Positions 1 to 64,000 of a stretch of 64,000 nucleotides of DNA are shown here, one piece after another. The first letter of the stretch is position 1; every line of letters begins with the position of its first letter. This stretch comes from Ancylomarina subtilis. GTDB taxonomy: Bacteria > Bacteroidota > Bacteroidia > Bacteroidales > Marinifilaceae. A program made the translations under genes and the position numbers. The stretch spans positions 1,057,781 to 1,121,780 of the forward strand of contig NZ_SHKN01000001.1 in the NCBI RefSeq assembly GCF_004217115.1, written 5' to 3'. The notes beneath the pieces are model-generated. The model searched no databases. It was not told the origin of the DNA and was given only the letters and a program-made list of their open reading frames with translations.

Positions 1-2331
1 CTCAAACGCATGATTGTGGTTGCCCCTACGGGTGTGGCTGCTATTAATGCGGGCGGGGTTACGGTTCACTCTTTCTTTCAGTTGGGATTCAGTCCCATTA
101 TTCCCGAAGATGAATACACCAATAAGGGGGAACAAGCACCGGAAAAACGATTCAACAAAACCAAGATCGATATTATCAAGTCTCTCGATTTATTGGTGAT
201 TGATGAGATTTCGATGGTTCGTGCCGACTTGTTGGATGGGATTGATTCGGTACTGCGTCGATATCGCAGATCGAAACTGCCCTTTGGCGGTGTTCAACTG
301 CTGATGATTGGCGATTTGCAACAACTACCACCCGTGGTGAAACAGGAGGAATGGTCAATACTGAGTCGTTTTTACGAAACCGAGTTCTTTTTCAGTTCGC
401 GTGCCTTGAAAAAATCACCTCATATCTGTATCGAACTCAAACATATTTATCGTCAGAAAGACGAAACCTTTATTCGTATTCTCAACGAAATACGCAACAA
501 CCAACTCTCTGATCAGTCGCGCCGCAGGCTGAATGCCAATTACAAACCCGATTTCGATCCGGACGATAAGGATGCCTATATTACACTGAGTACGCACAAC
601 CGTAAGGCTGAGGAAATCAACGAGATTAAACTGGAAAAGCTTGAAACTGACAAAAAAAGTTTTACGGCCAGTATAGATGGCCAATTTCCTGACTATTCCT
701 TCCCTACCCTGGAAGAACTGGAACTCAAGAAAGGGGCTCAGGTGATGTTTGTGAAAAACGATTCGCAGTCAGCCAAACGGTTTTATAACGGCAAAATTGG
801 AGTGATTACCTTTATGGATAAGGATAGCATCAGCGTAAAATGTGAGGGCGACGAGGATGTGATTGAGGTTGAGAAGGAAACCTGGCAGAATATAAAATTC
901 AATATTAACGAAGAAAGCAAGGAGATTGAGGAAGAAGTGATTGGCTCCTTCACACAATTCCCTTTGAAATTGGCCTGGGCCATCACCATTCACAAATCGC
1001 AGGGTCTCACTTTTGAGAAAGCCATTATCGATGCCGCTTCGGCCTTTGCACACGGACAGGTCTATGTAGCCCTGTCGCGCTGCAAATCGCTTGAAGGCAT
1101 GGTGCTGAAAACACGCATCAATCCTCAGGGCATTATCTGCGACAGCTCGGTAGCCAGTTTTAATAAGGCCATGCAAGAGAATCCGCCCAAACAGGAAGAC
1201 CTATATAAAGCCAAGCGCGACTATCAGCTCTCTCTGCTCAAGGAACTCTTCGATATGGATTTGGTTTACCATTATTGTTATCGACTGAATAAAGTATTTG
1301 AGGCTTACCCCACCACTTCTCAGGGCGATTGCAAGGAAAAACTGAAGGCCGTCATCGATCAGATTAAACCCGAGCTGGTTAAGGTTGGGCAACAATTCGC
1401 CAATCAATTGTTTCAGATGTTTGGCGATTCAGCCAATCTGGAAAACGACAAGCTTTTTCAGGAACGTCTGAACAAGGCTTGCCAATATTTTATTCCCAAG
1501 CTTGAACTCTATATTCTTGAACCCGTTCATCAGGGCTATTTCGATACCGATAATCAGGCTTTGGAGAAAACAGTGAAAGAACTGCGTCTTCGAATTGTGG
1601 AATTAACGCGTGTGAAACTGGCCTGTATGCTTTACTGTCAGCATGGTTTTGTTTTAAAAGATTTCTTGGAACTTAAGGCCAAAGAGCATCTTAAAACCAT
1701 CAGCTTCAAACGCATGCCAAAGCAAGAGGATTACTCGGCTGTTGTGGACTATCCAGAACTTTTCAAACAGCTTAAAGATTGGCGATATGCCAAAGCCGAT
1801 GCCCAGAATACAGGCGTGGCTTCCATCATCAGTCTGAAGGTGATGGTTCAGATCTGCAACAGTCTGCCTCAAAATAAAATGGCTTTTAAGAAGATTAAAG
1901 GCATGGGCCCTAAAAAGATTGACGAATTTGGACTGGAACTTTTGAAACTGGTAGATGCTTTCAAAAAGGAAAACAATCTGTCGCAGACTCCCGATATATT
2001 TTCATCCGCACAAACTGAAGCGCCAAAGAAAGTAAGTAGCAAAGAGAAAAGTTATCAGATGTTTAAAGAGGGCAAGAGTATTCCGGTGATTGCAGCCATG
2101 CGCGATCTGACTCGTTCCACTATTGAAGAACACCTGACCTATTATGTGGGGATCAATGCCTTAGATGTCAGTAATTTTGTTGAATATGAGACCTTAGAAA
2201 ACATCATGGCTTATTTCGACACACACGAAATACATGCACTCAACGATGCCAAACGCGATTTGGGAAAAGATGTTAGCATGAGTGATTTGCGCTTTGTTTT
2301 AGCGCATTGGGAGAATGTTAAGCATAAATAA
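1..2331 (+). CDS. PIF1-like ATP-dependent DNA helicase with HRDC and C-terminal HTH domain (5' partial)
   Basis: The reading frame is open from base 1, so the gene is cut by the window edge; the first ATG at 10 lies inside the ATPase core. Visible helicase motifs are VAPTGVAA (motif Ia), LLVIDEISM (Walker B, about residue 60), a GD-QQLPPV segment, and AWAITIHKSQGLTFEKA followed by YVALSRC near residues 325-355, which are diagnostic of the RecD2/PIF1 superfamily 1B. The Walker A loop is missing only because it lies upstream of the window. After the helicase core come an HRDC-like segment (about 590-660, with a KIKGMGPKKIDEFG motif) and a helix-turn-helix HTH_40-like tail. Such proteins unwind DNA 5'-3' and are linked in the family to replication fork and G-quadruplex maintenance; the exact role here is not shown. 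Confidence 0.9.
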   Translation, partial: LKRMIVVAPTGVAAINAGGVTVHSFFQLGFSPIIPEDEYTNKGEQAPEKRFNKTKIDIIKSLDLLVIDEISMVRADLLDGIDSVLRRYRRSKLPFGGVQLLMIGDLQQLPPVVKQEEWSILSRFYETEFFFSSRALKKSPHICIELKHIYRQKDETFIRILNEIRNNQLSDQSRRRLNANYKPDFDPDDKDAYITLSTHNRKAEEINEIKLEKLETDKKSFTASIDGQFPDYSFPTLEELELKKGAQVMFVKNDSQSAKRFYNGKIGVITFMDKDSISVKCEGDEDVIEVEKETWQNIKFNINEESKEIEEEVIGSFTQFPLKLAWAITIHKSQGLTFEKAIIDAASAFAHGQVYVALSRCKSLEGMVLKTRINPQGIICDSSVASFNKAMQENPPKQEDLYKAKRDYQLSLLKELFDMDLVYHYCYRLNKVFEAYPTTSQGDCKEKLKAVIDQIKPELVKVGQQFANQLFQMFGDSANLENDKLFQERLNKACQYFIPKLELYILEPVHQGYFDTDNQALEKTVKELRLRIVELTRVKLACMLYCQHGFVLKDFLELKAKEHLKTISFKRMPKQEDYSAVVDYPELFKQLKDWRYAKADAQNTGVASIISLKVMVQICNSLPQNKMAFKKIKGMGPKKIDEFGLELLKLVDAFKKENNLSQTPDIFSSAQTEAPKKVSSKEKSYQMFKEGKSIPVIAAMRDLTRSTIEEHLTYYVGINALDVSNFVEYETLENIMAYFDTHEIHALNDAKRDLGKDVSMSDLRFVLAHWENVKHK

Positions 2332-2420
2332 TCATGCCGGATAGGTGCGATAAAAGAACTACTATATAGTTTTAGTTGGATGAATTATTCTTTAAACATT
2401 TTTTCTCTTTATTTACTTTT

Positions 2421-2511
2421 CCTTGATGAAAAGTAACAACCGAGTGAAGCAAGCTCACGAACATCTTAATGCGAGTAAAAATCATCCCTATCGTTCAGAA
2501 CCGGCACTCAA
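2421..2511. repeat. Decayed intergenic repeat, copy 1
   Basis: The 19-mer at 2421-2439 (CCTTGATGAAAAGTAACAA) recurs exactly at 55831-55849. A second shared block (AAAATCATCCC, then ACCGGCACTCA) occurs at 2477-2510 and 55848-55875, with about 40 extra bases between the blocks in this copy. No convincing gene lies in the 306-bp spacer 2332-2637. The repeat is probably a worn dispersed element; the function is unknown. Confidence 0.5.
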
Positions 2512-2577
2512 TCGACTATTGTATACAGTATATTCGTCATTTCAATCCTCTTTTATTCACAAAAAGACAAAAAAAAT

Positions 2578-2598
2578 CTCCCCTGAAATTCAGGGGAG
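2578..2598 (-). terminator. Rho-independent terminator after the POT transporter
   Basis: CTCCCCTGAA and TTCAGGGGAG form a perfect stem of ten pairs with a one-base loop. On the minus strand it is followed by a T run (the A run at 2568-2577). It lies 39 bp past the stop of the minus-strand transporter gene. Confidence 0.8.
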
Positions 2599-2637
2599 AC
2601 AATAAGGCTTCGAAGCAAGCTCAGAGGAATTCTATAT

Positions 2638-4032
2638 CTAGGCTTCTTCAAGCGCTTGCTTGGCATCCAATTTTCGGGTTACTCGTCCGAATATGATCAG
2701 GGCAATAGCAGATGTCGCAGCAATGGCTACAAAATAATACCAGATATAATGAGCATGAACTGAAGCTTGTTCCCATGCAGCATGGCTCTCGAACAACTTT
2801 GGATCCGGACAGTATCTTGACAAGAGGTATCCCGATAATCCAAAACCTAAAATTGATGAGATGAATGAATGCAGATGAGAGAAACCGAGATACATTCCTT
2901 CTTCACCCTTAGGTGCCTGCAAGGAGAAATACTCAAGGAAACGTGGCGAAATAAAGGATTCGGCAAAACCCTGGAATACAATCCCTATAATCATCATAAA
3001 GGCAACCGGATGCATACTAACAATTGATTCAACATCCAGAAGGTTACCAGCTGCCATGCACAAAGCTGAGACCGGCATTATGAACATACCAACGGTCATG
3101 GAAAACAGAGCTGTCTTCTTTCTCATCATCTGAGTAATCAGACCCACAAAAAGGAAAACAATCAAAGGATTAACGTTAGCATACCAGGAGGGTGAAGCGC
3201 CTTCGCCTGCCATACGCAAAACATACTTTGGCATGGTAGCGTACAGTTGGTGCTGAACCATCCAAAATCCGGTTACAATCAAAATCAAAGCCACCAAACG
3301 TCCATTTGCAAGCACCTTCAGCAAGGCATCCCAGATTTCACGAATGGTCTTGCCCTCTCCTTCGTGACGAGTGGTCTTAAAAAAGAAATAAACGGCTATC
3401 AGTCCAAGTAAAGTTGCTCCAGCCGAGAAATAATTTAAGGTAATTAATCCTTCATTTCCCATTGCCTCACGCAATGGCTTTACAATCGTTTTCCCGGAAA
3501 AGGCTCCAATATTTACCATTGTGTAGAAAATAGAAAAACCTTTCGCCCGGTTCGCGACAGTCGTTTCCTTAGCAACGGTACCTGTAATTACCGATTTAAT
3601 GAATGATCCACCAATCATTATCAGGATAATAATTGGGATGATAAACCATTTATGCAAACTGCTCTCTAATCCTGTAAATGTTGTAATCTTGGTATATTCT
3701 ACCAGGCCTGCGGATTCGAGCATGGTTGGGAAAATAGCTAAACCAGCATAACCAACGGTTAAAAGGGAAAATGCTAATAGTAAAGCAGACTTAAATCCCA
3801 TTTTATCGGCTAATGCTCCACTAAAAGTTGGCAATAAATACAAACCTCCAGAGAATAAACCAGAAATCATAGCCGCTTCCACATCTGTAAATCCTAATAT
3901 TCGGGATAGGTAAATTGTAATCACAATAAAAACCCCATAATAAGCAGCTCTTTCCAATAATTCAACCGAATTGGCTACCCAAAAAGCTCTGGAAAAGCGC
4001 TCCTTTATCGTACTCTTTTTTTCAATACTCAT
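2638..4032 (-). CDS. POT/PTR2-family MFS transporter (probable proton-coupled peptide uptake)
   Basis: This 464-residue protein has about 12 hydrophobic segments. Two signatures of the proton-dependent oligopeptide transporter family are visible: an ExxER motif followed by YYG (ELLERAAYYG, about residues 24-33) and the FYxxxNxG signature (FYTMVNIGAF, about 168-177). The family imports di- and tripeptides with protons across the inner membrane. The protein is somewhat shorter than most bacterial members (480-520 residues). The start is an ATG; an isolated gene with its own terminator. Substrate is inferred from the family only. Confidence 0.75.
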   Translation of the reverse strand: MSIEKKSTIKERFSRAFWVANSVELLERAAYYGVFIVITIYLSRILGFTDVEAAMISGLFSGGLYLLPTFSGALADKMGFKSALLLAFSLLTVGYAGLAIFPTMLESAGLVEYTKITTFTGLESSLHKWFIIPIIILIMIGGSFIKSVITGTVAKETTVANRAKGFSIFYTMVNIGAFSGKTIVKPLREAMGNEGLITLNYFSAGATLLGLIAVYFFFKTTRHEGEGKTIREIWDALLKVLANGRLVALILIVTGFWMVQHQLYATMPKYVLRMAGEGASPSWYANVNPLIVFLFVGLITQMMRKKTALFSMTVGMFIMPVSALCMAAGNLLDVESIVSMHPVAFMMIIGIVFQGFAESFISPRFLEYFSLQAPKGEEGMYLGFSHLHSFISSILGFGLSGYLLSRYCPDPKLFESHAAWEQASVHAHYIWYYFVAIAATSAIALIIFGRVTRKLDAKQALEEA

Positions 4033-4306
4033 TTTAACTCACAGTTTAATTTATTTAAGGTATAGTTGTCGCACATTCAGACCGCAAAAATAAATTGACT
4101 TGCCTGCTCCACAAATAGGGAAAACCCGACTTTCCATCTCAAACAAAAATTAGACCGAACAGATTTATTCCCTAAACACTCTTACAATTTCGGACATAAA
4201 AACGGAATCTCATTTTTTATTTCAATTAAACGAGCAAATTAAAATCATTAATGTCAATCAATTGCTTGTTTTAACAAAAAAATATTCCTCCAGATGAGCC
4301 TGTATA

Positions 4307-4338
4307 TTTGCGAAACAATCTTTTTTGACTTACATTTG
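4307..4338 (+). promoter_or_regulatory. Bacteroidota-type promoter of tRNA-Ser
   Basis: TTTG at 4307-4310 and TACATTTG at 4331-4338 are separated by 20 nt. This fits the Bacteroidota housekeeping consensus (-33 TTTG, -7 TAnnTTTG). The expected transcription start falls about 27 nt before the tRNA. Confidence 0.6.
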
Positions 4339-4371
4339 CACCCGTTATCAAAACAGATAGCAACACGTATT

Positions 4372-4456
4372 GGAGAGATGGCAGAGTGGTCGAATGCGGT
4401 AGTCTTGAAAACTATTGTGCGGCAACGTACCGGGGGTTCGAATCCCTCTCTCTCCG
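4372..4456 (+). tRNA. tRNA-Ser (anticodon UGA, reads UCA)
   Basis: The acceptor stem is GGAGAGA (4372-4378) paired with TCTCTCC (4449-4455), with discriminator G at 4456. The anticodon stem is GTAGT/ACTAT around a CTTGAAA loop, giving anticodon TGA at 4406-4408. There is a long class II variable arm and a T arm with GGTTCGAAT, as expected for serine. CCA is not encoded. A terminator follows immediately. Confidence 0.95.
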
Positions 4457-4461
4457 CCTTC

Positions 4462-4497
4462 GCCCGACGTAGCATTAGCTGTGTCGGGCTTTTTTTA
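4462..4497 (+). terminator. Terminator of tRNA-Ser
   Basis: GCCCGAC (4462-4468) pairs with GTCGGGC (4483-4489) and is followed by a run of eight T. Confidence 0.8.
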
Positions 4498-4667
4498 TAC
4501 ATTAAACCAAAATGCGAAGTCGGGTGAGTTAAATACCGGGCTACGGCGGATACATCCTCATCATATTCATCCCCCAATACAATTCACTGTGTCCATGTGC
4601 TTATTTTTATGCACTAAACCCAAATGCAAAGTCGGGTGAGTTAAATTCCAGGCTTCGGCGGATACAT
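4489..4667 (+). repeat. Tandem duplication of about 111 bp downstream of the tRNA terminator
   Basis: The stretch 4489-4555 is repeated imperfectly at 4600-4667. Both copies share a T-rich start and the blocks AAGTCGGGTGAGTTAAAT and CGGCGGATACAT. With the flanking bases it fills most of the spacer before the GIY-YIG gene. I see no gene in 4457-4924. Confidence 0.6.
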
Positions 4668-4694
4668 TCGCCCACCAAAGTAGTTTTGTGACAA
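4667..4694 (+). repeat. Left 28-bp direct repeat flanking the GIY-YIG gene
   Basis: These 28 bases occur again without mismatch at 5252-5279. The two copies bracket a 557-bp interval with the GIY-YIG gene. See the matching right copy, which is fused to a duplicated tRNA 3' end. Confidence 0.75.
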
Positions 4695-4924
4695 CAAGCT
4701 TTTCCTTGTTTACGCTAAAATTTCCTACACAATTAGGTAATCAAACCTCCAGGCTAGATTCTCCACCATAGCAATTTATTACTTAGGTGGACAGCGGATA
4801 AACTTTCAACAGAACACACTCAACATCAATACCGTAACGAACACAAAATCGTTATAAAAAAAAATATCAGCTTGACGAATTCATGATAAGTTCGTAATTT
4901 CAAGACTCTACCAAACTTTGAAAT

Positions 4925-5161
4925 ATGTACTACGTCTACATTCTACAATGCTCGAATGGAAAATTATACACGGGTTGTACTTCAGACATTAACAAACGTC
5001 TGGAAAGACACAATAATGGCCACGTTCCATCTACAAAAAACATCCGTCCACTAAATCTTATTACTTATACTACATTCATTGATAGATATAAAGCTTTTGA
5101 ATATGAAAAGTATTTAAAATCAGGATCTGGGAGAGCATTTGCAAAGCGACATCTTATATAA
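4925..5161 (+). CDS. Small GIY-YIG superfamily nuclease
   Basis: This 78-residue protein is a single GIY-YIG domain. It shows YYVYIL at residues 2-7 and YTG at about 16-18, R26 in the KRLERHN helix, and the late glutamate-containing segment FEYEKYLKSGSGRAFAKRHL typical of the UvrC-like/YhbQ group. Such single-domain proteins usually have 80-100 residues, so it is essentially complete. It lies between direct repeats, the right one fused to a copy of the tRNA-Ser 3' end. That setting suggests it is, or was, the nuclease of a very small mobile element that targets tRNA-Ser; this is inference. ATG start; no obvious promoter of its own. Confidence 0.85.
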   Translation: MYYVYILQCSNGKLYTGCTSDINKRLERHNNGHVPSTKNIRPLNLITYTTFIDRYKAFEYEKYLKSGSGRAFAKRHLI

Positions 5162-5240
5162 AATGGATTTTTTTTCACACTTAACTTTCGTGAATTTGAA
5201 CCCTAGAGGGAACATGATAAATTCAGAGGAGTCATGCCCC

Positions 5241-5279
5241 CTCTCTCCGCCTTCGCCCACCAAAGTAGTTTTGTGACAA
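5241..5279 (+). repeat. Duplicated tRNA-Ser 3' end plus right 28-bp direct repeat
   Basis: The 18 bases at 5241-5258 are identical to 4448-4465, which cover the acceptor strand and discriminator of tRNA-Ser and the start of its terminator. They run directly into the second copy of the 28-bp repeat (5252-5279). The pattern resembles the distal attachment site or target duplication of an element that entered at the tRNA 3' end. Confidence 0.7.
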
Positions 5280-5377
5280 TAAATTTTTGGAAATGTGAGA
5301 CTGTTTTTAATCTATGAACTTGGCAACGCAGGTGAGGCCCATAGAGAGTAAACTTCTGGGAAAATAAAACAAAAAAA

Positions 5378-5405
5378 GACCCCCTGAAAATAAATTCAGG
5401 GGGTC
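5378..5405 (-). terminator. Terminator of the transcarboxylase operon
   Basis: GACCCCCTGAA and TTCAGGGGGTC form an 11-pair stem with a 6-base loop. The A run just before it on the plus strand becomes the T tract on the minus strand. It is 23 bp beyond the stop of the last operon gene. Confidence 0.85.
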
Positions 5406-5427
5406 ATACTCAATTATTAAATAGTCA

Positions 5428-7332
5428 TTAGGCCTTTGGCTCAATTACTAAAAGCAAATCGCCTTTAGCAACAGAATCACCAGAATCACATTTAATCTCT
5501 TTTACAGTACCTTCGGCTTTAGCATCAAGATTATTCATCATCTTCATCGCTTCAAGTACCACTAGTGTATCTCCAATTTTTACTTCATCACCAACTTTCA
5601 CTTTGCACTCCACAATCATACCTGGAATTGGTGCAACAACACTTCCTGTGGCAAATTCGTCAGCGGCAGATTCCTTTTTCTTACGACCTTTAAATTGAGG
5701 TGCAGCTGGACCGTTAGGATCATTGATTTCTACAGTAAAGGTTTCGCCATCAACAGTAACTTCAAGCTCACGTCCCTTACCTTTTCCTTTAGAAGTCAGT
5801 TCGCCAGAAAGGGCTTTTCTGATTAACTCTTGCTCTTTCTCAACTTCTGCCATAGTTTTTGCTTTGACATCAGCTGGTACTTCTTCCAAACCATATTTCC
5901 ATTTCAAGAAACGTTTTCCTGTGATAGGATAAAGTGCGCATAAAACTTCGTCATCAATATCTTTAGCAAGATTTCCGAATTCAGTTTTAACCTCTTCCAT
6001 CTCTGGCTCAAGAATAGATCCTGGACGAGCTGTAATAGGCTCTTCTCCTCGAGGATAACCTTCAAGAGCTTTCTTTTGAACCTCAGGATTAATTGGATGA
6101 GTCGTTTTACCATACAATCCGTAACAAAGGTCTTTTACCTCTTTGGTAATTTGTGCATATTCTCCTTCATAAGAGTCGAATAATACATTGTTTACTGTTT
6201 GTACACCAACAATTTGAGATGTAGGCGTAACCAACGGAATATTACCTAGATCTTTACGAACTTTTGGAAGTAAACGATATACTTCTGGTAACTTATCCAG
6301 TGCATCCATAGCTTTCAACTGATTTACTAAGTTAGAAAGCATTCCACCCGGAGTCTGGTGCAATAACACATTGATATCCGTCGTAGCGTACTTAGGGCTA
6401 TTATCTAAGTGCTTGTATTTAGGAATGTATTTCTCCATTTCTTCAGCAATCGCATTAATCTTATTAATGTCCATTCCTGAGTCACGGTTTGTTCCCAATA
6501 GCGACATAATCATTGGCTCAACAGCAGGATGAGAAGTACGGTAAGCATAAGGTCCGATACAAGTATCAACAATATCCACACCTGCTTCAATCGCTTTGAA
6601 AATTGCCAAGTCACCCATACCTGAAGTAAAGTGAGTATGCAAGTTAATTGGGGTATCTGTAAATTTCTTGATTTCGCGCACCAAATTATAAATATCATAA
6701 GGAGCGATCAAGCCAGCCATATCCTTAATACAGATAGAATCTACACCAAAGCTTAAAAGATCTTTTACCTTGTTGATATAGTATTCCATATTGTATACTT
6801 CACCACCCAAACGAGGTTGGTTCAACGTATAGCATACAACACCTTGTAAGTGCTTCTTGTTATCTTTAATAACTTTAGCCGCAGTTTCGAAATTTCTGAA
6901 ATCATTCAGTGCGTCAAAACAACGGAAGATATCCATACCATTATCGATTGATCGCTGAACAAAAGCCTGAACCACATCATCTGCATAATTACGGTATCCT
7001 ACCACATTTTGCCCACGAAGAAGCATTGAAAATGGTGTTTTAGGCATATGCTTTTTCAATACTCTTAGACGCTCCCATGGATCTTCTCCCAAGAAACGGT
7101 GCATCGTATCAAAAGTAGCACCACCCCATGTTTCAACCGCATTATATCCAGCTTCATCAATCATTTCTGCTACAGGCAACATATCTTCTGTACGACCGCG
7201 AGTAGCGAAAAGCGACTGGTGACCATCACGTAAACTTACGTCATTAATCTTAATTGGATTTTCAGCTTTTGGACGATCATTGTCAAAATTAAGTTGGGTC
7301 ATTTGTAAAACCCCGTGCTTATCGTATATCAT
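5428..7332 (-). CDS. Carboxyltransferase (5S-like) fused to a biotin carrier domain; transcarboxylase / pyruvate carboxyltransferase subunit
   Basis: The N-terminal part is a pyruvate-carboxyltransferase TIM barrel (SLRDGHQS near the start, CIKDMAG, NLHTHFTSGMG), the fold shared by the transcarboxylase 5S subunit, pyruvate carboxylase PycB and oxaloacetate decarboxylase alpha. The last 80 residues are a biotinyl domain with EAMKMMNN, whose first lysine carries biotin. It corresponds to 5S and 1.3S of Propionibacterium transcarboxylase joined in one chain. It would carry carboxyl groups between pyruvate/oxaloacetate and biotin. The frame can be extended to a TTG at 7368, but the ATG at 7332 is preferred; another ATG at 7302 is possible. 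It is the last gene of the operon. No biotin carboxylase and no membrane decarboxylase beta subunit lies nearby. Confidence 0.85.
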   Translation of the reverse strand: MIYDKHGVLQMTQLNFDNDRPKAENPIKINDVSLRDGHQSLFATRGRTEDMLPVAEMIDEAGYNAVETWGGATFDTMHRFLGEDPWERLRVLKKHMPKTPFSMLLRGQNVVGYRNYADDVVQAFVQRSIDNGMDIFRCFDALNDFRNFETAAKVIKDNKKHLQGVVCYTLNQPRLGGEVYNMEYYINKVKDLLSFGVDSICIKDMAGLIAPYDIYNLVREIKKFTDTPINLHTHFTSGMGDLAIFKAIEAGVDIVDTCIGPYAYRTSHPAVEPMIMSLLGTNRDSGMDINKINAIAEEMEKYIPKYKHLDNSPKYATTDINVLLHQTPGGMLSNLVNQLKAMDALDKLPEVYRLLPKVRKDLGNIPLVTPTSQIVGVQTVNNVLFDSYEGEYAQITKEVKDLCYGLYGKTTHPINPEVQKKALEGYPRGEEPITARPGSILEPEMEEVKTEFGNLAKDIDDEVLCALYPITGKRFLKWKYGLEEVPADVKAKTMAEVEKEQELIRKALSGELTSKGKGKGRELEVTVDGETFTVEINDPNGPAAPQFKGRKKKESAADEFATGSVVAPIPGMIVECKVKVGDEVKIGDTLVVLEAMKMMNNLDAKAEGTVKEIKCDSGDSVAKGDLLLVIEPKA

Positions 7333-7385
7333 CTTCTTATTTTTTTTATCAATTATTACTTTTCCCAACTAACAGGAAAATAGAA

Positions 7386-7574
7386 TTATGCACTTCGTAG
7401 ACTTCGACCACGAAGCTGTACAGTCTTACGTTTAGACATCATCATTTTAATGCCAGTACGTGCCCAAGAACCATTAGTCGAACCTCCAACTTTTAATGCT
7501 TCAGCTTTCTCTAACTCTATGTGGTGAGCAACTGCTATAAGAACTGCTTTTTTAATCTTTTCTTCTCGAGTCAT
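7386..7574 (-). CDS. Small basic subunit, OadG-like cytoplasmic tail
   Basis: This 62-residue protein lies between two carboxyltransferase genes of the same operon. It has no membrane segment but a C-terminal half rich in Arg and Lys. Its position matches the small gamma-like accessory proteins found between acyl-CoA carboxyltransferase and biotin subunits in Bacteroidota, which resemble the soluble end of oxaloacetate decarboxylase gamma. A role in assembling the complex is inferred from position. It starts with ATG, 38 bp after the upstream gene. Confidence 0.6.
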   Translation of the reverse strand: MTREEKIKKAVLIAVAHHIELEKAEALKVGGSTNGSWARTGIKMMMSKRKTVQLRGRSLRSA

Positions 7575-7612
7575 AATTATTGGTATAAATAATTAATTTA
7601 TTAAAGTCTTTC

Positions 7613-9169
7613 TTACAATGGAATATTTCCGTGTTTCTTAGCTGGTAAAACCTCCGCTTTTGTATGCATCGCTCTCAATGCATCAATCAATCGAGCACGC
7701 GTTTCACTTGGAAGAATCACATCATCAATATAGCCACGCTGAGCTGCCAAATAAGGAACGTTAAATGCTTCTTCGTACTCCTTAATTTTCTCATCAGTCT
7801 TAGCTTGCTTATCATCAGCAGCAGCAATTTCTTTTTTATAAGTAGAAATAACCTCTACAGCACCTTTAGCACCCATTACTGCAATTTCGGCAGTTGGCCA
7901 AGCGAATACCATATCAGCTCCCAATGGCTTAGAACACATTGCCAAATAAGCTCCACCGTAATCCTTACGTGTTACCACAGTAAATTTAGGTACAGTAGCT
8001 TCTGCATAACTCCAAAGTAGTTTTGCACCGTGGCGAATAATACCACCTAGCTCTTGTTGTACGCCTGGAAGGTATCCCGGAACATCTACAAATGTGATCA
8101 TTGGAATATTAAATGCATCACAAGTACGAACAAAACGGCTAATTTTATCAGAGGCATCAATATCCAAACAACCTGCCTGAATTAAAGGTTGATTTGCGAT
8201 AATACCTACCGAACGATTGTCTAATCGACCAAAACCAATGATTGCATTTTCTGCATAGTACTCGTGTACTTCGTAGAATTCCCCCTGGTCAAGGACTGAT
8301 TCAATAACAGCCTTCATATCGTAAGGTGTTTTTGGATCGTCTGGAATCATCGTATCCAGTTCGTCGCAAACACGCTCCGGATCGTCACCCATTTGCAATT
8401 GAGGTGTTTCCTCAAGGTTATTATTAGGAAGATAACTTAAAAGATCGCGAATAGCCTCGATTGTTTCTTCGTCGGTATCACAAGCAAAGTGTGCATTACC
8501 ACTTTTGGCATTGTGAGCCATAGCTCCACCCAGTTCTTCAAAAGTCGTCTCTTCACCTGTTACTGTTTTAATTACATAAGGAGAAGTAATAAACATGTGA
8601 CTCTGCTTCTTCACCATGTAAACAAAGTCTGTCATAGCTGGTGAATAAACTGCACCACCGGCACAAGGCCCCATAATAGCGGAAATCTGTGGGATTACAC
8701 CAGAAGCTCTCGAATTACGCATAAATACCTCACCGTAACCTTTTAGTGCATCAACACCCTCTTCTACACGTGCTCCACCAGAATCATTAAGTCCAACAAT
8801 AGGCGCTCCGGCACTTACTGCCAAATCCATTACTTTACAGATTTTTGCAGCATGCATTTCACCTAAAGATCCTCCACGCGAAGTAAAATCCTGAGAGTAA
8901 GCAAAGACTGTTCGTCCATTCACTAAACCATGACCAATAATTACGCCATCAGCAGGAATTTCTGTTGTTTCAAAGCCAAAGTTCGTACAACGGTGTTCCA
9001 CAAACATATCCAACTCTCTAAAACTTCCTTCATCAAAAAGCAAGTCTATTCTCTCACGTGCGGAAAGCTTACCTTTTTCATGTTGCTTGGCAACACGAGC
9101 TTCTCCGCCCATCTTTTTAACTTCTTCTCTTTTTTTCTTTAAGAGATCTAACTTTTCAGATACCTTCAT
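7613..9169 (-). CDS. Acyl-CoA carboxyltransferase, MmdA / propionyl-CoA carboxylase beta type (12S-like)
   Basis: This 518-residue protein shows the full crotonase-like carboxyltransferase family pattern: N-terminal GKLSARERIDLLFDEGSF, the first oxyanion-hole segment GPCAGGAVYSPA and the second GYLPGVQQELGGIIRHGAKLL region. It moves a carboxyl group between methylmalonyl-CoA and biotin. With the 5S-1.3S fusion downstream it would form a methylmalonyl-CoA:pyruvate transcarboxylase (propionyl-CoA plus oxaloacetate as products) or run the other way during propionate formation. As a lone protein it could equally serve propionyl-CoA carboxylase or methylmalonyl-CoA decarboxylase; the absence of those partners here favours the first reading. 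First gene of a three-gene operon; ATG start. Confidence 0.88.
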   Translation of the reverse strand: MKVSEKLDLLKKKREEVKKMGGEARVAKQHEKGKLSARERIDLLFDEGSFRELDMFVEHRCTNFGFETTEIPADGVIIGHGLVNGRTVFAYSQDFTSRGGSLGEMHAAKICKVMDLAVSAGAPIVGLNDSGGARVEEGVDALKGYGEVFMRNSRASGVIPQISAIMGPCAGGAVYSPAMTDFVYMVKKQSHMFITSPYVIKTVTGEETTFEELGGAMAHNAKSGNAHFACDTDEETIEAIRDLLSYLPNNNLEETPQLQMGDDPERVCDELDTMIPDDPKTPYDMKAVIESVLDQGEFYEVHEYYAENAIIGFGRLDNRSVGIIANQPLIQAGCLDIDASDKISRFVRTCDAFNIPMITFVDVPGYLPGVQQELGGIIRHGAKLLWSYAEATVPKFTVVTRKDYGGAYLAMCSKPLGADMVFAWPTAEIAVMGAKGAVEVISTYKKEIAAADDKQAKTDEKIKEYEEAFNVPYLAAQRGYIDDVILPSETRARLIDALRAMHTKAEVLPAKKHGNIPL

Positions 9170-10177
9170 TTTATATTTTTTTTCAAGTAATTTGCTAAGA
9201 AAATCTCAAGGAATTTCTATTATACTTCAATTGCTATTCAATTTTAAACCTAAAAATTTAAACCTCTTGTTTAAATTACAATCCAGTTTAAAGAATTATT
9301 TCATTATTGATGGACGAATATAAATACTTTCATTGAAATAATAAACTGTTTAAAAACACCAACTCATGTCCGTAAACGTTTGTATATCAATCGACACCAC
9401 TACAAACCTCTCACGTACTCCCTTATTTTTCAGACAATTAAGTCGCACAAGACGACTTTTATCAAATTAGATCAAAATTTTATAAGAAATACTATACAAC
9501 ATATAGATAGGTGAATGAAAACACTCATTGTGGTAATTTTCAATGTCATTTTCTATCAAGGAAAGAATACATACGAATAACTCCCCTCCTAATATTTCAT
9601 TCAAACAGCAACTAACAATCACCAAACTATCTGTTAATGGGTAACATTACTCATTAATATCGAAATGCTAATGCTTATTTTTTCGTACATATAAAAATCA
9701 CTCCAATGTCTCCAACAACTTATAGGGATGACACGAAAATTTAACAAATTGATTAAAAAATAACTGACTATGGCTGGCGAAAAAAAAAAGATTTAGAACA
9801 TAGGAAGTCAGTTCGTAGGATTGTTTATAAGGCATCATACATATAAAGATTTATTTCTCTATTGGGTGGTGGATGCAATCATTTTCCCGTGAAAGAAAGA
9901 TGACATGATCAGTAAAATCATTTCTATAATTTAGACTTCAATTGAAGTTTGATGATATTACCCAAAGTAGTCGTCCTAATTTTAATGAAATTTCAACTCT
10001 CCGCCTTCGCCGCCTGAACAGTTTTTAAACGACTAGCATTTCTTTTGCGCTAATTCCTTCCGACATCGAGAATACTTAATTCGGGAGTAAAGAAAAAACG
10101 ATTCGGATCCTCAATCTGTATGAGAACCCGAATAGCCTTAATTGTTATTTTCAACTGTAATCCGCTCTAAAACTGGA
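9170..10177. other. 1-kb non-coding spacer upstream of the transcarboxylase operon
   Basis: No credible coding frame on either strand. It holds five TTTAAAC/GTTTAAA motifs at 9244, 9257, 9269, 9286 and 9348 (possible operator cluster of the operon), and a 15-base match to the tRNA-Ser 3' end at 9997-10011. Otherwise it is AT-rich without visible structure. Confidence 0.6.
9997..10011 (+). repeat. Short relic of the tRNA-Ser 3' end
   Basis: CTCTCCGCCTTCGCC repeats the acceptor end and downstream bases of tRNA-Ser (also duplicated at 5241-5258). CCAAAGTAG, part of the 28-bp repeat, lies about 35 bp before it at 9962. Possibly the remains of another visit by the same element. Confidence 0.4.
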
Positions 10178-11248
10178 TTACATCCATTTCTTTTTCTTAA
10201 ACCAGATTCCCATTCCAACTGCCACTACAAGCATGATAAATAGAAGGTAGAAATAACTATATCGGTAATTCAGCTCCGGCATATTGGAAAAGTTCATACC
10301 GTAAATACCAGCTAAGAAAGTTAGAGGAATAAATATGGTAGATACCAAGGTCAGCAACTTCATTATTTTATTCAGCTGATTATCCTGCATGGATTGATAG
10401 GAATCATTAATGGCATTTAAATTATCTCTTAAAAAATCCAACTGATCAATTACAAACATTACATGATCTTCCGTATCTCTGTAATATTTAATATTATCCT
10501 TATCAATCAGATCCAATTCCCGGGTAATAATCTGGTCATACACCTCTTTTAAAGGGAGGATACTACGACGTGCTCTAAGCAAAATGCGTCTGTATTCCCT
10601 TATCCGGCCGGGAATATCATGTCCCATATTTTGAACTACATAATCATCAAGCGTTTCGAGGGTATCGTTCCCCATTTCAATCAGTTCAAAATAGCAGTCA
10701 ACAACCAAATCTGCAAGCACAAACATTAAATAATCGGCACCTTTTAATCTAATATTTCGGCCTTGATTCTTAAGTCGTGATATCGCGGAATCAAAAATGG
10801 GATCTTCAGAATCGATAAATGAAAGAACAAACTTATCACCCAACACAAAATGAGCAGGAATGGAAGCATAGGATAAGGGACCTTTTTCAGCTTTAACCAT
10901 CTTAAGAGAGAGAAAACAATAGTTATCCAACACCTCAAACTTGGGTCTCAAAAAGGTGTTTAAAATATCTTCCAATACCAGATTGTGGATATTGAATTGA
11001 AGACCTATATTTTCCAAAGCAGGTACATCAACGCCCTTTAAATTGATCCATGTCACAAAATCAGAATCATCTTTATTGAATTTCACCCTTTCCAAATTAC
11101 TTTTGTATTCTTTAAAGTGGAATTCATCGGCATTAAATCGAATTTCCTGAATGGAAGCTTGACTTAGATTTTGTTGCCCTACATGAACTAAAGAGCCGGG
11201 AGGCATTCCTTTTTTAGAGGAATTTTTTTTCATTTTTTTTTGTGGCAT
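10178..11248 (-). CDS. corA: CorA-family divalent cation transporter
   Basis: This 356-residue protein has the CorA layout: a large cytoplasmic N-terminal domain, a long helical stalk rich in charged residues, and two transmembrane helices at the very C-terminus separated by the signature YGMNFSNMPEL. The GMN motif forms the pore mouth and selects hydrated Mg2+ or Co2+. The acidic glutamate loop often following GMN is reduced here to one glutamate. The frame continues upstream to 11305, but the ATG at 11248 starts the hydrophilic N-terminus expected for the family, whereas the longer form adds a hydrophobic stretch. It is divergent from the MscS gene, with about 70 bp between their starts. 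Confidence 0.9.
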   Translation of the reverse strand: MPQKKMKKNSSKKGMPPGSLVHVGQQNLSQASIQEIRFNADEFHFKEYKSNLERVKFNKDDSDFVTWINLKGVDVPALENIGLQFNIHNLVLEDILNTFLRPKFEVLDNYCFLSLKMVKAEKGPLSYASIPAHFVLGDKFVLSFIDSEDPIFDSAISRLKNQGRNIRLKGADYLMFVLADLVVDCYFELIEMGNDTLETLDDYVVQNMGHDIPGRIREYRRILLRARRSILPLKEVYDQIITRELDLIDKDNIKYYRDTEDHVMFVIDQLDFLRDNLNAINDSYQSMQDNQLNKIMKLLTLVSTIFIPLTFLAGIYGMNFSNMPELNYRYSYFYLLFIMLVVAVGMGIWFKKKKWM

Positions 11249-11319
11249 GATTTGAACAGCTATGAATAATATTACCTTTAATATAATTATTTTAAATTTA
11301 ATCAATATTCGTTTTGAAA

Positions 11320-12183
11320 ATGGAAACGCTTGAAATTATTCTAAAAGATCTTGGGCTCGGCTATAAGCTTTTGTTTATAACATGTGTTGCAGTAGCCGGA
11401 TTTATTGCATCAAAACTGATTCGATTCTTTATGACCCGTGTTCTGAAGAAATCTGCCACCAAGCTAAACGTTGATCCAACCAATTATAATTTTCTAAAGA
11501 ATGCGGTGAGTTTCTTAATCTTTATCACCGTTGTCATTATAATTTTCTACTCCATCCCTGAACTGAAAAGTGTAGGTATTAGCTTGCTGGCCAGTGCCGG
11601 TATTTTTGCTGCTATATTGGGTTTCGCATCACAACAAGCCTTCTCGAATATCATTAGTGGTATTTTTATCGTCATCTTTAAACCCTTTAGAGTAGGCGAT
11701 TATATTAAGATTGGCGATTTAAACTTTGGGAATGTTGAAGACATCACCCTGCGTCATACGGTGATTCGCAATCCTGAAAACAGACGCGTTATTATCCCCA
11801 ACTCAGTTATCAGTTCGGAAACCATCTTAAATTCGACAATATCAGATCCTAAAATCTGCTCGTTCCTCGAAATTGGAATCAGTTACTCCTCGTCCATAGA
11901 TCTGGCAAGCCTCATCATGCAAGAGGAAGCAATGTCGCATCCAAATTTTATGGATAACCGAACCGAAGAAGAAATCAAAGATAACCTACATCCCGTTTGT
12001 GTGCGTGTCATTCAGCTTGCAGATTCCAGCGTGGTTCTTAGAGCCTATATTTGGGCGGAGAATTCTGGCAATGCCTTTGTGATGAAATGTGACCTGTTTA
12101 AATCAATTAAAGAACGATTTGACAGAGAAGGTGTTGAAATTCCATTCCCACACCGAACAGTCTACGTCAAACAAAACCAATAG
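11320..12183 (+). CDS. Small-conductance mechanosensitive channel, MscS family
   Basis: This 287-residue protein has an N-terminal membrane part with about three helices, then the pore helix region with Gly/Ala packing (SAGIFAAILGFASQQAFSNIISGIFI, about 88-113) and the beta domain starting at PFRVGDYI and reaching VIIPNSV. Length and order match E. coli MscS (286 residues). It opens under membrane tension and protects cells from hypo-osmotic shock. The start is the ATG at 11320; a TTG two codons upstream is less likely. Confidence 0.92.
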   Translation: METLEIILKDLGLGYKLLFITCVAVAGFIASKLIRFFMTRVLKKSATKLNVDPTNYNFLKNAVSFLIFITVVIIIFYSIPELKSVGISLLASAGIFAAILGFASQQAFSNIISGIFIVIFKPFRVGDYIKIGDLNFGNVEDITLRHTVIRNPENRRVIIPNSVISSETILNSTISDPKICSFLEIGISYSSSIDLASLIMQEEAMSHPNFMDNRTEEEIKDNLHPVCVRVIQLADSSVVLRAYIWAENSGNAFVMKCDLFKSIKERFDREGVEIPFPHRTVYVKQNQ

Positions 12184-12208
12184 CCAATCCCTTTTTGAAA
12201 CCCAATAA

Positions 12209-12240
12209 GGCCACCCTTTTAATCATCAAAAAGGGTGGCC
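12209..12240. terminator. Terminator between convergent MscS and hemolysin-III genes
   Basis: GGCCACCCTTTT pairs with AAAAGGGTGGCC around an 8-9 base loop. It can serve both strands; T-rich sequence follows on the plus strand. Confidence 0.7.
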
Positions 12241-12268
12241 ATATTGTTTCCAACAAATTCCGATAAGC

Positions 12269-12916
12269 TTAAATCACATACAAATAAATACTCATATAAT
12301 GACAAAAACAACCCATCAGCACTAAAACATGAAAACTGGCATGATTGAGCGGAATTCGTTTGATGCTATATAGAATGGCGCCAATAGTGTAAGCCAGACC
12401 TCCGGCAAAAAGCCAATACAAACCGCCTTCGGCAAGATTTCCGACAAGAGGCTTATATATGAAAACGACCATCCACCCCATAAATAGATACATCAGGGTT
12501 GAGACCAAAGAAAATCGCCCCGTAAAAAAAAGCTTGATACTAATGCCCAGTAAAGCAAACAGCCAAACGGCTGCAAAAGCAATGAGTCCTGTTCTCTCAG
12601 GTAAAGTCACCAAACAAAAGGGCGTATAAGTTCCCGCAATCAGAACATAAATAGAAGCATGGTCGAAAATTCTCAAACGCGCTCTTTTTATGGGATCTGT
12701 CGCCCGATGATAAAAAGTAGATGCGGCAAAAAGAATCATCATACTCAGTCCAAAAATTGCGAAGCTAAGCAGATGCTGCGTTTCACCATATAAATAAGCG
12801 GATCTGATTAAGGCAACACAACCGATACATGAAACTAAAAAACCGAAAGCATGCGAATAGATGTTTATCTTTTCTTCGAGTGGGGAGTAGGTTTTATTCG
12901 AGGGCTTTTGCATCAT
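12269..12916 (-). CDS. Hemolysin III / PAQR family membrane protein (TrhA-like)
   Basis: This 215-residue protein has seven predicted membrane helices. It begins with the family motif EEKINIYSHAFGF, has the S-FYHR segment (ASTFYHRA, about 76-83) and HASIY (about 96-100), and ends with NHASFHVLVLMGCFCHY; the conserved histidines and serine form a metal site in PAQR proteins. Bacterial members affect membrane fluidity homeostasis; a hemolytic role is doubtful. Monocistronic, ATG start. Confidence 0.88.
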   Translation of the reverse strand: MMQKPSNKTYSPLEEKINIYSHAFGFLVSCIGCVALIRSAYLYGETQHLLSFAIFGLSMMILFAASTFYHRATDPIKRARLRIFDHASIYVLIAGTYTPFCLVTLPERTGLIAFAAVWLFALLGISIKLFFTGRFSLVSTLMYLFMGWMVVFIYKPLVGNLAEGGLYWLFAGGLAYTIGAILYSIKRIPLNHASFHVLVLMGCFCHYMSIYLYVI

Positions 12917-12994
12917 ATAAATATAGTTTAGACTTGAATCTTTAATGACTAAAGTTAAACAATAAGCTCATATTCAAAAATTTCTTTAGCATTC

Positions 12995-13030
12995 AAAAAG
13001 AGGATCATCTTAACGGATGATCCTCTTTTT
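12995..13030. terminator. Terminator after the TIM-barrel gene
   Basis: AAAAAGAGGATCATC and GATGATCCTCTTTTT form a long stem with a 6-base loop. The A run becomes the T tract on the minus strand, 24 bp after the stop of the minus-strand gene; it can also work on the plus strand. Confidence 0.8.
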
Positions 13031-13053
13031 TTATTCGCTCTAAATGAGAGCAT

Positions 13054-13740
13054 CTAAATAAACTCCTGTCTACTCATTTCTAATATCGTTTGAACCTGTC
13101 CTGAAATCCCGACTATCTCAGAGGGAAATTCCATATCGAATGCAGCTGTCCCAACAGTAAATGCTGAAGCTCCGGTCGTTTTAACCACCCCTATTCTCTC
13201 CTGACTATCGATACTGCCCGCGACAATAACAGGCTTCGTTGAGCTTTTGCAAACCTCCTGAATCAATAAAGGAATATCTTTACCTGTAAATCGGTAAGCC
13301 AGCAAATCCAATCCATCTACACCATCAATAGCTGTAATCGCTGCAGCATGCGCTGCAATTTCGGGAATCGTTCCAGTCAGAATACTTGGATGATCTTCGA
13401 TCTTTCCTACAAAAGGATAATATTTTAAGGGGTGATCTTTAACCAAAGGAGCAATGAGTTCCGGTCGGGTTCCTCCCAATAAGTAGTCAACATTCAGATC
13501 CATGGCAACCTTAGCTGATCTCTTTTCGCTCTCGGCATCCAAACTCACTACCTCCAGATAAACCTGAACGCCTTCCTTTCTCAGATCCCCTGCAAGACTC
13601 TTTAATTCATCAATGGGCAAACCAATATCCTTGAAACCAATATGCTTTGCTCCTGCAGCTGCAATCTCCTTCACATAACCTCTTGCATCAGATACGGTCT
13701 GATCATCCTTTGTCAACATAAATATAAAATCGATACTCAT
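13054..13740 (-). CDS. TIM-barrel protein of unknown function
   Basis: This 228-residue protein has alternating strand and helix segments and a late PVIVAGSIDSQERI followed by GASAFTVGTAAF, which resembles the standard phosphate-binding loops of (beta/alpha)8 enzymes such as HisA, PRAI or NanE. The N-terminus MSIDFIFMLT is a first barrel strand, so the protein is not exported. I do not recognise the exact family, so no reaction is assigned. It stands alone between two hairpin terminators. Confidence 0.7.
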   Translation of the reverse strand: MSIDFIFMLTKDDQTVSDARGYVKEIAAAGAKHIGFKDIGLPIDELKSLAGDLRKEGVQVYLEVVSLDAESEKRSAKVAMDLNVDYLLGGTRPELIAPLVKDHPLKYYPFVGKIEDHPSILTGTIPEIAAHAAAITAIDGVDGLDLLAYRFTGKDIPLLIQEVCKSSTKPVIVAGSIDSQERIGVVKTTGASAFTVGTAAFDMEFPSEIVGISGQVQTILEMSRQEFI

Positions 13741-13781
13741 CTTTCTTCTTAGTCGTTTGTTGTTTTGTGTTTGAAAAACAA

Positions 13782-13807
13782 AAGTAGCATTTTATTAAAT
13801 GCTACTT
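13782..13807 (-). terminator. Terminator of the glycosyltransferase gene
   Basis: AAGTAGCATTT and AAATGCTACTT form an 11-pair stem with a 4-base loop. T-rich sequence follows on both strands. It lies 130 bp past the glycosyltransferase stop. Confidence 0.6.
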
Positions 13808-13937
13808 CATTTATTTTTCATACCGCGAATATATCCACATCTGCACAGACGCGAATCATTACAGCTCAAATAACACCACCCCGTCAAAAATCGCGAATAA
13901 TCAGGATACACCCTATCTGTGGGTGGAGGAATTTATA

Positions 13938-15248
13938 TTACTGAACTGACAATTTATTATTCTCTAAAAATTGTTTGTAAATACCAATAAGCTTATCTGC
14001 CTGAGCGTAGATATTAAATTCCTTTTCCACCCCTTTTCGCGCATTAGCGGATAGTTCTTGTAATTGGTCATCCGCAACTAAAAGATCTTTCAAAGCTAAG
14101 GCTAGTGTTTCCGGACTGTTGTTTTCATAAATGACACCGCCCCCTGATTTTCCAACAATTTCGGGAAAGGCACCCAAGCTAGGTTGTACAACGGGTACAC
14201 CCGAAGCCATACTCTCCAGCAAATACAAACCAAAGGCCTCCCCGTTTCGCACAGGAACGGAAATTAATCTGACCTTTGAGAAGAATTCATGCCTGCCTGC
14301 TCCATCAAAATCGTCATGAAACACCACCTGTTCTGTTAAATCTGCCTGCTTTAATTTTTGTCGGACTTGTTTGATTAGAGCTTTGTCCTCACCTGTTGAT
14401 CCACCGGTTAAAATCAGTTTCACATCGTCGAAAGCCGGATCTTTTTTTAGTTGAATAAAGGCTTCCACTATAATGTCGAAACCATTGGCTTCACACATTC
14501 GGGAGATATATCCAATGTTGCGTTCTTTCTGATCAACAGCAATATATTTATATTCTTCCGGATCAATACCTAAATGGTTAGTGAACAGCTTCTCTTTGGA
14601 AATGTTCATTTTTTCAAGGGAAACACTTGCATAAAAATCGCTGACCGCAACAAAAGCATCTACATATTCAGCCTTAGTGCTCATTAGCGCCCAAATTTTA
14701 TTCCGAAAGGAGTCTTTCATGGCATCAACCCAAACATCCTCGTCTTGCAAGGAACAGATGAGAATGGACTTCGGAAATGCTTGTTTCAGTTTTGGCGCTA
14801 AGCCCAACAAAAGAGCATTCGACAAATGAATAACATCGGGATTTAAATATTCCGACATCCATCTGACCATCCGGTTCAATTCTTCTTTTTGCTTGCCTTC
14901 CTCGCCCATCAACATGGAAACGGTCATTTCTTCCAATCCTTTGGCATTGGTCGATCCGGCCATACGTGCAGCCAACTTCAACATGGGACCCGAGTTCAAT
15001 AGTCGATCAACCCAGGCAGGAGCATGTCTGAAAACAGGATACAATTGCTTTAGGTAAATACTAATAGCTCCATAAAAAACAGGAATCTCATTAAGGTCGT
15101 GTTCATCGGAAAACAAAGGCAGGTACATGGGCAATTTGGTCACCTGGTGCCCCTGCTTTTTCATGGCGAGATGAAACTTATCGTCGCGTAAACAGTTACC
15201 ACAATAAAAACTCCCCCCAGAACCGGGTATGATTTGTAATATATTCAT
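13938..15248 (-). CDS. Glycosyltransferase family 4 (GT-B fold)
   Basis: This 436-residue cytoplasmic protein starts MNILQIIPGSGGSFYCGN, a glycine-rich first loop typical of GT4 enzymes that bind the acceptor. The second half has YISRMCEANGFDIIVEAF, LILTGG and the nucleotide-sugar binding E-x7-E motif (GEAFGLYLLESMASGVPVV, about 347-365). It would transfer a sugar from a nucleotide donor with retention of configuration; donor and acceptor are unknown. A longer frame begins at a GTG (15272), but the ATG at 15248 gives the normal N-terminus. Not part of a visible polysaccharide cluster. Confidence 0.85.
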   Translation of the reverse strand: MNILQIIPGSGGSFYCGNCLRDDKFHLAMKKQGHQVTKLPMYLPLFSDEHDLNEIPVFYGAISIYLKQLYPVFRHAPAWVDRLLNSGPMLKLAARMAGSTNAKGLEEMTVSMLMGEEGKQKEELNRMVRWMSEYLNPDVIHLSNALLLGLAPKLKQAFPKSILICSLQDEDVWVDAMKDSFRNKIWALMSTKAEYVDAFVAVSDFYASVSLEKMNISKEKLFTNHLGIDPEEYKYIAVDQKERNIGYISRMCEANGFDIIVEAFIQLKKDPAFDDVKLILTGGSTGEDKALIKQVRQKLKQADLTEQVVFHDDFDGAGRHEFFSKVRLISVPVRNGEAFGLYLLESMASGVPVVQPSLGAFPEIVGKSGGGVIYENNSPETLALALKDLLVADDQLQELSANARKGVEKEFNIYAQADKLIGIYKQFLENNKLSVQ

Positions 15249-15328
15249 AGGTGTGCTTTGTATTGAACACACAAGATAAGAAAAAGCAGAATGAAGTTAA
15301 TGCTTCATTTCAAATGTGGGAAATAAAT

Positions 15329-15358
15329 AAGAGGATGATCATGACTGATCATCCTCTT
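15329..15358 (-). terminator. Terminator of the rlmF gene
   Basis: AAGAGGATGATC and GATCATCCTCTT form a 12-pair stem with a 6-base loop, 23 bp beyond the rlmF stop. The following T tract on the minus strand is interrupted (TTATTTATTT). Confidence 0.65.
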
Positions 15359-15381
15359 CTATATTTTTAAGATGCTTTTAT

Positions 15382-16347
15382 TTATTTCCAGCGGGTCTCT
15401 CTCCACTCCTTCTGCTCTTCGGTCGTTAGGAAGGTCCAGGCCACAATACGGCTGGTTTTGTTCCCCTGTCCCATAGGGATAACTTCCACTTTCTCTGCTC
15501 CCATTGCTTTTAGTGTTTTATCAACTAATTTTAAATTCGATTGTTTGGAAACAAGGCTTGAGAACCAAAAGCAGCTCTTACCAAACTTCTTACTCTCCGA
15601 AATCATGGTCTTCAGGAAACGACCTTCTCCGCCTTCGCACCACAACTCGTTGTTTTGTCCTCCAAAGTTCAACTTTACAGCCTGCACTTTCTTGCCACTC
15701 AAATTCGTCACCTTACGTTTTGATGCCGTATGTGCATCTTCGGCCGAAGCGTGGAATGGCGGATTACAAACCGTCATATCCACACGCTCTTCACGAGTGA
15801 ATACGCCATAGAAATAATCCTTAGAGCTGGGCTGCAGGCGGCATTCAACATGCCCTTTTAGTGAAGGATTCAATTCGATGATCTTATTCGCAGAAGCAAT
15901 GGCAATAGGATCGATATCGGTACCGATAAAAGACCAGCCATATTCTATACGCCCCACAATGGGATAAATACAATTGGCTCCCACCCCGATATCCATGCAT
16001 GTAATTTTGTCTCCTTCAGGCATCACACCGTAATTGCTGCTACACAACAAATCGGCAATATGGTGGATATAATCCGCTCTACCCGGAATAGGCGGACATA
16101 AATAGTTTTCAGGAATATCCCAATCACTCAAGCCATAATAATGCATTAACAAAGCCTTATTCAGTATTTTAACTGCCTTAGGATCGGCAAAGTCGATGGA
16201 TTGATCGTCGTACTTATTCAGCACAACAAAGGATTCTAAATCGGGACAGGTCTCAATTAGTTCTTTGAAATTGTAACGCTCACGATTCTTATTGCGAGGG
16301 TGTAATCTTGATTTTATTTTGGCGTGTTCTTTCTTATCCGGAAGCAT
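15382..16347 (-). CDS. rlmF: 23S rRNA (adenine-1618-N6)-methyltransferase
   Basis: This 321-residue protein begins with the RlmF-type N-terminus (LHPRNKNRERYNF; LNKALLMHYYG; LCPPIPGRADYIHHIADLL). The SAM-binding loop is DIGVGANCIYPIVG (about 123-136), and the catalytic motif is NPPF (about 198-201), as in N6-adenine methyltransferases. It methylates A1618 of 23S rRNA using S-adenosylmethionine. Length fits E. coli RlmF (308). Single gene with its own terminator. Confidence 0.92.
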   Translation of the reverse strand: MLPDKKEHAKIKSRLHPRNKNRERYNFKELIETCPDLESFVVLNKYDDQSIDFADPKAVKILNKALLMHYYGLSDWDIPENYLCPPIPGRADYIHHIADLLCSSNYGVMPEGDKITCMDIGVGANCIYPIVGRIEYGWSFIGTDIDPIAIASANKIIELNPSLKGHVECRLQPSSKDYFYGVFTREERVDMTVCNPPFHASAEDAHTASKRKVTNLSGKKVQAVKLNFGGQNNELWCEGGEGRFLKTMISESKKFGKSCFWFSSLVSKQSNLKLVDKTLKAMGAEKVEVIPMGQGNKTSRIVAWTFLTTEEQKEWRETRWK

Positions 16348-16463
16348 AGCTCTTATAATCTGTATGTGAATAATCTATACCGAATCGTTTATAATAAACA
16401 ATCAGTAATCTGCAAAAATACGACTATTTTAAGGATAATGCTCACAAAGCTGCCATTCGATTT

Positions 16464-16742
16464 CTATGATTTGGGCGAATACACTAATAAAACCTCCATG
16501 TAATCCTGAGGAATCATCCAATGATCGGTATGGGGCGATATTTTACAGACGGAGCCTTTTTTCACTTGTTCGCGTTTATCTCCATTTACAATGATGCCTT
16601 CCCCATCGGTGATGTAGCATATTTCCCATAGGGGATGCTTATGTCCTCTTCCTTCTTTATGAAACACGAGAACTTCTGATACAATTTGACCGTCTTTTTC
16701 AAGAAGGATCTCCATGGTTCCAAATGATGTTTTTCTCTTCAT
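16464..16742 (-). CDS. Small cupin-domain protein
   Basis: This 92-residue protein is one cupin barrel: G-x4-H-x2-W-E at residues 32-41 (GRGHKHPLWE) and the second motif around KGSVCKISPHTDHWM with a histidine pair. Metal binding is likely. It follows the GNAT gene by 12 bp and is probably cotranscribed. No specific ligand can be named. Confidence 0.75.
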   Translation of the reverse strand: MKRKTSFGTMEILLEKDGQIVSEVLVFHKEGRGHKHPLWEICYITDGEGIIVNGDKREQVKKGSVCKISPHTDHWMIPQDYMEVLLVYSPKS

Positions 16743-16754
16743 CCTTATAACTTA

Positions 16755-17306
16755 TTACGTATTCATCTCCCATTCATCTTTCAAAAGGGCATAGATCACA
16801 TCATCAAACCACTCACCATCAATCAGGATACTCTGCTTGAAATGCGCCTCTTTCCGAAAGCCCAAAGCTTCGACCATTTTAATTGAGCTGGCATTGCGGG
16901 GATCGATGGAACAGATGATTCGTCGTTTATTCAAATCCCGAAACAGGTAACGGATGATTGCGTTTAAAGCCTCACTGGCAAAGCCTTTCCCGTGCTGATT
17001 TTTAGCCAAAGTGCAGCCAATCTCAACCTGGTACTTATCCTCATCGAAAAAGTGAATGCCTAAATCACCAATCAATTCACCATCCTCTTTCTTAATAATA
17101 CCAAACTGAAACCAGGAATTGTACTGATCGATATCTGGGGCAATTTTCGCTATAAACAAACGAGCATCATCAAGCGTCTTGGGAATCCATCCCTGATATT
17201 GATTGGTAATGGCATCCGATCGATACTTAAATACCGCCTCAGTATCATCAGCATTAAGTCCTCTTAAAACCAGACGCTCTGTATTGATTCTTATGCTTTC
17301 TTCCAT
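16755..17306 (-). CDS. GNAT N-acetyltransferase, RimJ/RimL type
   Basis: This 183-residue protein starts ERLVLRGLNADD after a few residues, has the acetyl-CoA loop in ANQHGKGFASEAL (Q/R-x2-G-x-G/A, about 106-118) and the late VEALGFRKEAHFKQS segment. This is the pattern of ribosomal-protein-acetyltransferase-like enzymes, many of which act on small molecules or protein N-termini. The frame can extend to a TTG at 17321, but the ATG at 17306 is preferred. Forms a pair with the cupin gene. Confidence 0.85.
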   Translation of the reverse strand: MEESIRINTERLVLRGLNADDTEAVFKYRSDAITNQYQGWIPKTLDDARLFIAKIAPDIDQYNSWFQFGIIKKEDGELIGDLGIHFFDEDKYQVEIGCTLAKNQHGKGFASEALNAIIRYLFRDLNKRRIICSIDPRNASSIKMVEALGFRKEAHFKQSILIDGEWFDDVIYALLKDEWEMNT

Positions 17307-17571
17307 TTCAAATATTTTCAATTTTAATCTCTCATAACCCCTTATGCATAACTTAAATTCTAAGATCGCATCAGCTTCTAAAGCTCTAAAATAACAAAAT
17401 AAGCAGCAATCTTACTCCCTTAACTGGAATCATATTTTTTTCAGAAAAAAACACACAAAATAATTCTCCCAAATTTAACCAATGGCATTTGACCTATTAT
17501 TTTGTATATTTATAAGAAGCTAAACAGCTGATATTTCGCAAACTCGTTTCACATTTAATTAATTCGGCAAA

Positions 17572-18471
17572 ATGAAAAAACAGGACTCAGACCGTTTTAC
17601 CCGACGAAATTTAATTAAATATACAGGCCTTCTGGGGGTCGGTTCAATACTTGGCGTTAAATTTCTTTCATGTACATCTCCATCTCACCCCGAAGGAAAA
17701 AAGATTAAAGTGATGACCCCTGACGGGAAACTTATGGAGGTTAATGAGGCCCATTTATCCATGGCGCACCCCCATCCTGCATCTGTTGAAGAATCCAGAA
17801 AAGGGATTCCAGGTAGGAAATTTGTCATGGTGGTTGATTTAGCCAAATGCAAAAATGCCAGAGAGTGTATCAAAGCCTGCGAACATCATCACAATTTAAC
17901 CCCGGACCGACCTTTTATTAAAGTTCTGAAAATTCAGGATAATCCCAGATCGGCACCTTACTGGATGCCAAAAAAATGTTTCCAATGCGACAACCCACCT
18001 TGTGTTAAAGTCTGTCCCGTGGGCGCAACCTTTAAACGATCAGATAATATTGTTCTTATCGATAATGAAAGATGCATTGGTTGCCGATTTTGTATGGCAG
18101 CCTGCCCTTATTCCGCTCGTGTGTTTAATTGGGGAAAACCCAAGCAAAGTAAAGAGGTGTTGAACCTGGAATATTCTCCCGAGGCAAGTACACCAAGTAA
18201 AATTGGAACGGTCGAAAAATGCGACTTTTGCCCGGATATGATTCGAGGGAAGAAACTTCCTCATTGTATCACAGCTTGTCCCAATGGGGTGCTGTATTTT
18301 GGTGATGCCAATGAGGATACGGTTACCAATGGTGAAGAAACCGTTCGCTTAAGCAAGCTCCTTCGTGAAAAGGCAGGATACAGATATCTGGAGGATTTGG
18401 GTACCGAACCCAATGTATACTACCTGCCTCCGGTTGACCGCCTATTCCCATTTAAAGACACTGAAGCTTAA
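17572..18471 (+). CDS. Tat-exported four-cluster ferredoxin-type Fe-S subunit
   Basis: This 299-residue protein begins with a twin-arginine signal (TRRNLIKY, R11-R12, then a hydrophobic run ending FLSC at about residue 33, which could also be a lipobox). The mature part carries four cysteine groups: CKNARECIKAC, CFQCDNPPCVKVCP, CIGCRFCMAACP and CDFC with CITACP. This is the DmsB/PsrB/HybA electron-transfer fold. The first group has five residues between cysteines 1 and 2 instead of two. It should pass electrons between the downstream NrfD-like quinone-reacting subunit and a partner on the periplasmic side. No molybdopterin subunit is encoded next to it. Confidence 0.88.
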   Translation: MKKQDSDRFTRRNLIKYTGLLGVGSILGVKFLSCTSPSHPEGKKIKVMTPDGKLMEVNEAHLSMAHPHPASVEESRKGIPGRKFVMVVDLAKCKNARECIKACEHHHNLTPDRPFIKVLKIQDNPRSAPYWMPKKCFQCDNPPCVKVCPVGATFKRSDNIVLIDNERCIGCRFCMAACPYSARVFNWGKPKQSKEVLNLEYSPEASTPSKIGTVEKCDFCPDMIRGKKLPHCITACPNGVLYFGDANEDTVTNGEETVRLSKLLREKAGYRYLEDLGTEPNVYYLPPVDRLFPFKDTEA

Positions 18472-18490
18472 TATCTGAAAACAAAGCAAT

Positions 18491-19813
18491 ATGAAGAAGC
18501 ATAATGATCAAGTGATTGACAAGCTCTTAAATTCTGTAGGCCGACACAATCCTGTTTATAAAATATGGATTGCAGTTCTTTTAGTCATCATCTCTATAGG
18601 ATGTTTTGCCTATTACCGACAACTCAGACTGGGACTTGTGGTAACGTCCATGAGGGATTACACATCATGGGGCATATACATTTCTAATTTTGTCTTTTTT
18701 GTAGCCGTCAGTCTGATTGGCTCTCTGGTTAGTTCTATTTTAAAATTGGCAAAAGTAAAATGGTCATACCCATTAACCCGAATATCAGAAATCATTGCGG
18801 TAGCTGCCATCATCTGTGCAGCCGTTATCATCATTGTTGATATGGGACGTCCCGATCGTTTTTTTAATGTTATCTTATACGGAAGAATACAATCTCCTAT
18901 TATATGGGATGTTCTGGTTATTATGACCTATTTGGTTATTAGCGTTTTACTATTGTATCTGCCCATGCTTCCCGATATTGCACTTTGTCGGGACCGCTTA
19001 AAACACGTTGCCCAATGGAAACAAAAAATGTACAAATTTCTAGCTCTCAATTGGCAAAATAAACCCGGACAACTAAACCGTTTAAAAAAAACCTCTACAA
19101 TTCTCGAAATCATGGTGATTCCAGTGGCATTTGCCATCCACACCATCACATCATGGTTGTTTGCCACAACCTGGCGCCCGGGCTGGGACAGTACCAACTT
19201 AGGCCCCTATTTTGTCTCCGGAGCCTTTATGCTGGGAGGGGCCGTTATTATTATTGCCATGTTCTTTATCCGTAAAACATTCAAGCTTGAAGATTTTATC
19301 ACCAATGAGCACTTCGATAAAATGGGTAAAATCCTGGTCTTGTTATCTCTGGTTTATTTGTATTTCAATATCAATGAATATCTGGGACCGGCCTTTAAAA
19401 TGGTTGGCGTTGAAGGGGAACATATTACTGAACTTTTCAGTGGTGATTATGCTGCCATGTATTGGCTCGTTCAGATTCCGGGTCTAATGCTTCCCATACT
19501 GTTTTTAGTATTTAAGCGCGGACGAAAACCATTTAATATCATGATCATCTCATTCTTCATCCTTATGGGAGCCTGGTTTAAACGATTTCTTATTGTTATC
19601 CCTTCACTTCAACACCCTTACTTACCCATTCAGGATGTGGATGAATCGTATTTGCATTATTATCCCAGCTGGGAAGAATGGGCTATCACCTTGGCTTCAT
19701 TTGCCGGCGTTCTGCTTATTATCACCCTTCTGCTCAAACTATTCCCGATCATCCCCATTCAGGAGTATATCCATCATCAAAATAAAGTAGAAGACCAATC
19801 GAATGAAATATGA
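18491..19813 (+). CDS. NrfD/PsrC-like integral membrane quinone oxidoreductase subunit
   Basis: This 440-residue protein has about nine to ten membrane helices. The DMGRPDRFFNVILYGRIQSPIIWD region (about 116-139) is characteristic of the NrfD family, which binds menaquinone at the membrane surface and lacks redox cofactors. It lies 19 bp after the Fe-S gene and overlaps the next gene by 4 bp (ATGA), so the genes are translated together. Direction of electron flow cannot be read from the sequence. Confidence 0.88.
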   Translation: MKKHNDQVIDKLLNSVGRHNPVYKIWIAVLLVIISIGCFAYYRQLRLGLVVTSMRDYTSWGIYISNFVFFVAVSLIGSLVSSILKLAKVKWSYPLTRISEIIAVAAIICAAVIIIVDMGRPDRFFNVILYGRIQSPIIWDVLVIMTYLVISVLLLYLPMLPDIALCRDRLKHVAQWKQKMYKFLALNWQNKPGQLNRLKKTSTILEIMVIPVAFAIHTITSWLFATTWRPGWDSTNLGPYFVSGAFMLGGAVIIIAMFFIRKTFKLEDFITNEHFDKMGKILVLLSLVYLYFNINEYLGPAFKMVGVEGEHITELFSGDYAAMYWLVQIPGLMLPILFLVFKRGRKPFNIMIISFFILMGAWFKRFLIVIPSLQHPYLPIQDVDESYLHYYPSWEEWAITLASFAGVLLIITLLLKLFPIIPIQEYIHHQNKVEDQSNEI

Positions 19814-20382
19814 AAAACTCAATCGCCATAATGCTCCAATACAATCTGATCAGTAAGCTCATTATATTGATTATAATGCTAAGTAGCCTAACGGTTTTCT
19901 CTCAGAAAAAACCCGCTGAAATCCATTATAAATTTTTGGATGACCAAGCTGACAAGCGAGTCGCTATTCAGGTTTTCCAACAAGGGGATTCAGTACTTAA
20001 ACCTGTTGAAGAGCTGGATGTCTCGCTCTATGTTGAGCGTCTGTTTAGTTATTTACCTGTGGGTGATCGATTCAACACAACTGATGAAAAGGGTTATGTT
20101 GAGATTCACATGCCATCGGATCTTCCTGGTGATTCAAAAGGAATTCTCAAACTTATAATAAAGATTGAAGATGCCGAAACCATTCGGGATACCCTTATAC
20201 ACACCGAAGTTAAATGGGGCATACCTGTTATTTACGATGTGAGCGAGGAAAAAAGATCGCTTTGGGCCGCAAGGGCCAATGCCCCTCTGAGTCTACTCCT
20301 ACTGGTTAACTCATTGTTGTTGGCCGTATGGGGCATTATTATTTATATCTGTTACGAAATGTATCTAATTAAAAAGGAATAA
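19810..20382 (+). CDS. Uncharacterised membrane-anchored subunit of the NrfD cluster
   Basis: This 190-residue protein has a signal peptide (ends near VFSQKKPA, about residue 33), a beta-rich periplasmic domain with several acidic turns, and one C-terminal membrane helix (about 163-185) with a short cytoplasmic tail. I do not recognise a known family. The 4-bp overlap with the NrfD gene and the cytochrome gene 19 bp downstream make it a likely structural part of the same electron-transfer complex. Confidence 0.7.
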   Translation: MKNSIAIMLQYNLISKLIILIIMLSSLTVFSQKKPAEIHYKFLDDQADKRVAIQVFQQGDSVLKPVEELDVSLYVERLFSYLPVGDRFNTTDEKGYVEIHMPSDLPGDSKGILKLIIKIEDAETIRDTLIHTEVKWGIPVIYDVSEEKRSLWAARANAPLSLLLLVNSLLLAVWGIIIYICYEMYLIKKE

Positions 20383-20401
20383 TCATTAATAAACAAAAAT
20401 T

Positions 20402-20812
20402 ATGAACACTAAGAATTTAGTTATCGTACTAATTGGAGTCTCAACTTTGTTTTTAATGGCTTTTATTAAACCATTTTCAACAAATGAGAGCTGGGAAGTT
20501 CCCTCAAAGTATAAGAAAATGAAGAACCCTTTTGCAGAAGACAAAGATTCTGGCAGAGTCGGTCAAACACTCTACGTGGTCCACTGCAAATCCTGCCATG
20601 GGAAAACGGGTATAGGAAACGGGACGAAAAGTAAATCGTTGAAAACACCCATGCCGGATTTCACAAAAAAAGAATTTCAAGATCAAACGGATGGAGAACT
20701 CTATTACAAAACCGTTTTTGGTCGGGATGAAATGCCTTCGTATGAAAAGAAAATCAGAGATGATGAAGACCGTTGGTTGTTGATCAACTACTTAAGGAAA
20801 TTAAAGAATTAA
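20402..20812 (+). CDS. Monohaem class I cytochrome c, membrane-anchored
   Basis: This 136-residue protein has an N-terminal hydrophobic helix (residues 5-23) and one haem-binding site CKSCH (C62, C65, H66) followed by GKTGIGNG. A methionine in FGRDEMPSYEKK (about 113) is the probable sixth ligand. It would accept or deliver electrons for the FeS-NrfD module in the periplasm. It is the last gene before a strong terminator. Confidence 0.9.
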   Translation: MNTKNLVIVLIGVSTLFLMAFIKPFSTNESWEVPSKYKKMKNPFAEDKDSGRVGQTLYVVHCKSCHGKTGIGNGTKSKSLKTPMPDFTKKEFQDQTDGELYYKTVFGRDEMPSYEKKIRDDEDRWLLINYLRKLKN

Positions 20813-20827
20813 AACCAACATCAAAAT

Positions 20828-20865
20828 CCAGCAATAAGCCTTAATCTTATTGCTGGTTTTTTTTT
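20828..20865 (+). terminator. Terminator of the FeS-NrfD-cytochrome operon
   Basis: CCAGCAATAAG and CTTATTGCTGG form an 11-pair stem with a 7-base loop followed by nine T. Confidence 0.92.
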
Positions 20866-21016
20866 AGCTTCCTGTTATCAGGCAAAATCACAACTCAAAT
20901 TACTTTCAAAAAAAATAGCCCCAACCAAAAGCTGAGGCTAGTGACACAGATGGATTTCAAACAACAAAACCCGGTTTTGTGAAAAACAAATTACTTAAAC
21001 CTAAAATTATTCCGTA

Positions 21017-22258
21017 CTAGAAAGTATATTTAAAATGTAGCTGAAAGCGAGTACTTCCGACTTCACTTGAATCATTAACTGTGCCATCCACCTGAGTTGT
21101 TCCATAAGCTGCAGATGTATATAAAATTTGTGTTCCAATCATGAAATGACCTGAGTACACCTCTACACGAGGTCCGAATTGATACACATAGTCGATATCT
21201 GAACCACGGCTATACAGCCCCACAAAACCATCGGCATCTGTTGCCAGATTATCATCTGCACCCAAATTCTTTGTGTAACCCGCAAACAAACCATAACGCA
21301 CATTTCCTGTAGTGGTGTATACATCCGACCAAACAGAACTGGTCTTTATATTGGTGTATTCGTAATCGCCATTCGCTTTCACATTCTTGACGCCATATCC
21401 CCCAATCATTACGAAGTTGTACATATTCTGTCCGTAAATGGTTTGCAAATTCCAGGCAATTTTATCTGTTTTTAAAGACATCCAGGCATTCATTTGATAG
21501 CTTGACAAGAGTTCATCTGTTTTTACTCCCATTGCGTTTACAAGCATGGGCTTCAAAAACTTATAGCCTGCTGTTGCTCCCAAACTAAATCCCTCTGCTA
21601 AATCGTACTTAACTTGAGCTGAAATTTCAGGAATACTGGCTTGTTGTGCATACTTTACATTAGCACCTTCGGGGCCCGTGCTCTTAAAATCCATCTCTGA
21701 TAAAACAGCCAACATCGCATAGCCTTTGTTACTTAGCTTTCGAGTGTATCGAAACTGAGGGGCTCTTCCCAAAACATTGAAAGGTAAACCACCTCCCCAA
21801 TGCAAAACATGAGGATAACATGAGGTTACAAACATGGGATGCCAATATTTTCCAACCAATAGCTCATCTTTCTCCCAATTTAATTTCACAAAGGCATGTC
21901 GTAAACGAAACAAACCAATTTTATCATTCGATGTTCCGACAAAATCTCCCTGTATGCACGCAGACCCTTTTGCTCCGAAAGCTTCGAAACCCGAAATACC
22001 AACATTCAATCGGGAATGGATGCTGGTCATATACAACTGTGACCGATCATTTAGATCTGTCCCATTAATGTCTGCCGACTTGGAGGCGGGATACAATAAA
22101 ACATCACCCTCACGAGAATTGACTGTTTTTCTTGTGTCCAATATGGCTTCAGCCGACACAAAACCGCTTAATTTTACTTTTATCTCTTCTTTCTTTTGCG
22201 CTAAGCCTAAAATTGGAACCAGAGCAAAAAATAGCAACACAATTTTTTTCATGATCAT
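21017..22258 (-). CDS. Outer-membrane beta-barrel porin-like protein
   Basis: This 413-residue protein has a signal peptide cleaved after LGLAQ (about residue 21) and alternating aromatic/hydrophobic strands ending in a final strand STRFQLHFKYTF with terminal phenylalanine, the signal for outer-membrane barrel assembly. It follows the D-lactate dehydrogenase gene in the same direction, 219 bp downstream, and may supply the substrate channel for that locus; this is inference. A second ATG at 22252 is a possible start. A plain family name is not certain. Confidence 0.7.
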   Translation of the reverse strand: MIMKKIVLLFFALVPILGLAQKKEEIKVKLSGFVSAEAILDTRKTVNSREGDVLLYPASKSADINGTDLNDRSQLYMTSIHSRLNVGISGFEAFGAKGSACIQGDFVGTSNDKIGLFRLRHAFVKLNWEKDELLVGKYWHPMFVTSCYPHVLHWGGGLPFNVLGRAPQFRYTRKLSNKGYAMLAVLSEMDFKSTGPEGANVKYAQQASIPEISAQVKYDLAEGFSLGATAGYKFLKPMLVNAMGVKTDELLSSYQMNAWMSLKTDKIAWNLQTIYGQNMYNFVMIGGYGVKNVKANGDYEYTNIKTSSVWSDVYTTTGNVRYGLFAGYTKNLGADDNLATDADGFVGLYSRGSDIDYVYQFGPRVEVYSGHFMIGTQILYTSAAYGTTQVDGTVNDSSEVGSTRFQLHFKYTF

Positions 22259-22358
22259 CTTTCATTTAAAACACTTCAGTTTATATAATAAACATCCATC
22301 AGTGTTTGGGGTTTTAAATTATAAGGGTTAAATACAGGTTTCTAAATGCACATAAAAA

Positions 22359-22427
22359 CAGACCCTATTCTGTCTTTTTAAAGCTATGTCTAATAAAAAT
22401 TTTCAGATAAAATATCGGGTCTGTCTT
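22359..22427 (-). terminator. Possible terminator between the lactate operon and the porin gene
   Basis: On the minus strand ACAGACCC and, about 50 bases later, GGGTCTGT followed by TTTTT can pair. A smaller local hairpin (ACAGA/TCTGT) precedes the same T run. The long loop makes this uncertain. Confidence 0.35.
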
Positions 22428-22477
22428 ATATGCATTATCACGACTACTTGAAGCGGGACATCGTCCCAAAGACGTTC

Positions 22478-25330
22478 TTAAACTATTTCTTCAGCAAAAC
22501 ATTGTGCTTGAGTCACCCGATCAACCAAATAGATAATTGACTGATACGGAACACCGCCATTATGACTCAAGCCAATTTCACAAGTTCTGCTGTTGGAATA
22601 TCCGGCAACAACCTTTCCCTCGTTTAATACGGGACGTAACTTGCGAAGAGCATATTGATTAATCTCCGGAAAATTGAAGCCTCTGTCTCCGGCAAAACCA
22701 CAACAACCGACTTCGCCAGGCATCACCACTTGCTGAGCACAGGCTTCGGCAACAGCTCTTAATTGGGGCGTTAATCCCATTTTTGTTGTCGTGCAGGTTG
22801 CATGAATGGCAACCACCTCGTTCACTTTTGTAAAGGTCAATCGATCCATTAAAAACTCATAAATGAATTCAACCGGTTCGTAGAGCTTTAATTTAGCATC
22901 CATCACACGACGCATGCGATACAAACAAGGAGATGTATCACAAAGAATGGGGTATTTTCCACCCTCAGATGCTTTGTTCAGAGCGGCCTCAAGTTCAGAA
23001 GATTTTTGATCAGCCTGTTTATTGAAGCCTTTACTCTCCCAGGGTGTACCACAACATAAAGAGCTCATCTTCTCAGGAAAAATCACCTCAAAACCCGCTT
23101 TCTCCAACAAATTTTGTGTTACAATATGCAAGGGTTGTTTGTAAGGATCCCCCTTTGCAGGTCCCATGGTTTGAGCAATACAAGAAGGGAAATACACCAC
23201 TTTTAAGGGGTTTTCTTTATTCACCGGATGCGGTTTAGGCGCATTAGCCCCCTTAGGCATTGCCGGCGTCCAGAGTGGAATCGTCTTACCACTCAGGGTT
23301 CTGAACCCGCCAGCCACAGCTCCCAATAGAGTCGACCCCATGACAGTATGGACACCATTCACAAATTTCAAACTACCGCGAATGACGGGTCCCAATTTAT
23401 GGAAATTGTCAGCCACCCACTGACTCTGTTTTTGTGGTCGATCTCCGGCCACATTTAATGATCTCAGATATTTGATGTACTTACCTGTATCGATACCAAC
23501 GGGACATGAAGTAGCACATAAACCATCACCGGCACAGGTTTGTTCACCTAAATAAACAAAGCCTTTTCTCAATGCTTCCAAGCGCTCAGCATCTTCACCT
23601 GTCATTTCCAATCGCCTGATTTCGCGTTGCACCACAGTACGCTGACGAGCTGAAAGTGAATAACCCGCCGTTAAACAATTCACCTCACAAAAACCACATT
23701 CAATACAGGTATCCACAATTTCATGAACGGGTGCTAATGTCTTAAAATTCTTAATGTAACAATCAGGATCATCGTTAATAATCACACCCGGGTTTAATAA
23801 TTTTTTGGGATCGAAAAGTTGTTTGATCTCTTTCATCAATTGATAAGCCTCTTCTCCCCATTCGTGTTTGACAAAGGGTGCCATATTTCGTCCTGTGCCA
23901 TGCTCAGCCTTCAACGAACCGTCATATTTATCAACAACCAGATGATCAACCTCAGCCATAAACCTTTTATATTGTTCGAGCTCTTCAGGTTTATCAAAAT
24001 TCTGATTGAATATAAAATGAAAGTTCCCTTCCAGAGCATGCCCGTAAATCACACCATCCTTATAACCGTGTTTTGCAATCAGATCCTGCAAGTCTGAAGT
24101 GGCTTGTGGTAAATCTTTCAGGTGAAAAGCAACATCTTCGATAATACATGTGGTCCCTTTTTCGCGTAAACCGCCAACGGCCGGGAATACCCCTTTTCGG
24201 ATATTCCAATATTTTGAGTATTCTTCAACTTTATCGGTAAATTCAATAGGACGAACGGTTTCGAAACCCTTTAAAAGCGATTTAATTTCTTTGATATTCG
24301 CATAGAGTTCCCCTTTAGAACTAGCCAAAGTCTCAACAAGAATCGCTGTTACGCCATCCGGAAAATCTTTAATAAATGGAGGAATACCATCTGCATTTTC
24401 AACCGATCGCAAAGCGACTCTATCAAGCATCTCAGCTCCGTGCACAGGTCCAAGATTCATACTCAATACCGATTCACATGCGCTTACGATATCATGAAAA
24501 TAAATCATGGCACTGGCTTTGAATTTTGGATTGACAACCGTCTTCATAGTCAACTCAGACATAAAAGCCAAGGTCCCTTCTGAGCCTACCATCAAATTCA
24601 CAATGATCTGAAACGGATCCGTATAGTCAATAAAAGGATTGATACTCAAGCCTGTGGTATTCTTAATGCTGTACTTGTAACGAATCCGGTCAGCCAAGGT
24701 CTGATTGGCACGCACCCGATCGCGCATCTCTTCAATCTTATGAATAAAAGAAGCATGCGTTTTCATAAAATTCTTTTTGCTTTCATAACTGCCCGTGTCA
24801 AGAACGGTTCCGTCAGCAAAAATCAACCGAGCTGAAAGAATTGTTTTGTACGAATTCTCGTGTGTCCCACAATTCATACCCGAAGCATTGTTCATCACAA
24901 TTCCCCCAATCATGGCGGAATTGATGGAGGCCGGATCGGGCCCTAACTTACGACCATAAGGAGCCAGAATCTGATTCACCCGTGCCCCGACAATACCGGG
25001 TTGCATTCGAATGTGTTCTCCATCTTTAAACACCTCATAATCTTCCCAGTTTTTACCGGCAACAATGAGTATAGAGTCGGTAATTGCCTGCCCAGCCAAA
25101 CTCGTTCCTGCAGCCCTAAACGTTACAGGCAATTCATACTTATTGGCTAAGAGCAAGGCCTTTTGAACTTCAGATTCATTCTTAGCCCGTACAATAATCT
25201 GAGGAATTAAGCGATAAAAACCGGCATCGGTTCCGTAAGCTAAATTTCTAATTTCATCGGTATATAAACGCGAAGCCTCAATCGTTGTTTTTATTTCATC
25301 GTAAAACTTCTTATAATTTCCTTTCAACAT
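22478..25330 (-). CDS. FAD-linked and Fe-S-containing D-lactate dehydrogenase (GlcD-GlcF-like fusion)
   Basis: This 950-residue protein joins three parts. Residues about 40-210 are a PCMH-type FAD-binding domain (VTFRAAGTSLAGQAITD; GPDPASINSAMIGG). Residues about 210-530 are the FAD-oxidase C-terminal domain. The last third has two Fe-S motifs (CIECGFCEVNC; CAGDGLCATSCPVG) and two cysteine-rich CCG modules (CCGTPWESKG; CCGFAGDRGF) that bind a heterodisulfide-reductase-type cluster. This class oxidises D-lactate or a related 2-hydroxy acid and feeds electrons to the quinone pool. It is placed after the lactate permease gene with 94 bp between and no clear terminator, so it probably belongs to the same operon. 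Substrate D-lactate is inferred from the neighbours. Confidence 0.88.
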   Translation of the reverse strand: MLKGNYKKFYDEIKTTIEASRLYTDEIRNLAYGTDAGFYRLIPQIIVRAKNESEVQKALLLANKYELPVTFRAAGTSLAGQAITDSILIVAGKNWEDYEVFKDGEHIRMQPGIVGARVNQILAPYGRKLGPDPASINSAMIGGIVMNNASGMNCGTHENSYKTILSARLIFADGTVLDTGSYESKKNFMKTHASFIHKIEEMRDRVRANQTLADRIRYKYSIKNTTGLSINPFIDYTDPFQIIVNLMVGSEGTLAFMSELTMKTVVNPKFKASAMIYFHDIVSACESVLSMNLGPVHGAEMLDRVALRSVENADGIPPFIKDFPDGVTAILVETLASSKGELYANIKEIKSLLKGFETVRPIEFTDKVEEYSKYWNIRKGVFPAVGGLREKGTTCIIEDVAFHLKDLPQATSDLQDLIAKHGYKDGVIYGHALEGNFHFIFNQNFDKPEELEQYKRFMAEVDHLVVDKYDGSLKAEHGTGRNMAPFVKHEWGEEAYQLMKEIKQLFDPKKLLNPGVIINDDPDCYIKNFKTLAPVHEIVDTCIECGFCEVNCLTAGYSLSARQRTVVQREIRRLEMTGEDAERLEALRKGFVYLGEQTCAGDGLCATSCPVGIDTGKYIKYLRSLNVAGDRPQKQSQWVADNFHKLGPVIRGSLKFVNGVHTVMGSTLLGAVAGGFRTLSGKTIPLWTPAMPKGANAPKPHPVNKENPLKVVYFPSCIAQTMGPAKGDPYKQPLHIVTQNLLEKAGFEVIFPEKMSSLCCGTPWESKGFNKQADQKSSELEAALNKASEGGKYPILCDTSPCLYRMRRVMDAKLKLYEPVEFIYEFLMDRLTFTKVNEVVAIHATCTTTKMGLTPQLRAVAEACAQQVVMPGEVGCCGFAGDRGFNFPEINQYALRKLRPVLNEGKVVAGYSNSRTCEIGLSHNGGVPYQSIIYLVDRVTQAQCFAEEIV

Positions 25331-25424
25331 TTTTTTATGTTTTAGTATGATCCCAATCTTAGATTAAGCTTAAATTTAGCTCATCGACAAACTGATATAT
25401 TCAATTTCTATAGCCCGTATAAGC

Positions 25425-27083
25425 TTACAATGGCATTGGGTCAACGCCCAAACTGATCAAAACCACTATAATTAACATGATGAGAAGATAATAGATGAAG
25501 GCAGGAATTGCATTCCGACGTATAATACTTCCCTCGGCTCCGACACAACCCACAGTAGCACAAACAGCAACCACATTATTAATACAGATCATGTTTCCAA
25601 GTGCAGCACCACTGGTTTGTGCCGCTACAATTAAAACCTCCGGAATCTGAAGAATAGAAGCTGTTTCGAATTGCAAGGATGCAAACAGTAAGTTGGATAC
25701 AGTTGCAGAACCCGACATAAAAGAACCCAAAACACCAACGATGGGCGAAATCACCGGGTAAGCGGCTCCAGCCAAATCAGCAATCGAATTTGCCATAACC
25801 GTCAACATACTCTCCAGTCCAGCACCATTGGTTCCCGACTTCAACATCAACTGAACCATGGCAACTCCGGCAAGCAAAGCAATTGCAGCACCATTGATTT
25901 GTTTAAATGTGGTTTTCCACGAATCAACCACCTCTTTGGTCTTCATACGGTAGATTACATTCGTAATTAAGGCAACCAAAATAAAAGGGATCGTACCAGG
26001 CAGATAGGCCCATTTCAGCACATAATTAAGCCCTTCAATCCCCAATACATTCGATAAGCTAAGGGTTTGTGAAGCCAACAAACTTTTTAATCCCAGGGAT
26101 GGAATTCGTGTCACAACCAAAATGATGGCAATCATTGCATAGGGCAACCAGGCTTTTAAAAGACTCATCTTAGTTTGGCTTGGCTCCTGAATAGTTTCGT
26201 TGGACATCCATGAAGACTCCCATTCTGATTTGGCAGGGAAATCCCATTTCTTTTTAGGCACGAGAAAGCCTCTTTTAGCGGCAAAAATAACAATACCTAA
26301 ACCGATGAATCCTCCTAAAAGGGAAGGTAAATCAGGACCTAAAGTTGCAGCAATCAAAACGTAAGGAATAACAAAAGCTAAACCTGCAAACAAAGCAAAT
26401 GGCGCCGCCGCTAAAGCGGGTTTGATTGATTTATCCTTTCCGAAGAATCGTGTCAGAATCATCAAGCCCAACAGAGGAATAAAAATCCCTACCATAGCAT
26501 TGGGTATGGCAATCCACTTGGTCAGCATCAACTTAAATCCTTCAACGTTTGCGCCAACACCCGCAAGATTCTGCTCTAAGGTCACCATGGCTCCTCCGCT
26601 GATGGGTGTCCCCACAGCACCAAATGGAACTGGCACCGAATTGTAGATTAAAGCCACCATAGCAGCAGCCAAAGGAGGAAAACCCAAACCAACTAAAAGA
26701 GGGCCTGCCAAAGCTGCCGGCGTTCCAAATCCCGCGGCACCTTCGATAAAGGCTCCAAACATAAAGCCAATGATAATGGCCTGAATACGCCTATCTGTGG
26801 TTATGCCATTGAAGCCATTATTGATGGCTGCCATCGCTCCCGATATCTTCATGGTATTCAAAATCAGGATTGCCCCGAATATGATAATAAGGATATCAAA
26901 GGCCTTTAAAAATCCGAAGACAGAATATCCTAAAATATGGTGCAAATCTATTTTCCAAACACCAAAAGCGATCGTTATTGCAAGTAATAAGGCTAAGGGT
27001 AATGCTTTTTTTGCCCCCCAGTTAAAGCCAACCATCAGAATGATGGTCAATAAAATAGGGGAAAATGCTAATAATGCGTTCAT
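25425..27083 (-). CDS. lldP: L-lactate permease family transporter
   Basis: This 552-residue protein has about 13 membrane segments and family-typical blocks: [27 protein letters not shown] (about 113-139), [14 protein letters not shown] and [16 protein letters not shown] near the C-terminus. The family imports lactate or glycolate with protons. Its place between D-lactate dehydrogenase and the Lut genes fits lactate uptake for both enzymes. ATG start. Confidence 0.92.
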
Positions 27084-27104
27084 AAATTATGATTTAGGTA
27101 TGGG

Positions 27105-27293
27105 TTAGTTACTACAGGCTTTATTCATAGCCATTTGATTTGATTGATGATCCTTATCTACAGTTTGATCATCATCCTCCTGAAGGTATTTGAGTTTAAA
27201 CATGGGGTTCATAATGCCATCCAAGGCAACAAGTTTGCGTCTCAAATTCAATAGGTTTTCATTCGTTTCAATCTTATTTACATTAAATTCCAT
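27105..27293 (-). CDS. Small hypothetical protein between the permease and lutBA
   Basis: This frame gives a 62-residue hydrophilic protein starting MEFNVNKIETNENLL at the ATG at 27293. It has no signal peptide or known domain, and a polar Asp/Gln-rich C-terminal half. It fits neatly between the two flanking operon genes (21 bp and 23 bp). I do not recognise it. It may be a real small protein or a chance frame. Confidence 0.45.
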   Translation of the reverse strand: MEFNVNKIETNENLLNLRRKLVALDGIMNPMFKLKYLQEDDDQTVDKDHQSNQMAMNKACSN

Positions 27294-27316
27294 AGGGCAA
27301 TTTTTTTTGTTTGTAA

Positions 27317-29464
27317 TTATTCGACAACGACCAGATGATTTTCGATAAATTCGGTAAGGTGCATCACCTTTACTGCTTTCTTTTGGTGCATAAGACCACC
27401 ATTTATCTGCATGACACAACCCGGGCAATCGGTTACAAGAATCTCAGCGTTGGTCGCTTCGATATTTTCAATTTTCTTGTTCAGAATTCCATTCGAAATA
27501 CTGGAGAAATCCAAAGAGTAGGTTCCGCCAAACCCGCAACACACATTACTGTCGGTAAGGGGAATAAATTGTTTGCCAAGTACCGATGAAAGAAAAGCTT
27601 CGGCAGAATAGCTCAGAGATCTGGAATCGTGACAAGGAGTATGATAAGTCACCCTTTTGTTTCCGAGCACCTTGAATTGTATCCCCTGATCTTCCAAAAA
27701 CTTCCCTACAGGTGTCACCATCTGTCCCAATTGAGAAGCCTTTTTATAACGATCAGGATCAGCTTTTGTAAAATCCAAAAACTCATGTTTAATCGCTCCG
27801 CCACATGTTGGACAAAGAACCAGCAAGGCTTCGTAGTCACCAGCATCATTAAGCTTATCAAGGGTATTAAAAATCATTGTTTTGGCATTGTCAGGATCCC
27901 CCGAGGCTATTGCAGGAATACCACAACAGGCTGCCGTTTTAGGAATATCAACCTGAATACCACTTTTCTGAAGCAACTTAACCATTGCCAATCCCATTTC
28001 AGGATAAAAATATTCGATGGCACAGCCGGGATAAAAGAAGACTTTACGTTTTGATGAAAACTGATCGTGACCGTCCTTAAAGAAACGTTTGCTAAAGGTT
28101 TTGGAAGCCAATGCAGGAAATTTCCTAAAATCCATTTCCTTAGGCAACATAGGAACTGTTTTGATTATTTTTTCCTGATTTAACTTGTTGGTTGAGGTTA
28201 AAGGAAACTGGAAATTAGCACCCAGGCTTAAAAGCGATTTCATTCGCTTAGGTTTTGCAACCACCGATTTAAACACCTTCTTTTTTACAGGATTGATACC
28301 ATACTTCTTACCGACAACCAGTTTCAGATCTGAGATCAAAGTTTGAAGATCGATACCTGATGGACAATTGAAAGAACAAGCCCGGCAACCAATACACATT
28401 TTAAGAATGTCTTTGGCAGCCTCATCGCCCTGATAAAGTGCTGTCAGAATCAAGCCAATAGAACCGATATAGCGGTCGCCATAAACATGTCCCCCAACCA
28501 TTTCGTAGGCAGGACAAATATTGGCGCAACTGCCACAACGAATACATTTTAATGCTTCTTTAAATTTTGGATGTTCCAAAAAGGCCAATCGACCGTTATC
28601 AAGAAACACATAATGCGTTTCTTTAATTCCATCCGCATTTTTATGTGATGGCGTTCTTCCCTTAATCCAGGTTGTATAAGAGGTAATAATCTGTCCGGTT
28701 GCACTTTTAGGCAGAACACGAACAATATCCAGGGCCTGTCCGAAATCATCGCAAAGCTTTTCGTAACCGACCAAAACAATATGCACAGGAGGCACTGTAG
28801 ATGACAAGCGTGCATTGCCTTCATTGGTAACCAAACCAATGGTTCCTGTGCTGGCAACAGCAACATTAGCACCTGTCATGCCAATCCCCGCTTTAAAATA
28901 GTATTCCCGAAGGAATCGGCGCGCGATTTCAACCATGGCTTTTATATCGTCAGGATCAACTTCTTCCCCAGTATAATCTGAAAAGATCTTAGCAACCTGC
29001 TGACGCGTTTTATGAATGGCAGGCATCACCATATGGGATGGATGCTCACTGGCAATTTGCAAAATCCATTCACCTAAATCGGTTTCAATAGGACTCAAGC
29101 CTTCTTTTTCCAAGTACTGGTTCAATTGAATCTCCTCAGAGGTCATGGATTTACTCTTCACCATATATTTGGCTCCATGAGACTTCATCACATCGGCAAT
29201 ATATCTGCAGGCATCATCACCGGTTTTTGCCTGAAAGACTTTGCACCCATGCTTCTCAACGTTTTCTTTAAACTGATTGAATTGTTGCATGACTTTATTT
29301 AAATCACGATCCTTTAAATCATGAACTCTGGTTCGTAAGGCTTCAAAATCCAATCCTTTATAGGCATTCTCTTTTGATGCCTTATAGGCTGTAGCAAATC
29401 CCTTAAGATTTTGATACAAAACTTTATCGTTTAATTTTTCGTCTATTTTTGTATGTATTGTCAT
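27317..29464 (-). CDS. LutB-LutA fusion, Fe-S protein for L-lactate oxidation
   Basis: This 715-residue protein starts with a LUD domain (VKSKSMTSEEI, about 92-102; GANVAVASTGTIGLVTNEGN, about 198-217), then a ferredoxin-type pair (CIRCGSCANICP; CIGCRACSFNCPSG), which together equal LutB/YkgF. From about residue 450 a second part has FYPGCAIEYFYP, CCGIPAIASGD, CPTCGGAI, HTPCHDSRSL and CCGFGGTYSL, equal to LutA/YkgE. In Bacillus the two are separate subunits of the L-lactate to pyruvate system; here they are one chain. It is followed by the small gene and lldP, and preceded by lutC by only 9 bp. Confidence 0.9.
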   Translation of the reverse strand: MTIHTKIDEKLNDKVLYQNLKGFATAYKASKENAYKGLDFEALRTRVHDLKDRDLNKVMQQFNQFKENVEKHGCKVFQAKTGDDACRYIADVMKSHGAKYMVKSKSMTSEEIQLNQYLEKEGLSPIETDLGEWILQIASEHPSHMVMPAIHKTRQQVAKIFSDYTGEEVDPDDIKAMVEIARRFLREYYFKAGIGMTGANVAVASTGTIGLVTNEGNARLSSTVPPVHIVLVGYEKLCDDFGQALDIVRVLPKSATGQIITSYTTWIKGRTPSHKNADGIKETHYVFLDNGRLAFLEHPKFKEALKCIRCGSCANICPAYEMVGGHVYGDRYIGSIGLILTALYQGDEAAKDILKMCIGCRACSFNCPSGIDLQTLISDLKLVVGKKYGINPVKKKVFKSVVAKPKRMKSLLSLGANFQFPLTSTNKLNQEKIIKTVPMLPKEMDFRKFPALASKTFSKRFFKDGHDQFSSKRKVFFYPGCAIEYFYPEMGLAMVKLLQKSGIQVDIPKTAACCGIPAIASGDPDNAKTMIFNTLDKLNDAGDYEALLVLCPTCGGAIKHEFLDFTKADPDRYKKASQLGQMVTPVGKFLEDQGIQFKVLGNKRVTYHTPCHDSRSLSYSAEAFLSSVLGKQFIPLTDSNVCCGFGGTYSLDFSSISNGILNKKIENIEATNAEILVTDCPGCVMQINGGLMHQKKAVKVMHLTEFIENHLVVVE

Positions 29465-29473
29465 GGCTTCGGC

Positions 29474-29956
29474 TTATAAATCGTTCAAAATAATCACTGT
29501 CATTTCCTTGGGACCGTGTACCCCAACAGTCAATACCCTCTCGATATCTGCTGTTCGGCTGGCTCCTGTAATAAAAGCGACATAGCCACCACTCCCTGAT
29601 GTCCTTTCTTCGAGAAAATCGGTCACATCATGCATACTTTCCACCAGCTTGCTTAAAGGGAGAATCACATCCAATTTTTCAGCCAGACAGCTTGCCAATC
29701 TTAAATTCTCGTTGCAACTATCAATAACAACCGAGCCTGTTTCACCAATCGCATAATCTGCCTCGATTAATGCTCTTCCGATACCCGCTTCACCCGTTTG
29801 CTTATCAAGAGATAAATTCAGGCTGGGCATATGGATATATTCATAATCTTCCCTTTTAAAATCATTCTGGAAATCTAGCGTTTTCACCAAACGGTTTTCA
29901 TTCCCAACAAGAGTCGATTTTTCCAAAAACTGTTCTAGTAATTTCATAACTTTCAT
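29474..29956 (-). CDS. lutC: LutC-like LUD-domain protein
   Basis: This protein of about 160 residues is a single LUD domain with the family marks AIGETGSVVIDS and GASRTADIERVLTVGVHGP. LutC is the third subunit of the L-lactate oxidation complex. The frame reaches to a GTG at 30025, but the sigma-54 promoter at 30001-30017 predicts transcription from about 29990, so the start is the ATG at 29956 (or 29947). It is the first gene of the operon lutC-lutBA-small gene-lldP-dehydrogenase. Confidence 0.85.
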   Translation of the reverse strand: MKVMKLLEQFLEKSTLVGNENRLVKTLDFQNDFKREDYEYIHMPSLNLSLDKQTGEAGIGRALIEADYAIGETGSVVIDSCNENLRLASCLAEKLDVILPLSKLVESMHDVTDFLEERTSGSGGYVAFITGASRTADIERVLTVGVHGPKEMTVIILNDL

Positions 29957-30000
29957 ATAGTATTCGGGGTTAGTTTTTTTGTTTTGATGTGACTTCCCTA

Positions 30001-30017
30001 ACCAAGAGGAGTGCCAA
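30001..30017 (-). promoter_or_regulatory. Sigma-54 promoter of the lutC operon
   Basis: The minus strand reads TTGGCACTCCTCTTGGT. This is TGGCA, six bases, TTGG, against the sigma-54 consensus TGGCA-N6-TTGC; only the last base differs. It lies about 45 bp before the chosen lutC start, with three enhancer-like sites 115-180 bp further upstream. Confidence 0.75.
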
Positions 30018-30129
30018 AAAACCACTTCAATTGTTATATAGAATCTTTCTAAGACTTTTAATACTGTATGACAGCACTTTAGGCAACGGAAAGGTTTTCA
30101 GAAATGTCCATTTCAATCGTTTTCGCTAC

Positions 30130-30195
30130 TGTTCCATTCTGAACACTAACAAAATACGCACTGTGCCATTCTGAACAGTTGGCTAATTTTGAACA
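30130..30195. promoter_or_regulatory. Three enhancer-like 16-bp inverted repeats upstream of lutC
   Basis: TGTTCCATTCTGAACA at 30130-30145 is a near-perfect inverted repeat. TGTGCCATTCTGAACA at 30162-30177 is the second copy, and 30180-30195 keeps only the right half-site (TGAACA). Spacing of starts is 32 and 18 bp. The same motif with nearly the same spacing stands before the second LUD gene. Probable binding sites of the NtrC-type regulator encoded at 31219-32664. Confidence 0.75.
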
Positions 30196-30331
30196 GGAAA
30201 TAGGTGGGGTTTAAAACCTCAGAAGAGAACTTAAAATCATTAACCCGAAATCGACAAATAAGGGTTCTCTCTATTAAAAATGGAAATCGAAATGGAATCA
30301 TCTGAGTATCCACAATCAATTTGCAGAATAA

Positions 30332-30359
30332 AAAAAACCTCTCTATAGAGAGGTTTTTT
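30332..30359. terminator. Perfectly symmetric bidirectional terminator
   Basis: AAAAAACCTCTCTA and TAGAGAGGTTTTTT are exact inverse complements. It sits 24 bp after the stop of the second LUD gene on the minus strand and isolates that gene from the lutC operon. Confidence 0.9.
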
Positions 30360-30383
30360 GAAACACATCCTTGTTTAAAACCC

Positions 30384-30899
30384 TTAAAGATCTTCAATGA
30401 TATAAACGATGGTTTGAAGCTTATTTGAAGAGAAACACAGTTCATTATTATAGGATGTGGCAGTATGGCTGGCAATACCCCGAAACAGTTCTACGGCTGG
30501 CCTTCCATTCACAAGTTCGTGTTCTGTCATAGAATAAAGAATTTTACTGGACGGAAGAATGATATGCAAGGATTCAGCCAGAAGCAAGTTTATTAAAACA
30601 TCGGAATCTTCTGTATCGACAAGCAATTTCCCGGAATCAGCAATACCAAAATCAGCCTCCAGGATCGCATTCTTAGAATCCCCTCTGTTTAAAGATGCTT
30701 TATTGAGCTCAAAACTTTTTAACCGAATAAATTCAAACTCAACATTGGGTTTGCTTGCCGCTTCAAGAAACAAGTTACGATCAACTTTTAAGGAATCATG
30801 GCCTAAGCTTTTTGAGTTTAGCAGAAATAAATCCAAAAGACTTCCATTTTGATTACCGCAAACATTTTTTTTCAATTGTGTATTCGTACTGACATCCAT
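30384..30899 (-). CDS. Divergent LUD-domain (LutC-like) protein with its own sigma-54 promoter
   Basis: This 171-residue protein aligns along its length with the neighbouring LutC: ILEADFGIADSGKLLVDTEDSD corresponds to the LutC EADYAIGETGSVVIDS block, and the C-terminus ends IVYIIEDL where LutC ends VIILNDL. The otherwise conserved RTADIE...HGP motif is replaced by HTATSYNNE and following residues, so it may have lost the usual contacts of LutC. A regulatory or alternative subunit role is inference. ATG start 27 nt from the predicted transcription start; a terminator follows directly. Confidence 0.7.
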   Translation of the reverse strand: MDVSTNTQLKKNVCGNQNGSLLDLFLLNSKSLGHDSLKVDRNLFLEAASKPNVEFEFIRLKSFELNKASLNRGDSKNAILEADFGIADSGKLLVDTEDSDVLINLLLAESLHIILPSSKILYSMTEHELVNGRPAVELFRGIASHTATSYNNELCFSSNKLQTIVYIIEDL

Positions 30900-30936
30900 A
30901 TCCGTTAAATTTAAGTAAGACTTCGCTTATGAGGAG

Positions 30937-30952
30937 GCAAAAGAAATGCCAA
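30937..30952 (-). promoter_or_regulatory. Sigma-54 promoter of the divergent LUD gene
   Basis: The minus strand reads TTGGCATTTCTTTTGC, i.e. TGGCA, six bases, TTGC, a complete match to the conserved -24 and -12 positions. The gene start lies 38 bp downstream. Confidence 0.8.
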
Positions 30953-31050
30953 AGATCTAATTGAAAGCTCTAATGAACATAGCAAATCACTACAGTCTAA
31001 TTACCTGACACTTACAAAACATGGAGCTGTCGTAAAGTAGAAAATCCCAA

Positions 31051-31114
31051 TGTTCAATTCTGCACAGCCCAACAAATCCCCTTTCGAAAATGAACAGGTG
31101 TTCCAAATTGCACA
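31051..31114. promoter_or_regulatory. Three enhancer-like 16-bp inverted repeats upstream of the divergent LUD gene
   Basis: TGTTCAATTCTGCACA (31051-31066) and TGTTCCAAATTGCACA (31099-31114) are good copies, and 31081-31096 keeps the TGAACA half. Starts are 30 and 18 bp apart, almost the same as in the lutC cluster. The nearest site is about 100 bp upstream of the sigma-54 promoter, a normal enhancer distance. Confidence 0.75.
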
Positions 31115-31118
31115 CAAT

Positions 31119-31162
31119 AAAAGCCAACCCCACATGTACTTAAACATATCGGATTGGCTTTT
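31119..31162 (-). terminator. Terminator of the sigma-54 activator gene
   Basis: AAAAGCCAA (31119-31127) pairs with TTGGCTTTT (31154-31162), with further pairs inside the loop. It lies about 57 bp past the regulator stop. Confidence 0.6.
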
Positions 31163-31218
31163 ATATAAATAGGTTGATCGTGTTCTTCGATGAGAATATT
31201 AAAGGTACATAAAATGAT

Positions 31219-32664
31219 CTAAAGCTTATTCATCCTGCTACGAAGTGCACTTCTGGTAATGCATAAATAATCAGCCGTTTTAGATTTGTTGTTATCAAAC
31301 TTCTTCAAGGCTTTCCGAACGATTTCCAACTCCAACTGCTCAATATCCAATTCGTTATCAGGTAAAACAATTCTTCCGGGAACCAAAACATGTTCTAAAC
31401 TCTCAAAGTCATTATCATCAGCATGCAAAAAGCGCAAATGTTCTGGTTTTAGTTCCAGATCGTTATAAAGCAGCGTTGCTCTCTCTATAGAATTCTTAAG
31501 CTCTCTGATATTTCCAGGCCAATCGTATTCCTGTAACATCTTTTTTGCATCCTTACTGATGAAACGGAAGCGACGCCCACGTTTTTTTGAATACTGATCC
31601 AAGAAGACTTGCGAAAAGGATAAAATGGCCTCTTTGCGTTCTCTTAAGGGCGGAATATAAAGTCTGCCTGTATTTAAGCGATAATAAAGATCACTTCGGA
31701 ATGTTTTTTCAGCCACCATCTGTTTCAGATTTCTATTGGTGGCAAATATCACCCTTACATCCAAACTTATGGCCTTGTTGCCTCCCACACGATACATCTC
31801 CTTTTGCTGTAAGACACGCAACAATTTGGGCTGCATATCCAAAGGCATCTCTCCTATCTCATCCAAAAACAGAGTTCCGCCTTGTGCCAATTCCAGTTTA
31901 CCGAGCTTTCCTTCTTTCCGTGCGCCGGTAAAGGCCCCCGTTTCGTATCCAAACAGTTCACTTTCGAACAGTGTTGGCGATATGGCTGAACAATTGATCG
32001 AAATAAAAGGCTGAAGAATATCGCTTTCCTGTCCGAAATGAACCAAACGCGCCATAACTTCTTTCCCTGTACCTGTTTCTCCTTCAATCAAAACAGGAAC
32101 TGTTCTGTCCTCATGAAACTGTTCCGCCATCTTCACCACACTACGCATGGCATCAGAAAAGACCCCCACTTTACCAACACTGGTGATATCGCGAATTGTG
32201 GTTTCGTAATATTTCACGCGTTCTCCTTCTTCACTTTTCACATTCGAAAGATCCGTGTTGGCCTGCTTATTTAAATCCGATTTTTCTGCTTTTAATTGAA
32301 TGCTCTCAACAACCCGCTCAATAAGGATGGCTAATTCCTCAACATTAACAGGCTTAAGCAGGTAATCGTAAGCATTGCTACGCAAAGCCTCAATCGAGGT
32401 TTCCAGATCACCAAACCCCGTCATAATCACCACTTCGATTGCCGAGCCATTGGGGAGTTGTTTAATTCTTTTCAGAAGATCCAAACCGGAAATACCAGGC
32501 ATTCTCATATCAGATATAACCATCTGGAAATTATCCTCTTTTAAAGCAAGCAAAGCCTCTTCCCCATTGTGGCAAAGTTTTGTTTTGTAACCCAGCTGCT
32601 CGTCAATAAATTCTGCAACAGCAGATCCACTGGATTTATCATCATCAACAATAAGAATATTCAT
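31219..32664 (-). CDS. NtrC-family sigma-54-dependent response regulator
   Basis: This 481-residue protein has a receiver domain (phosphoacceptor D52 in VISDMRMPG, K104 in LKPV), an AAA+ domain with Walker A GETGTGKE (195-202) and the sigma-54 contact loop GAFTGA (243-248), and a C-terminal Fis-type helix-turn-helix (NKSKTADYLCITRSALRSRM). It should bind enhancer sites and open sigma-54 promoters once phosphorylated by the kinase encoded just upstream. The two sigma-54 promoters and the repeated 16-bp sites next door make lutC and the divergent LUD gene its evident targets. The gene itself shows no sigma-54 motif in front. Confidence 0.92.
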   Translation of the reverse strand: MNILIVDDDKSSGSAVAEFIDEQLGYKTKLCHNGEEALLALKEDNFQMVISDMRMPGISGLDLLKRIKQLPNGSAIEVVIMTGFGDLETSIEALRSNAYDYLLKPVNVEELAILIERVVESIQLKAEKSDLNKQANTDLSNVKSEEGERVKYYETTIRDITSVGKVGVFSDAMRSVVKMAEQFHEDRTVPVLIEGETGTGKEVMARLVHFGQESDILQPFISINCSAISPTLFESELFGYETGAFTGARKEGKLGKLELAQGGTLFLDEIGEMPLDMQPKLLRVLQQKEMYRVGGNKAISLDVRVIFATNRNLKQMVAEKTFRSDLYYRLNTGRLYIPPLRERKEAILSFSQVFLDQYSKKRGRRFRFISKDAKKMLQEYDWPGNIRELKNSIERATLLYNDLELKPEHLRFLHADDNDFESLEHVLVPGRIVLPDNELDIEQLELEIVRKALKKFDNNKSKTADYLCITRSALRSRMNKL

Positions 32665-32784
32665 ATGGCTATTATTTCATGTCATTTTTACACTATTATC
32701 CGACTAATTTCAAGATAAAGGCTAGCTGTAAGCAAATATACAAGTTTACTTGCGCCCAACAGATTCAAGCTCGAAAAAACCAAT

Positions 32785-35184
32785 CTATTTTCGATTCAGC
32801 AATTTAAATCTTAAAATAAAACTAGCCCCTCCATCTTCATTATTGTAATCGGATATCTCTGCTTGAAACCGATCGATAAACAATTTGACTATTGCCATTC
32901 CCAGACCACTCCCCTTCCCGGATTCTTTGGTCGTAAATAAGGGATCGTATATTTTCTCACGAATTGCATGATCGATACCTGTCCCGTTATCATGCACCTC
33001 CAATACCCCATGGGTATCATCCTGAAGGACAACAAGTCTGATTTTTTTATCCTTCTTCTGAACCTGATCCAAAGATTGAATGGCATTCACGATTAAATTC
33101 ACAACAACTTGTTCAAACTGCACATAATTGGCATTAACCAAAATGGAACTTTGGGGCAATTCATCAACCAATTCGATACTGTGATCACAAACCTGACGTT
33201 TTACCAGAGACAAGGCTCTTTTAACCCCCTCAACCATATCGATGGTATTTTCCTCAACCACATTGGGTTTGTCATAAAACGTTCGCATGTGCTTGATAAT
33301 TGCATCAATTCGTGAGGTTTCTTCCGAAATTGTGTTGATTTTCCGAACAAACATCTCAGGTAACTGACCCGGATTTCTCTTCTGCCAATACAGGACACTG
33401 TCTGCCGATATTTTAATGGCATTCAGGGGTTGATTGATTTCATGGGTAATTCCTGCAGACAAGACCCCAACTGAAGCCAGAAGAGACGACTCCTCCAACA
33501 TTCGCATGGCTTCAACATTCTTCTGCTCAGCCTCAAGTCTGGCATTCATCAGTGAATTGCGCTCCCAGGCATTTGCTATCATGTTCACCGTCGAAAAGAA
33601 AACACCAATTTCGTCACGGGTCCATTTGTGAACCTCATTCTGTGAGAAACCCATCAAACCCAAAACTTCATTCCCAACCACAACCGGTAAAAGCACTACG
33701 GCTTTGATGTTTCTTTTTCTGTAATAAGCCTGTTCCTTTTCATTTAAATTTGATAAATCCGTTGAAACAACACTCAGATTCATCTTCACACGCTTAATTG
33801 CATGTTCTATTTCAGAAAAATAAAACCGATCAACATCCTTAATACGATCGCCTTTGGTTAAAACCCGACTCTTGATTTTCACAGCGGCATCTGATGAGTC
33901 GTTAAAAGAATAAAGACTGACACGAGCGACATTCATTTCATCCGTCATCAATTTCAAAACATCATCCAAAACGTTTTTAAAATCCTCGGACGCATTTAAT
34001 AAACGTCCAATTTTAGCCATTAAACGCTCGTGCATGACTGATATCTTCAATCGGCCCTGCTCTCTCAACAAGGCTTTTTCTGCCTTAATTCTTCGTAAGA
34101 TCGCTTGTGACAGAACCAAAATTATGGCTGTTGCAATAAGGAGAATCCCCAAAACAATCTGAATCCATTCCTTATTATCACTGTAAAAAGATTGAGGTTT
34201 ATTAAGGATATGTGTCTCTGAAGGAAGTATCGCTTCGTTTATTCCAAATCGCTTGAGTTCTTTATAATTCACCACATATTCATCAAGTGGTTTTCGATAA
34301 ATCGGGATAGAATCAACAGGAGTCCCCTCAATGATACTGACAACCATTTGGGCCGCCATTTGCCCATGCAATTTACCACTGACCACCTTTCCCCCAAAAA
34401 CCCCATCTGAAATAAAGAAAGCCCATGCAATGTATACAGGCACTTTGCTATGAGGGACTATCAGATCTAAATTATCCTGAAAACTAATAAACTTTCCATT
34501 TTTGTCTTTGTTGAAAGTCAACAGCAAAATTGAGGTATCCCCCTGTACTTTATCAACCTTATCAACCAGCTCGTTTAAACTTTCATCCTCGTGATAAATA
34601 AAATTCAGTCTACCCTTATATTTCCCTTCAAGATCACGCATCAAAAGTTTATTCAACTTAGCAGTGGTTGTTTTATCATCGTTGATCACAAAAAGATGCT
34701 TCGTATTGGGTCGTGTGCTTAAAACCAGATCGACAGTCCCTTCCAAATCCAAATCTTCAGCAATACCGGTAATGTTTTTCATCCCGGCAATCATCTCATC
34801 TGCAAAATGATTGATTCCACAAAAGATGATGGGCGTGTTTTGAAAATATTTTTCCCGATGATCTTTGACAAAGGATAAAGCATTATTATCTGAAACAATA
34901 ATCGCATCGTATTTTTCCTTTAAAAGTTTCAGATCATACAGTTCAGTGATCTTATTAAGGTATTCGAGGGAAGGGTTTCGTTTGGTATCCAGATATTCGT
35001 AATCCAATTCAAACTGATTGCCCAAAGAATCCAAAACGGTCTTAATTCCCGAATTGACATTATCGGTCCACCGCAAACCCTGGTGGTAAGAATGCAGCAC
35101 CAATATCTTTTTTCTAAGAGATGAAAACGATTGAAGAGATATAAATAAAAAGCAAGCTAAAGCAATGTAGCGTATCAACTTCAT
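32785..35184 (-). CDS. Sensor histidine kinase with ABC-substrate-binding-type periplasmic sensor
   Basis: This 799-residue protein has a signal/anchor (1-22), a periplasmic domain of the ABC_sub_bind type (about 28-325, starting KKILVLHSYHQGLRW), a membrane helix (about 340-362), a GAF-like cytoplasmic domain (about 385-540), a dimerisation/phosphoacceptor helix (SAGITHEINQPLNAIK) and an ATPase domain (N box NLIVNAIQSL; GTGIDHAI; GSGLGMAIV). The H in HEINQ is autophosphorylated and serves the response regulator downstream (120-bp gap). The ligand is probably a small metabolite such as lactate, judged from the neighbours. Confidence 0.9.
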   Translation of the reverse strand: MKLIRYIALACFLFISLQSFSSLRKKILVLHSYHQGLRWTDNVNSGIKTVLDSLGNQFELDYEYLDTKRNPSLEYLNKITELYDLKLLKEKYDAIIVSDNNALSFVKDHREKYFQNTPIIFCGINHFADEMIAGMKNITGIAEDLDLEGTVDLVLSTRPNTKHLFVINDDKTTTAKLNKLLMRDLEGKYKGRLNFIYHEDESLNELVDKVDKVQGDTSILLLTFNKDKNGKFISFQDNLDLIVPHSKVPVYIAWAFFISDGVFGGKVVSGKLHGQMAAQMVVSIIEGTPVDSIPIYRKPLDEYVVNYKELKRFGINEAILPSETHILNKPQSFYSDNKEWIQIVLGILLIATAIILVLSQAILRRIKAEKALLREQGRLKISVMHERLMAKIGRLLNASEDFKNVLDDVLKLMTDEMNVARVSLYSFNDSSDAAVKIKSRVLTKGDRIKDVDRFYFSEIEHAIKRVKMNLSVVSTDLSNLNEKEQAYYRKRNIKAVVLLPVVVGNEVLGLMGFSQNEVHKWTRDEIGVFFSTVNMIANAWERNSLMNARLEAEQKNVEAMRMLEESSLLASVGVLSAGITHEINQPLNAIKISADSVLYWQKRNPGQLPEMFVRKINTISEETSRIDAIIKHMRTFYDKPNVVEENTIDMVEGVKRALSLVKRQVCDHSIELVDELPQSSILVNANYVQFEQVVVNLIVNAIQSLDQVQKKDKKIRLVVLQDDTHGVLEVHDNGTGIDHAIREKIYDPLFTTKESGKGSGLGMAIVKLFIDRFQAEISDYNNEDGGASFILRFKLLNRK

Positions 35185-35344
35185 AAGTAAAATTTTAGAA
35201 TTGGGGAATTAAGAAGTCTAAAATAAGAATTTTGCCAATGTAATTCTCTTCAAATTTATGATTCTTTTAAAAATAATACAGATTACGGCTAAAATGATTA
35301 CACACATGCAAGCAAACAGACAATAAACAACGGGAAGAAGGCTA

Positions 35345-35872
35345 TCAGTTTAAACTAATTTCATCTATCTCCAGGCTAAAGGTTTCTGCCTTTTTATTGG
35401 CAATCAGGAAAGCAATTTCACACAGGCTTTCTCCCGGGTAATTCGGGCGATTTAATACTCTCCCCCGAAAGCGGGGATGCATATCAGCAAAATTAATTTC
35501 GATACTTTGCCACTCACCTGTTGTTGTGAAAAGTTTGACATAGGAATGAACATCACTCAAACTTGATTTAAGTCTGAATTGATAGGTCTTACCATCTCCC
35601 TTGATTCGCAGGACTACTTTTTGATGGCTTCTGACATCTATTGGTGTAAAACGATAACGCACAGAGGTAAAACCGCCATTGTTTTCGAGAGAAACCTCTC
35701 CTGAAAAAACAGCATGCCCCTCTGAGTTAATTCCAAATTGAGCTTCGGAGTCCCCTCCCATTACCCCATCGTTTACAACTTGCCAGTTGGCAAGTGTGGT
35801 ATCTTTGTTAAAATCAAAAAGAATCAAATTATTCACAATCATGATACAAATTATAAGAGATAAGACTTTCAT
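35345..35872 (-). CDS. CIA30-family secreted or membrane-bound protein
   Basis: This 175-residue protein has a short N-terminal hydrophobic stretch and then the CIA30 fold pattern: WQVVNDGVMGGDSEAQF, NNGGFTSVRYRF, YQFRLKS and the jelly-roll ending SLEIDEISL. Eukaryotic CIA30 helps assemble complex I; bacterial members are of unknown function and may bind carbohydrate. Monocistronic, ATG start. Confidence 0.8.
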   Translation of the reverse strand: MKVLSLIICIMIVNNLILFDFNKDTTLANWQVVNDGVMGGDSEAQFGINSEGHAVFSGEVSLENNGGFTSVRYRFTPIDVRSHQKVVLRIKGDGKTYQFRLKSSLSDVHSYVKLFTTTGEWQSIEINFADMHPRFRGRVLNRPNYPGESLCEIAFLIANKKAETFSLEIDEISLN

Positions 35873-35946
35873 CTTCTTAAGTTAACCCTTTTCAATCAAA
35901 AAAACAGATGTATAGAATAGAACAAGACCATCAGTAAGCCTCACTT

Positions 35947-36483
35947 TCAATCCGACTTAAGTACATAAATAATCGGGTGATAATCCTTAATGAAATGGGC
36001 CACATCCGCATCTGAAATCCCCAAAGGATATGACATCAACAGCAGATGTAAGGGTTGCCCTCCTTCCCGATAGGCAGGCTGCTCATAATACTGATCGTTT
36101 AAAACGAAACCAATGCGTTCGTAAAATTGAATTCGCCTTTGTTTAAGCTCATCATCAGGACGTTCGACTTCCAAAACAACAGGTCTCGTATCCCTTTGCT
36201 TGAATGCATTCAGAATATCTTTACCATACCCCTTTCCCCTATGACCTGGAAGCGTCGCAAAATGTTCGATATAGCGTAAATCATCAAATTCCCACCAAAA
36301 AAGTAAACCCAGAAAACAATCATCCTCTAAAATCACTTCAAAATGATAATTGGGATGAGACATTATGGAAGCTTGTCGTTTAAGCAAACGTCTCTCATCC
36401 ATAGGGAAAGCATCCTTATACAATGCCCAGGCATTGTCAAACCAGAGCTGACTTATGTCTGTTAATCTGATCTTCTCCATCAT
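35947..36483 (-). CDS. GNAT-family N-acetyltransferase
   Basis: This 178-residue protein has a strand-helix order typical of GNAT enzymes and the acetyl-CoA loop LPGHRGKGYGKDIL (about 78-91; R/Q-x2-G-x-G/A), followed by VVLEVERP and FYERIGFVLND. Substrate unknown. A second ATG follows the first directly. Confidence 0.82.
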   Translation of the reverse strand: MMEKIRLTDISQLWFDNAWALYKDAFPMDERRLLKRQASIMSHPNYHFEVILEDDCFLGLLFWWEFDDLRYIEHFATLPGHRGKGYGKDILNAFKQRDTRPVVLEVERPDDELKQRRIQFYERIGFVLNDQYYEQPAYREGGQPLHLLLMSYPLGISDADVAHFIKDYHPIIYVLKSD

Positions 36484-36549
36484 ACATCAATCATCTGACT
36501 GGCTAAAATTAGGGTCTGTTAAAAACGGTTTCATCTAACTTGCAGAACT

Positions 36550-37203
36550 TTACAAAACACCTTCCCACTCCTGATAAAACTGTTCCAAATAGGTTTCCAT
36601 AAAGGCATGACGTTTTTCAGCCATCTTTCTCCCCGCTTTGGTGTTCATTCTATCCTTTAACAAAAGCAGTTTTTCATAGAAATGATTCAATGTTGGCGCA
36701 ACAGAATTCTTATACGCCTCCTTGCTCATATTCAAATTTGGCTCGATATCAGGATTGTAAATCTCTCTGTTTTTATGACCGCCATAATTAAAGGTTCGTG
36801 CAATACCAATGGCTCCCATAGCATCCAAACGATCGGCATCCTGAATGACGTCCAACTCAGCTGACTTGAAGTGCTGAATCTGATTCCCCCCTTTGAATGA
36901 GATGTTCGAAATAATATTCTCAACGTGAACAATCACAGCTTCATCCACATTTAAAGACTCTAAAAAAGCACGTGCCTTTTGAGGACCGACGGATTCATCC
37001 CCGCCATGAAACTTCGAATCGGCAATATCGTGAAGCAAGGCTCCCAGCTCAACAACAAACCAATCGACTTCCTCTGATTGTGCAATTTGTTTAGCTGATT
37101 TCCATACCCTGTAAATGTGCCACCAATCATGTCCTCCCTCGGCATCAGCCAATACGGCTTTAACAAAATCGACGGTCCGCTCTATAATCTGTTCTTGATT
37201 CAT
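36550..37203 (-). CDS. HD-domain phosphohydrolase (YedJ-like)
   Basis: This 217-residue protein has an HD superfamily metal site: H in GGHDWWHIYRV (about 25-30), HD in LGALLHDIADSKFHGG (about 58-59) and the distal D in VIQDADRLDAMGAIGIAR. The arrangement is that of E. coli YedJ and related enzymes that hydrolyse phosphate esters, perhaps nucleotides. The ATG at 37203 is chosen over a TTG at 37215. Confidence 0.85.
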   Translation of the reverse strand: MNQEQIIERTVDFVKAVLADAEGGHDWWHIYRVWKSAKQIAQSEEVDWFVVELGALLHDIADSKFHGGDESVGPQKARAFLESLNVDEAVIVHVENIISNISFKGGNQIQHFKSAELDVIQDADRLDAMGAIGIARTFNYGGHKNREIYNPDIEPNLNMSKEAYKNSVAPTLNHFYEKLLLLKDRMNTKAGRKMAEKRHAFMETYLEQFYQEWEGVL

Positions 37204-37271
37204 TTCTTTGTACAACTATTTATGAAGCCCTAAATGTAAATAGAAAGTTATGATTTCAGCAGCTTATCAGC

Positions 37272-37988
37272 CTATTTTAGTATCAAAAACAAACTTGAAA
37301 GCAGCGTAATAATCACGCTCATGTTTTTAAACAAAACGGGTGAAATGCGATGATTCAATCTTTTCCCTAAAAATGAACCCAGATAGAGTATGGGAATAAA
37401 TAAGAGCGTCATTTTAAAGGTTGTCATGCTTAAGAGTCCCACAAAATAATAACCCACCAGAGCAATACATGCCGTTACAATACTAAACCATGAAAAGATT
37501 TCGCGGAATTCCTGGTTATCAACATTTGCAGAATGAAGAAAGAGAGCAAGCGGCGGTCCGCTAACGGATATACTTCCCGTTAAGAAACCTAGGAATGCGC
37601 CCATTAGCTTATACGATAAACGAGATAATTTAAGGGTATATTTAACACCTAACAAAGTCAGTATCGACAATAAGATAAAGAAAACACTCATCACAATAAT
37701 AAGGGTGTGCTCCGAAATATGCTTGAGTAATAATACACCCACAATCGTAAATAATGCCCCATACACAATCAGAATTTGAAACTCTTGGTTCACAAGTTTT
37801 CTATCTTTCTTTTGCAAAACAATAACAAGGGAGGAAAACAGATTGCAAAGAATCAATACCGGAATTAACTCTTTGGGCGAATACCAAATCATCAGAGGAG
37901 GTAAAGCCACCAAAGCAAAACCAAAACCCGTAATCCCCTTAACCAAACTTGCCACTGATACAATCAGTATAATCCAAAAATAAAGCAT
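37272..37988 (-). CDS. TauE/SafE-family membrane transporter
   Basis: This 238-residue protein has about eight membrane segments and begins with the TauE signature VKGITGFGFALVALPPLM (about 16-33). A second half repeat contains FLTGSISVSGPPLALFLH. The family exports sulfite, sulfonates or sulfoacetate. It follows the YeiH-like gene by 5 bp, so the two are one transcript. Confidence 0.85.
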   Translation of the reverse strand: MLYFWIILIVSVASLVKGITGFGFALVALPPLMIWYSPKELIPVLILCNLFSSLVIVLQKKDRKLVNQEFQILIVYGALFTIVGVLLLKHISEHTLIIVMSVFFILLSILTLLGVKYTLKLSRLSYKLMGAFLGFLTGSISVSGPPLALFLHSANVDNQEFREIFSWFSIVTACIALVGYYFVGLLSMTTFKMTLLFIPILYLGSFLGKRLNHRISPVLFKNMSVIITLLSSLFLILK

Positions 37989-37993
37989 CGCAT

Positions 37994-38935
37994 TCAGAAT
38001 TTAGATGTTAACATGATAAACGAACCCAATCCTATTAGTAACCATAGTAAAATTCCCAGAACAAAACTTTTGTATCCCGCTTTTTTGGCTTCAGAAAAAG
38101 AAATATTGGCACCTATTAAGAATAGGGCAACAACCATCCCCCGTTGACCTAACCAGTGCAGATGAGAAAAGGTTTTTGCAAAACCAGGCAGCCAATAGGC
38201 AAGCAGTATACTCATTATAAACAGACCTATAAACCAGGGAAACTTTATTTTTCCGGCCGTCTTATCCTTTTGTGAAAAAGCAACCACTAATGATAAAGGT
38301 ATAATCCATAAGGCTCTTATTAATTTTACGGTTGTCGCTATTTCAAGAGCCTTGGCACCATAAGTGGCTCCGGCACCAACCACCGAACTGGTATCGTGAA
38401 TTGCAATAGCTGCCCAATAACCAAAGGTTTCCTGACTTAAATGAAAATAGTGCCCAATGCCCGGAAATATGAGCAAAGCAATGGCATTGAGAATAAAGAC
38501 CACAACCAAAGCAAATGAAATCTGAGCATTCTTAGCCCGAATCACCGGAGCAACAGCGGCAATAGCACTCCCCCCGCAAATTGCTGTGCCGGCAGATATC
38601 AAAAGACTGATTTTTGAATCAATCTTAAGAAATTTTCCCAATAATAAACCACAAGTCATCACAAATACAACCGAGATGGCTGTATCCACAAAACCAACCT
38701 TTGATGTGTTTATCACTTGAGTCAGATTCATACCAAAACCCATTAACACAATTGAAGCTTGTAGAGAAAAAGCCGTGTACTTGGCCGCATTCTCATATTT
38801 TAAACCCAGAAACGAAAGCATGATCCCCAAGGCCAAAGCTATGGCTGGCGAGATAAATGGCAGGAAACAGAGAAAAAGAATGATCCCGTAGAGCGTACTG
38901 GTGTGTCTTTGATTTAATTTCATGTTTGTCTTCAT
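37994..38935 (-). CDS. YeiH-family (UPF0324) putative sulfate/sulfite exporter
   Basis: This 313-residue protein has about ten membrane helices and family blocks SAGTAICGGSAIAAVAPVI (about 114-132) and AIAIHDTSSVVGAGATYG (about 175-192). The family is linked by genetics and context to sulfite or sulfate handling. It is next to a LysR regulator, as yeiH is next to yeiE in E. coli, and joined to a TauE gene. ATG start. Confidence 0.85.
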   Translation of the reverse strand: MKTNMKLNQRHTSTLYGIILFLCFLPFISPAIALALGIMLSFLGLKYENAAKYTAFSLQASIVLMGFGMNLTQVINTSKVGFVDTAISVVFVMTCGLLLGKFLKIDSKISLLISAGTAICGGSAIAAVAPVIRAKNAQISFALVVVFILNAIALLIFPGIGHYFHLSQETFGYWAAIAIHDTSSVVGAGATYGAKALEIATTVKLIRALWIIPLSLVVAFSQKDKTAGKIKFPWFIGLFIMSILLAYWLPGFAKTFSHLHWLGQRGMVVALFLIGANISFSEAKKAGYKSFVLGILLWLLIGLGSFIMLTSKF

Positions 38936-39000
38936 TATTTTAAGACAAACTTACGCCCAAGCTATAACCAAAGCAAATACTTAATTCTTATGGCTAATAA

Positions 39001-39888
39001 CTAGAAGTTATATGCAGAAAGGAATTCAATAAATAATTTAGTCGATGAAACCTCATGGCCACGCAGAAGTGCGATTCTGAACTTTCTAGTCAAACGAATG
39101 CTATTTAAAGTAAGTTTTGTGATTTCTTTCAGTCTCAATTCTTTTTCAATCGACTTTTCTGAAACAAGGGCAATGCCATCGAAATCGCACAAAAAATTCT
39201 TAATGGCTTCGGTACTTCCCAGATGAATTAAAATATTGAGTTTATCTATGGGAATGCTGTATTTTGACAATGCTTTCTGAATCACTTCGAGTGTCCCGGA
39301 TCCCTTCTCTCTCAAAACAATAGGCAGTGTTTGAAGATCGTCGGCTGAAAGGCTTTTCTTTTTGGCATACACACTGTTACTCGCTGTTACAATAACAAGT
39401 TCATCGTCGAGAAAATCGATATATTTAATACTGGCCTGAGAAGACGCATTTTCAACCAGGGCCAAATCGATCTCGTTATCAAACAGTTTTTGCTCCATCT
39501 CAAACGAATTGCCGTTTAATAAATAGAGCTCAATTTTGGGATAGCGTTTGTGAAAGGCAGCAATCACTTTAGGTATGATATATTGCGATATGGTTGAACT
39601 GGCTCCTATCCGCAATGTGCCCTTAAAGGTATCATTCAGGCGTCCCAGCTCAAATTCCATTTCCCGGTATTCCTGCTTAATCCTGTTTAAATAGTTATAG
39701 GTGAGCTTGCCCGCTTTGGTGAGATAAACCTTATTCCCTCTTCGTTCGAACAGGGCCATATTCAATTTGGCTTCCAACTCTTTGATATGCTTGGTTACAG
39801 CGGGTTGGCTTATAAACAAATCTTCTGCAGCCTTCGAGAAACTCAGATTCTCTGCAACCGATAAAAAAACCTCATCTCTATAATCCAT
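39001..39888 (-). CDS. LysR-family transcriptional regulator (YeiE-like)
   Basis: This 295-residue protein has a winged helix-turn-helix at the N-terminus (SFSKAAEDLFISQPAVTKHIKELE) and an effector-binding domain starting GTLRIGASSTISQYIIP. Its place directly upstream of the YeiH- and TauE-like genes in the same direction, 66 bp away, suggests that it controls them in response to sulfite or another anion; E. coli YeiE is a sulfite-responsive relative. Confidence 0.88.
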   Translation of the reverse strand: MDYRDEVFLSVAENLSFSKAAEDLFISQPAVTKHIKELEAKLNMALFERRGNKVYLTKAGKLTYNYLNRIKQEYREMEFELGRLNDTFKGTLRIGASSTISQYIIPKVIAAFHKRYPKIELYLLNGNSFEMEQKLFDNEIDLALVENASSQASIKYIDFLDDELVIVTASNSVYAKKKSLSADDLQTLPIVLREKGSGTLEVIQKALSKYSIPIDKLNILIHLGSTEAIKNFLCDFDGIALVSEKSIEKELRLKEITKLTLNSIRLTRKFRIALLRGHEVSSTKLFIEFLSAYNF

Positions 39889-40416
39889 AATTTTCTCACA
39901 TCAAAGTTTAAGCATATGCTGGTCCAAACTTATTAAAATCTGTTGAATCAATCGATACCTTCGACAAAACAAAAGCCATGATTGTTAATTTCCGTAACAA
40001 TAATGTCCTATTAATTGGCGCTTCGCCCCAACTGATCTTTTGCGAGATCATGAGCTTTGCGAATAGACCAAACTTCATTTTTTGGCTTGATCCAAAAAAC
40101 GAAGCAAAAAAAATCAAGGCTGCTTTTTAAATATATTCCTTATTTGCCTCAAGCTTAAGTGCGGCCGGGTGATTTTCGAACAAAGTTCTCAACTTCCCGG
40201 TCTTTCTAAAGCTTTCGTAAAACGAAAAATATTTAAAAAAGATGCCACCTCTTGAGACTCACAAAAATCCTCCCCTAATATTATCATTAGTATAAAGGTA
40301 TTGCTAGCAATAAAACAACGCACATGAATAAAAAACATTTAGGACGCTAATGTTTCCTTAAATCAATTCGTATCTCGATTTATTTTGCTCAACTTTGCAG
40401 CCTTACAACAAGATTC
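39889..40416. other. Non-coding spacer with decayed repeat
   Basis: No convincing gene on either strand. A short inverted repeat (GATC-TTTTGCGA-GATC, around 40035-40052) and a Bacteroidota-type intergenic sequence (TTGGCTTGATCCAAAAA, about 40083-40100, then AATCAAGGC) are seen. The rest is AT-rich. Confidence 0.45.
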
Positions 40417-41151
40417 ATGAACAAGCAGAATTACCCCGATCGTCAACATACGCTACAGGAGCAAGTCAAACTTAAAGCACAAATTCAGGCTTTAAGTGAG
40501 GAATTGATGCGGGTTGAACAAGAAACATTAGCCTTTGAAGCCAGGCTTCGTGCCATCCTCATCGATCTGATTATTGAGGAACAAGAACTCAGTGATCTTT
40601 ACAGGCGAATGCAGAAAGCAAAAAAAGAAAAACGCCTGGAACAAAAAAAACGAGGCAAGAATTATAAAGAACCCGAACCTGCAATTAAAAAAAACAGAAC
40701 GGAACACGCAAAACCTGAAACAAAGGAAACAGACAAAGAGAAAAAACGCCTCTACCGCGAAGCCATGCTGCATGTACATCCCGATAAATTTTCGATGAAT
40801 GAAGATAAGATCGATTTAGCCACTGAAATCACCAGTAAACTGATTGATATTTACAGATCGGGCAGTTTAAGAGAACTCCAGGCCTTCCATTCTCATATTT
40901 TTTCGGGGAATGCCCTATTACAAGCTGAGGATTTAAACAGTGAACGCTCTTATTCTTCTATTGAAGATCTCTATTTGCAACAGGAAAAGGAAGCCCTCGA
41001 AAAGAAACTGGCTCTGGCCAAAAACAGGCAAACCTACAGGGTGCTTAAAGATTACGAAAATCCCATGCACTTTGCCGAGGAACTCAAAGCCTACTACGCC
41101 GATCGACTGTTTAAACTGAGAAAACGAACCCGGAAAGCAAAGTTGGATTAA
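40417..41151 (+). CDS. Coiled-coil protein with a degenerate J-domain
   Basis: This 244-residue protein has a long charged coiled-coil N-terminus (about 10-75), a Lys/Glu-rich linker and then KRLYREAMLHVHPDKFSMN with HPD at 121-123, the tripeptide by which J-domains stimulate DnaK. The helix after HPD fits a J-domain helix III, but the N-terminal helices are unusual. It may be a DnaK partner. No signal peptide; solitary gene; ATG start. Confidence 0.6.
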   Translation: MNKQNYPDRQHTLQEQVKLKAQIQALSEELMRVEQETLAFEARLRAILIDLIIEEQELSDLYRRMQKAKKEKRLEQKKRGKNYKEPEPAIKKNRTEHAKPETKETDKEKKRLYREAMLHVHPDKFSMNEDKIDLATEITSKLIDIYRSGSLRELQAFHSHIFSGNALLQAEDLNSERSYSSIEDLYLQQEKEALEKKLALAKNRQTYRVLKDYENPMHFAEELKAYYADRLFKLRKRTRKAKLD

Positions 41152-41210
41152 GTTTTATTTAGATAAAAAAAATTGAATGAATCACCGAACAATCTGATTT
41201 CAAAAATGTC

Positions 41211-42734
41211 TTAATTCCTGCTATTCGATGAAGAGAATTCAACGGGAAAACAAAACTCAAACAAAGCTCCTTTTCCCAAGTCTGATTGAACTGAAATTCG
41301 ACCATTCATCGCTTCAGCAATTTTCTTAGAAATCGCTAATCCAACTCCTACCCCACTGTATTTTCTTGTATAAGCATCATCAACCTGTCTAAAAAAGTCG
41401 AATATCAAAACCTGTTTATCTTCAGCAATTCCAATCCCTGTATCCCTAACAAAAAAAGTGATCTCCTTTTCATTCGATTTATAAAATCCAAACTCAATAG
41501 AGCCCTGTTCAGTAAATTTCACCGCATTTTTAAAGAGATTCAGCATCACCTCAACAATCTTACGCTTATCGGAGCTTATCCAATACTTTAGTAGGTGTTT
41601 ATCAGGAGTAAAATCTAAATTTACCTGTGTGCTTTTGCCCGAATTATTTAATATCGTTTGCAGACTTGACATTAAATTGTGATAAAGGTTCTCAATCTTA
41701 AACGGTCGATTCATGATGCCAACTTCACCTTGTTCTGCCTGAGCCAACATAAAGATGTTTTCAATAATTTCAAGAAGATTATAACCACTCTGGTTAATCA
41801 TTTTGGCGAAGTCCTTCAGTTCATTATCATGGGTCGATTCGTGTATGATATCGCTAAAACCGAGTATATGGTTCAAAGGGGTGCGAAATTCATGATTCAT
41901 CGTAGTCAGAAATACCGATTTCAGATGATCACTTTCTTCTGCCTTTAATTTTGACGAAATTAAGTCCTTCAAAAGCGTATCCCTGACGGAAATATCCCTT
42001 AGGGCAGTTACCCGAACAGACTTGCCTTTATAATGCATCATCTTGCCCTGTATCTCAGCAGGAAAGGTCGATCCATCCTTTCTTAAGGCAGTCACTTCAT
42101 AGGGTTCTTCACATCCGGAAATCATCTTATCCATAACCAATTGCCGATCTTCATCCACAATCCACTCAGTGCCCATTCGTCCAAGTGCATCCTCTAATTT
42201 GTAGCCAAACATTTTCTCAGCAGCAGAATTTTGCTCAATACAAACGCCCTTCTCCGAAATAAATATGGCTTCAAAAGCCGCTTCAGACAAGCCTCTATAT
42301 CGCTCTTCGCTTGTCTTCAAAGCCTCTTTAACACGAATTTGTTCGGTAATATCACTAAAAAATGAACAAACCTGATAAGGGATCTTTTCTCCGTCCCTGA
42401 ATTCAGGAATCGAATTAACATTAATCCAATAGTGTTTATCTTCAATAGAATTATAAATCCCCATAGTGATGTCGTGTACCGGCTTTCCTGTTTTAAGAGC
42501 AACTAAGACCGGGTATTCATCCTCACAAAAATCACTTCCGTCTTCTTTTATTGGTTTCCATCTGGATTTAAGCGACTTGAACTCCTTCATATTTTCCGTT
42601 GTCATGCCCATAATTTTCTCTGCAATTGAATTCGCAGACAAAATATACCCGTCACTCGAACGATACACCACCCCCAAAGGAATGATATCAATTAATCGTC
42701 TGTAGTCTATATTTATGAGTTTTGACACGTTCAT
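41211..42734 (-). CDS. PAS-domain sensor histidine kinase (cytoplasmic)
   Basis: This 507-residue protein has two PAS domains (about 10-130 and 140-255; the second ends with RVTALRDISVR), a phosphoacceptor helix TTMNHEFRTPLNHILGFSDI and an ATPase domain (N box LNLFKNAVKF; DTGIGIAEDK; GVGLAISKKIAE). It lacks membrane segments and a receiver domain. No response regulator gene lies next to it, so its partner is elsewhere. Its stop is close to the stop of the convergent J-domain-like gene. Confidence 0.9.
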   Translation of the reverse strand: MNVSKLINIDYRRLIDIIPLGVVYRSSDGYILSANSIAEKIMGMTTENMKEFKSLKSRWKPIKEDGSDFCEDEYPVLVALKTGKPVHDITMGIYNSIEDKHYWINVNSIPEFRDGEKIPYQVCSFFSDITEQIRVKEALKTSEERYRGLSEAAFEAIFISEKGVCIEQNSAAEKMFGYKLEDALGRMGTEWIVDEDRQLVMDKMISGCEEPYEVTALRKDGSTFPAEIQGKMMHYKGKSVRVTALRDISVRDTLLKDLISSKLKAEESDHLKSVFLTTMNHEFRTPLNHILGFSDIIHESTHDNELKDFAKMINQSGYNLLEIIENIFMLAQAEQGEVGIMNRPFKIENLYHNLMSSLQTILNNSGKSTQVNLDFTPDKHLLKYWISSDKRKIVEVMLNLFKNAVKFTEQGSIEFGFYKSNEKEITFFVRDTGIGIAEDKQVLIFDFFRQVDDAYTRKYSGVGVGLAISKKIAEAMNGRISVQSDLGKGALFEFCFPVEFSSSNSRN

Positions 42735-43132
42735 ATCTATTGTTATTTAACCAGATAAGGGTCAAGCTTTGTGAATGTTTCATTGCCTACTCATGCAAGC
42801 TGACATCCATCTATTCGATAAAAATCTACTGACAAATATTAGCTATGAATAGAAAAATGATAAACGAATCAGATTCAAACACAACATAAATTTAACACAT
42901 ATATCATTCAACACCATCATAATACACTGACATATTTTCATTTATAAAAAAAGAGATTCCAAAAAGCAGACAACACCGAAGGGCTCATGAGCACATTTTG
43001 AAAATTTGTTTCGCGAATAAAAGAATCAAGTCAGTCTGATCCTGGTTTGCTCATTGTTGATAGTATAGAATCACGCCTCACGGCAGGCTGACAGCTTACG
43101 CTCAAATCATCTAATCCCCATAACAGGTCATA
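42735..43132. other. AT-rich spacer without recognised features
   Basis: About 400 bp between the PAS kinase and the cysteine-cluster gene. I see no gene, strong hairpin or repeat here. Confidence 0.5.
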
Positions 43133-43993
43133 TTATTCCTGACCACCATGCCTCTTTGCCGTATCTATCCAGAGTTCAGCAAGCTCTTTGGGATTTGCAC
43201 CCAAGCCACGAGCCAAATGTAATGCAACGCCCATGATTAATACAGAAGCTTCGTGGACTTCCTGAATTGTTTGCAAGGCTCCAAATTGTTCTTGTGCTTT
43301 TAATAGAATCAAGTCATTATGCTTTGCAACAAATGCAAGCGGATCATCATCCGAGATATCTGGTATCATCAAACAATCGACCCACTCAGGTCCTATCCTC
43401 TCTGCCAATACTTCCGGGGGTTCATTCCCCATCTTTCTCCACAGGGCCAATGTTTTCCTATCTCCCGATTCTGCCAAACCCGTATCAAGAAATAATTCAA
43501 AGGCTATATCTGCTATATTTTGCATCAGTTCCAAATAGCCATCCTGAGCCTTTTCGAACTTATCGGTCAGCTGCCCTTTAAGGTATTCATCGACACGAAA
43601 CTGAGCTAATTCCAATACTCCCGAGCATGCTTCCAAACAAGGAAATTCGTCTCCCTGGTACATATATTGAACGTCATCGCTTTGTACCTGCCTACCCAGT
43701 GGATACAAGCGACAAGCGAGTGGACGCCCCCCATGAACACTACATCCAAAATTATCGACATATTGAGCACAAGCCCGTTGATTATTGAAACCTGTTTTGC
43801 CATCGAAGCGCAAACGAATTCCTCCAAAATCGCTATAACGATCGCGGAATTCCCTTGCCGTAATTTTCTTCTCGTTGGCAAGACTGAGCAGCTCCCACGG
43901 ATTAATGTAAATAATTTTTCCAAAGCAGCAATAACCCGTTCGCGAACAGCTTAAGGGCAATATATCTTGAAGATTCAGTGTGTGTGTTTGCAT
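43133..43993 (-). CDS. YkgJ-type zinc/iron-chelating cysteine-cluster protein
   Basis: This 286-residue protein has the CxxCxxxxC-like cluster common to the family: CSRTGYCCFGK near residue 15, CAQYVDNFGCSVHGGRPLACRLYPLG (about 91-116) and a later FPCLEACSG. These residues likely hold a metal centre. The function of the family is not established. The C-terminal 120 residues are helical and specific to this group. ATG start. Confidence 0.8.
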   Translation of the reverse strand: MQTHTLNLQDILPLSCSRTGYCCFGKIIYINPWELLSLANEKKITAREFRDRYSDFGGIRLRFDGKTGFNNQRACAQYVDNFGCSVHGGRPLACRLYPLGRQVQSDDVQYMYQGDEFPCLEACSGVLELAQFRVDEYLKGQLTDKFEKAQDGYLELMQNIADIAFELFLDTGLAESGDRKTLALWRKMGNEPPEVLAERIGPEWVDCLMIPDISDDDPLAFVAKHNDLILLKAQEQFGALQTIQEVHEASVLIMGVALHLARGLGANPKELAELWIDTAKRHGGQE

Positions 43994-44221
43994 TATTATG
44001 GCTTCATTCTTGATATGACAGGTGATACATCCAACAACTCAGCTCATTATCGATTGCCAAATTGTTCAAACATGATTTGAAAGCACAAAGCTATCAAATT
44101 CCATAAAATGACATTTATTGTTTCTCACGAAATTCGCACAAATTGGCTGAATGGACTAAAATCTTTACAAGCATTCGCCCCCTATGTGATTTGGGCCAAT
44201 CGTGTATGCATCCGATGGGTT

Positions 44222-44338
44222 TTATCCTTTGAATTTATCGGTCTTCCAATTTCGAGGCTTATTGATAATATAGGCCCTGATACGTTGATATTCCTCATCA
44301 TTGCAGATGATGTGGTCATGATAATCGGATTGCCGGTT
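44222..44338 (-). pseudogene. Remnant of a REP-associated (RAYT / Y1) transposase
   Basis: About 38 residues remain, matching the C-terminal end of RAYT proteins: DYHDHIICNDEEYQRIRAYI followed by NKPRNWKTDKF. The catalytic tyrosine region and the HUH motif are missing. It lies 82 bp from a pair of REP-like repeats, consistent with a former transposase and its substrate repeats. Confidence 0.65.
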
Positions 44339-44420
44339 TTTTATGCCCGATGAACGACAGAGACTATTGATCTGTTTTGATTTTGCCATATAAAACAAAA
44401 TAGTCGCCAATTAGGTGGCA

Positions 44421-44558
44421 CTACCCCCGCTACCGCACGATTGTATCGTGTGGGTTTATTTCCAAACAAAAGGAAGGCAATAAAACTGAAACGAAGTGGA
44501 GCTAATCGCGCAGCAGCCGGGGCGGTTCCCGCCACACGAACGCTTAGTTGTTAGTGAC
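44421..44558. repeat. REP-like / attC-like repeat copy 1 with cassette core
   Basis: The 102-bp unit 44421-44522 begins CTACCCCCGCTACCGC and ends GCGCAGCAGCCGGGG; the ends are imperfect inverse complements, and an internal hairpin (CACGAT/ATCGTG type) is visible. It recurs at 44793-44894. Then comes a 25-base block (44531-44555) found identically at 57558-57582, which ends in the core GTTAG. Confidence 0.6.
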
Positions 44559-44754
44559 AGTTTTTATTTTTCAGTTTCTTTCTTTTTTTCTTAAATGTTA
44601 GAAATGTACTAATAATAAATACTGTCAGGTAAAGAAAACCTAATACTTGCTTTCTAAATACAAAATTTTCAAAATCAAATTCTCTAATCAATGCCAAACC
44701 TAATGTGAATGCCATTAGGGCAAAAATGACATTGAAACCTATTTTATCTTTCAT
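44551..44754 (-). CDS. Small membrane protein in a cassette-like unit
   Basis: This 67-residue protein has two hydrophobic segments and a very basic C-terminus. I do not recognise a family. Its stop codon TAA lies inside the core sequence GTCACTAAC, as for other genes of these units. The upstream side has a second CACTAAC in the same orientation rather than the complementary GTTAGTG, so this unit breaks the end rule seen in the others. Confidence 0.5.
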   Translation of the reverse strand: MKDKIGFNVIFALMAFTLGLALIREFDFENFVFRKQVLGFLYLTVFIISTFLTFKKKRKKLKNKNCH

Positions 44755-44792
44755 ATTTTAATGTTTTGTTAGTGTGTCTATTGTTAATCCAA

Positions 44793-44894
44793 CTACCCCC
44801 GCTACCGCACGATTCTATCGTGTGGATTTATTTCTAAACAAAAGCAAGACGATAGAACCGAAACGAAGTGGAGCTAATCGCACAGCAGCCGGGG
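44793..44894. repeat. REP-like / attC-like repeat copy 2
   Basis: Same 102-bp length as the copy at 44421-44522 and about 90% identical. Changes in the internal stem (CACGATTCTATCGTG) keep the hairpin. Confidence 0.65.
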
Positions 44895-45002
44895 CTTCTT
44901 TCCTGTCAACCGACCGAAGGGAGTCTCACGCAACGTAGCAAGTAAACTGCAACTCAGTTCAAGAGGGAACGCGATAAAATCGCGCACCAGCTGGGAAACA
45001 AC

Positions 45003-45029
45003 GTGGAGCTAATCGCGCAGCAGCCGGGG
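45003..45029. repeat. REP-like repeat copy 3, right end only
   Basis: The 27 bases repeat the right end of the 102-bp unit (from GTGGAGCTAATCGC to the final GGGG). It stands 50 bp before the left core of the CBASS unit. Confidence 0.6.
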
Positions 45030-45079
45030 TTACTAACCTTGATATTTACCACATTGCCTGCCATTACTTATACAAAATG

Positions 45080-45544
45080 TTAGGGGCTGGGCTTTTTTTC
45101 AAGCACAATTATTTCAGGTAAATCTCGATGAAAAAAATATCCCTGATAATCAAGTTTATCGTTATTCAATTTAGTAATCATAAGAATATTAAACATTACT
45201 CCATAGTTATCATCGGCAAGAATGCCTAGCATCGTCGCAATATCTTGATGACTAGGAGACAAGCTAAATTTGGGGTGAGAATGCCATTCTCCAATATAAT
45301 ATCCTGTTCTTTTCTTATAGTGTTTTCTTAAAAGTAAGTCTGATTTTTTGACACCTCTAATAAAAGAGGCTATCGAGTATTTGTTGTCTTCATCTGAAAC
45401 AGAGGCATCAATTATCTCAAAACTATTATCTTCAACTTTTTTGCCAATTAGAATTCCACCCGTTTCAAAATCACCAGATTTTCTTAAAGCTCTTTCTATT
45501 TTAGTTTCCACATCAGGAGTAACTTTAAAATTAATCTTCATCAT
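45080..45544 (-). CDS. cap3: CBASS Cap3, JAB/MPN-type isopeptidase
   Basis: This 154-residue protein has the JAMM zinc site: E27 in ETGGILIG and EWHSHPKFSLSPSHQD (H88, H90, D101). Cap3 removes Cap2-conjugated CD-NTase from its targets in type II CBASS. It overlaps the end of the cap2 gene by 14 bp. Its stop codon TAA lies in the core GCCCCTAAC at the cassette end. Confidence 0.9.
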   Translation of the reverse strand: MMKINFKVTPDVETKIERALRKSGDFETGGILIGKKVEDNSFEIIDASVSDEDNKYSIASFIRGVKKSDLLLRKHYKKRTGYYIGEWHSHPKFSLSPSHQDIATMLGILADDNYGVMFNILMITKLNNDKLDYQGYFFHRDLPEIIVLEKKPSP

Positions 45545-47327
45545 TCTTTAAAATTGAATCATTTGCAAAATTTAAAATCTCCTGTTCTGTCAAACCAAGT
45601 TCATTCTCAATTTGCTCGTTGCCAAAACAAACAAAACAGTTTGAATATGATTTAAAGCCTGTTGTGTCAACTTTTATACATTCAAACTCTTCTTTAAAAA
45701 TCCATTTTTTTTCATTTCCCCATAAAATTATATTTGGTTTAGATTTAAACACCTCTAAATTTTCTGAAAGGAGAATTTCTAGAGCCATTTTTACAGTAAA
45801 AAGCGAAATATATTTTGCGTCAATACTTAGTGCCGGAGTAGGAAGTATTTCACCTTCCTCTGTTTCGTTATAATCAATGAACTTAGTTTCTGGAGTGTCA
45901 TTAAAACCATCTTGTGTTTCTAATATTCTAGATAACTTATTGTTCACACATTCAAAACAAGGTGTTATATCTGGAATTATTCTTATAATCTCTCCACCAT
46001 ATCCTAGTGGATAGACTTTAGAATGCAGTGATGGTATTTTATATAACCAACAAAATTCATTAATTACTTCTTCTATCTCTGCCGTTGCATTTACGATTAT
46101 ATCAGCGCTTTTTATTATTTCACTTACATGACTTGGTATTGTTATAATTTTAGTTTCAATGCAATCAACCTTGATAAATGGATTAATTCTTTGTAATTTA
46201 TTTTTTAAGGCTTGCGTTTTCTTTAAGCCAACATCTTCAAGACCACATGTATGTCTAATTACATTCTCCACAGTTAGATAATCATCATCAATTAGTGTCA
46301 ATTCTGAAATACCAGATTTCACAAATTCTTCAGCTATAACACTCCCTGAAGAACCGCAACCAATGATGGCGACTTTCTTTTTGCTAATTAATGTAGTTTT
46401 TTTAAAATCGGGAGTCCTTGAGTTGAGTTGGGTTAAATCAGGATTATAACATCCAAAATATTCAACTTTACTGTCTTTGTGATTGATTTTAGCGTATAAT
46501 TCGGCTTTATTATCAGTAATAAAAACAACATGCTCAGTTTTATCTTTTTCTATTTTTTCTTGTGCCTCTTTAACCGTAAGGATTTGCTGATTATTTAAAA
46601 ACTCAACGAACTTATTTAAGTCTTCTATAAACACAATTGTGTTTAGATGATTTTGAGATGCTTTAATCCAGGTTCCAACGTTTTTTGAAAAAAATAGATT
46701 TATACCCCATATTTTTAAGTACTCACTTTCTATAATTTTTTTTAAATAATCTTCATTTGGTTTTTCTACTGGTAATATAGGACTTACAATTATCCTACTT
46801 TCTCCCATTGGACTGAAATAATCAAATTTCCCAATTGTAGAATCTTTAGGCAGAGGAAGAGGAAATGGGACAATGCATCTAATAATTCTTTTTGTGATAT
46901 CTAATTTAGTTGGCTCAACTTCTTCGTAAACATCTAACTTACCTGTTTTATTCTCAATCATATCTATAGCTGCTAATAACAACTTTTCCAAACTCTTTAT
47001 AATATCAACTGCTGAAAGTGAAGAATTCCAAGTTTTGTCTCTAATGTCCAGACAGAAAGCTGTACTAATGAATTGATGATTTCCTACCCAGTCCTTTTCC
47101 CTTCCTTTGGGATAAATATAAGGAATAGAAAAAGGATAATTTTGAGGATATTTGAGTTCAAATGGAAATTTGATAGAACCTCCAATTTTAGTTGGAAGAT
47201 ATATAGTACCAGATAACCAGAGTAATTCCTTTCGAATAAAGAATTCAAAATCGTTTGATTCCCATTGAATGTTTAGCCTTATTTTTTCTCTGGCAAAAAT
47301 ATGCTTTTTGTCTTCCCACCATTTCAT
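45531..47327 (-). CDS. cap2: CBASS Cap2, E2-E1 fusion
   Basis: This 598-residue protein has an E2-like domain at the N-terminus (PYIYP; catalytic cysteine C92 in FCLDIRDKTW) and an E1/ThiF domain (VAIIGCGSSGSVIAEEFVKSGI, LTLIDDD, N-x-IRH) that adenylates the C-terminus of the CD-NTase; a later TPCFECVNN segment holds further cysteines. Cap2 links the CD-NTase to unknown targets and primes it. It overlaps the CD-NTase gene by 4 bp. Confidence 0.92.
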   Translation of the reverse strand: MKWWEDKKHIFAREKIRLNIQWESNDFEFFIRKELLWLSGTIYLPTKIGGSIKFPFELKYPQNYPFSIPYIYPKGREKDWVGNHQFISTAFCLDIRDKTWNSSLSAVDIIKSLEKLLLAAIDMIENKTGKLDVYEEVEPTKLDITKRIIRCIVPFPLPLPKDSTIGKFDYFSPMGESRIIVSPILPVEKPNEDYLKKIIESEYLKIWGINLFFSKNVGTWIKASQNHLNTIVFIEDLNKFVEFLNNQQILTVKEAQEKIEKDKTEHVVFITDNKAELYAKINHKDSKVEYFGCYNPDLTQLNSRTPDFKKTTLISKKKVAIIGCGSSGSVIAEEFVKSGISELTLIDDDYLTVENVIRHTCGLEDVGLKKTQALKNKLQRINPFIKVDCIETKIITIPSHVSEIIKSADIIVNATAEIEEVINEFCWLYKIPSLHSKVYPLGYGGEIIRIIPDITPCFECVNNKLSRILETQDGFNDTPETKFIDYNETEEGEILPTPALSIDAKYISLFTVKMALEILLSENLEVFKSKPNIILWGNEKKWIFKEEFECIKVDTTGFKSYSNCFVCFGNEQIENELGLTEQEILNFANDSILKNDED

Positions 47328-48544
47328 TTTTGAAAGCCTTCTCTTTTGGTTTTAGGAAGTTTTTTGGGTAATTCGGTGTCTATGTGTTGCGCTACATTTG
47401 CCGATAATAGGGTAGATGTTGATTTTAATAATCCTTTATTACTGATATTACTAAATGTTTTGTCTGTTATTCTTTTTCCAAAAATAGGCGAAAATGATTC
47501 TTGAATTTTATTTAATTCTTTTAATTCAAAAGATGAAGACAATTCTGTTTTTACCTTATTTAACCATTCGTAAAAATTCTTTTCTTTTTGAGGATTTTCA
47601 GGCCATTTGTCGGCAAAGTTTTCTTCTTCATTAACAGGATTACCTATCCATTTTATCCATTTGTTATGCTCTACAGAAAACTTTGTTTCGATGAAAGATT
47701 CCATGTTTTCAACAACATTGGTTAATGCTGTGATTATATCAGTCTCTTTATTGTATGCTTTAGAAGATAAAGTAGTGATAATTATTGAAATTGGTTTATC
47801 TTCATCTCCATCAAACATTATATCCCTATGCCTTTTAAGAATTTGTACTACTCGTTGAAGAGGAAGTTTTTCTTTTTGGTATGTTGGCAATGGATTTACT
47901 GATTCGCTAAGAAAAACAGATTTTCGAATTGAAATACTACACCTTTCTTGAAACCATGCTGCATATCCAAATGGATTACTTTTATTCCAGTAATCAGGAT
48001 TGGTTTCATTGAAGTAATTATCTTCTTGGTTGTCAGTAATTCTTATTGCAGTTTTTTCAAAATCCTTAAAGTCTATTGCAGAAAATGCTTTTTCAAGGAT
48101 GACTCTATGACCTTCTGAGACGATTGATGGTAAGACATCCATGTGATATTTGGAAGAATCAGCATAATTCAAAGTCCAACATCTGCGACCTTCTTCATCA
48201 AGCATTTCTTTATAAGTTTTGTTTTCTTTAAGCCTATCTCCAACAATTTTCTTTAAATGATATTGTGCCCAATCTGCTTTTTTCCCTTCCAACCTACAAA
48301 CTAAATCTACATCTAGTTCATCTGAATCATTAACTGGTTTTATCATAGTACCAAGCAAGAAAGAACCCTGCGGTAAAATTTCAGGTTTGTAAGGTGATAA
48401 TAATGATTTTTCGTCAGCAAGCCATTTACCTACAGCTTGATAACTTTGAACCGCGAATTTGTATTGGGTTTCTGAAATATCAAGATTGTTTCCAATTTCT
48501 TCTAATATCTCATTAAACTGGGCTTTAATTTCATTTGTTAACAT
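47324..48544 (-). CDS. CBASS CD-NTase, cyclic-oligonucleotide synthase
   Basis: This 406-residue protein has the nucleotidyltransferase signature QGSFLLGT (GS at 60-61), DELDVD with catalytic D78 and D80, and third acid D136 in KYHMDVLPS. It produces a cyclic di- or trinucleotide on phage infection; the exact product is not readable. A longer frame starts at 48640 but would overlap the upstream gene by 85 bp; the ATG at 48544 is the real start. C-terminus KTKREGFQK is the part expected to be conjugated by Cap2. Confidence 0.92.
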   Translation of the reverse strand: MLTNEIKAQFNEILEEIGNNLDISETQYKFAVQSYQAVGKWLADEKSLLSPYKPEILPQGSFLLGTMIKPVNDSDELDVDLVCRLEGKKADWAQYHLKKIVGDRLKENKTYKEMLDEEGRRCWTLNYADSSKYHMDVLPSIVSEGHRVILEKAFSAIDFKDFEKTAIRITDNQEDNYFNETNPDYWNKSNPFGYAAWFQERCSISIRKSVFLSESVNPLPTYQKEKLPLQRVVQILKRHRDIMFDGDEDKPISIIITTLSSKAYNKETDIITALTNVVENMESFIETKFSVEHNKWIKWIGNPVNEEENFADKWPENPQKEKNFYEWLNKVKTELSSSFELKELNKIQESFSPIFGKRITDKTFSNISNKGLLKSTSTLLSANVAQHIDTELPKKLPKTKREGFQK

Positions 48545-48555
48545 AGGATTTAGTT

Positions 48556-49677
48556 TTATATTTCTATTGTTTTGTAAAAACCATTTCTTTCTTTGTTTTG
48601 GTCGTAAATTATTAAATCCATATCCGCTTTTGGCATCCATATTCGACCGAATTCTATTGCAGCAGAGACAGGCATTGCTGGGAATACATGCAACTTATTA
48701 TCTTGACCATGTTTAGCTTTAACTATATCAAAAAAGTGCCTACATATTTTTCTAAACTTAGATAAGATAATCTTGCCTTTTAAGAAGTCATTATCCGGAC
48801 TGTCATGGGTAATTGTCCAAATACAAATTTTTGAATCAAAGAGTTTTTCAATTCTATCATTTGTAATTGTAGCACTTAACGATATATTTAAAACAGGTAA
48901 TCCATCAAATTCTTTTGGCTCAATTAGATTAAAATCATCAAAATCGGTTTCATCTTGCCATTCCCAAGTTTCAGGTTCTCTATGCCTTTGAAATACCTGC
49001 ACATCATACAAGTCATTAAATAATGTCCCAAACTTTATAAGTAGTGGCTGAGGTGCAAGTCCAAATGCTGAAAAAGATTTGATTGGGCTATGTATTTTTA
49101 AATTCTCAACTTTCTCTCTAAATTGTCGTTCAAGATTTTTGGATTCTAACTCCCAAAATAAATCTTCATTATCTTTGATAATGCTATTTGTTATACTTAA
49201 TTCAACTCCATAGCTTTCCGTTGGGAATTTATCTGGAATTATTGCTTGAAATGCAGATTCATAGTTAAGAGGAGAACCTTGATTACCAATATTTGCACCG
49301 TATAAAATTACATGTGTTTTCTTTGACGATGAAAGTGAAGTAAGCAATTCAATCCTTTTCTCATGTTCTTTTTTCATTTCAACTAACAAATTTTCTGGAT
49401 GTCCATCAACATCTTCTTTATCAATTAGTCTATGATGTGCATCGCACATTAGCATTAGATTACTAAATGATTTTGCAAGTAATGGAGAACGTTCTTCATC
49501 TCCCCTTGGTCCATCAGGACTGTCCGCAACAATATGAGCAATATAAGCATTGTTCATTTTTGCCATAGACAATTCATCCTTCCATAGAGGTTTATTACAT
49601 CCTCGATATTCGCATCTACCAGCCGATAAAGTCCATAATTGCGTCTTTATTTTTTCAGGTATTGAAGTCTTTGACAT
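48556..49677 (-). CDS. cap5: CBASS Cap5-like effector, HNH nuclease fused to SAVED domain
   Basis: This 373-residue protein has a zinc-bound HNH nuclease at the N-terminus (C22, C27 in GRCEYRGCNKP; H48 in AHIVADSPDGPRGD; N73, C78 and HH81-82 in NLMLMCDAHHRLID) and a SAVED sensor domain in the rest (about 155-373). Binding of the cyclic nucleotide lets it degrade DNA nonspecifically and kill the infected cell. It is first in the operon, 11 bp before the CD-NTase. Confidence 0.92.
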   Translation of the reverse strand: MSKTSIPEKIKTQLWTLSAGRCEYRGCNKPLWKDELSMAKMNNAYIAHIVADSPDGPRGDEERSPLLAKSFSNLMLMCDAHHRLIDKEDVDGHPENLLVEMKKEHEKRIELLTSLSSSKKTHVILYGANIGNQGSPLNYESAFQAIIPDKFPTESYGVELSITNSIIKDNEDLFWELESKNLERQFREKVENLKIHSPIKSFSAFGLAPQPLLIKFGTLFNDLYDVQVFQRHREPETWEWQDETDFDDFNLIEPKEFDGLPVLNISLSATITNDRIEKLFDSKICIWTITHDSPDNDFLKGKIILSKFRKICRHFFDIVKAKHGQDNKLHVFPAMPVSAAIEFGRIWMPKADMDLIIYDQNKERNGFYKTIEI

Positions 49678-49985
49678 TTTATTTCATGTTTCAAGTTTGT
49701 AGTGTGTTTTTTGCCTTGCCCCTAACTTGTTTATATCAATCATATGGCTGTTATTTCTTATATCTCTTCTGAAAAGCTGTTCCTGAGCTATTGGAGGAAT
49801 AACAACACCATATTATGATTCATCTCAAATAGCCTGTCTTATAAGATATTTAAAATTTTAACTAAGGTATTAAATCTAAACTAAGATTCGTATTGTCAAA
49901 TCTGTCAAGTTTAAATACGGACAAATTCCAGTTTGAGGAAAAGGAGAATATTTAGGCTTTGCTTCATAAAGCCAGGACACAAAAA

Positions 49986-50011
49986 AAGCTGTGGCTCTCT
50001 AACCACAGCTT
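49986..50011 (-). terminator. Terminator of the 50-kb hypothetical gene
   Basis: AAGCTGTGG and CCACAGCTT form a nine-pair stem with an eight-base loop; the A run on the left becomes the minus-strand T tract. It stands 69 bp past the stop. The rest of the spacer 49727-50080 shows nothing clear. Confidence 0.7.
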
Positions 50012-50080
50012 AGTTGGGCTCTTTCTAGTAATGGTTCAACCACTGAACTGTCGCAATAGAAAGAGGCACCTTATTTTATT

Positions 50081-51007
50081 TTACACCTCATGGGGTTCCA
50101 ACAGAGGCAAGGCCTGCAGGCTAATATTAAGCTTACATGGCTTCGATTGGAAACGTCGGATAGGCACATAAAGGGTTTTGTAACCAATCGATTCAATTTT
50201 AAGCCTATGATCGCCCGTAGGGAATGATTTAAATCTGAACGTTCCTCCCGGACTAATGTCTACACGAAGTCCGAGTTTTTCTGCCGTAACTTTTCCCTCA
50301 CCAATCACTTGTCCGTTGGCCTCATCGGTCAGGTATCCCATCAGTTCGTAAGGGTGTTGAATTCCCTTGGCTGTTTGTCGGGCCGCAAAGTAATGGTTCA
50401 CAAAGTCGGGATGCGACTGTCGGTATCTTTCGATACTGCGATCGAGCACTGTTTTTAAAAACTGATTGGTTTTTTTCTTCAGATCGTTAAAGGCCTTATT
50501 AGAGGTCTTTTTATCTTCCATCAGAATCAAACGATCGGTTCGGTTTTTAAGAAAGTCTCCTAAATCGGTTTGCAAGCTGATAATACTTTCCTGAGTAATG
50601 GCATAGTCAGTCAGTTGAGCCAGGTTATCCTGAGCAATCTTGATACACGACTCGGTGTATTGAATTAAGTTTAGCTCGCTCAAAGCAGCCAATACCGATT
50701 TCGAAATATCAACTTGTTCGAGGATTGAGGTATTCCCATTACTATTGGCAAAACAAACCAGGTTATTGGAGAAAGGAAACAAACTGGCAATCAATTTGTT
50801 TTTAATCTCCTTTTTATTCACAACGAGCCACTCAGCCGGTGCATCCATCTTTTCGCCAAGGGCAAATAAACCTGTCTTATAAACTGTAAATTTTGCCACC
50901 TCCCCTTTGGTTGGTGCATCCGATTCGTAAATACCGCTATTTTTATCAAGAACCTGTTCAACCTCCTGATAAGAATCTAATTTTAGTTTATCTGTTGTAT
51001 TCATCAT
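50081..51007 (-). CDS. Hypothetical protein with C-terminal carboxypeptidase-regulatory-like domain
   Basis: This 308-residue protein has no signal peptide. The first 200 residues are mostly helical and polar. The last 95 residues have a beta-sandwich pattern (ELMGYLTDEANGQVIGEGKV, SPGGTFRFKSFPTGDHRLKIESIGYKTLYVPI) of the CarboxypepD_reg/CnaB-like type, frequent in Bacteroidota. Function unknown. ATG start with a second ATG next to it. Confidence 0.7.
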   Translation of the reverse strand: MMNTTDKLKLDSYQEVEQVLDKNSGIYESDAPTKGEVAKFTVYKTGLFALGEKMDAPAEWLVVNKKEIKNKLIASLFPFSNNLVCFANSNGNTSILEQVDISKSVLAALSELNLIQYTESCIKIAQDNLAQLTDYAITQESIISLQTDLGDFLKNRTDRLILMEDKKTSNKAFNDLKKKTNQFLKTVLDRSIERYRQSHPDFVNHYFAARQTAKGIQHPYELMGYLTDEANGQVIGEGKVTAEKLGLRVDISPGGTFRFKSFPTGDHRLKIESIGYKTLYVPIRRFQSKPCKLNISLQALPLLEPHEV

Positions 51008-52117
51008 TTATGAATTTGTGCAGTACGAATAAATCAAAGGATGTATCACGATTTGGTTCACACTGCTTGATTAATAATAAACTCATCTGACACAGCCAGA
51101 TTTAATCATCTTAAGCTAAGCTGTCTGAGATCAGCTTAGGCTTGTGTAAACAACTGTCTTGCTTTAAATTTTATTTTTGCTTTCTTATTCAAAGCTTTTT
51201 TGCACTTCTATTCAAAATTGAATTAGCCCCTCTAAAATTTAAATTTGTTCCTTTAAAATTTGAATCACTTGCTTTCAGAAACACAAAACCTGCTTTAAAA
51301 TTGAATTCACTTGCTTCCAGAAACACAAAACCTGCTTTAAAATTTGAATTACTTGCTTTCAGAAACACAAAACCTGCTTTAAAATTTAAATTACTTGCTT
51401 TCAAAATTGCGTCAGCTCCTCTCAGAGCCTAATCATTTGATTTAAAATCTTAATCAGCTGGCTTCAAACAATGAATAGAAAGCATCCGGAATAAATCATT
51501 TTAAGTCATAAGAGTGTCATTCTAAAGAAAATTGCTGGCAACGATCAAAATCGTGCAGAGAGATTCAGCAAATAGGAAATACTTCGACTTAGAAGTCATA
51601 AAAGTATTCAGAGGGCAACATACAGATTCTCTTTTAGTCTTATGATCTGTAATCTTAGTTGTTCTTGTGGTTGAACGGTAGAGCTAATTTAAAGAATTAT
51701 TTCATTATACTCCAAATAAAAAATCATTGATCATGAAATAAATGCCACTCATCACACAAAACAAACCATTCACATTTAAACAGAACATCAGATAATACAA
51801 GCCATTCAGAATAAGAGCATCGATAGATATTTTTTTTTGTAAAACATCCTATTTTTGTGAATGTCTTTCCCTTTTAGGGAAAGTGCCGGCAGGCGATAAG
51901 GTGAACTTTTCAAAAGAAGAAATACAGCCTTTGGCTGATAAATTTAATTTCTTATATAGCCTTTGCACCCCTCTCCCTTCGGGATCTCCCCTGTTAGGGG
52001 AGAAAGGTGATTCAAAAGTGATTATGAATAGCTTTCCCTTTTAGGGAAAGTGCCGGCAGACGATAGGGTGAACTTTTCAACAAAAATTTGTATTTTGTAT
52101 GGTCTAAGATCTTTGGA
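51008..52117. other. Repeat-rich spacer before the DUF559 gene
   Basis: This 1.1-kb stretch has no supported gene. It holds a 21-bp periodic minisatellite (51205-51477) and the first hairpin repeats of the DUF559 region (from 51865). Frames on both strands through the minisatellite are repeat-driven and lack ATG starts. Confidence 0.6.
51205..51477. repeat. 21-bp periodic minisatellite with a 42-bp higher-order unit
   Basis: About thirteen 21-base units lie in phase from 51205 to 51477. In the centre (51267-51403) they alternate as two types, one starting CTTGCTTTCAGAAAC, the other CCTGCTTTAAAATT, so the clearest period is 42 bp in about 3.3 copies. 21 is a multiple of three, and both strands stay open through the core, giving heptad peptide repeats such as KASNSNF and KAGFVFL (minus). 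Outer units are worn. Confidence 0.85.
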
Positions 52118-52984
52118 ATGAAATATCACGAGATTAAAGAAATAAAACACAAACTAAAACGTAACACAACACCATCAGAGAAGCTGTTATGGAAGCATAT
52201 TCGCAATAGACAGCTTAAGGGACGGAAATTTTTAAGGCAACATGCCATTATTTATGATACCGACCATGATGAATATTTCTTTTTTGTGCCTGACTTTTAC
52301 TGTATTGCCGAAAAACTAGCAATTGAACTGGATGGAAAGGTTCATGACTTCAGAAAGGGAAAGGATGCTAATCGAGACGCCATATTAGAAGATCAAGACA
52401 TTAGGGTGATTCGAATTAAAAATAAAGAACTGGTTAACCCAACAGCTGTTTTAGATAAGATTATATCATCCTTCAGACTAGAAGATGATGATCCTGCCTT
52501 TAAAAGAAAATCGTATCAATAAATTTTAGTTGCACCCCTCTCCCCTCGGGATCTCCCCTAATAAGGGAGAATTCATTTAATCGATCTTTCCCTGAAAAGG
52601 AACCGTAACGAAGTTTATGAATCACTTTCCCTATTTAGGGAAAGTGCCGGCAGGCGATAGGGTGAACTTTTCAAAAGAAGAAATACAGCCTTTGGCTGAT
52701 AAATTTAATTTCTTATATAGCCTACACCCCTCTCCCTTCGGGATCTCCCCTGCTAAGGGAGAAAGGTGATTCAAAAGTGATTATGAATAGCTTTCCCTTT
52801 TAGGGAAAGTGCCGGCAGGCAATAGGGTGAACTTTTATCTGGCAAGTCCATTTATATATATAGCCTACACCCCTCTCCCTTCGGGATCTCCCCTGTTAGG
52901 GGAGAAAGGTGATTCAAAAGTGATTATGAATAGCTTTCCCTATTTAGGGAAAGTGCCGGCAGGCGAAAGGGTGAACTAAAACTC
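51865..52984. repeat. Array of two alternating hairpin repeats around the DUF559 gene
   Basis: Type A units start at 51865, 52032, 52625, 52791 and 52934; each has CTTTCCC-spacer-GGGAAAG, then TGCCGGCAG and GGTGAAC. Type B units start at 51966, 52533, 52725 and 52868; each reads CACCCCTCTCCC, CGGGATCTCCCC and, in three copies, ends in AGAAAGGTG. A and B alternate, and the gene sits between A2 and B2. Linkers between units are also conserved (for example the block after A1 and A3). Confidence 0.85.
52118..52522 (+). CDS. DUF559 (Vsr-like) endonuclease-domain protein
   Basis: This 134-residue protein has the DUF559 pattern: KLKRNTTPSEKLLWKHIRNRQLKGRKFLRQH, FVPDFYC, LAIELDGKVHD and VIRIKNKEL. 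These fit a PD-(D/E)XK/Vsr-like nuclease (D in PDF, E-x-D in ELDG). The start is the ATG at 52118. Similar genes are often surrounded by repeats in Bacteroidota. Here it lies inside an array of hairpin repeats, so a role in spreading or keeping these repeats is possible but unproven. Confidence 0.85.
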   Translation: MKYHEIKEIKHKLKRNTTPSEKLLWKHIRNRQLKGRKFLRQHAIIYDTDHDEYFFFVPDFYCIAEKLAIELDGKVHDFRKGKDANRDAILEDQDIRVIRIKNKELVNPTAVLDKIISSFRLEDDDPAFKRKSYQ

Positions 52985-53019
52985 TTCTTTTAGACTTGCA
53001 TCAAAATACGAAAGTAGAA

Positions 53020-54120
53020 CTAAATCATTTTCAGCACCCACAATTCCACCTTCTCTTCATCACGCCAGTTCTGATTTCGTTGGGTTTTAGTCGAAGCGGC
53101 TTTTACGGCCTTGTGCAAGAGCAGTTCTTTCTGAAAACGGCCACCTTCGGCCAATTCTTTTTTAATTGGATGCTCCGCATCCTTATGGGTGATTTCGATC
53201 ATATTGGAGAACAATAGAGCCACTCTGCCTCCGGGTTTCAGGTGCTTGATGGCTTCGGCAAAAAAGCGAGGGAATAAATCTTCGTCGTAATAAATGGCCA
53301 TATCTATCCCTTCCAAATTGTGGGAAGCCGGCAACCAGGGCGGGTTAAAAACAATCAGCTCTGTTTTTTCAGAACAATCGGCAAACAAATCCCCATGCAT
53401 CAACTCCACTTTAGCATGCAATCCGGAGCGTTTCAATTCTTCGTTGACACCTACAATCGCGTTAGGATTGGCATCGGTTCCATAAAGTTTTTGAAACCCC
53501 TGTTTCAGCATTTGCAAAGACAGCACACCACTCCCAATTCCAATATCGATGGCTGATTTCTTTTCGCCCTCATACTGTTTCAACCATTGATCAAAAAGGA
53601 TGAGATGTTCGAATCGTGTAGGGAAATAAGTCCCGAAAAAGGGGCGAATCTTGCGACCTAAAACAGGTATAAAAATGCCTTTTTCGTGCCACTGCCAGGA
53701 ACTGTTCAAGCCCTGCACTTGTGGAAAGGGCAATAAAAACTCATTCATATCGGGGTACAGGCTTTTAAGCCAACCTATATCCGGCGATTTTCTAACGCTT
53801 AGCTTGTTGTTGCTAACCAACAACAACAAACGGTGAGAGAGCTCGCGAAACTTATCCCGGTAATCGCGTTGTCCCTGAAAAGACTGATCGGCATATTCTT
53901 TTTTAAGGTGGTCTTTCAATACATTCAAAACCGTTAAGCCACTGCTAAAGTAATCGACGATTAAAACATAATCACCATCAATCAGGGCATCAACAGCATC
54001 CAGGGGATCCATTCGACGTTTGTAAGCCAATACATCAACATCCACTAAGGGTTCGGGACGGTTAATTTGAATGGTTTTTCCTGATACGATCCTTTCGATC
54101 GCTGATGCTTGCTTTGACAT
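53020..54120 (-). CDS. Class I SAM-dependent methyltransferase
   Basis: This 366-residue protein has an N-terminal domain of about 180 residues without a clear name and a Rossmann methyltransferase part with SAM motif AIDIGIGSGVLSLQMLKQG, D in YGTDANPNAI and the catalytic NPPW (about 259-262) as in N5-glutamine and N2-guanine methyltransferases (PrmA/B, RsmC, RlmG group). The substrate cannot be fixed; rRNA or a release/ribosomal protein is likely. ATG start. Confidence 0.8.
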   Translation of the reverse strand: MSKQASAIERIVSGKTIQINRPEPLVDVDVLAYKRRMDPLDAVDALIDGDYVLIVDYFSSGLTVLNVLKDHLKKEYADQSFQGQRDYRDKFRELSHRLLLLVSNNKLSVRKSPDIGWLKSLYPDMNEFLLPFPQVQGLNSSWQWHEKGIFIPVLGRKIRPFFGTYFPTRFEHLILFDQWLKQYEGEKKSAIDIGIGSGVLSLQMLKQGFQKLYGTDANPNAIVGVNEELKRSGLHAKVELMHGDLFADCSEKTELIVFNPPWLPASHNLEGIDMAIYYDEDLFPRFFAEAIKHLKPGGRVALLFSNMIEITHKDAEHPIKKELAEGGRFQKELLLHKAVKAASTKTQRNQNWRDEEKVELWVLKMI

Positions 54121-54311
54121 TATTCTTGTGATTTTGGAAACAAATGAAATCAGACTTAAAGCCTTAAAAAAAGAGATGTGCTCTTGTGATTGAATTTACA
54201 AGACAAAATTAGTCTATTTCTTCAAATGAACAGCCCGGAAAGGGCTCTCTCTTATCCAAAGCAGGTGAAAATCTCATGACCGCCCGGTCAAAATTGTCAA
54301 AACAATAAAAA

Positions 54312-54337
54312 AAGCTGCCACCCTGGGGTGACAGCTT
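54312..54337 (-). terminator. Terminator of the OsmC gene
   Basis: AAGCTGCCACCC and GGGTGACAGCTT pair with one mismatch; a T tract follows on the minus strand. It lies 24 bp past the stop. Confidence 0.75.
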
Positions 54338-54360
54338 ATCTTCATACGTGTTGTAAGTCA

Positions 54361-54816
54361 TTACGCCTCAACGAGCTTTCTCTTTTTAAGCTTTAAGCTT
54401 ACTGGCGTTATGTTTCTCAAATTATCAGAAACAGGACATCTGTCTTCGATGGCCTCCAGCCATTTAGCCAAGACCTCAGGCGAGGCATCACAATCGGGTT
54501 CAATAGAAACCTCAATTCCCTTATAACCCGCTCTGTCGTCAAAAGACGTTCCGAACAAGCGATTGGGGTTGAGTTCACCAGCCATTTTAATCTTAACCGA
54601 TCGCAATTCGATGTTCATCTCCTTGGCAATCACATGAGCCATTACATTGATACATCCGCAAAATGCAGCCAAAATGTATTCAACAGGATTGGCACCCTCA
54701 TCGGTTCCTCCCAAATCGGCAGGTTCATCAATAATAATCTCAAAACCTCTGGCTTTTACGACCGTCTTAGTTGGATTCTCGCTATGTGCTTTTACTCTGA
54801 ATTTTAAATCTGACAT
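54361..54816 (-). CDS. OsmC/Ohr-family protein
   Basis: This 151-residue protein has the OsmC fold: the N-terminal strand region, then PVEYILAAFCGCINVMAHVIAKEMN with the first redox cysteine pair, and RCPVSDNL with the second cysteine (about residue 129). Such proteins reduce organic peroxides with thiol cofactors. The chosen start is the ATG at 54816; the frame extends to 54855 with little support. Divergent from the Crp/Fnr regulator gene, which may control it. Confidence 0.88.
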   Translation of the reverse strand: MSDLKFRVKAHSENPTKTVVKARGFEIIIDEPADLGGTDEGANPVEYILAAFCGCINVMAHVIAKEMNIELRSVKIKMAGELNPNRLFGTSFDDRAGYKGIEVSIEPDCDASPEVLAKWLEAIEDRCPVSDNLRNITPVSLKLKKRKLVEA

Positions 54817-54907
54817 TGTATATGAGTTTAGTTGTTTGAATATTTTATAACACAAAAATGCAGGATCTTCATCGACTATAAAACCAGAGGAAGAAGCATA
54901 GATTCAC

Positions 54908-54915
54908 TATATTTG
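54908..54915 (+). promoter_or_regulatory. Possible -7 element of the Crp/Fnr gene
   Basis: TATATTTG matches the Bacteroidota TAnnTTTG, 45 bp before the start codon. No clear TTG stands at -33. Confidence 0.35.
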
Positions 54916-54959
54916 ATGCAATTTCACATCCATTTTAAAAGTGATTTTAAATCAAACAA

Positions 54960-55667
54960 ATGCCAATAATGAGTTTAGAATATCAGACTAACGGATACTG
55001 TGCCGACCATCAGGCCATTAGCGCTAAAGACTGTTTTGAATCCTTAACAATGAATCAAAAAAGTTTGGTGGAAAAATCCACCAGCATACTGCAGTTTGCC
55101 AAAGGAGAAACCATCATCAAACAGGGTTTTGTGGCATCGCATATTCTATATATCGAAAAAGGGTTGGCTAAACTTGATGTCACCAATGATTCAAAACTAT
55201 CAACTTTAAAACTGTTAAGTAACGATTCCTTCGTAGGCATCATGTGCAGTTTTGCATGCCGAAATCTCGATTTTTCAGCAGTGGCTTTGGAAGATACCAC
55301 CATACGAATGATTGATATGGATATTTTTTTAAGCCTGATTAAAGAGAACGGGGAATTTGCTCTAAGACTGATGCGCCATATGTCGTCACTCACCAATGAG
55401 ATTATGCACCGAACAAGTCGTATTGCCGGAAAGAATGTTGAAGGCTCTCTGGCTATGATCTTAAACGAATTTAAAGAGATTTATAAAAGCAATACTTTTA
55501 CCTTACCGGTAACGCGTGTCGGACTGGCTTCTTTAGCTGGCTGTTCAAAAGAAAGTGCCATAAATACACTGGCTAAATTTCACAACGATGGCATTATTCA
55601 TCTTAAGGATAAATGCATTACCCTTATCAAACAGGAAAGTCTTGATCTGATCATTAAGAATGGCTAA
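54960..55667 (+). CDS. Crp/Fnr-family transcriptional regulator
   Basis: This 235-residue protein has a cyclic-nucleotide-binding beta-roll (about 40-145, with FAKGETIIKQGFVASHILYIEKGLAKL) and a winged HTH (VTRVGLASLAGCSKESAINTLAKF). The N-terminus has two cysteines (C13, C25), fewer than Fnr needs for a 4Fe-4S cluster, so the signal is not clear. It is divergent from the osmC-like gene and may regulate it under oxidative or anaerobic stress. Confidence 0.88.
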   Translation: MPIMSLEYQTNGYCADHQAISAKDCFESLTMNQKSLVEKSTSILQFAKGETIIKQGFVASHILYIEKGLAKLDVTNDSKLSTLKLLSNDSFVGIMCSFACRNLDFSAVALEDTTIRMIDMDIFLSLIKENGEFALRLMRHMSSLTNEIMHRTSRIAGKNVEGSLAMILNEFKEIYKSNTFTLPVTRVGLASLAGCSKESAINTLAKFHNDGIIHLKDKCITLIKQESLDLIIKNG

Positions 55668-56099
55668 TTCAAAATTATGAGTGGTGAAAGATCACTGCTA
55701 AAAGTTGAGTCTAAGTGATTATATACACTTTAGAATTATCTTGTAGATTTTTCGCTTAATCCGTCTAAGACGGATTCTACTTTTACTCATATATATAATA
55801 TCATATTAAAGTATTCCTGATTTACCAATGCCTTGATGAAAAGTAACAAAAATCATCCCAATGCTTCGGGACCGGCACTCAGTGACCCATCACGTTTCAA
55901 AGGCTAAACAGACTGAACTCGTTCGTCCCTCACTCAAACAGCATTCTGTTTTTAACGCCTTTTTCACCTATGGGTACCCCACTTGCGTTGCCGAGGCCAG
56001 GAAAAAACTTCTCAAAATTTCAATCATTTTTTATGAAAATGTTTTGGAGGGCCTTGTCAGCCTGCTAACTTAAATCCTGATCGCAAAAATGGACTTGAT
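55668..56099. other. Spacer with hairpin and decayed repeat
   Basis: A perfect hairpin AATCCGTCTAAGACGGATT stands at 55758-55776 and may terminate the regulator transcript, although its T tract is weak. The second copy of the dispersed repeat CCTTGATGAAAAGTAACAA begins at 55831. No supported gene. Confidence 0.5.
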
Positions 56100-57311
56100 T
56101 TACTTTAACTGTCCTGCCAGGAATCCGGTTGACCAGGCAGCCTGCAGGTTATAACCTCCGGTAATGGCATCGATATCCAGCACTTCACCTGCAAAATAAA
56201 GGTTCTTGCACTTTTTGGATTGCATGCTTGCCATATCCACGCTTTTCAGACTCACGCCTCCGCAGGTCACAAACTCATCTCTGAAAGTCGTTTTGCCTTT
56301 TACGGCATATTCATCGTTTGTAAGCAAATTGAGCAATTTATTCAGGCCTTTCTTTCCCAGTTCGCCCCAACGTTTTTGAGGTGACAAATCCCCTTTCTCC
56401 AATAGAAATTGCCAAAGTCTGTCAGGTAAAGCATAGGGTCTGTAATTAGCCAGAATCTTATTGGTATTTTCTTTGATAATCTTATTCAAGTCAGCAACAA
56501 CTGCATCATTCGAAGCCTGGTTTACCCAGTTAACAAGAATATTAAAATCGTAGTCCTTTTCACTTAACACTCTGGCACCAAAAGCGGACAGCTTTAAGAT
56601 AGCTGGTCCGCTCATTCCCCAATGCGTGATCAGCAAAGGACCTTCTGATTTCAACTTGGTACCCGGAAGAGATACCAAAGCATTCTCCACCACAATCCCC
56701 ATGAGTTTGGTCACCGATTCATCCGGCATATTAAAGGTAAATAAGGAAGGAACCGGATCTTCAATCTTATGCCCCAGGGCTTCCAACCACTCCAATCCTT
56801 TTCGTTTAGGCGAGCCACCAGTGGTAACAATTAGCTTATCAAAGCTCCCCGACATTACATTGTCCGTATCAAAACCCAATTCGAATTGCTCATCAAGGGG
56901 CTTAATTGATTTCACAGCCAAACCCTTTTGAATCTCAATGCCCAAGCGTTTGCATTCCTTCAGAAAGCAGTCGATAATACTCTGGGAATCCTGGGAAACA
57001 GGAAAGATGCAATTGTCATCCTGTGTGACCAAGGGCACACCTCTGGATTCGAACCACTCAACACAATCCTCGTTATTAAACAGATGAAAGGCTTTTTTCA
57101 AACTTCGCCCTCCTCTGGGGTAAGCCTGATACAAATCCTGCGGATCGCAGGCATTGGTCAGGTTGCATCTGCCCCCTCCCGATATTTTAACCTTGGATAA
57201 AAGCTGTCTTGATTTTTCGATGATCACCACCTTTGCCTCAGGGTAGTTTTCCTTAGCAGCTATGGCTGAAAAGAAACCTGCTGCTCCCCCTCCTATTATT
57301 CCGATTCGCAT
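56100..57311 (-). CDS. BaiN/HI0933-like NAD(P)/FAD-dependent oxidoreductase
   Basis: This 403-residue flavoprotein starts with the dinucleotide-binding loop IGIIGGGAAGFFSAIAA, has the family blocks VKISGGGRCNLTN (about 43-55), HWGMSGPAILKLS (about 230-242) and the C-terminal TCGGVSLKSVD... NLYFAGEVLDIDAITGGYNLQAA. The family includes BaiN; the general role is unknown. Single gene, ATG start. Confidence 0.9.
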   Translation of the reverse strand: MRIGIIGGGAAGFFSAIAAKENYPEAKVVIIEKSRQLLSKVKISGGGRCNLTNACDPQDLYQAYPRGGRSLKKAFHLFNNEDCVEWFESRGVPLVTQDDNCIFPVSQDSQSIIDCFLKECKRLGIEIQKGLAVKSIKPLDEQFELGFDTDNVMSGSFDKLIVTTGGSPKRKGLEWLEALGHKIEDPVPSLFTFNMPDESVTKLMGIVVENALVSLPGTKLKSEGPLLITHWGMSGPAILKLSAFGARVLSEKDYDFNILVNWVNQASNDAVVADLNKIIKENTNKILANYRPYALPDRLWQFLLEKGDLSPQKRWGELGKKGLNKLLNLLTNDEYAVKGKTTFRDEFVTCGGVSLKSVDMASMQSKKCKNLYFAGEVLDIDAITGGYNLQAAWSTGFLAGQLK

Positions 57312-57399
57312 GTGTCTTTTATATTTATTCAGAAACCAAGCTTTTATTCTACAACTGGCGCTGGATGGTTCATTAAATGCTCCCTAATTCGTATTGACA

Positions 57400-57586
57400 G
57401 GAACGGTCTTGCTAAGTGGCGTGCGCGATTAAAAGAATAATCTTATCAATGCGTCAAGTAAGCAAGCCGCATAAATTTGTTTATATTTTTAAGCAAACCC
57501 ATTTAATTGGCTTGCTGGTTTTGTTAATTGTACTAAACTTTCGAACTGCTCATCACCGCCACACGAACGCTTAGTTGTTAGCACCC
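57400..57586. repeat. Cassette-boundary repeat R1 (shorter form) with core
   Basis: R1 is a divergent shorter copy of R2/R3: it shares AACGGTCTTGC, AAGCAAGCCGC, the AT-rich block around TTTGTTTATATTTTTAAGC, and GCTCATCACCGCC, but lacks about 60 bp in the middle. It ends in the 25-base block shared with 44531-44555 and the core GTTAGCACCC (57577-57586). Confidence 0.65.
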
Positions 57587-58083
57587 GTATTGTGTTTTAA
57601 TATTTTTTCATTAATCGTATTTATAAACTCTTCTTCTTCCGTTCCATTAGAGAAACTTCTTTTAGGTATTATATAAGCAGCTATTTTGTCAACGAATAAA
57701 TAATAGTGGTCTTTTGACTCTTGAATTTCTTTAAATCCATTCCAATTGGTCAAAGTTTCACTTGAATTAGATATTTCTCTAAACCCCTTGTCTTCTATCA
57801 AATATGTTCTCTCTCCAAGTATTCCTCCTTTGTCATTAGGCATTTTCTTAATTTTAGATAAACCAATTTGCTTAAAAACAACAAAAATAAGCCCCCATAA
57901 AACAGTGATCAAAAATATTTCAGTTACAATAGAAAGTAGATCGAATGGTTTACCTATATTCATTACTATAACAAAAAGTATTAAAAATGAAAAGGCAAAT
58001 AAAATAGGCTTTCTATGGTTTATTGTAGACTGAACATGTTTGTTAAATTGTAAAAAGTCTTCTCTCGTAATTTCTGTTTTCAT
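57571..58083 (-). CDS. YcxB-like membrane protein, cassette A
   Basis: This 170-residue protein has two membrane segments (about 27-43 and 51-71) and a C-terminal YcxB-like domain ending KIAAYIIPKRSFSNGTEEEEFI. Function unknown. The reading frame runs through the core GGGTGCTAAC and stops only beyond it, so its last residues GANN are coded by the boundary sequence. This shows that gene and cassette end have evolved together or were fused on insertion. Confidence 0.7.
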   Translation of the reverse strand: MKTEITREDFLQFNKHVQSTINHRKPILFAFSFLILFVIVMNIGKPFDLLSIVTEIFLITVLWGLIFVVFKQIGLSKIKKMPNDKGGILGERTYLIEDKGFREISNSSETLTNWNGFKEIQESKDHYYLFVDKIAAYIIPKRSFSNGTEEEEFINTINEKILKHNTGANN

Positions 58084-58106
58084 TTTTGTTATTTATGGGT
58101 GCTAAC
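57577..58106. mobile_element. Cassette-like unit A
   Basis: Ends are GTTAGCACCC (57577-57586) and GGGTGCTAAC (58097-58106), inverse complements over ten bases. It carries one gene. It stands between R1 and R2. Confidence 0.55.
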
Positions 58107-58382
58107 TTGCAGACAAAATTACACAGAAAATTCGGTTCACTATCCCCAACGGTCTTGCAAGTTTCGTGGGGAATTAAAAGAGTTATCTCATCAAACCGCT
58201 AAATAAGCAAGCCGCAATAAATTTGTTTATATTTTTAAGCAAACCTCTTTTTAAATCCCGAACTCCATAAAAAATAGAATAAGTGAGTCATTTTGGTAGC
58301 TTGCTGGCCCCGATGCTTCGGGGTTAATTGAACTAAGCTTTCAAGCTGAGCATCACCGCCCATGAAATTTAGCTTTTGTTAG
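58101..58382. repeat. Cassette-boundary repeat R2, about 280 bp
   Basis: It begins CTAACTTGCAGAC, holds a hairpin CCCCAACG...CGTGGGG around the palindrome CTTGCAAG, an inverted AAGCAAG/CTTGCT pair and CCCCGATGCTTCGGGG, and ends TTTTGTTAG. Its outer ends are weakly inverse complementary, as in attC sites. It is nearly identical to R3 (59030-59302), with only a few substitutions. Confidence 0.75.
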
Positions 58383-59035
58383 CAGCTGATTTATATAAAG
58401 CTATTTTTTCAGAATTCCATTTTCTACGCTTTCATTTATAAGTTCCTCAGCAAATCCCCAAATTGACTTAGAGCCTTCTTTTATAAGCTTCTTTTTGTTG
58501 TAAACACTTTCATATTTAACATTAAATTCAGACCACGTCCCACCATTGTTAGAGGTATTTTGTAATAGTGGCTCGAATCTGTCCATTGCCTTGGCAAATT
58601 TGGCTTCAACAGTTTTGCCTTCCTCAAATTCCTCCCAAATCGCGATAAACTCTTGTGCTTGTTCAGTAGGCAGCATCCCAAAAATTCTTTTAGCCGCTTT
58701 CAATTCTTCATCTGTGTTAGAATGATTCTTAACAGAATCATAAATAAAGGTATCTCCAGCATCTATTTCAACAATATCATGGATCAAAACCATTTTTAAT
58801 ACTTTCAATACATCTATTTGCTCATTTGCATGCTCCGACAGAACAATAGTCATCATAGCTAGGTGCCAGCTATGTTCAGCGTCATTTTCATGTCTGTCAC
58901 TATTGAATAGTTTTGTTTTTCGTTGGATGTATTTGATCTTATCAATTTCTTTAATGAATTCGACTTGCTTAAGAAGGTTATCAATTTTCATCATTATTAG
59001 ATGTCTTATATTTTGTGAACAAATTTGCTGCTAAC
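58378..59035. mobile_element. Cassette-like unit B
   Basis: Ends are GTTAGCAGC (58378-58386) and GCTGCTAAC (59027-59035), inverse complements over nine bases and different from units A and CBASS. It carries the HD-domain gene. Confidence 0.55.
58401..58994 (-). CDS. HD-domain hydrolase, 5'-deoxynucleotidase-like, cassette B
   Basis: This 197-residue protein has H in RHENDAEHSWHLAMM (metal site HxxE and H), HD in VLIHDIVEIDAGDTF and D in AKAMDRFEPLLQN, matching PF13023-type enzymes related to YfbR, which dephosphorylate deoxynucleoside monophosphates. It is the only gene of cassette B. Depletion of nucleotides is one possible defence role, but nothing here proves it. Confidence 0.8.
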   Translation of the reverse strand: MMKIDNLLKQVEFIKEIDKIKYIQRKTKLFNSDRHENDAEHSWHLAMMTIVLSEHANEQIDVLKVLKMVLIHDIVEIDAGDTFIYDSVKNHSNTDEELKAAKRIFGMLPTEQAQEFIAIWEEFEEGKTVEAKFAKAMDRFEPLLQNTSNNGGTWSEFNVKYESVYNKKKLIKEGSKSIWGFAEELINESVENGILKK

Positions 59036-59302
59036 TTGCAGACAAAATTACACAGAAAATTCGGTTCACTATCCCCAACGGTCTTGCAAGTTTCGTGGGT
59101 AATTAAAAGAGTTATCTCATTAAACCGCTAAATAAGCAAGCCGCAATAAATTTGTTTATATTTTTAAGCAAACCTCTTTTTAAATCCCGAACTCCATAAA
59201 AAATAGAATAAGTGAGTCATTTTGGTAGCTTGCTGGCCCCAATGCTTCGGGGTTAATTGAACTAAGCTTTCAAGCTGAGCATCACCGCCCATGAAAATTA
59301 GC
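59030..59302. repeat. Cassette-boundary repeat R3, nearly identical to R2
   Basis: R3 follows R2 base by base with only a few visible differences (for example GTGGGTAATT for GTGGGGAATT and CCCCAATGC for CCCCGATGC). Its right end lacks the GTTAG core: after AGCTTTTTT comes the next gene. This may mark the old end of the array. Confidence 0.75.
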
Positions 59303-59307
59303 TTTTT

Positions 59308-59859
59308 TTATTTTGTCACAGCATACACTTCACATGGTTTCCCGGTGGAAGAATTGTTCGTTTCAATTTTGATTTTAATACTGGCGATTGATTTGGCAAT
59401 AGTTTGATTCATAAAGATATTTTCAATTACGAAACAATTTTGTCTTTCACATTTCTTATCAAATTTAATGTGTTCGTCTCCATGATTTCCAATACCACAA
59501 GAGTCGATTAAAATAAACTTTGGTTCCAGAGACAAAATATAATCAAGAACTGGTTCTGATAAAAAAGTATTTGCTTTACCATATTTCTCTGTTCCATATC
59601 CATGTTTATTCAAAACATCAGTGTAAAGAATTAATGCTTTACCTTGGATATTTCTTTTTTCTATATCAGATATTTTAGGCATATTATTGAGGCAGTTTAT
59701 TAATTCTGCTTCTAATTCATAAATTGCTTCTGAAGGTGAAGCTGTATAGCAATCAATATGTGTTCCAATATGTCCTAAGGCGTTTACTGAGTCTGATTGT
59801 TTCTTTGCCCATAAATATGCTGGGTGCTCTTTTGATAGTTCCAAACTTAATTTATACAT
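59308..59859 (-). CDS. Cyclase-family (kynurenine formamidase-like) hydrolase
   Basis: This 183-residue protein has the metal motif LGHIGTHIDCYTAS (HxGTHxD, about 31-37) of the PF04199 group and a later DSCGIGNHGDEH segment. Members hydrolyse N-formylkynurenine, isatin or related amides. It is shorter than usual (about 205-260 residues). The ATG at 59859 is preferred to a GTG at 59862. It follows repeat R3 but lacks matched cores, so its link with the cassettes is unclear. Confidence 0.75.
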   Translation of the reverse strand: MYKLSLELSKEHPAYLWAKKQSDSVNALGHIGTHIDCYTASPSEAIYELEAELINCLNNMPKISDIEKRNIQGKALILYTDVLNKHGYGTEKYGKANTFLSEPVLDYILSLEPKFILIDSCGIGNHGDEHIKFDKKCERQNCFVIENIFMNQTIAKSIASIKIKIETNNSSTGKPCEVYAVTK

Positions 59860-59919
59860 CACTTCTTTCTTTTTATTAAAAATTGCGTATTACGACATAA
59901 ATAGGGGGAAATCCTCATG

Positions 59920-61275
59920 CTAATAAACTTTTACCTTAGCAGCTGACTCCGCCACAAGCTCTTCAATAATTTCCATAATCTTCTCGTTTTCAACAATGGT
60001 TAAACCGAGCCGTTCCGCAGAAATACCCTCTTCAAGTTTATAATCATATTTGGGTTTCCCCTCTTCAAGGCGAGAGCTAAAACACTTGAAACAGGTTCCA
60101 TCCAATTTTTCCAGTTCATGACCAACCTCAACAATATGCGTCGATATAAAAAACAGGGAAGTCTTAATCTTCACAAACCCGCTGGTCACCAGCAAGGTGG
60201 CATCATAGGCATCCTTCACATTGGTTCCCCTAAACAGTTCATCAAAAATAACAAAGACCTTCTTATACTCCCTTATCTTCAAAGCTATATCCTTCACCCG
60301 TTTCACCTCGCTGTAATAGTGGCTATGCCCTTTTTCTATATCATCCGATATATTGATGGTAGAATACAGACCTTTAAAGACAGAACAAGTCATGGATTTG
60401 GCTGGCACAGGGAAACCAACATGAGCGAGATACAGACACAAGCCGATCGACTTCAAAAAAGTAGACTTTCCTGCCATATTGGCTCCCGAAACAAAACACA
60501 GGTTTTGATGACTACCCGTTTCGATATCATTGGCAACAGGAGCTTCCAAAAAAGGGTGGTAGAAACTCTCAATTTTTAAACAAGGTGCTTCAGATTCTAT
60601 ATATTCCGGGAATGCCAAAGACTTTTCCCCAGCCGTTTCGGCAACAGACATATAGGCATCAAGCTGATAAGTGAGTCTCAAGAGCTCGAGCACCCGTCCC
60701 TTTTCATTGCTTCTTATCAAATTATCGAGGTGACTTAATTCGAGAGTTGAGAATTGATCATGTTTCGAATTGAGAATCTTCTTAATACGAGGCAAGGCTT
60801 CAAATTCACCAACAGCCTGAACCAGCTTTGTAAAAAACACAGGTACATCTGCCTGATTAAACCCATTGACCAAGACGGAAAGTCCCTGAATATAGGTCTT
60901 CACATATTCAACTCCCCTTGTAATGATATAGTACTCGTTGGAGGGTTTTATTTGATTCTTAACCCAAGTAAGGGAGGAATCAATTAAATTGCTCCTAAGA
61001 ATATCGGTATTTTGATTCAGGTAATGCTCTATAAAATCCAGGGCATCCTTATCAAAATTATATTTAACTTGATGATCACAAATAAATCGAATCGTTTCTA
61101 TTCGCTGATTGATTTCATTCAAATCGCAGGATGGGCTTTCCATTAAATTCTCCAATTTCAACAAGCCTCCTTTGGTTTTTGTCCGATTGTAAAAATCAAA
61201 AACAGAGAGGTCTCCCTTTGACTTTGAGAATAAATTTAAATCTTGCTTAGTCTGTTTATCTGTTCCAAAAATCAT
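59920..61275 (-). CDS. MutS-like ATPase (MutS domain III/V only)
   Basis: This 451-residue protein has a helical lever/clamp-like first part and the ABC-type ATPase with Walker A GANMAGKST (about 265-273), and Walker B VFVIFDELFRGTN (about 343-355), followed by THIVEVGHEL. The mismatch-recognition domain I and a Smr nuclease domain are missing. This is the short MutS-related group common in Bacteroidota; role in mismatch repair is doubtful. ATG start. Confidence 0.88.
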   Translation of the reverse strand: MIFGTDKQTKQDLNLFSKSKGDLSVFDFYNRTKTKGGLLKLENLMESPSCDLNEINQRIETIRFICDHQVKYNFDKDALDFIEHYLNQNTDILRSNLIDSSLTWVKNQIKPSNEYYIITRGVEYVKTYIQGLSVLVNGFNQADVPVFFTKLVQAVGEFEALPRIKKILNSKHDQFSTLELSHLDNLIRSNEKGRVLELLRLTYQLDAYMSVAETAGEKSLAFPEYIESEAPCLKIESFYHPFLEAPVANDIETGSHQNLCFVSGANMAGKSTFLKSIGLCLYLAHVGFPVPAKSMTCSVFKGLYSTINISDDIEKGHSHYYSEVKRVKDIALKIREYKKVFVIFDELFRGTNVKDAYDATLLVTSGFVKIKTSLFFISTHIVEVGHELEKLDGTCFKCFSSRLEEGKPKYDYKLEEGISAERLGLTIVENEKIMEIIEELVAESAAKVKVY

Positions 61276-61409
61276 TTGATTGTCTTCTTTTAGAGAGTTA
61301 GGAATTCCTTTGTGCTATATGTTTCACACATCATTACCCGTCTAAAGTAGATAAAACGATTAATCTTTTGAACTTAAAATTTGTTATAGATCATGAATTT
61401 TTACTAAAT

Positions 61410-63653
61410 CTAAATCCCCTTTTTATACTGAATACAAGTTGTAGAATCAATCGACTGATGAAGTGCTTGCTCAGAGCCGGCATCTCCATTGATCGTCCTT
61501 TCAAAAAGTTGAATCAATTTCGATTTGTCAACATTTAGCTGTGTTCCTGTTTCGATATCTCTTAAATCAACCAGATAACTTGAAAACTGATTTGGTATAT
61601 CCTTCACAATTTTCGTATTCAAAAATTTTGAAGCATTATAGATCTTGTGATAATTCCCCTTACTCTTCTCAATAAAAAAAGAATCCTTTTTCATATTGGT
61701 AATCGTAGAGGTCTTTTCACAATTCTGAATGCAAGTGTCATCCACTCGATTCTTTTCGCAACCCGTAACCTGATGGAACAGACATTGTCTGCATGTCATC
61801 AAAACAATGGGATGATAAATGCTATACTGCAAGTCAAAATTCTTAGGACACTTGATTTGTTTGATTTGATTCCGATTGAGTTCATTCGATATAAAAGCAC
61901 CGGAACAATTCATGTTCTCTTTCAAACTCAAAAGGCTATAGGAATTTGTAAGATTCATTTGAGGCCCGGCCACCCATGCAATCCCTCTTTTAAAGGCTTC
62001 ATAAGCAATGCCCGTATTGTTGGTCACAAGCATTCCGGGTTTTAGCTGATCGAGAAACTGCAAGGCCATATCGTAATCATCACCAATAATCACCGAAGGA
62101 AACCAGGGAATTAGGCTTGTGTGCTTTCTAAAAAGCCCGAGATAATCGTCCAATCGATTTTTAAAACAATTGGGCAATTGAAAATAGTAATTTGCAGAAC
62201 TGACTTCAAGCAAATGCAGATCGTCTGCTGAGGAAATTAGGATAGACAGTTTGGCTTTCTCTTCGCTTGGACTGAGCGTTTTTAACTGAGGAAGTTGAAC
62301 AGGTTCGATAATCTCTTTCGATCCATTCAATAAAAACAAAGCACGGTTTTTCAAAGAGGTCAGTTCCTTAAAAGGTATAAACAAACCTTCACCCAAGCCA
62401 CTAAAATCAAGCCTTTCAATAAAATATTCCGTCTCATTCAGTGCTTTAAAGCGTTTCAGAACCATCGCCTCATTCAAACTCTGCCCTTCTTTTCTCACAA
62501 GCGACATGTCCGATATCAGTTCAAAAGAGCTGTCAGGTGTTTGAATTTCAACTTTCAGAGATTCATGACATTTGCCGGAAAAATAAATTGCAAGTGCTGC
62601 CTTCTCTGCACTTAAGGTCTTGATTTTATTCTCCACGGATAGCTTCATCGCCTCCTTTTCCTCATACAAAGCCAGGTGTGCCTCTTCCAGCTTTTCAGGA
62701 CTGGCAAAGGTATTCGTCATCGACAAATGCTCAATGGAATGATCTCTAGGATTATCGATAAACATGTCCCTATTGATATCTCCCTTGAGATAGGTATTTG
62801 AAAAATCGCGATTGAAGACCTTATACAAAGCACTGTTATCCGCACTTTCATTTTCTTGCTTATACAGGGCCTGAATATTTTTATTCCAGCTATCCACAAC
62901 CGTATAAACGTAGTCGGCTTTCTTAATTCGTCCCTCAATTTTCAGGGAATAAACGCCGGCCTCATAAAGTGCTTTCAAATCGAAATAGGCTGAGTTGTCT
63001 TTCAGGTTAAGCGGATAATCCTTCCCAGCAGCTGTTCTCAGGTAACGATCTCTACAGGGTTGACTGCATCGGCCCCGGTTACCCGAATTCCCCCCTTGAA
63101 CGGAGCTGATATAACAGATTCCTGAAAAAGAAATGCAGTTGGAGCCATGAACAAAAACCTCAGTCAAAACCTGATTATCCTGAGCATAAGTTGATAGTTC
63201 ATTTATCTCGTTAAGATTTAGTTCTCTTGAAAGGTTTACACGAGAAACAGATTGCTCAGATAGGAATTTAATCTGTCCCTTATTGTGGGTGGTCATCTGT
63301 GTGGATGCATGCACATCGAGACGCTTATAATGCTTATTCAACAGATAAAGCATGCCCAAATCCTGAACAATCACCCCATCGATACGGGTGTTTACCAACT
63401 TGTTCAACAAATCAATCAAAGCAGGAATCTCATTCTCAACAATCAGAATATTCAGGGTGATAAATATCTCGCAATCGTGCTGATGAGCCAGCCGCAAAAT
63501 CCCTTGCAAATCATCGAAACTTATATTGGCAGCACGGTTTCGGGCATTGAACTTATCTAAACCACAATATATCGCATTAGCCCCGGCAAGTATGGCTGCT
63601 TTTATGGCATCAACATCTCCTCCCGGCGCAAGTAATTCTAATTTTCTCTCCAC
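61410..63653 (-). CDS. U32-family peptidase-like protein (RlhA-like)
   Basis: This 747-residue protein starts ERKLELLAPGGDVDAIKAAILAGANAIYCGLDKFNAR, the U32 signature, and has RGRCSQPCRDRY (about 191-202), with four cysteines for the Fe-S cluster in this and later segments, and LKDNSAYFDLKALYEAGVYSLKIEGR. The C-terminal part has DUF3656-like sequence and a Cys-rich CRQCLFHQVTGCEKNRVDDTC motif. It is related to RlhA, which hydroxylates C2501 in 23S rRNA. The start is a GTG (63653); a stop lies just upstream in frame, and no ATG is available. Confidence 0.88.
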   Translation of the reverse strand: MERKLELLAPGGDVDAIKAAILAGANAIYCGLDKFNARNRAANISFDDLQGILRLAHQHDCEIFITLNILIVENEIPALIDLLNKLVNTRIDGVIVQDLGMLYLLNKHYKRLDVHASTQMTTHNKGQIKFLSEQSVSRVNLSRELNLNEINELSTYAQDNQVLTEVFVHGSNCISFSGICYISSVQGGNSGNRGRCSQPCRDRYLRTAAGKDYPLNLKDNSAYFDLKALYEAGVYSLKIEGRIKKADYVYTVVDSWNKNIQALYKQENESADNSALYKVFNRDFSNTYLKGDINRDMFIDNPRDHSIEHLSMTNTFASPEKLEEAHLALYEEKEAMKLSVENKIKTLSAEKAALAIYFSGKCHESLKVEIQTPDSSFELISDMSLVRKEGQSLNEAMVLKRFKALNETEYFIERLDFSGLGEGLFIPFKELTSLKNRALFLLNGSKEIIEPVQLPQLKTLSPSEEKAKLSILISSADDLHLLEVSSANYYFQLPNCFKNRLDDYLGLFRKHTSLIPWFPSVIIGDDYDMALQFLDQLKPGMLVTNNTGIAYEAFKRGIAWVAGPQMNLTNSYSLLSLKENMNCSGAFISNELNRNQIKQIKCPKNFDLQYSIYHPIVLMTCRQCLFHQVTGCEKNRVDDTCIQNCEKTSTITNMKKDSFFIEKSKGNYHKIYNASKFLNTKIVKDIPNQFSSYLVDLRDIETGTQLNVDKSKLIQLFERTINGDAGSEQALHQSIDSTTCIQYKKGI

Positions 63654-63766
63654 TATTCCAATGATAAGCTATTTAATACTCTCTGTCACTATTCAATATT
63701 GTTCAGAGAACAAAAGTAAGGCTTTTAATTTGTTTAGAGATACTTGATTTATCACATTAAAGTGAA

Positions 63767-64000
63767 CTAATCCCAAACATATCGCTCATCATGGTCCATC
63801 TTATGTTTATCTAAAAATGCTTTATATTCATTTTTAAAATCTTTTGTTCGATGATGTTGGTCTTGATTTTTAATATATTGAACGACCACATCAATCTCAT
63901 GGGGATTAACCGAAAAGGCTCCATAGCCATCTTGCCAATAAAAGTTTGAAAGACTAGGATCCAGAGTCTTGATCCACCTGGAAGAATGTGACTTAACCTG
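63767..64000 (-). CDS. Y1/IS200-like (RAYT-type) transposase, 5' cut by window edge
   Basis: The frame from 64000 down to the stop at 63767 gives 78 residues: KSHSSRWIKT, FYWQDGYGAFSVNPHEI, VVQYIKNQDQHHRTKDF, and the C-terminal DHDERYVWD. This is the C-terminal third of a HUH/Y1 transposase of the REP-associated group; the catalytic tyrosine is expected in the WQDGYGAF to YIKNQ region. The frame is intact as far as visible. Its subfamily differs from the remnant at 44222. Confidence 0.9.
   Translation of the reverse strand, partial: QVKSHSSRWIKTLDPSLSNFYWQDGYGAFSVNPHEIDVVVQYIKNQDQHHRTKDFKNEYKAFLDKHKMDHDERYVWD

Follow-up and report, generated by a model that had tools for sequence, protein, structure and literature searches.

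The closest described relative of the locus analysed here is LurSR, the lactate two-component system of Desulfovibrio (PMC6456213). In both cases an NtrC-type sigma-54 regulator is encoded near the lactate operon, three 16-bp sites lie upstream of a sigma-54 promoter, and a permease and a lactate dehydrogenase are found among the targets. MifSR, which acts on alpha-ketoglutarate (PMC4482717), likewise combines a two-component system with sigma-54-type regulation for organic-acid use. According to a 2015 study, no organism other than Desulfovibrio had been described as transcribing its lactate and pyruvate genes through sigma-54 (PMC4641369), and our literature search found no case of this in Bacteroidota.

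The window, a 64-kb stretch of Ancylomarina subtilis DNA (64,000 nucleotides), very probably carries a regulon for lactate utilisation that depends on sigma-54 and is controlled by a two-component system, with regulator binding and signal predicted. Its genes, sites, promoters and their conservation are evident at the level of sequence. The initial annotation had joined regulator, repeats, promoters and lactate genes into one regulatory layout, and phylogenetic footprinting backed every structural part of it across species and genera. The kinase, regulator, LUD2, lutC, lutAB, a 62-codon ORF, lldP, an FAD/Fe-S oxidase and a putative porin are all encoded on the minus strand (Table 1).

Table 1. 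Features of the predicted lactate regulon, in window coordinates, with the basis of each assignment.
Feature	Position	Strand	Basis or remark
Putative outer-membrane porin	21017-22258	minus	comes after lldP/dld at several of the ortholog loci
FAD-linked oxidase with Fe-S and CCG domains, D-lactate-dehydrogenase-like (dld)	22478-25330	minus	domain/family search
Lactate permease LctP/LldP (lldP)	25425-27083	minus	domain/family search
Small ORF of 62 codons, conserved, between lutAB and lldP	27105-27293	minus	tblastn
lutAB, LutB-LutA fusion, L-lactate dehydrogenase (quinone) large subunit LdhH	27317-29464	minus	NCBIfam NF045670, 890.9 bits (cut-off 800)
lutC (LUD domain), first gene of the operon	29474-29956	minus	Pfam LUD_dom, 83.7 bits
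lutC operon promoter, sigma-54-type -24/-12, TGGCACTCCTCTTGGT	30001-30016	minus	conserved TTGG at -12
7-1-7 dyad TTAGAAAGATTCTAT (also written TTAGAAnGATTCTA), between lutC enhancers and promoter	30038-30052	minus	conserved in 15 lutC promoters
CGAAAACGATTGAA (CGAAAwCGwTTkAA), abutting the promoter-proximal lutC enhancer site	30112-30125	minus	conserved
lutC-promoter-nearest enhancer site, TGTTCCATTCTGAACA	30130-30145	n/a	exact motif match
lutC triplet, middle site	30162-30177	n/a	1 mismatch
lutC triplet, distal site, weaker, 18 bp from middle site	30180-30195	n/a	3 mismatches; spacing conserved
Intrinsic-terminator-like hairpin with T-run, after LUD2 and before lutC enhancers	30332-30359	minus	consensus match
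LUD2, single-gene unit	30384-30899	minus	alignment to LutC
LUD2 promoter, sigma-54-type -24/-12, TGGCATTTCTTTTGC	30937-30951	minus	exact TGGCA-N6-TTGC
LUD2-promoter-nearest enhancer site, TGTTCAATTCTGCACA	31051-31066	n/a	exact motif match
LUD2 triplet, middle site, weak	31081-31096	n/a	4 mismatches; same spacing conserved
LUD2 triplet, distal site	31099-31114	n/a	1 mismatch
NtrC-type response regulator: receiver, AAA+ with GAFTGA, Fis HTH	31219-32664	minus	Pfam, all three domains
Sensor histidine kinase: extracytoplasmic ABC_sub_bind, TM, GAF, HisKA, HATPase	32785-35184	minus	Pfam

The small ORF had tblastn matches in the corresponding position of 11 further loci from Marinifilaceae genera and was seen in one more; it had no Pfam match, and no Pfam family was found for the putative porin. 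The initial annotation had also described a second LUD gene forming its own unit. The promoter and triplet of that unit were present, but the gene itself, LUD2, is probably a degenerate, co-regulated LutC paralogue and not a second LUD enzyme unit. Its identity to LutC was 31% over about 100 residues. When a LUD domain was defined by a Pfam match together with the C-terminal LutC stretch GASRTADIE...GVHGP (GGYVAFITGASRTADIERVLTVGVHGPKEM), the window LUD2 did not qualify: it gave no Pfam match, and the stretch was absent from all 13 aligned LUD2 rows. The Labilibaculum ortholog (L065) just passed the Pfam LUD cut-off, with 23.5 against 22.6 bits.

Both promoters had been said to fit TGGCA-N6-TTGC. 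This held exactly for LUD2, the only such match in the window, where the -24 TGGCA and -12 TTGC stand at the set spacing; the lutC promoter carries TTGG at -12, one mismatch from the pattern. The published consensus is tGGcacg / tTGCt (PMC4641369). The deviation is conserved, with TTGG in 14 of 15 aligned lutC promoters and TTGA in the remaining one, while GG and TTG are invariant among them. The LUD2 element lies about 52 bp before LUD2 in 19 of 19 genomes, with TTGC or TTGT at -12. Genome-wide, TTGGCAY-N5-TTGS occurred 16 times against 7 for a control pattern, and a single sigma-54 match therefore says little; two such matches beside triplets are not chance. The genome holds one copy of rpoN and nine strong sigma-54 activators, this regulator and eight others.

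All six 16-bp inverted repeats, three per promoter, were found where they had been reported, with start spacings of 32/18 bp (lutC) and 30/18 bp (LUD2) and lying 100-179 bp ahead of the -24 elements (100-180 bp in the initial annotation). The motif was read as TGTTC-N6-GAACA. The genome-wide tests were pattern searches, and the search proposed earlier for the 16-bp motif placed both exact matches in the 4.0-Mb genome at this locus. Allowing one mismatch or fewer, 4 of 9 places were here, and 4 of the 20 TGTKC-N6-GMACA palindromes in the genome fell inside this 985-bp stretch. Further regulon members did not emerge, as no other motif pair within 60 bp was present among the genome matches listed (two mismatches or fewer). 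One solitary palindrome close to a different activator (C7:13714) was rejected, since it sits between unrelated genes. As a separate observation, an isolated, weak arrangement of two motif-like sites with TGGCA-N6-TAGC was seen in the gap that separates a permease-like gene from the gene of another sigma-54 activator (L008 1346-1516).

Over 582 kb, both strands were scanned without bias for three sites spaced 18 + 30-32 bp, with a threshold of 24. Scores of at least 24 were obtained only at promoters of lutC, LUD2 and lldP units, site-shifted readings included, and no high-scoring triplet was found in the reversed control sequence. The triplets of two loci (L078 and L079) scored 23, under the threshold. 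The motif was partly taken from the consensus of the initial annotation, so that the scan tests placement and not motif discovery; this choice is addressed by the reversed control and by matrices trained across genera. With a matrix from Labilibaculum and Marinifilum promoters (no Ancylomarina), the six window sites ranked 1-5 and 8 in 64 kb. With one from distant lldP promoters only, four of them ranked 1-4 and the two weak sites 15 and 124. Nine lldP homologues from genomes in which no close regulator relative was found carried no triplet, their best scores being 19-20 as against 23-27; these permeases were more distant, at 44-51% identity. They took the place of a control with lutAB from genomes lacking the regulator, as no lutAB turned up elsewhere in the order sample.

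When 84,980 species were queried with three aligned kinases, 26 kinase orthologs were recovered, in Ancylomarina, Labilibaculum, Marinifilum, Draconibacterium, Carboxylicivirga, Balneicella and other Bacteroidota. In all 26 of these other genomes the kinase gene is followed by that of the regulator, and lactate genes adjoin or lie near in most. Triplets of this geometry (18 + 30-32 bp) are found again in the 26 other genomes that carry the pair, a few of them just below threshold. A triplet with TGGCA-N6-TTGN precedes LUD2 in 19 genomes, the window included, and stands before lutC in 15, directly before lldP in 7 and before the small ORF-lldP pair in 3.

In the 19 LUD2 genomes the sites lie at about -215, -197 and -166 and the sigma-54 element at about -52 from LUD2, with a middle site that is barely recognisable in L062, and the 15 lutC promoters show 18/31-32. 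In Draconibacterium-like genomes and Balneicella, lldP heads the unit and the triplet lies before it, spaced 18/32 in Balneicella. The order of sites in the Draconibacterium-like loci (L080 3777, L081-L084) was 31/18 and not 18/31, at equal overall length. In three genomes a lutC-type promoter stands directly before small ORF-lldP, with lutC-lutAB elsewhere (L062/L174) or not found (L207, L208).

Other DNA elements were also seen around lutC and LUD2. CGAAAwCGwTTkAA and a TGAAAACCTTT block are kept across genera. In the genome the pattern of the 7-1-7 dyad showed no enrichment over control; a Fur/PerR box was rejected as its identity on this count, and a paper on iron gave no motif. Matches to the terminator-like consensus numbered 2, as compared to 1.3 in shuffles. 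A possible second hairpin between the regulator and LUD2, at about 31119-31163, was noted by eye only.

An NtrC-type regulator and its kinase had been placed beside the LUD genes, and Pfam domains and key motifs agree with this. The regulator has the domains, the GAFTGA motif and the aspartate of a sigma-54-dependent NtrC-type protein, with phospho-acceptor D52, Walker A at 195 and GAFTGA at 243, all conserved in orthologs. In the kinase the H box is kept, a transmembrane stretch lies near residue 340, and residues 22-338 form the extracytoplasmic domain, whose structure was predicted with a pLDDT of 92. The nearest folds in Foldseek were the ABC_sub_bind (PF04392) solute-binding proteins 3lft and CD0873 (E about 1e-12, TM-score 0.64-0.69, identity 16-17%), and the family was also matched by HMM. 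In contrast to these proteins, the domain is here fused to a histidine kinase. The TrpX-like 3lft binds L-Trp, and the ligand of CD0873 is an aromatic amino acid.

Kinases with the same sensor domain, together with LuxR-type regulators, adjoin a CstA-family carrier in 8 loci (e.g., L086 9923-16053; Marinifilaceae), most of which carry a porin about 64% identical to the window porin (42% in one). Such kinases also occur in unrelated settings in other phyla. Because of these two kinds of setting, the sensor domain as a family is not lactate-specific. The carrier and porin neighbourhood fits a C3-acid signal without proving it. No triplet scoring 24 or more was found on the plus strand at the non-orthologous ABC_sub_bind kinase loci.

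In the predicted mechanism, the membrane kinase would detect lactate, or a C3 acid related to it, on the outer side of the inner membrane through its solute-binding-protein-like domain and phosphorylate the adjacent regulator. Regulator dimers would then bind the three TGTTC-N6-GAACA-like sites upstream of each promoter, where three dimers could seed one hexamer, and the GAFTGA AAA+ domain, with DNA looping, would remodel sigma-54 polymerase at both promoters. Promoter 1 would drive lutC-lutAB-small ORF-lldP-dld, perhaps with the porin, and promoter 2 the LutC-like LUD2 gene. A more specific version is offered tentatively and is somewhat doubtful: the kinase would be a periplasmic receptor for lactate or a C3 acid built on the ABC_sub_bind fold, and the three-dimer array of about 49 bp a rigid template for seeding one regulator hexamer, its order (18/31 or 31/18) switched between clades while its length is held. 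We know of no case in which this fold binds lactate or C3 acids.

Lactate is our best guess for the signal, judged from gene content, because the targets include an L-lactate dehydrogenase (LdhH), a lactate permease and a D-lactate-dehydrogenase-like protein, and because two system-bearing strains grow on lactate. These are Labilibaculum manganireducens 59.10-2M and L. filiforme 59.16B (PMC5760507), both among the genomes with the system. The same regulon and mechanism could also serve a kinase that senses another acid or condition, such as pyruvate, glycolate or redox state, the lactate genes then being one of several outputs or its only known one. CstA-family proteins have a link to pyruvate uptake, and the related kinases beside such carriers, most with a related porin, speak for this reading, as do the aromatic amino acid ligands of the nearest solved folds; against it, the constant partners of the kinase-regulator orthologs are a lactate permease and lactate dehydrogenases, and we consider it unlikely, while still giving it some weight.

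Far less room is left for accounts that change the DNA-level reading. That another transcription factor binds the repeats, the NtrC-type regulator controlling something else, is very improbable despite the eight other strong activators in the genome: the triplets track the kinase-regulator pair through changes of gene order and appear nowhere else in the 582 kb, the lldP homologues without a close regulator relative carry none, and sigma-54 promoters require such an activator. It is more improbable still that the promoters are of sigma-70 type and the TGGCA-N6-TTGN matches coincidental. Single matches are indeed common in the genome and the lutC -12 is non-canonical, but the elements keep a near-fixed distance after the triplet, their GG and TTG do not vary in the aligned lutC promoters, and a sigma-70 scan gave no more matches than shuffles. 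The regulon led by the NtrC-type regulator provides a specific prediction of regulator, sites and promoters for marine Bacteroidota, cultured lactate users included, and its fixed three-site enhancer suits tests of sigma-54 activator assembly.

When compared with known systems, MifSR differs in substrate, targets and phylum. LurSR comes from a phylum other than Bacteroidota, and its sites, compared by eye as published, are GTCCGC..CAGAC-like (GTCCGCTTTTTCAGAC-like) and spaced about 39 and 100 bp, in contrast to TGTTC-N6-GAACA at 18 + 30-32 bp in the window. LurS is described as a kinase of the hybrid type, in which three PAS domains are combined with a C-terminal receiver, whereas the window kinase is arranged as ABC_sub_bind-GAF-HisKA-HATPase with no receiver. 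Neither the LurR motif nor the LurS architecture is thus present here. Because sensor and motif differ, the window system is not filed as LurSR; by analogy it is regarded as its functional counterpart.

Follow-up and report, generated by a model that had tools for sequence, protein, structure and literature searches.

The window analysed here, a stretch of 64,000 nucleotides from the Ancylomarina subtilis genome (contig NZ_SHKN01000001.1, positions 1,057,781 to 1,121,780 of the forward strand), carries between positions 51864 and 52974 an array of nine copies of one two-hairpin element, all recognised by a single model (R1) at 48.7-59.3 bits. Five copies lie on the minus strand (A units) and four on the plus strand (B units), and their alternation puts the heads of neighbouring units face to face. 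The array opens with A1 (51864..51904, 54.7 bits), whose head points inward to higher coordinates, followed by B1 (51965..52004, 55.1 bits). A2 (52031..52071, 56.0 bits) lies directly upstream, and B2 (52532..52571, 52.8 bits) directly downstream, of a plus-strand gene at 52121..52522 for a predicted DUF559 nuclease of 133 aa (Vsr/EDxHD-like, PD-(D/E)XK type), both with their heads gene-ward. After B2 comes a decayed, A-like main hairpin with no recognisable head (52585..52602), placed by its sequence in direct-repeat family D4 at 78%. The array continues with A3 (52624..52665, 48.7 bits), B3 (52724..52763, 53.1 bits), A4 (52790..52830, 59.3 bits) and B4 (52867..52906, 55.3 bits), and closes with A5 (52933..52974, 52.7 bits), which has no B after it.

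A1 thus faces B1 across 60 bp, A2 faces B2 across the gene, A3 faces B3 across 58 bp and A4 faces B4 across 36 bp, so that what lies between the paired heads is the DUF559 gene in one module and a linker of 36-60 bp in three. From this order and spacing the array can be read as one gene-bearing module, three miniature modules and one single element. An identical 26-base spacer separates B1 from A2, B3 from A4 and B4 from A5, and the final stretch of the array is a 143-bp tandem duplication. Elsewhere in the window, a 42-bp tandem repeat (3.6 copies, 92% matches) lies just upstream of the array at 51251-51403. A CBASS-like operon occupies 45080-49677 on the minus strand, with a SAVED-HNH effector at 48556-49677 (PADLOC effector model, E 4e-154) and, judged by eye, nucleotidyltransferase-like, E1/ThiF-like and JAB-like proteins beside it.

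The initial annotation had described five A and four B units here, and all of them were recovered: the B pattern matched four times in the window and never in 100 shuffles, and the A pattern matched exactly five times. A loose A pattern allowing 3 mismatches gave 8 matches in total, a count that 1 shuffle in 100 also reached. An Rfam scan of the window returned a single tRNA and nothing else. The same annotation spoke of two alternating hairpin repeats; the alternation stands, and the notion of two unrelated kinds does not, because the minus-strand reading of A shows the same layout as B (CACCC head, mini hairpin, main hairpin), which makes the two inverted relatives of one element kind. Counting units over the genome, as that annotation had proposed, gave 14 element matches, 9 of them within the 1.1 kb of the array and around the only DUF559 gene of A. 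subtilis; matches beyond the window were counted only, and their positions were not determined.

Read head first, each element consists of CACCC, a few bases, a mini hairpin and a main hairpin. In B, the order CCCCTCT, mini hairpin, TCTCCCC, loop, GGGGAGA forms a mirror repeat, in which the head mirrors the purine arm exactly; in A the head fits with T in place of A. Compensatory change preserves both hairpins. An alignment of 16 elements, taken from seven DUF559 loci of the family, has 97.1% of its cells paired and 27 cells changed on both sides, where shuffles give 8.1 and slid controls at most 5. That set began as 23 elements; two with inserts and two copies from the window were not aligned, leaving 19, and three more were dropped for odd length. 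The mirror is general, with an own head-stem fit of 0.917 against 0.797 for shuffled heads (sd 0.007, z 16.9) in 149 elements from 95 loci; a stem G meets a head G in 980 of 1036 cases, and a stem A meets A or T in 287 of 331. This sample was drawn from 303 elements, after removal of 81 without a G-rich head and of 73 more that were duplicates or exceeded two per locus. A direct-repeat fit of stem and head, tried as an alternative, was weaker (z 5.5).

As far as architecture goes, the window element is a Bacteroidota relative of the BoxC/PIT/TM_ECO repeat of E. coli. The exact TM_ECO sequence is not met, the window stems being CTTTCCC and TCTCCCC rather than CCCTCNCCC. Members of that repeat family are reported to form triplexes in vitro and to occur as inverted pairs of type A and type B (Holder 2015, PMC4666352). 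A single strand of the window element could fold as a hairpin or as an intrastrand triplex; only hairpin folding was computed, and the triplex is inferred. Two candidate links to other sequence motifs were dropped. The DUF559 protein VsrA of Caulobacter has been linked to YGCCGGCR methylation (PMC12907096), and the A unit holds TGCCGGCA; we regard this as coincidence because the mini hairpins of the nuclease's relatives conserve pairing and not that sequence. Elements at three other loci carry a mini hairpin of the form CGTC-TTGC..GCAA-TCCA, which is similar to the tag (CGTC) and the tail (CCA) of the published CGTC repeats, reported to have no transposase. CGTC repeats are not linked to DUF559: the motif CGTCATT[GC]C, with 1 and 0 matches near the gene and 2 and 4 at a distance, is not enriched there.

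DUF559 is a widespread family that is still named as a domain of unknown function. The window protein meets membership of PF04480 clearly (86.9 bits against a cut-off of 20.6, E 1.1e-24), and its AlphaFold2 model (pLDDT 86.9, pTM 0.79) matches 3hrl (Z 12.9, rmsd 1.8, 93 residues), the homing endonuclease I-Bth0305I (3r3p; Z 12.0, rmsd 2.1, 92 residues) and Vsr (1cw0; Z 9.1, rmsd 2.5, 97 residues), which bears out the earlier call of a DUF559, Vsr-like nuclease. The sequence profile also reaches 3r3p (E 0.0006), the fold neighbours include AbaSI and PvuRts1I, and Foldseek gave weak matches to R2 retrotransposons. Columns invariant in 29 sequences include E20, W24, Q40, D58, E69, D71, H75, D82 and R98, of which D58, E69, D71 and H75 are taken as putative active-site residues. 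On the strength of the predicted fold the protein is likely a nuclease, although the fold does not show the substrate and cleavage is inferred. In the section on inteins of one source, a DUF559 gene is assigned to the EDxHD homing family (PMC9403480).

Hairpins of this architecture accompany DUF559 genes far beyond A. subtilis. In sets of 29, 30 and 80 loci, hairpins near and far from DUF559 numbered 57 and 0, 77 and 3, and 170 and 42, in 29.1 and 27.1, 29.6 and 28.9, and 77.3 and 290.1 kb of sequence, giving 1.96-2.60 per kb near against 0-0.145 far. They are at least 15 times denser beside DUF559 than more than 1 kb away (139 loci, many phyla), and at least one near hairpin was found at 19 of 29, 28 of 30 and 71 of 80 loci. 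Outside open reading frames of at least 100 aa, the densities were 3.32, 5.26 and 5.90 hairpins per kb near, versus 0.00, 0.35 and 0.23 far. The detector was written after inspection of loci L001-L030 and before L062-L141; L019 was excluded for lack of a domain match, and L031 was kept apart. Because the phylum loci were drawn from best-scoring matches and the named loci are the best 80 of at least 564 confirmed DUF559 candidates, these rates hold for strong members of the family. Within that scope, sequence comparison makes the association of hairpins with DUF559 very secure.

Orientation and stem sequence follow the gene to differing degrees. Of 122 cases in the named set, the nearest element is directed at the gene in 97 and away from it in 19, with 6 ties, and both flanks face inward at 35 of 51 loci; the phylum set has no inward head bias (24 in, 23 out, 3 ties). 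The 150 best element matches family-wide include 17 close pairs, and in 12 of these the two elements face one another, 11-24 bp apart. Stems are identical in 9% of locus pairs whose nucleases share 30-40% identity, and in 69% of pairs at 60-80%. Stem and nuclease identity go together in a Mantel test when all 118 loci are taken at once (0 of 500 permutations), and the phylum set by itself also passes (2 of 500); the result is weak for the named set (21 of 500), and the family set does not pass (64 of 500). One further array, of six TM_ECO copies with a 139-bp period (G355:C23:307058-307784), resembles that of the window.

Repeat number tracks the presence of the gene. In one Pseudomonas genus, all nine genomes with DUF559, two of them with a damaged gene, hold 63-185 copies of TM_ECO by its published pattern, and four genomes without DUF559 hold 0, 0, 0 and 9. 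Across 158 Pseudomonadaceae genomes, which include those 13, the median is 40 copies with DUF559 versus 0 without, and at least 10 copies occur in 46 of 57 genomes with the gene versus 11 of 101 without it (Mann-Whitney p 9e-20); the other 11 of the 57 have fewer than 10. In the family of A. subtilis, DUF559 is present in 19 genomes, with a median of 24 element-model matches and none at zero, and absent from 37, with a median of 0, 26 at zero and 7 at 10 or more (p 3.7e-7). One of the 19 has only a weak DUF559 match, in a helicase-like reading frame, and none of these tests is corrected for shared ancestry. The initial annotation named abundant repeats without enrichment near DUF559 genes as a result that would refute the proposed unit. 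The elements of relatives are numerous and mostly dispersed, and of their 150 best matches only 16 come within 1.5 kb of a DUF559 place, yet they are strongly enriched beside DUF559, and the proposal survives.

Some modules lie inside host genes. At 13 of the 30 phylum loci the DUF559 domain falls within an open frame of more than 250 aa, and in all nine such frames that were scanned Pfam host domains lie around or beside it: LeuS twice, MetH, a GATase_5 protein, a UvrD-type helicase, HsdR, HsdM, an N6/N4 methylase and a type ISP protein. The element DNA is translated in frame, for example as the peptide SPLPLGEG. Among 27 relatives the LeuS loop is filled in 2, holds a solo element in 2 and is empty in 23; among 28 relatives the MetH linker is filled in 8 and empty in 20. 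These filled and empty sites fit a mobile module that tolerates in-frame entry, with base-exact ends unresolved and gain not polarised on a tree. No insertion ends or target duplications could be resolved at the LeuS and MetH sites, where the loops are too diverged, and no transposase was found in the element-nuclease modules. Mobility of the module is likely on this comparative evidence, no movement or recent transposition having been observed. In several relatives without a module the LeuS loop reads AAATTCAAAATTCAAAATT, another repeat-like filling.

The E. coli repeat offers a counterpart with a long history. BoxC/PIT/TM_ECO has been known in that species since the 1990s with no known function and no linked gene (PMC4666352). 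The E. coli DUF559 gene, ycjD, was found in 3365 of 5426 genomes and has a TM_ECO copy 167 bp from its end (about 0.4% by chance), with a degenerate copy at the gene end as judged by eye. Listed E. coli records show 1 to 30 BoxC places each among 60 rows, with their ycjD state undetermined. Sakai has no ycjD at the usual place, and two O157:H7 records show 14 BoxC places, which counts against a simple link to ycjD; that these repeats outlived a lost ycjD is a guess. At three E. coli loci that lack ycjD, an efflux operon adjoins fabI or sapF, and ycjD and the operon therefore look like alternative contents of one place. In E. coli ETEC6 (NZ_CP041627, 1404328-1406705), the fabI-sapF interval holds ycjD as two DUF559 pieces, together with an IS1-like element.

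We interpret the array, with a probability of roughly 0.7, as a selfish DNA element, made up of a DUF559 nuclease gene and its framing palindromes, together with miniature derivatives; that the nuclease mobilises it is an inference from comparison. Repeat and nuclease had already been suspected of forming a selfish unit, and enrichment, framing, copy number and in-frame modules now lend that suspicion comparative support. The autonomous form would be a DUF559 gene framed by two inverted elements with their heads pointing into the gene, and the miniature form would keep this inverted pair but enclose only a short linker. The nuclease would recognise its own class of element and nick or cut at the element or at the target, and repair or replication would copy the module to new places, sometimes in frame within genes. 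Comparison across genomes establishes the anatomy, the association, the copy-number link and the occupied and empty sites. DUF559 is the probable mobilising enzyme, a role that is inferred, as are the chemistry and the part played by the folded structure.

Several other explanations bear on the same observations. Slippage or recombination might multiply the elements, with DUF559 processing folded repeats like Vsr or a structure-specific nuclease and being kept because the repeats are present. The Vsr fold of the model and the tandem duplication inside the array agree with this, as does the proposal that VsrA of Caulobacter, which belongs to DUF559, is a nuclease of mismatch repair (PMC12907096), but nothing requires a repair gene to lie between inverted elements of its own class, or to occur with them in frame within LeuS and MetH, and we consider such a partner unlikely. 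A little less credible still is that a RAYT, another transposase or template switching moves the elements and that DUF559 is merely cargo caught between two copies. Elements do far outnumber DUF559 genes and occur in genomes without one; against this stand the association with one gene family over many phyla (framing of other genes was not surveyed), a stem class that follows nuclease relatedness and a repeat number that tracks DUF559.

A role of the nuclease in defence, with elements that serve for self-marking or regulation, would suit the CBASS-like operon 2.2 kb away, the modules within restriction-modification genes and the fold neighbours AbaSI and PvuRts1I; no PADLOC model fits the locus, however (only DpdF, partially, E 0.0055), and modules also sit in LeuS and MetH, so that we find it very improbable. 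Hairpins on both sides of the gene could also be transcription terminators or regulatory hairpins of DUF559. That reading, the least credible of those weighed, was rejected because T-runs beside hairpins are rarer than random (12 of 304, 3.9% versus 9.7%); it is further opposed by element copies in frame inside coding regions and by E. coli PIT elements, which are reported to lack promoter and terminator activity (PMC4666352).

Over and above the single array, the recurrence of the pairing across many bacterial groups suggests, on present comparisons, that this nuclease family spreads these repeats. With confidence only somewhat above even, we propose that a superfamily of triplex-capable palindromic repeats in many phyla (BoxC/PIT, the A/B units and other stem classes) has DUF559 proteins as its dedicated mobilising enzymes, so that a Vsr/homing-type nuclease replaces a transposase, recognises the mirrored hairpin or triplex, supports gene-bearing and miniature forms and enters housekeeping genes in frame. 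No published link of DUF559, COG2852 or ycjD with BoxC, PIT or REP repeats was found in open-access PMC text, and joined to one another DUF559 and BoxC/PIT/TM_ECO each gain a testable partner. If true, this would mean a repeat-spreading system independent of RAYTs, would illustrate how enzymes such as LeuS and MetH can accommodate a nuclease gene, and may offer a cause of the genome instability reported around BoxC/PIT/TM_ECO repeats.

Set beside known systems, the window units share with BoxC/PIT/TM_ECO the pyrimidine arm, loop, purine arm and mirrored head, the inverted type A and type B pairs and a copy near a DUF559 gene (ycjD), and differ in stem sequence and in the mini hairpin within the second loop. 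Rickettsia palindromic elements are palindromes read in frame within protein genes; the in-frame habit is alike, but with elements of the window type a nuclease gene travels along, and the CGTC tag of the Rickettsia elements is not enriched here (16 of 304 versus 9.4% at random). The homing endonuclease I-Bth0305I shares its Vsr-like catalytic fold with the modelled DUF559 protein and is likewise a selfish gene inside host genes (review: PMC3943268); peculiar to the DUF559 unit are its palindromes and its additional spread in the form of copies without the gene. Vsr itself is alike in fold, but DUF559 has no linked cytosine methylase and is framed by repeats. A parallel in behaviour is REP/BIME/REPIN with RAYT, which likewise combines short palindromes, alternating orientation, gene-bearing and miniature forms and dispersed copies (PMC3733652). 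Inverted pairs in alternating orientation are met by the window order and the facing close pairs; the GTAG tag at the hairpin foot is not enriched (17 of 304 elements, 5.6% versus 6.6% at random), and the partner has a restriction-endonuclease-like, Vsr-like fold and not that of an HUH Y1 tyrosine transposase, as the initial annotation had anticipated in setting it apart from RAYT. Since it works like REP/RAYT but fails on enzyme and tag, with the mobilising step inferred and the literature covered in open-access papers only, we rate the unit a new kind, and our best reading is a selfish system that resembles REP/RAYT but relies on an unrelated, Vsr-like nuclease, in which cleavage and triplex recognition are inferred.
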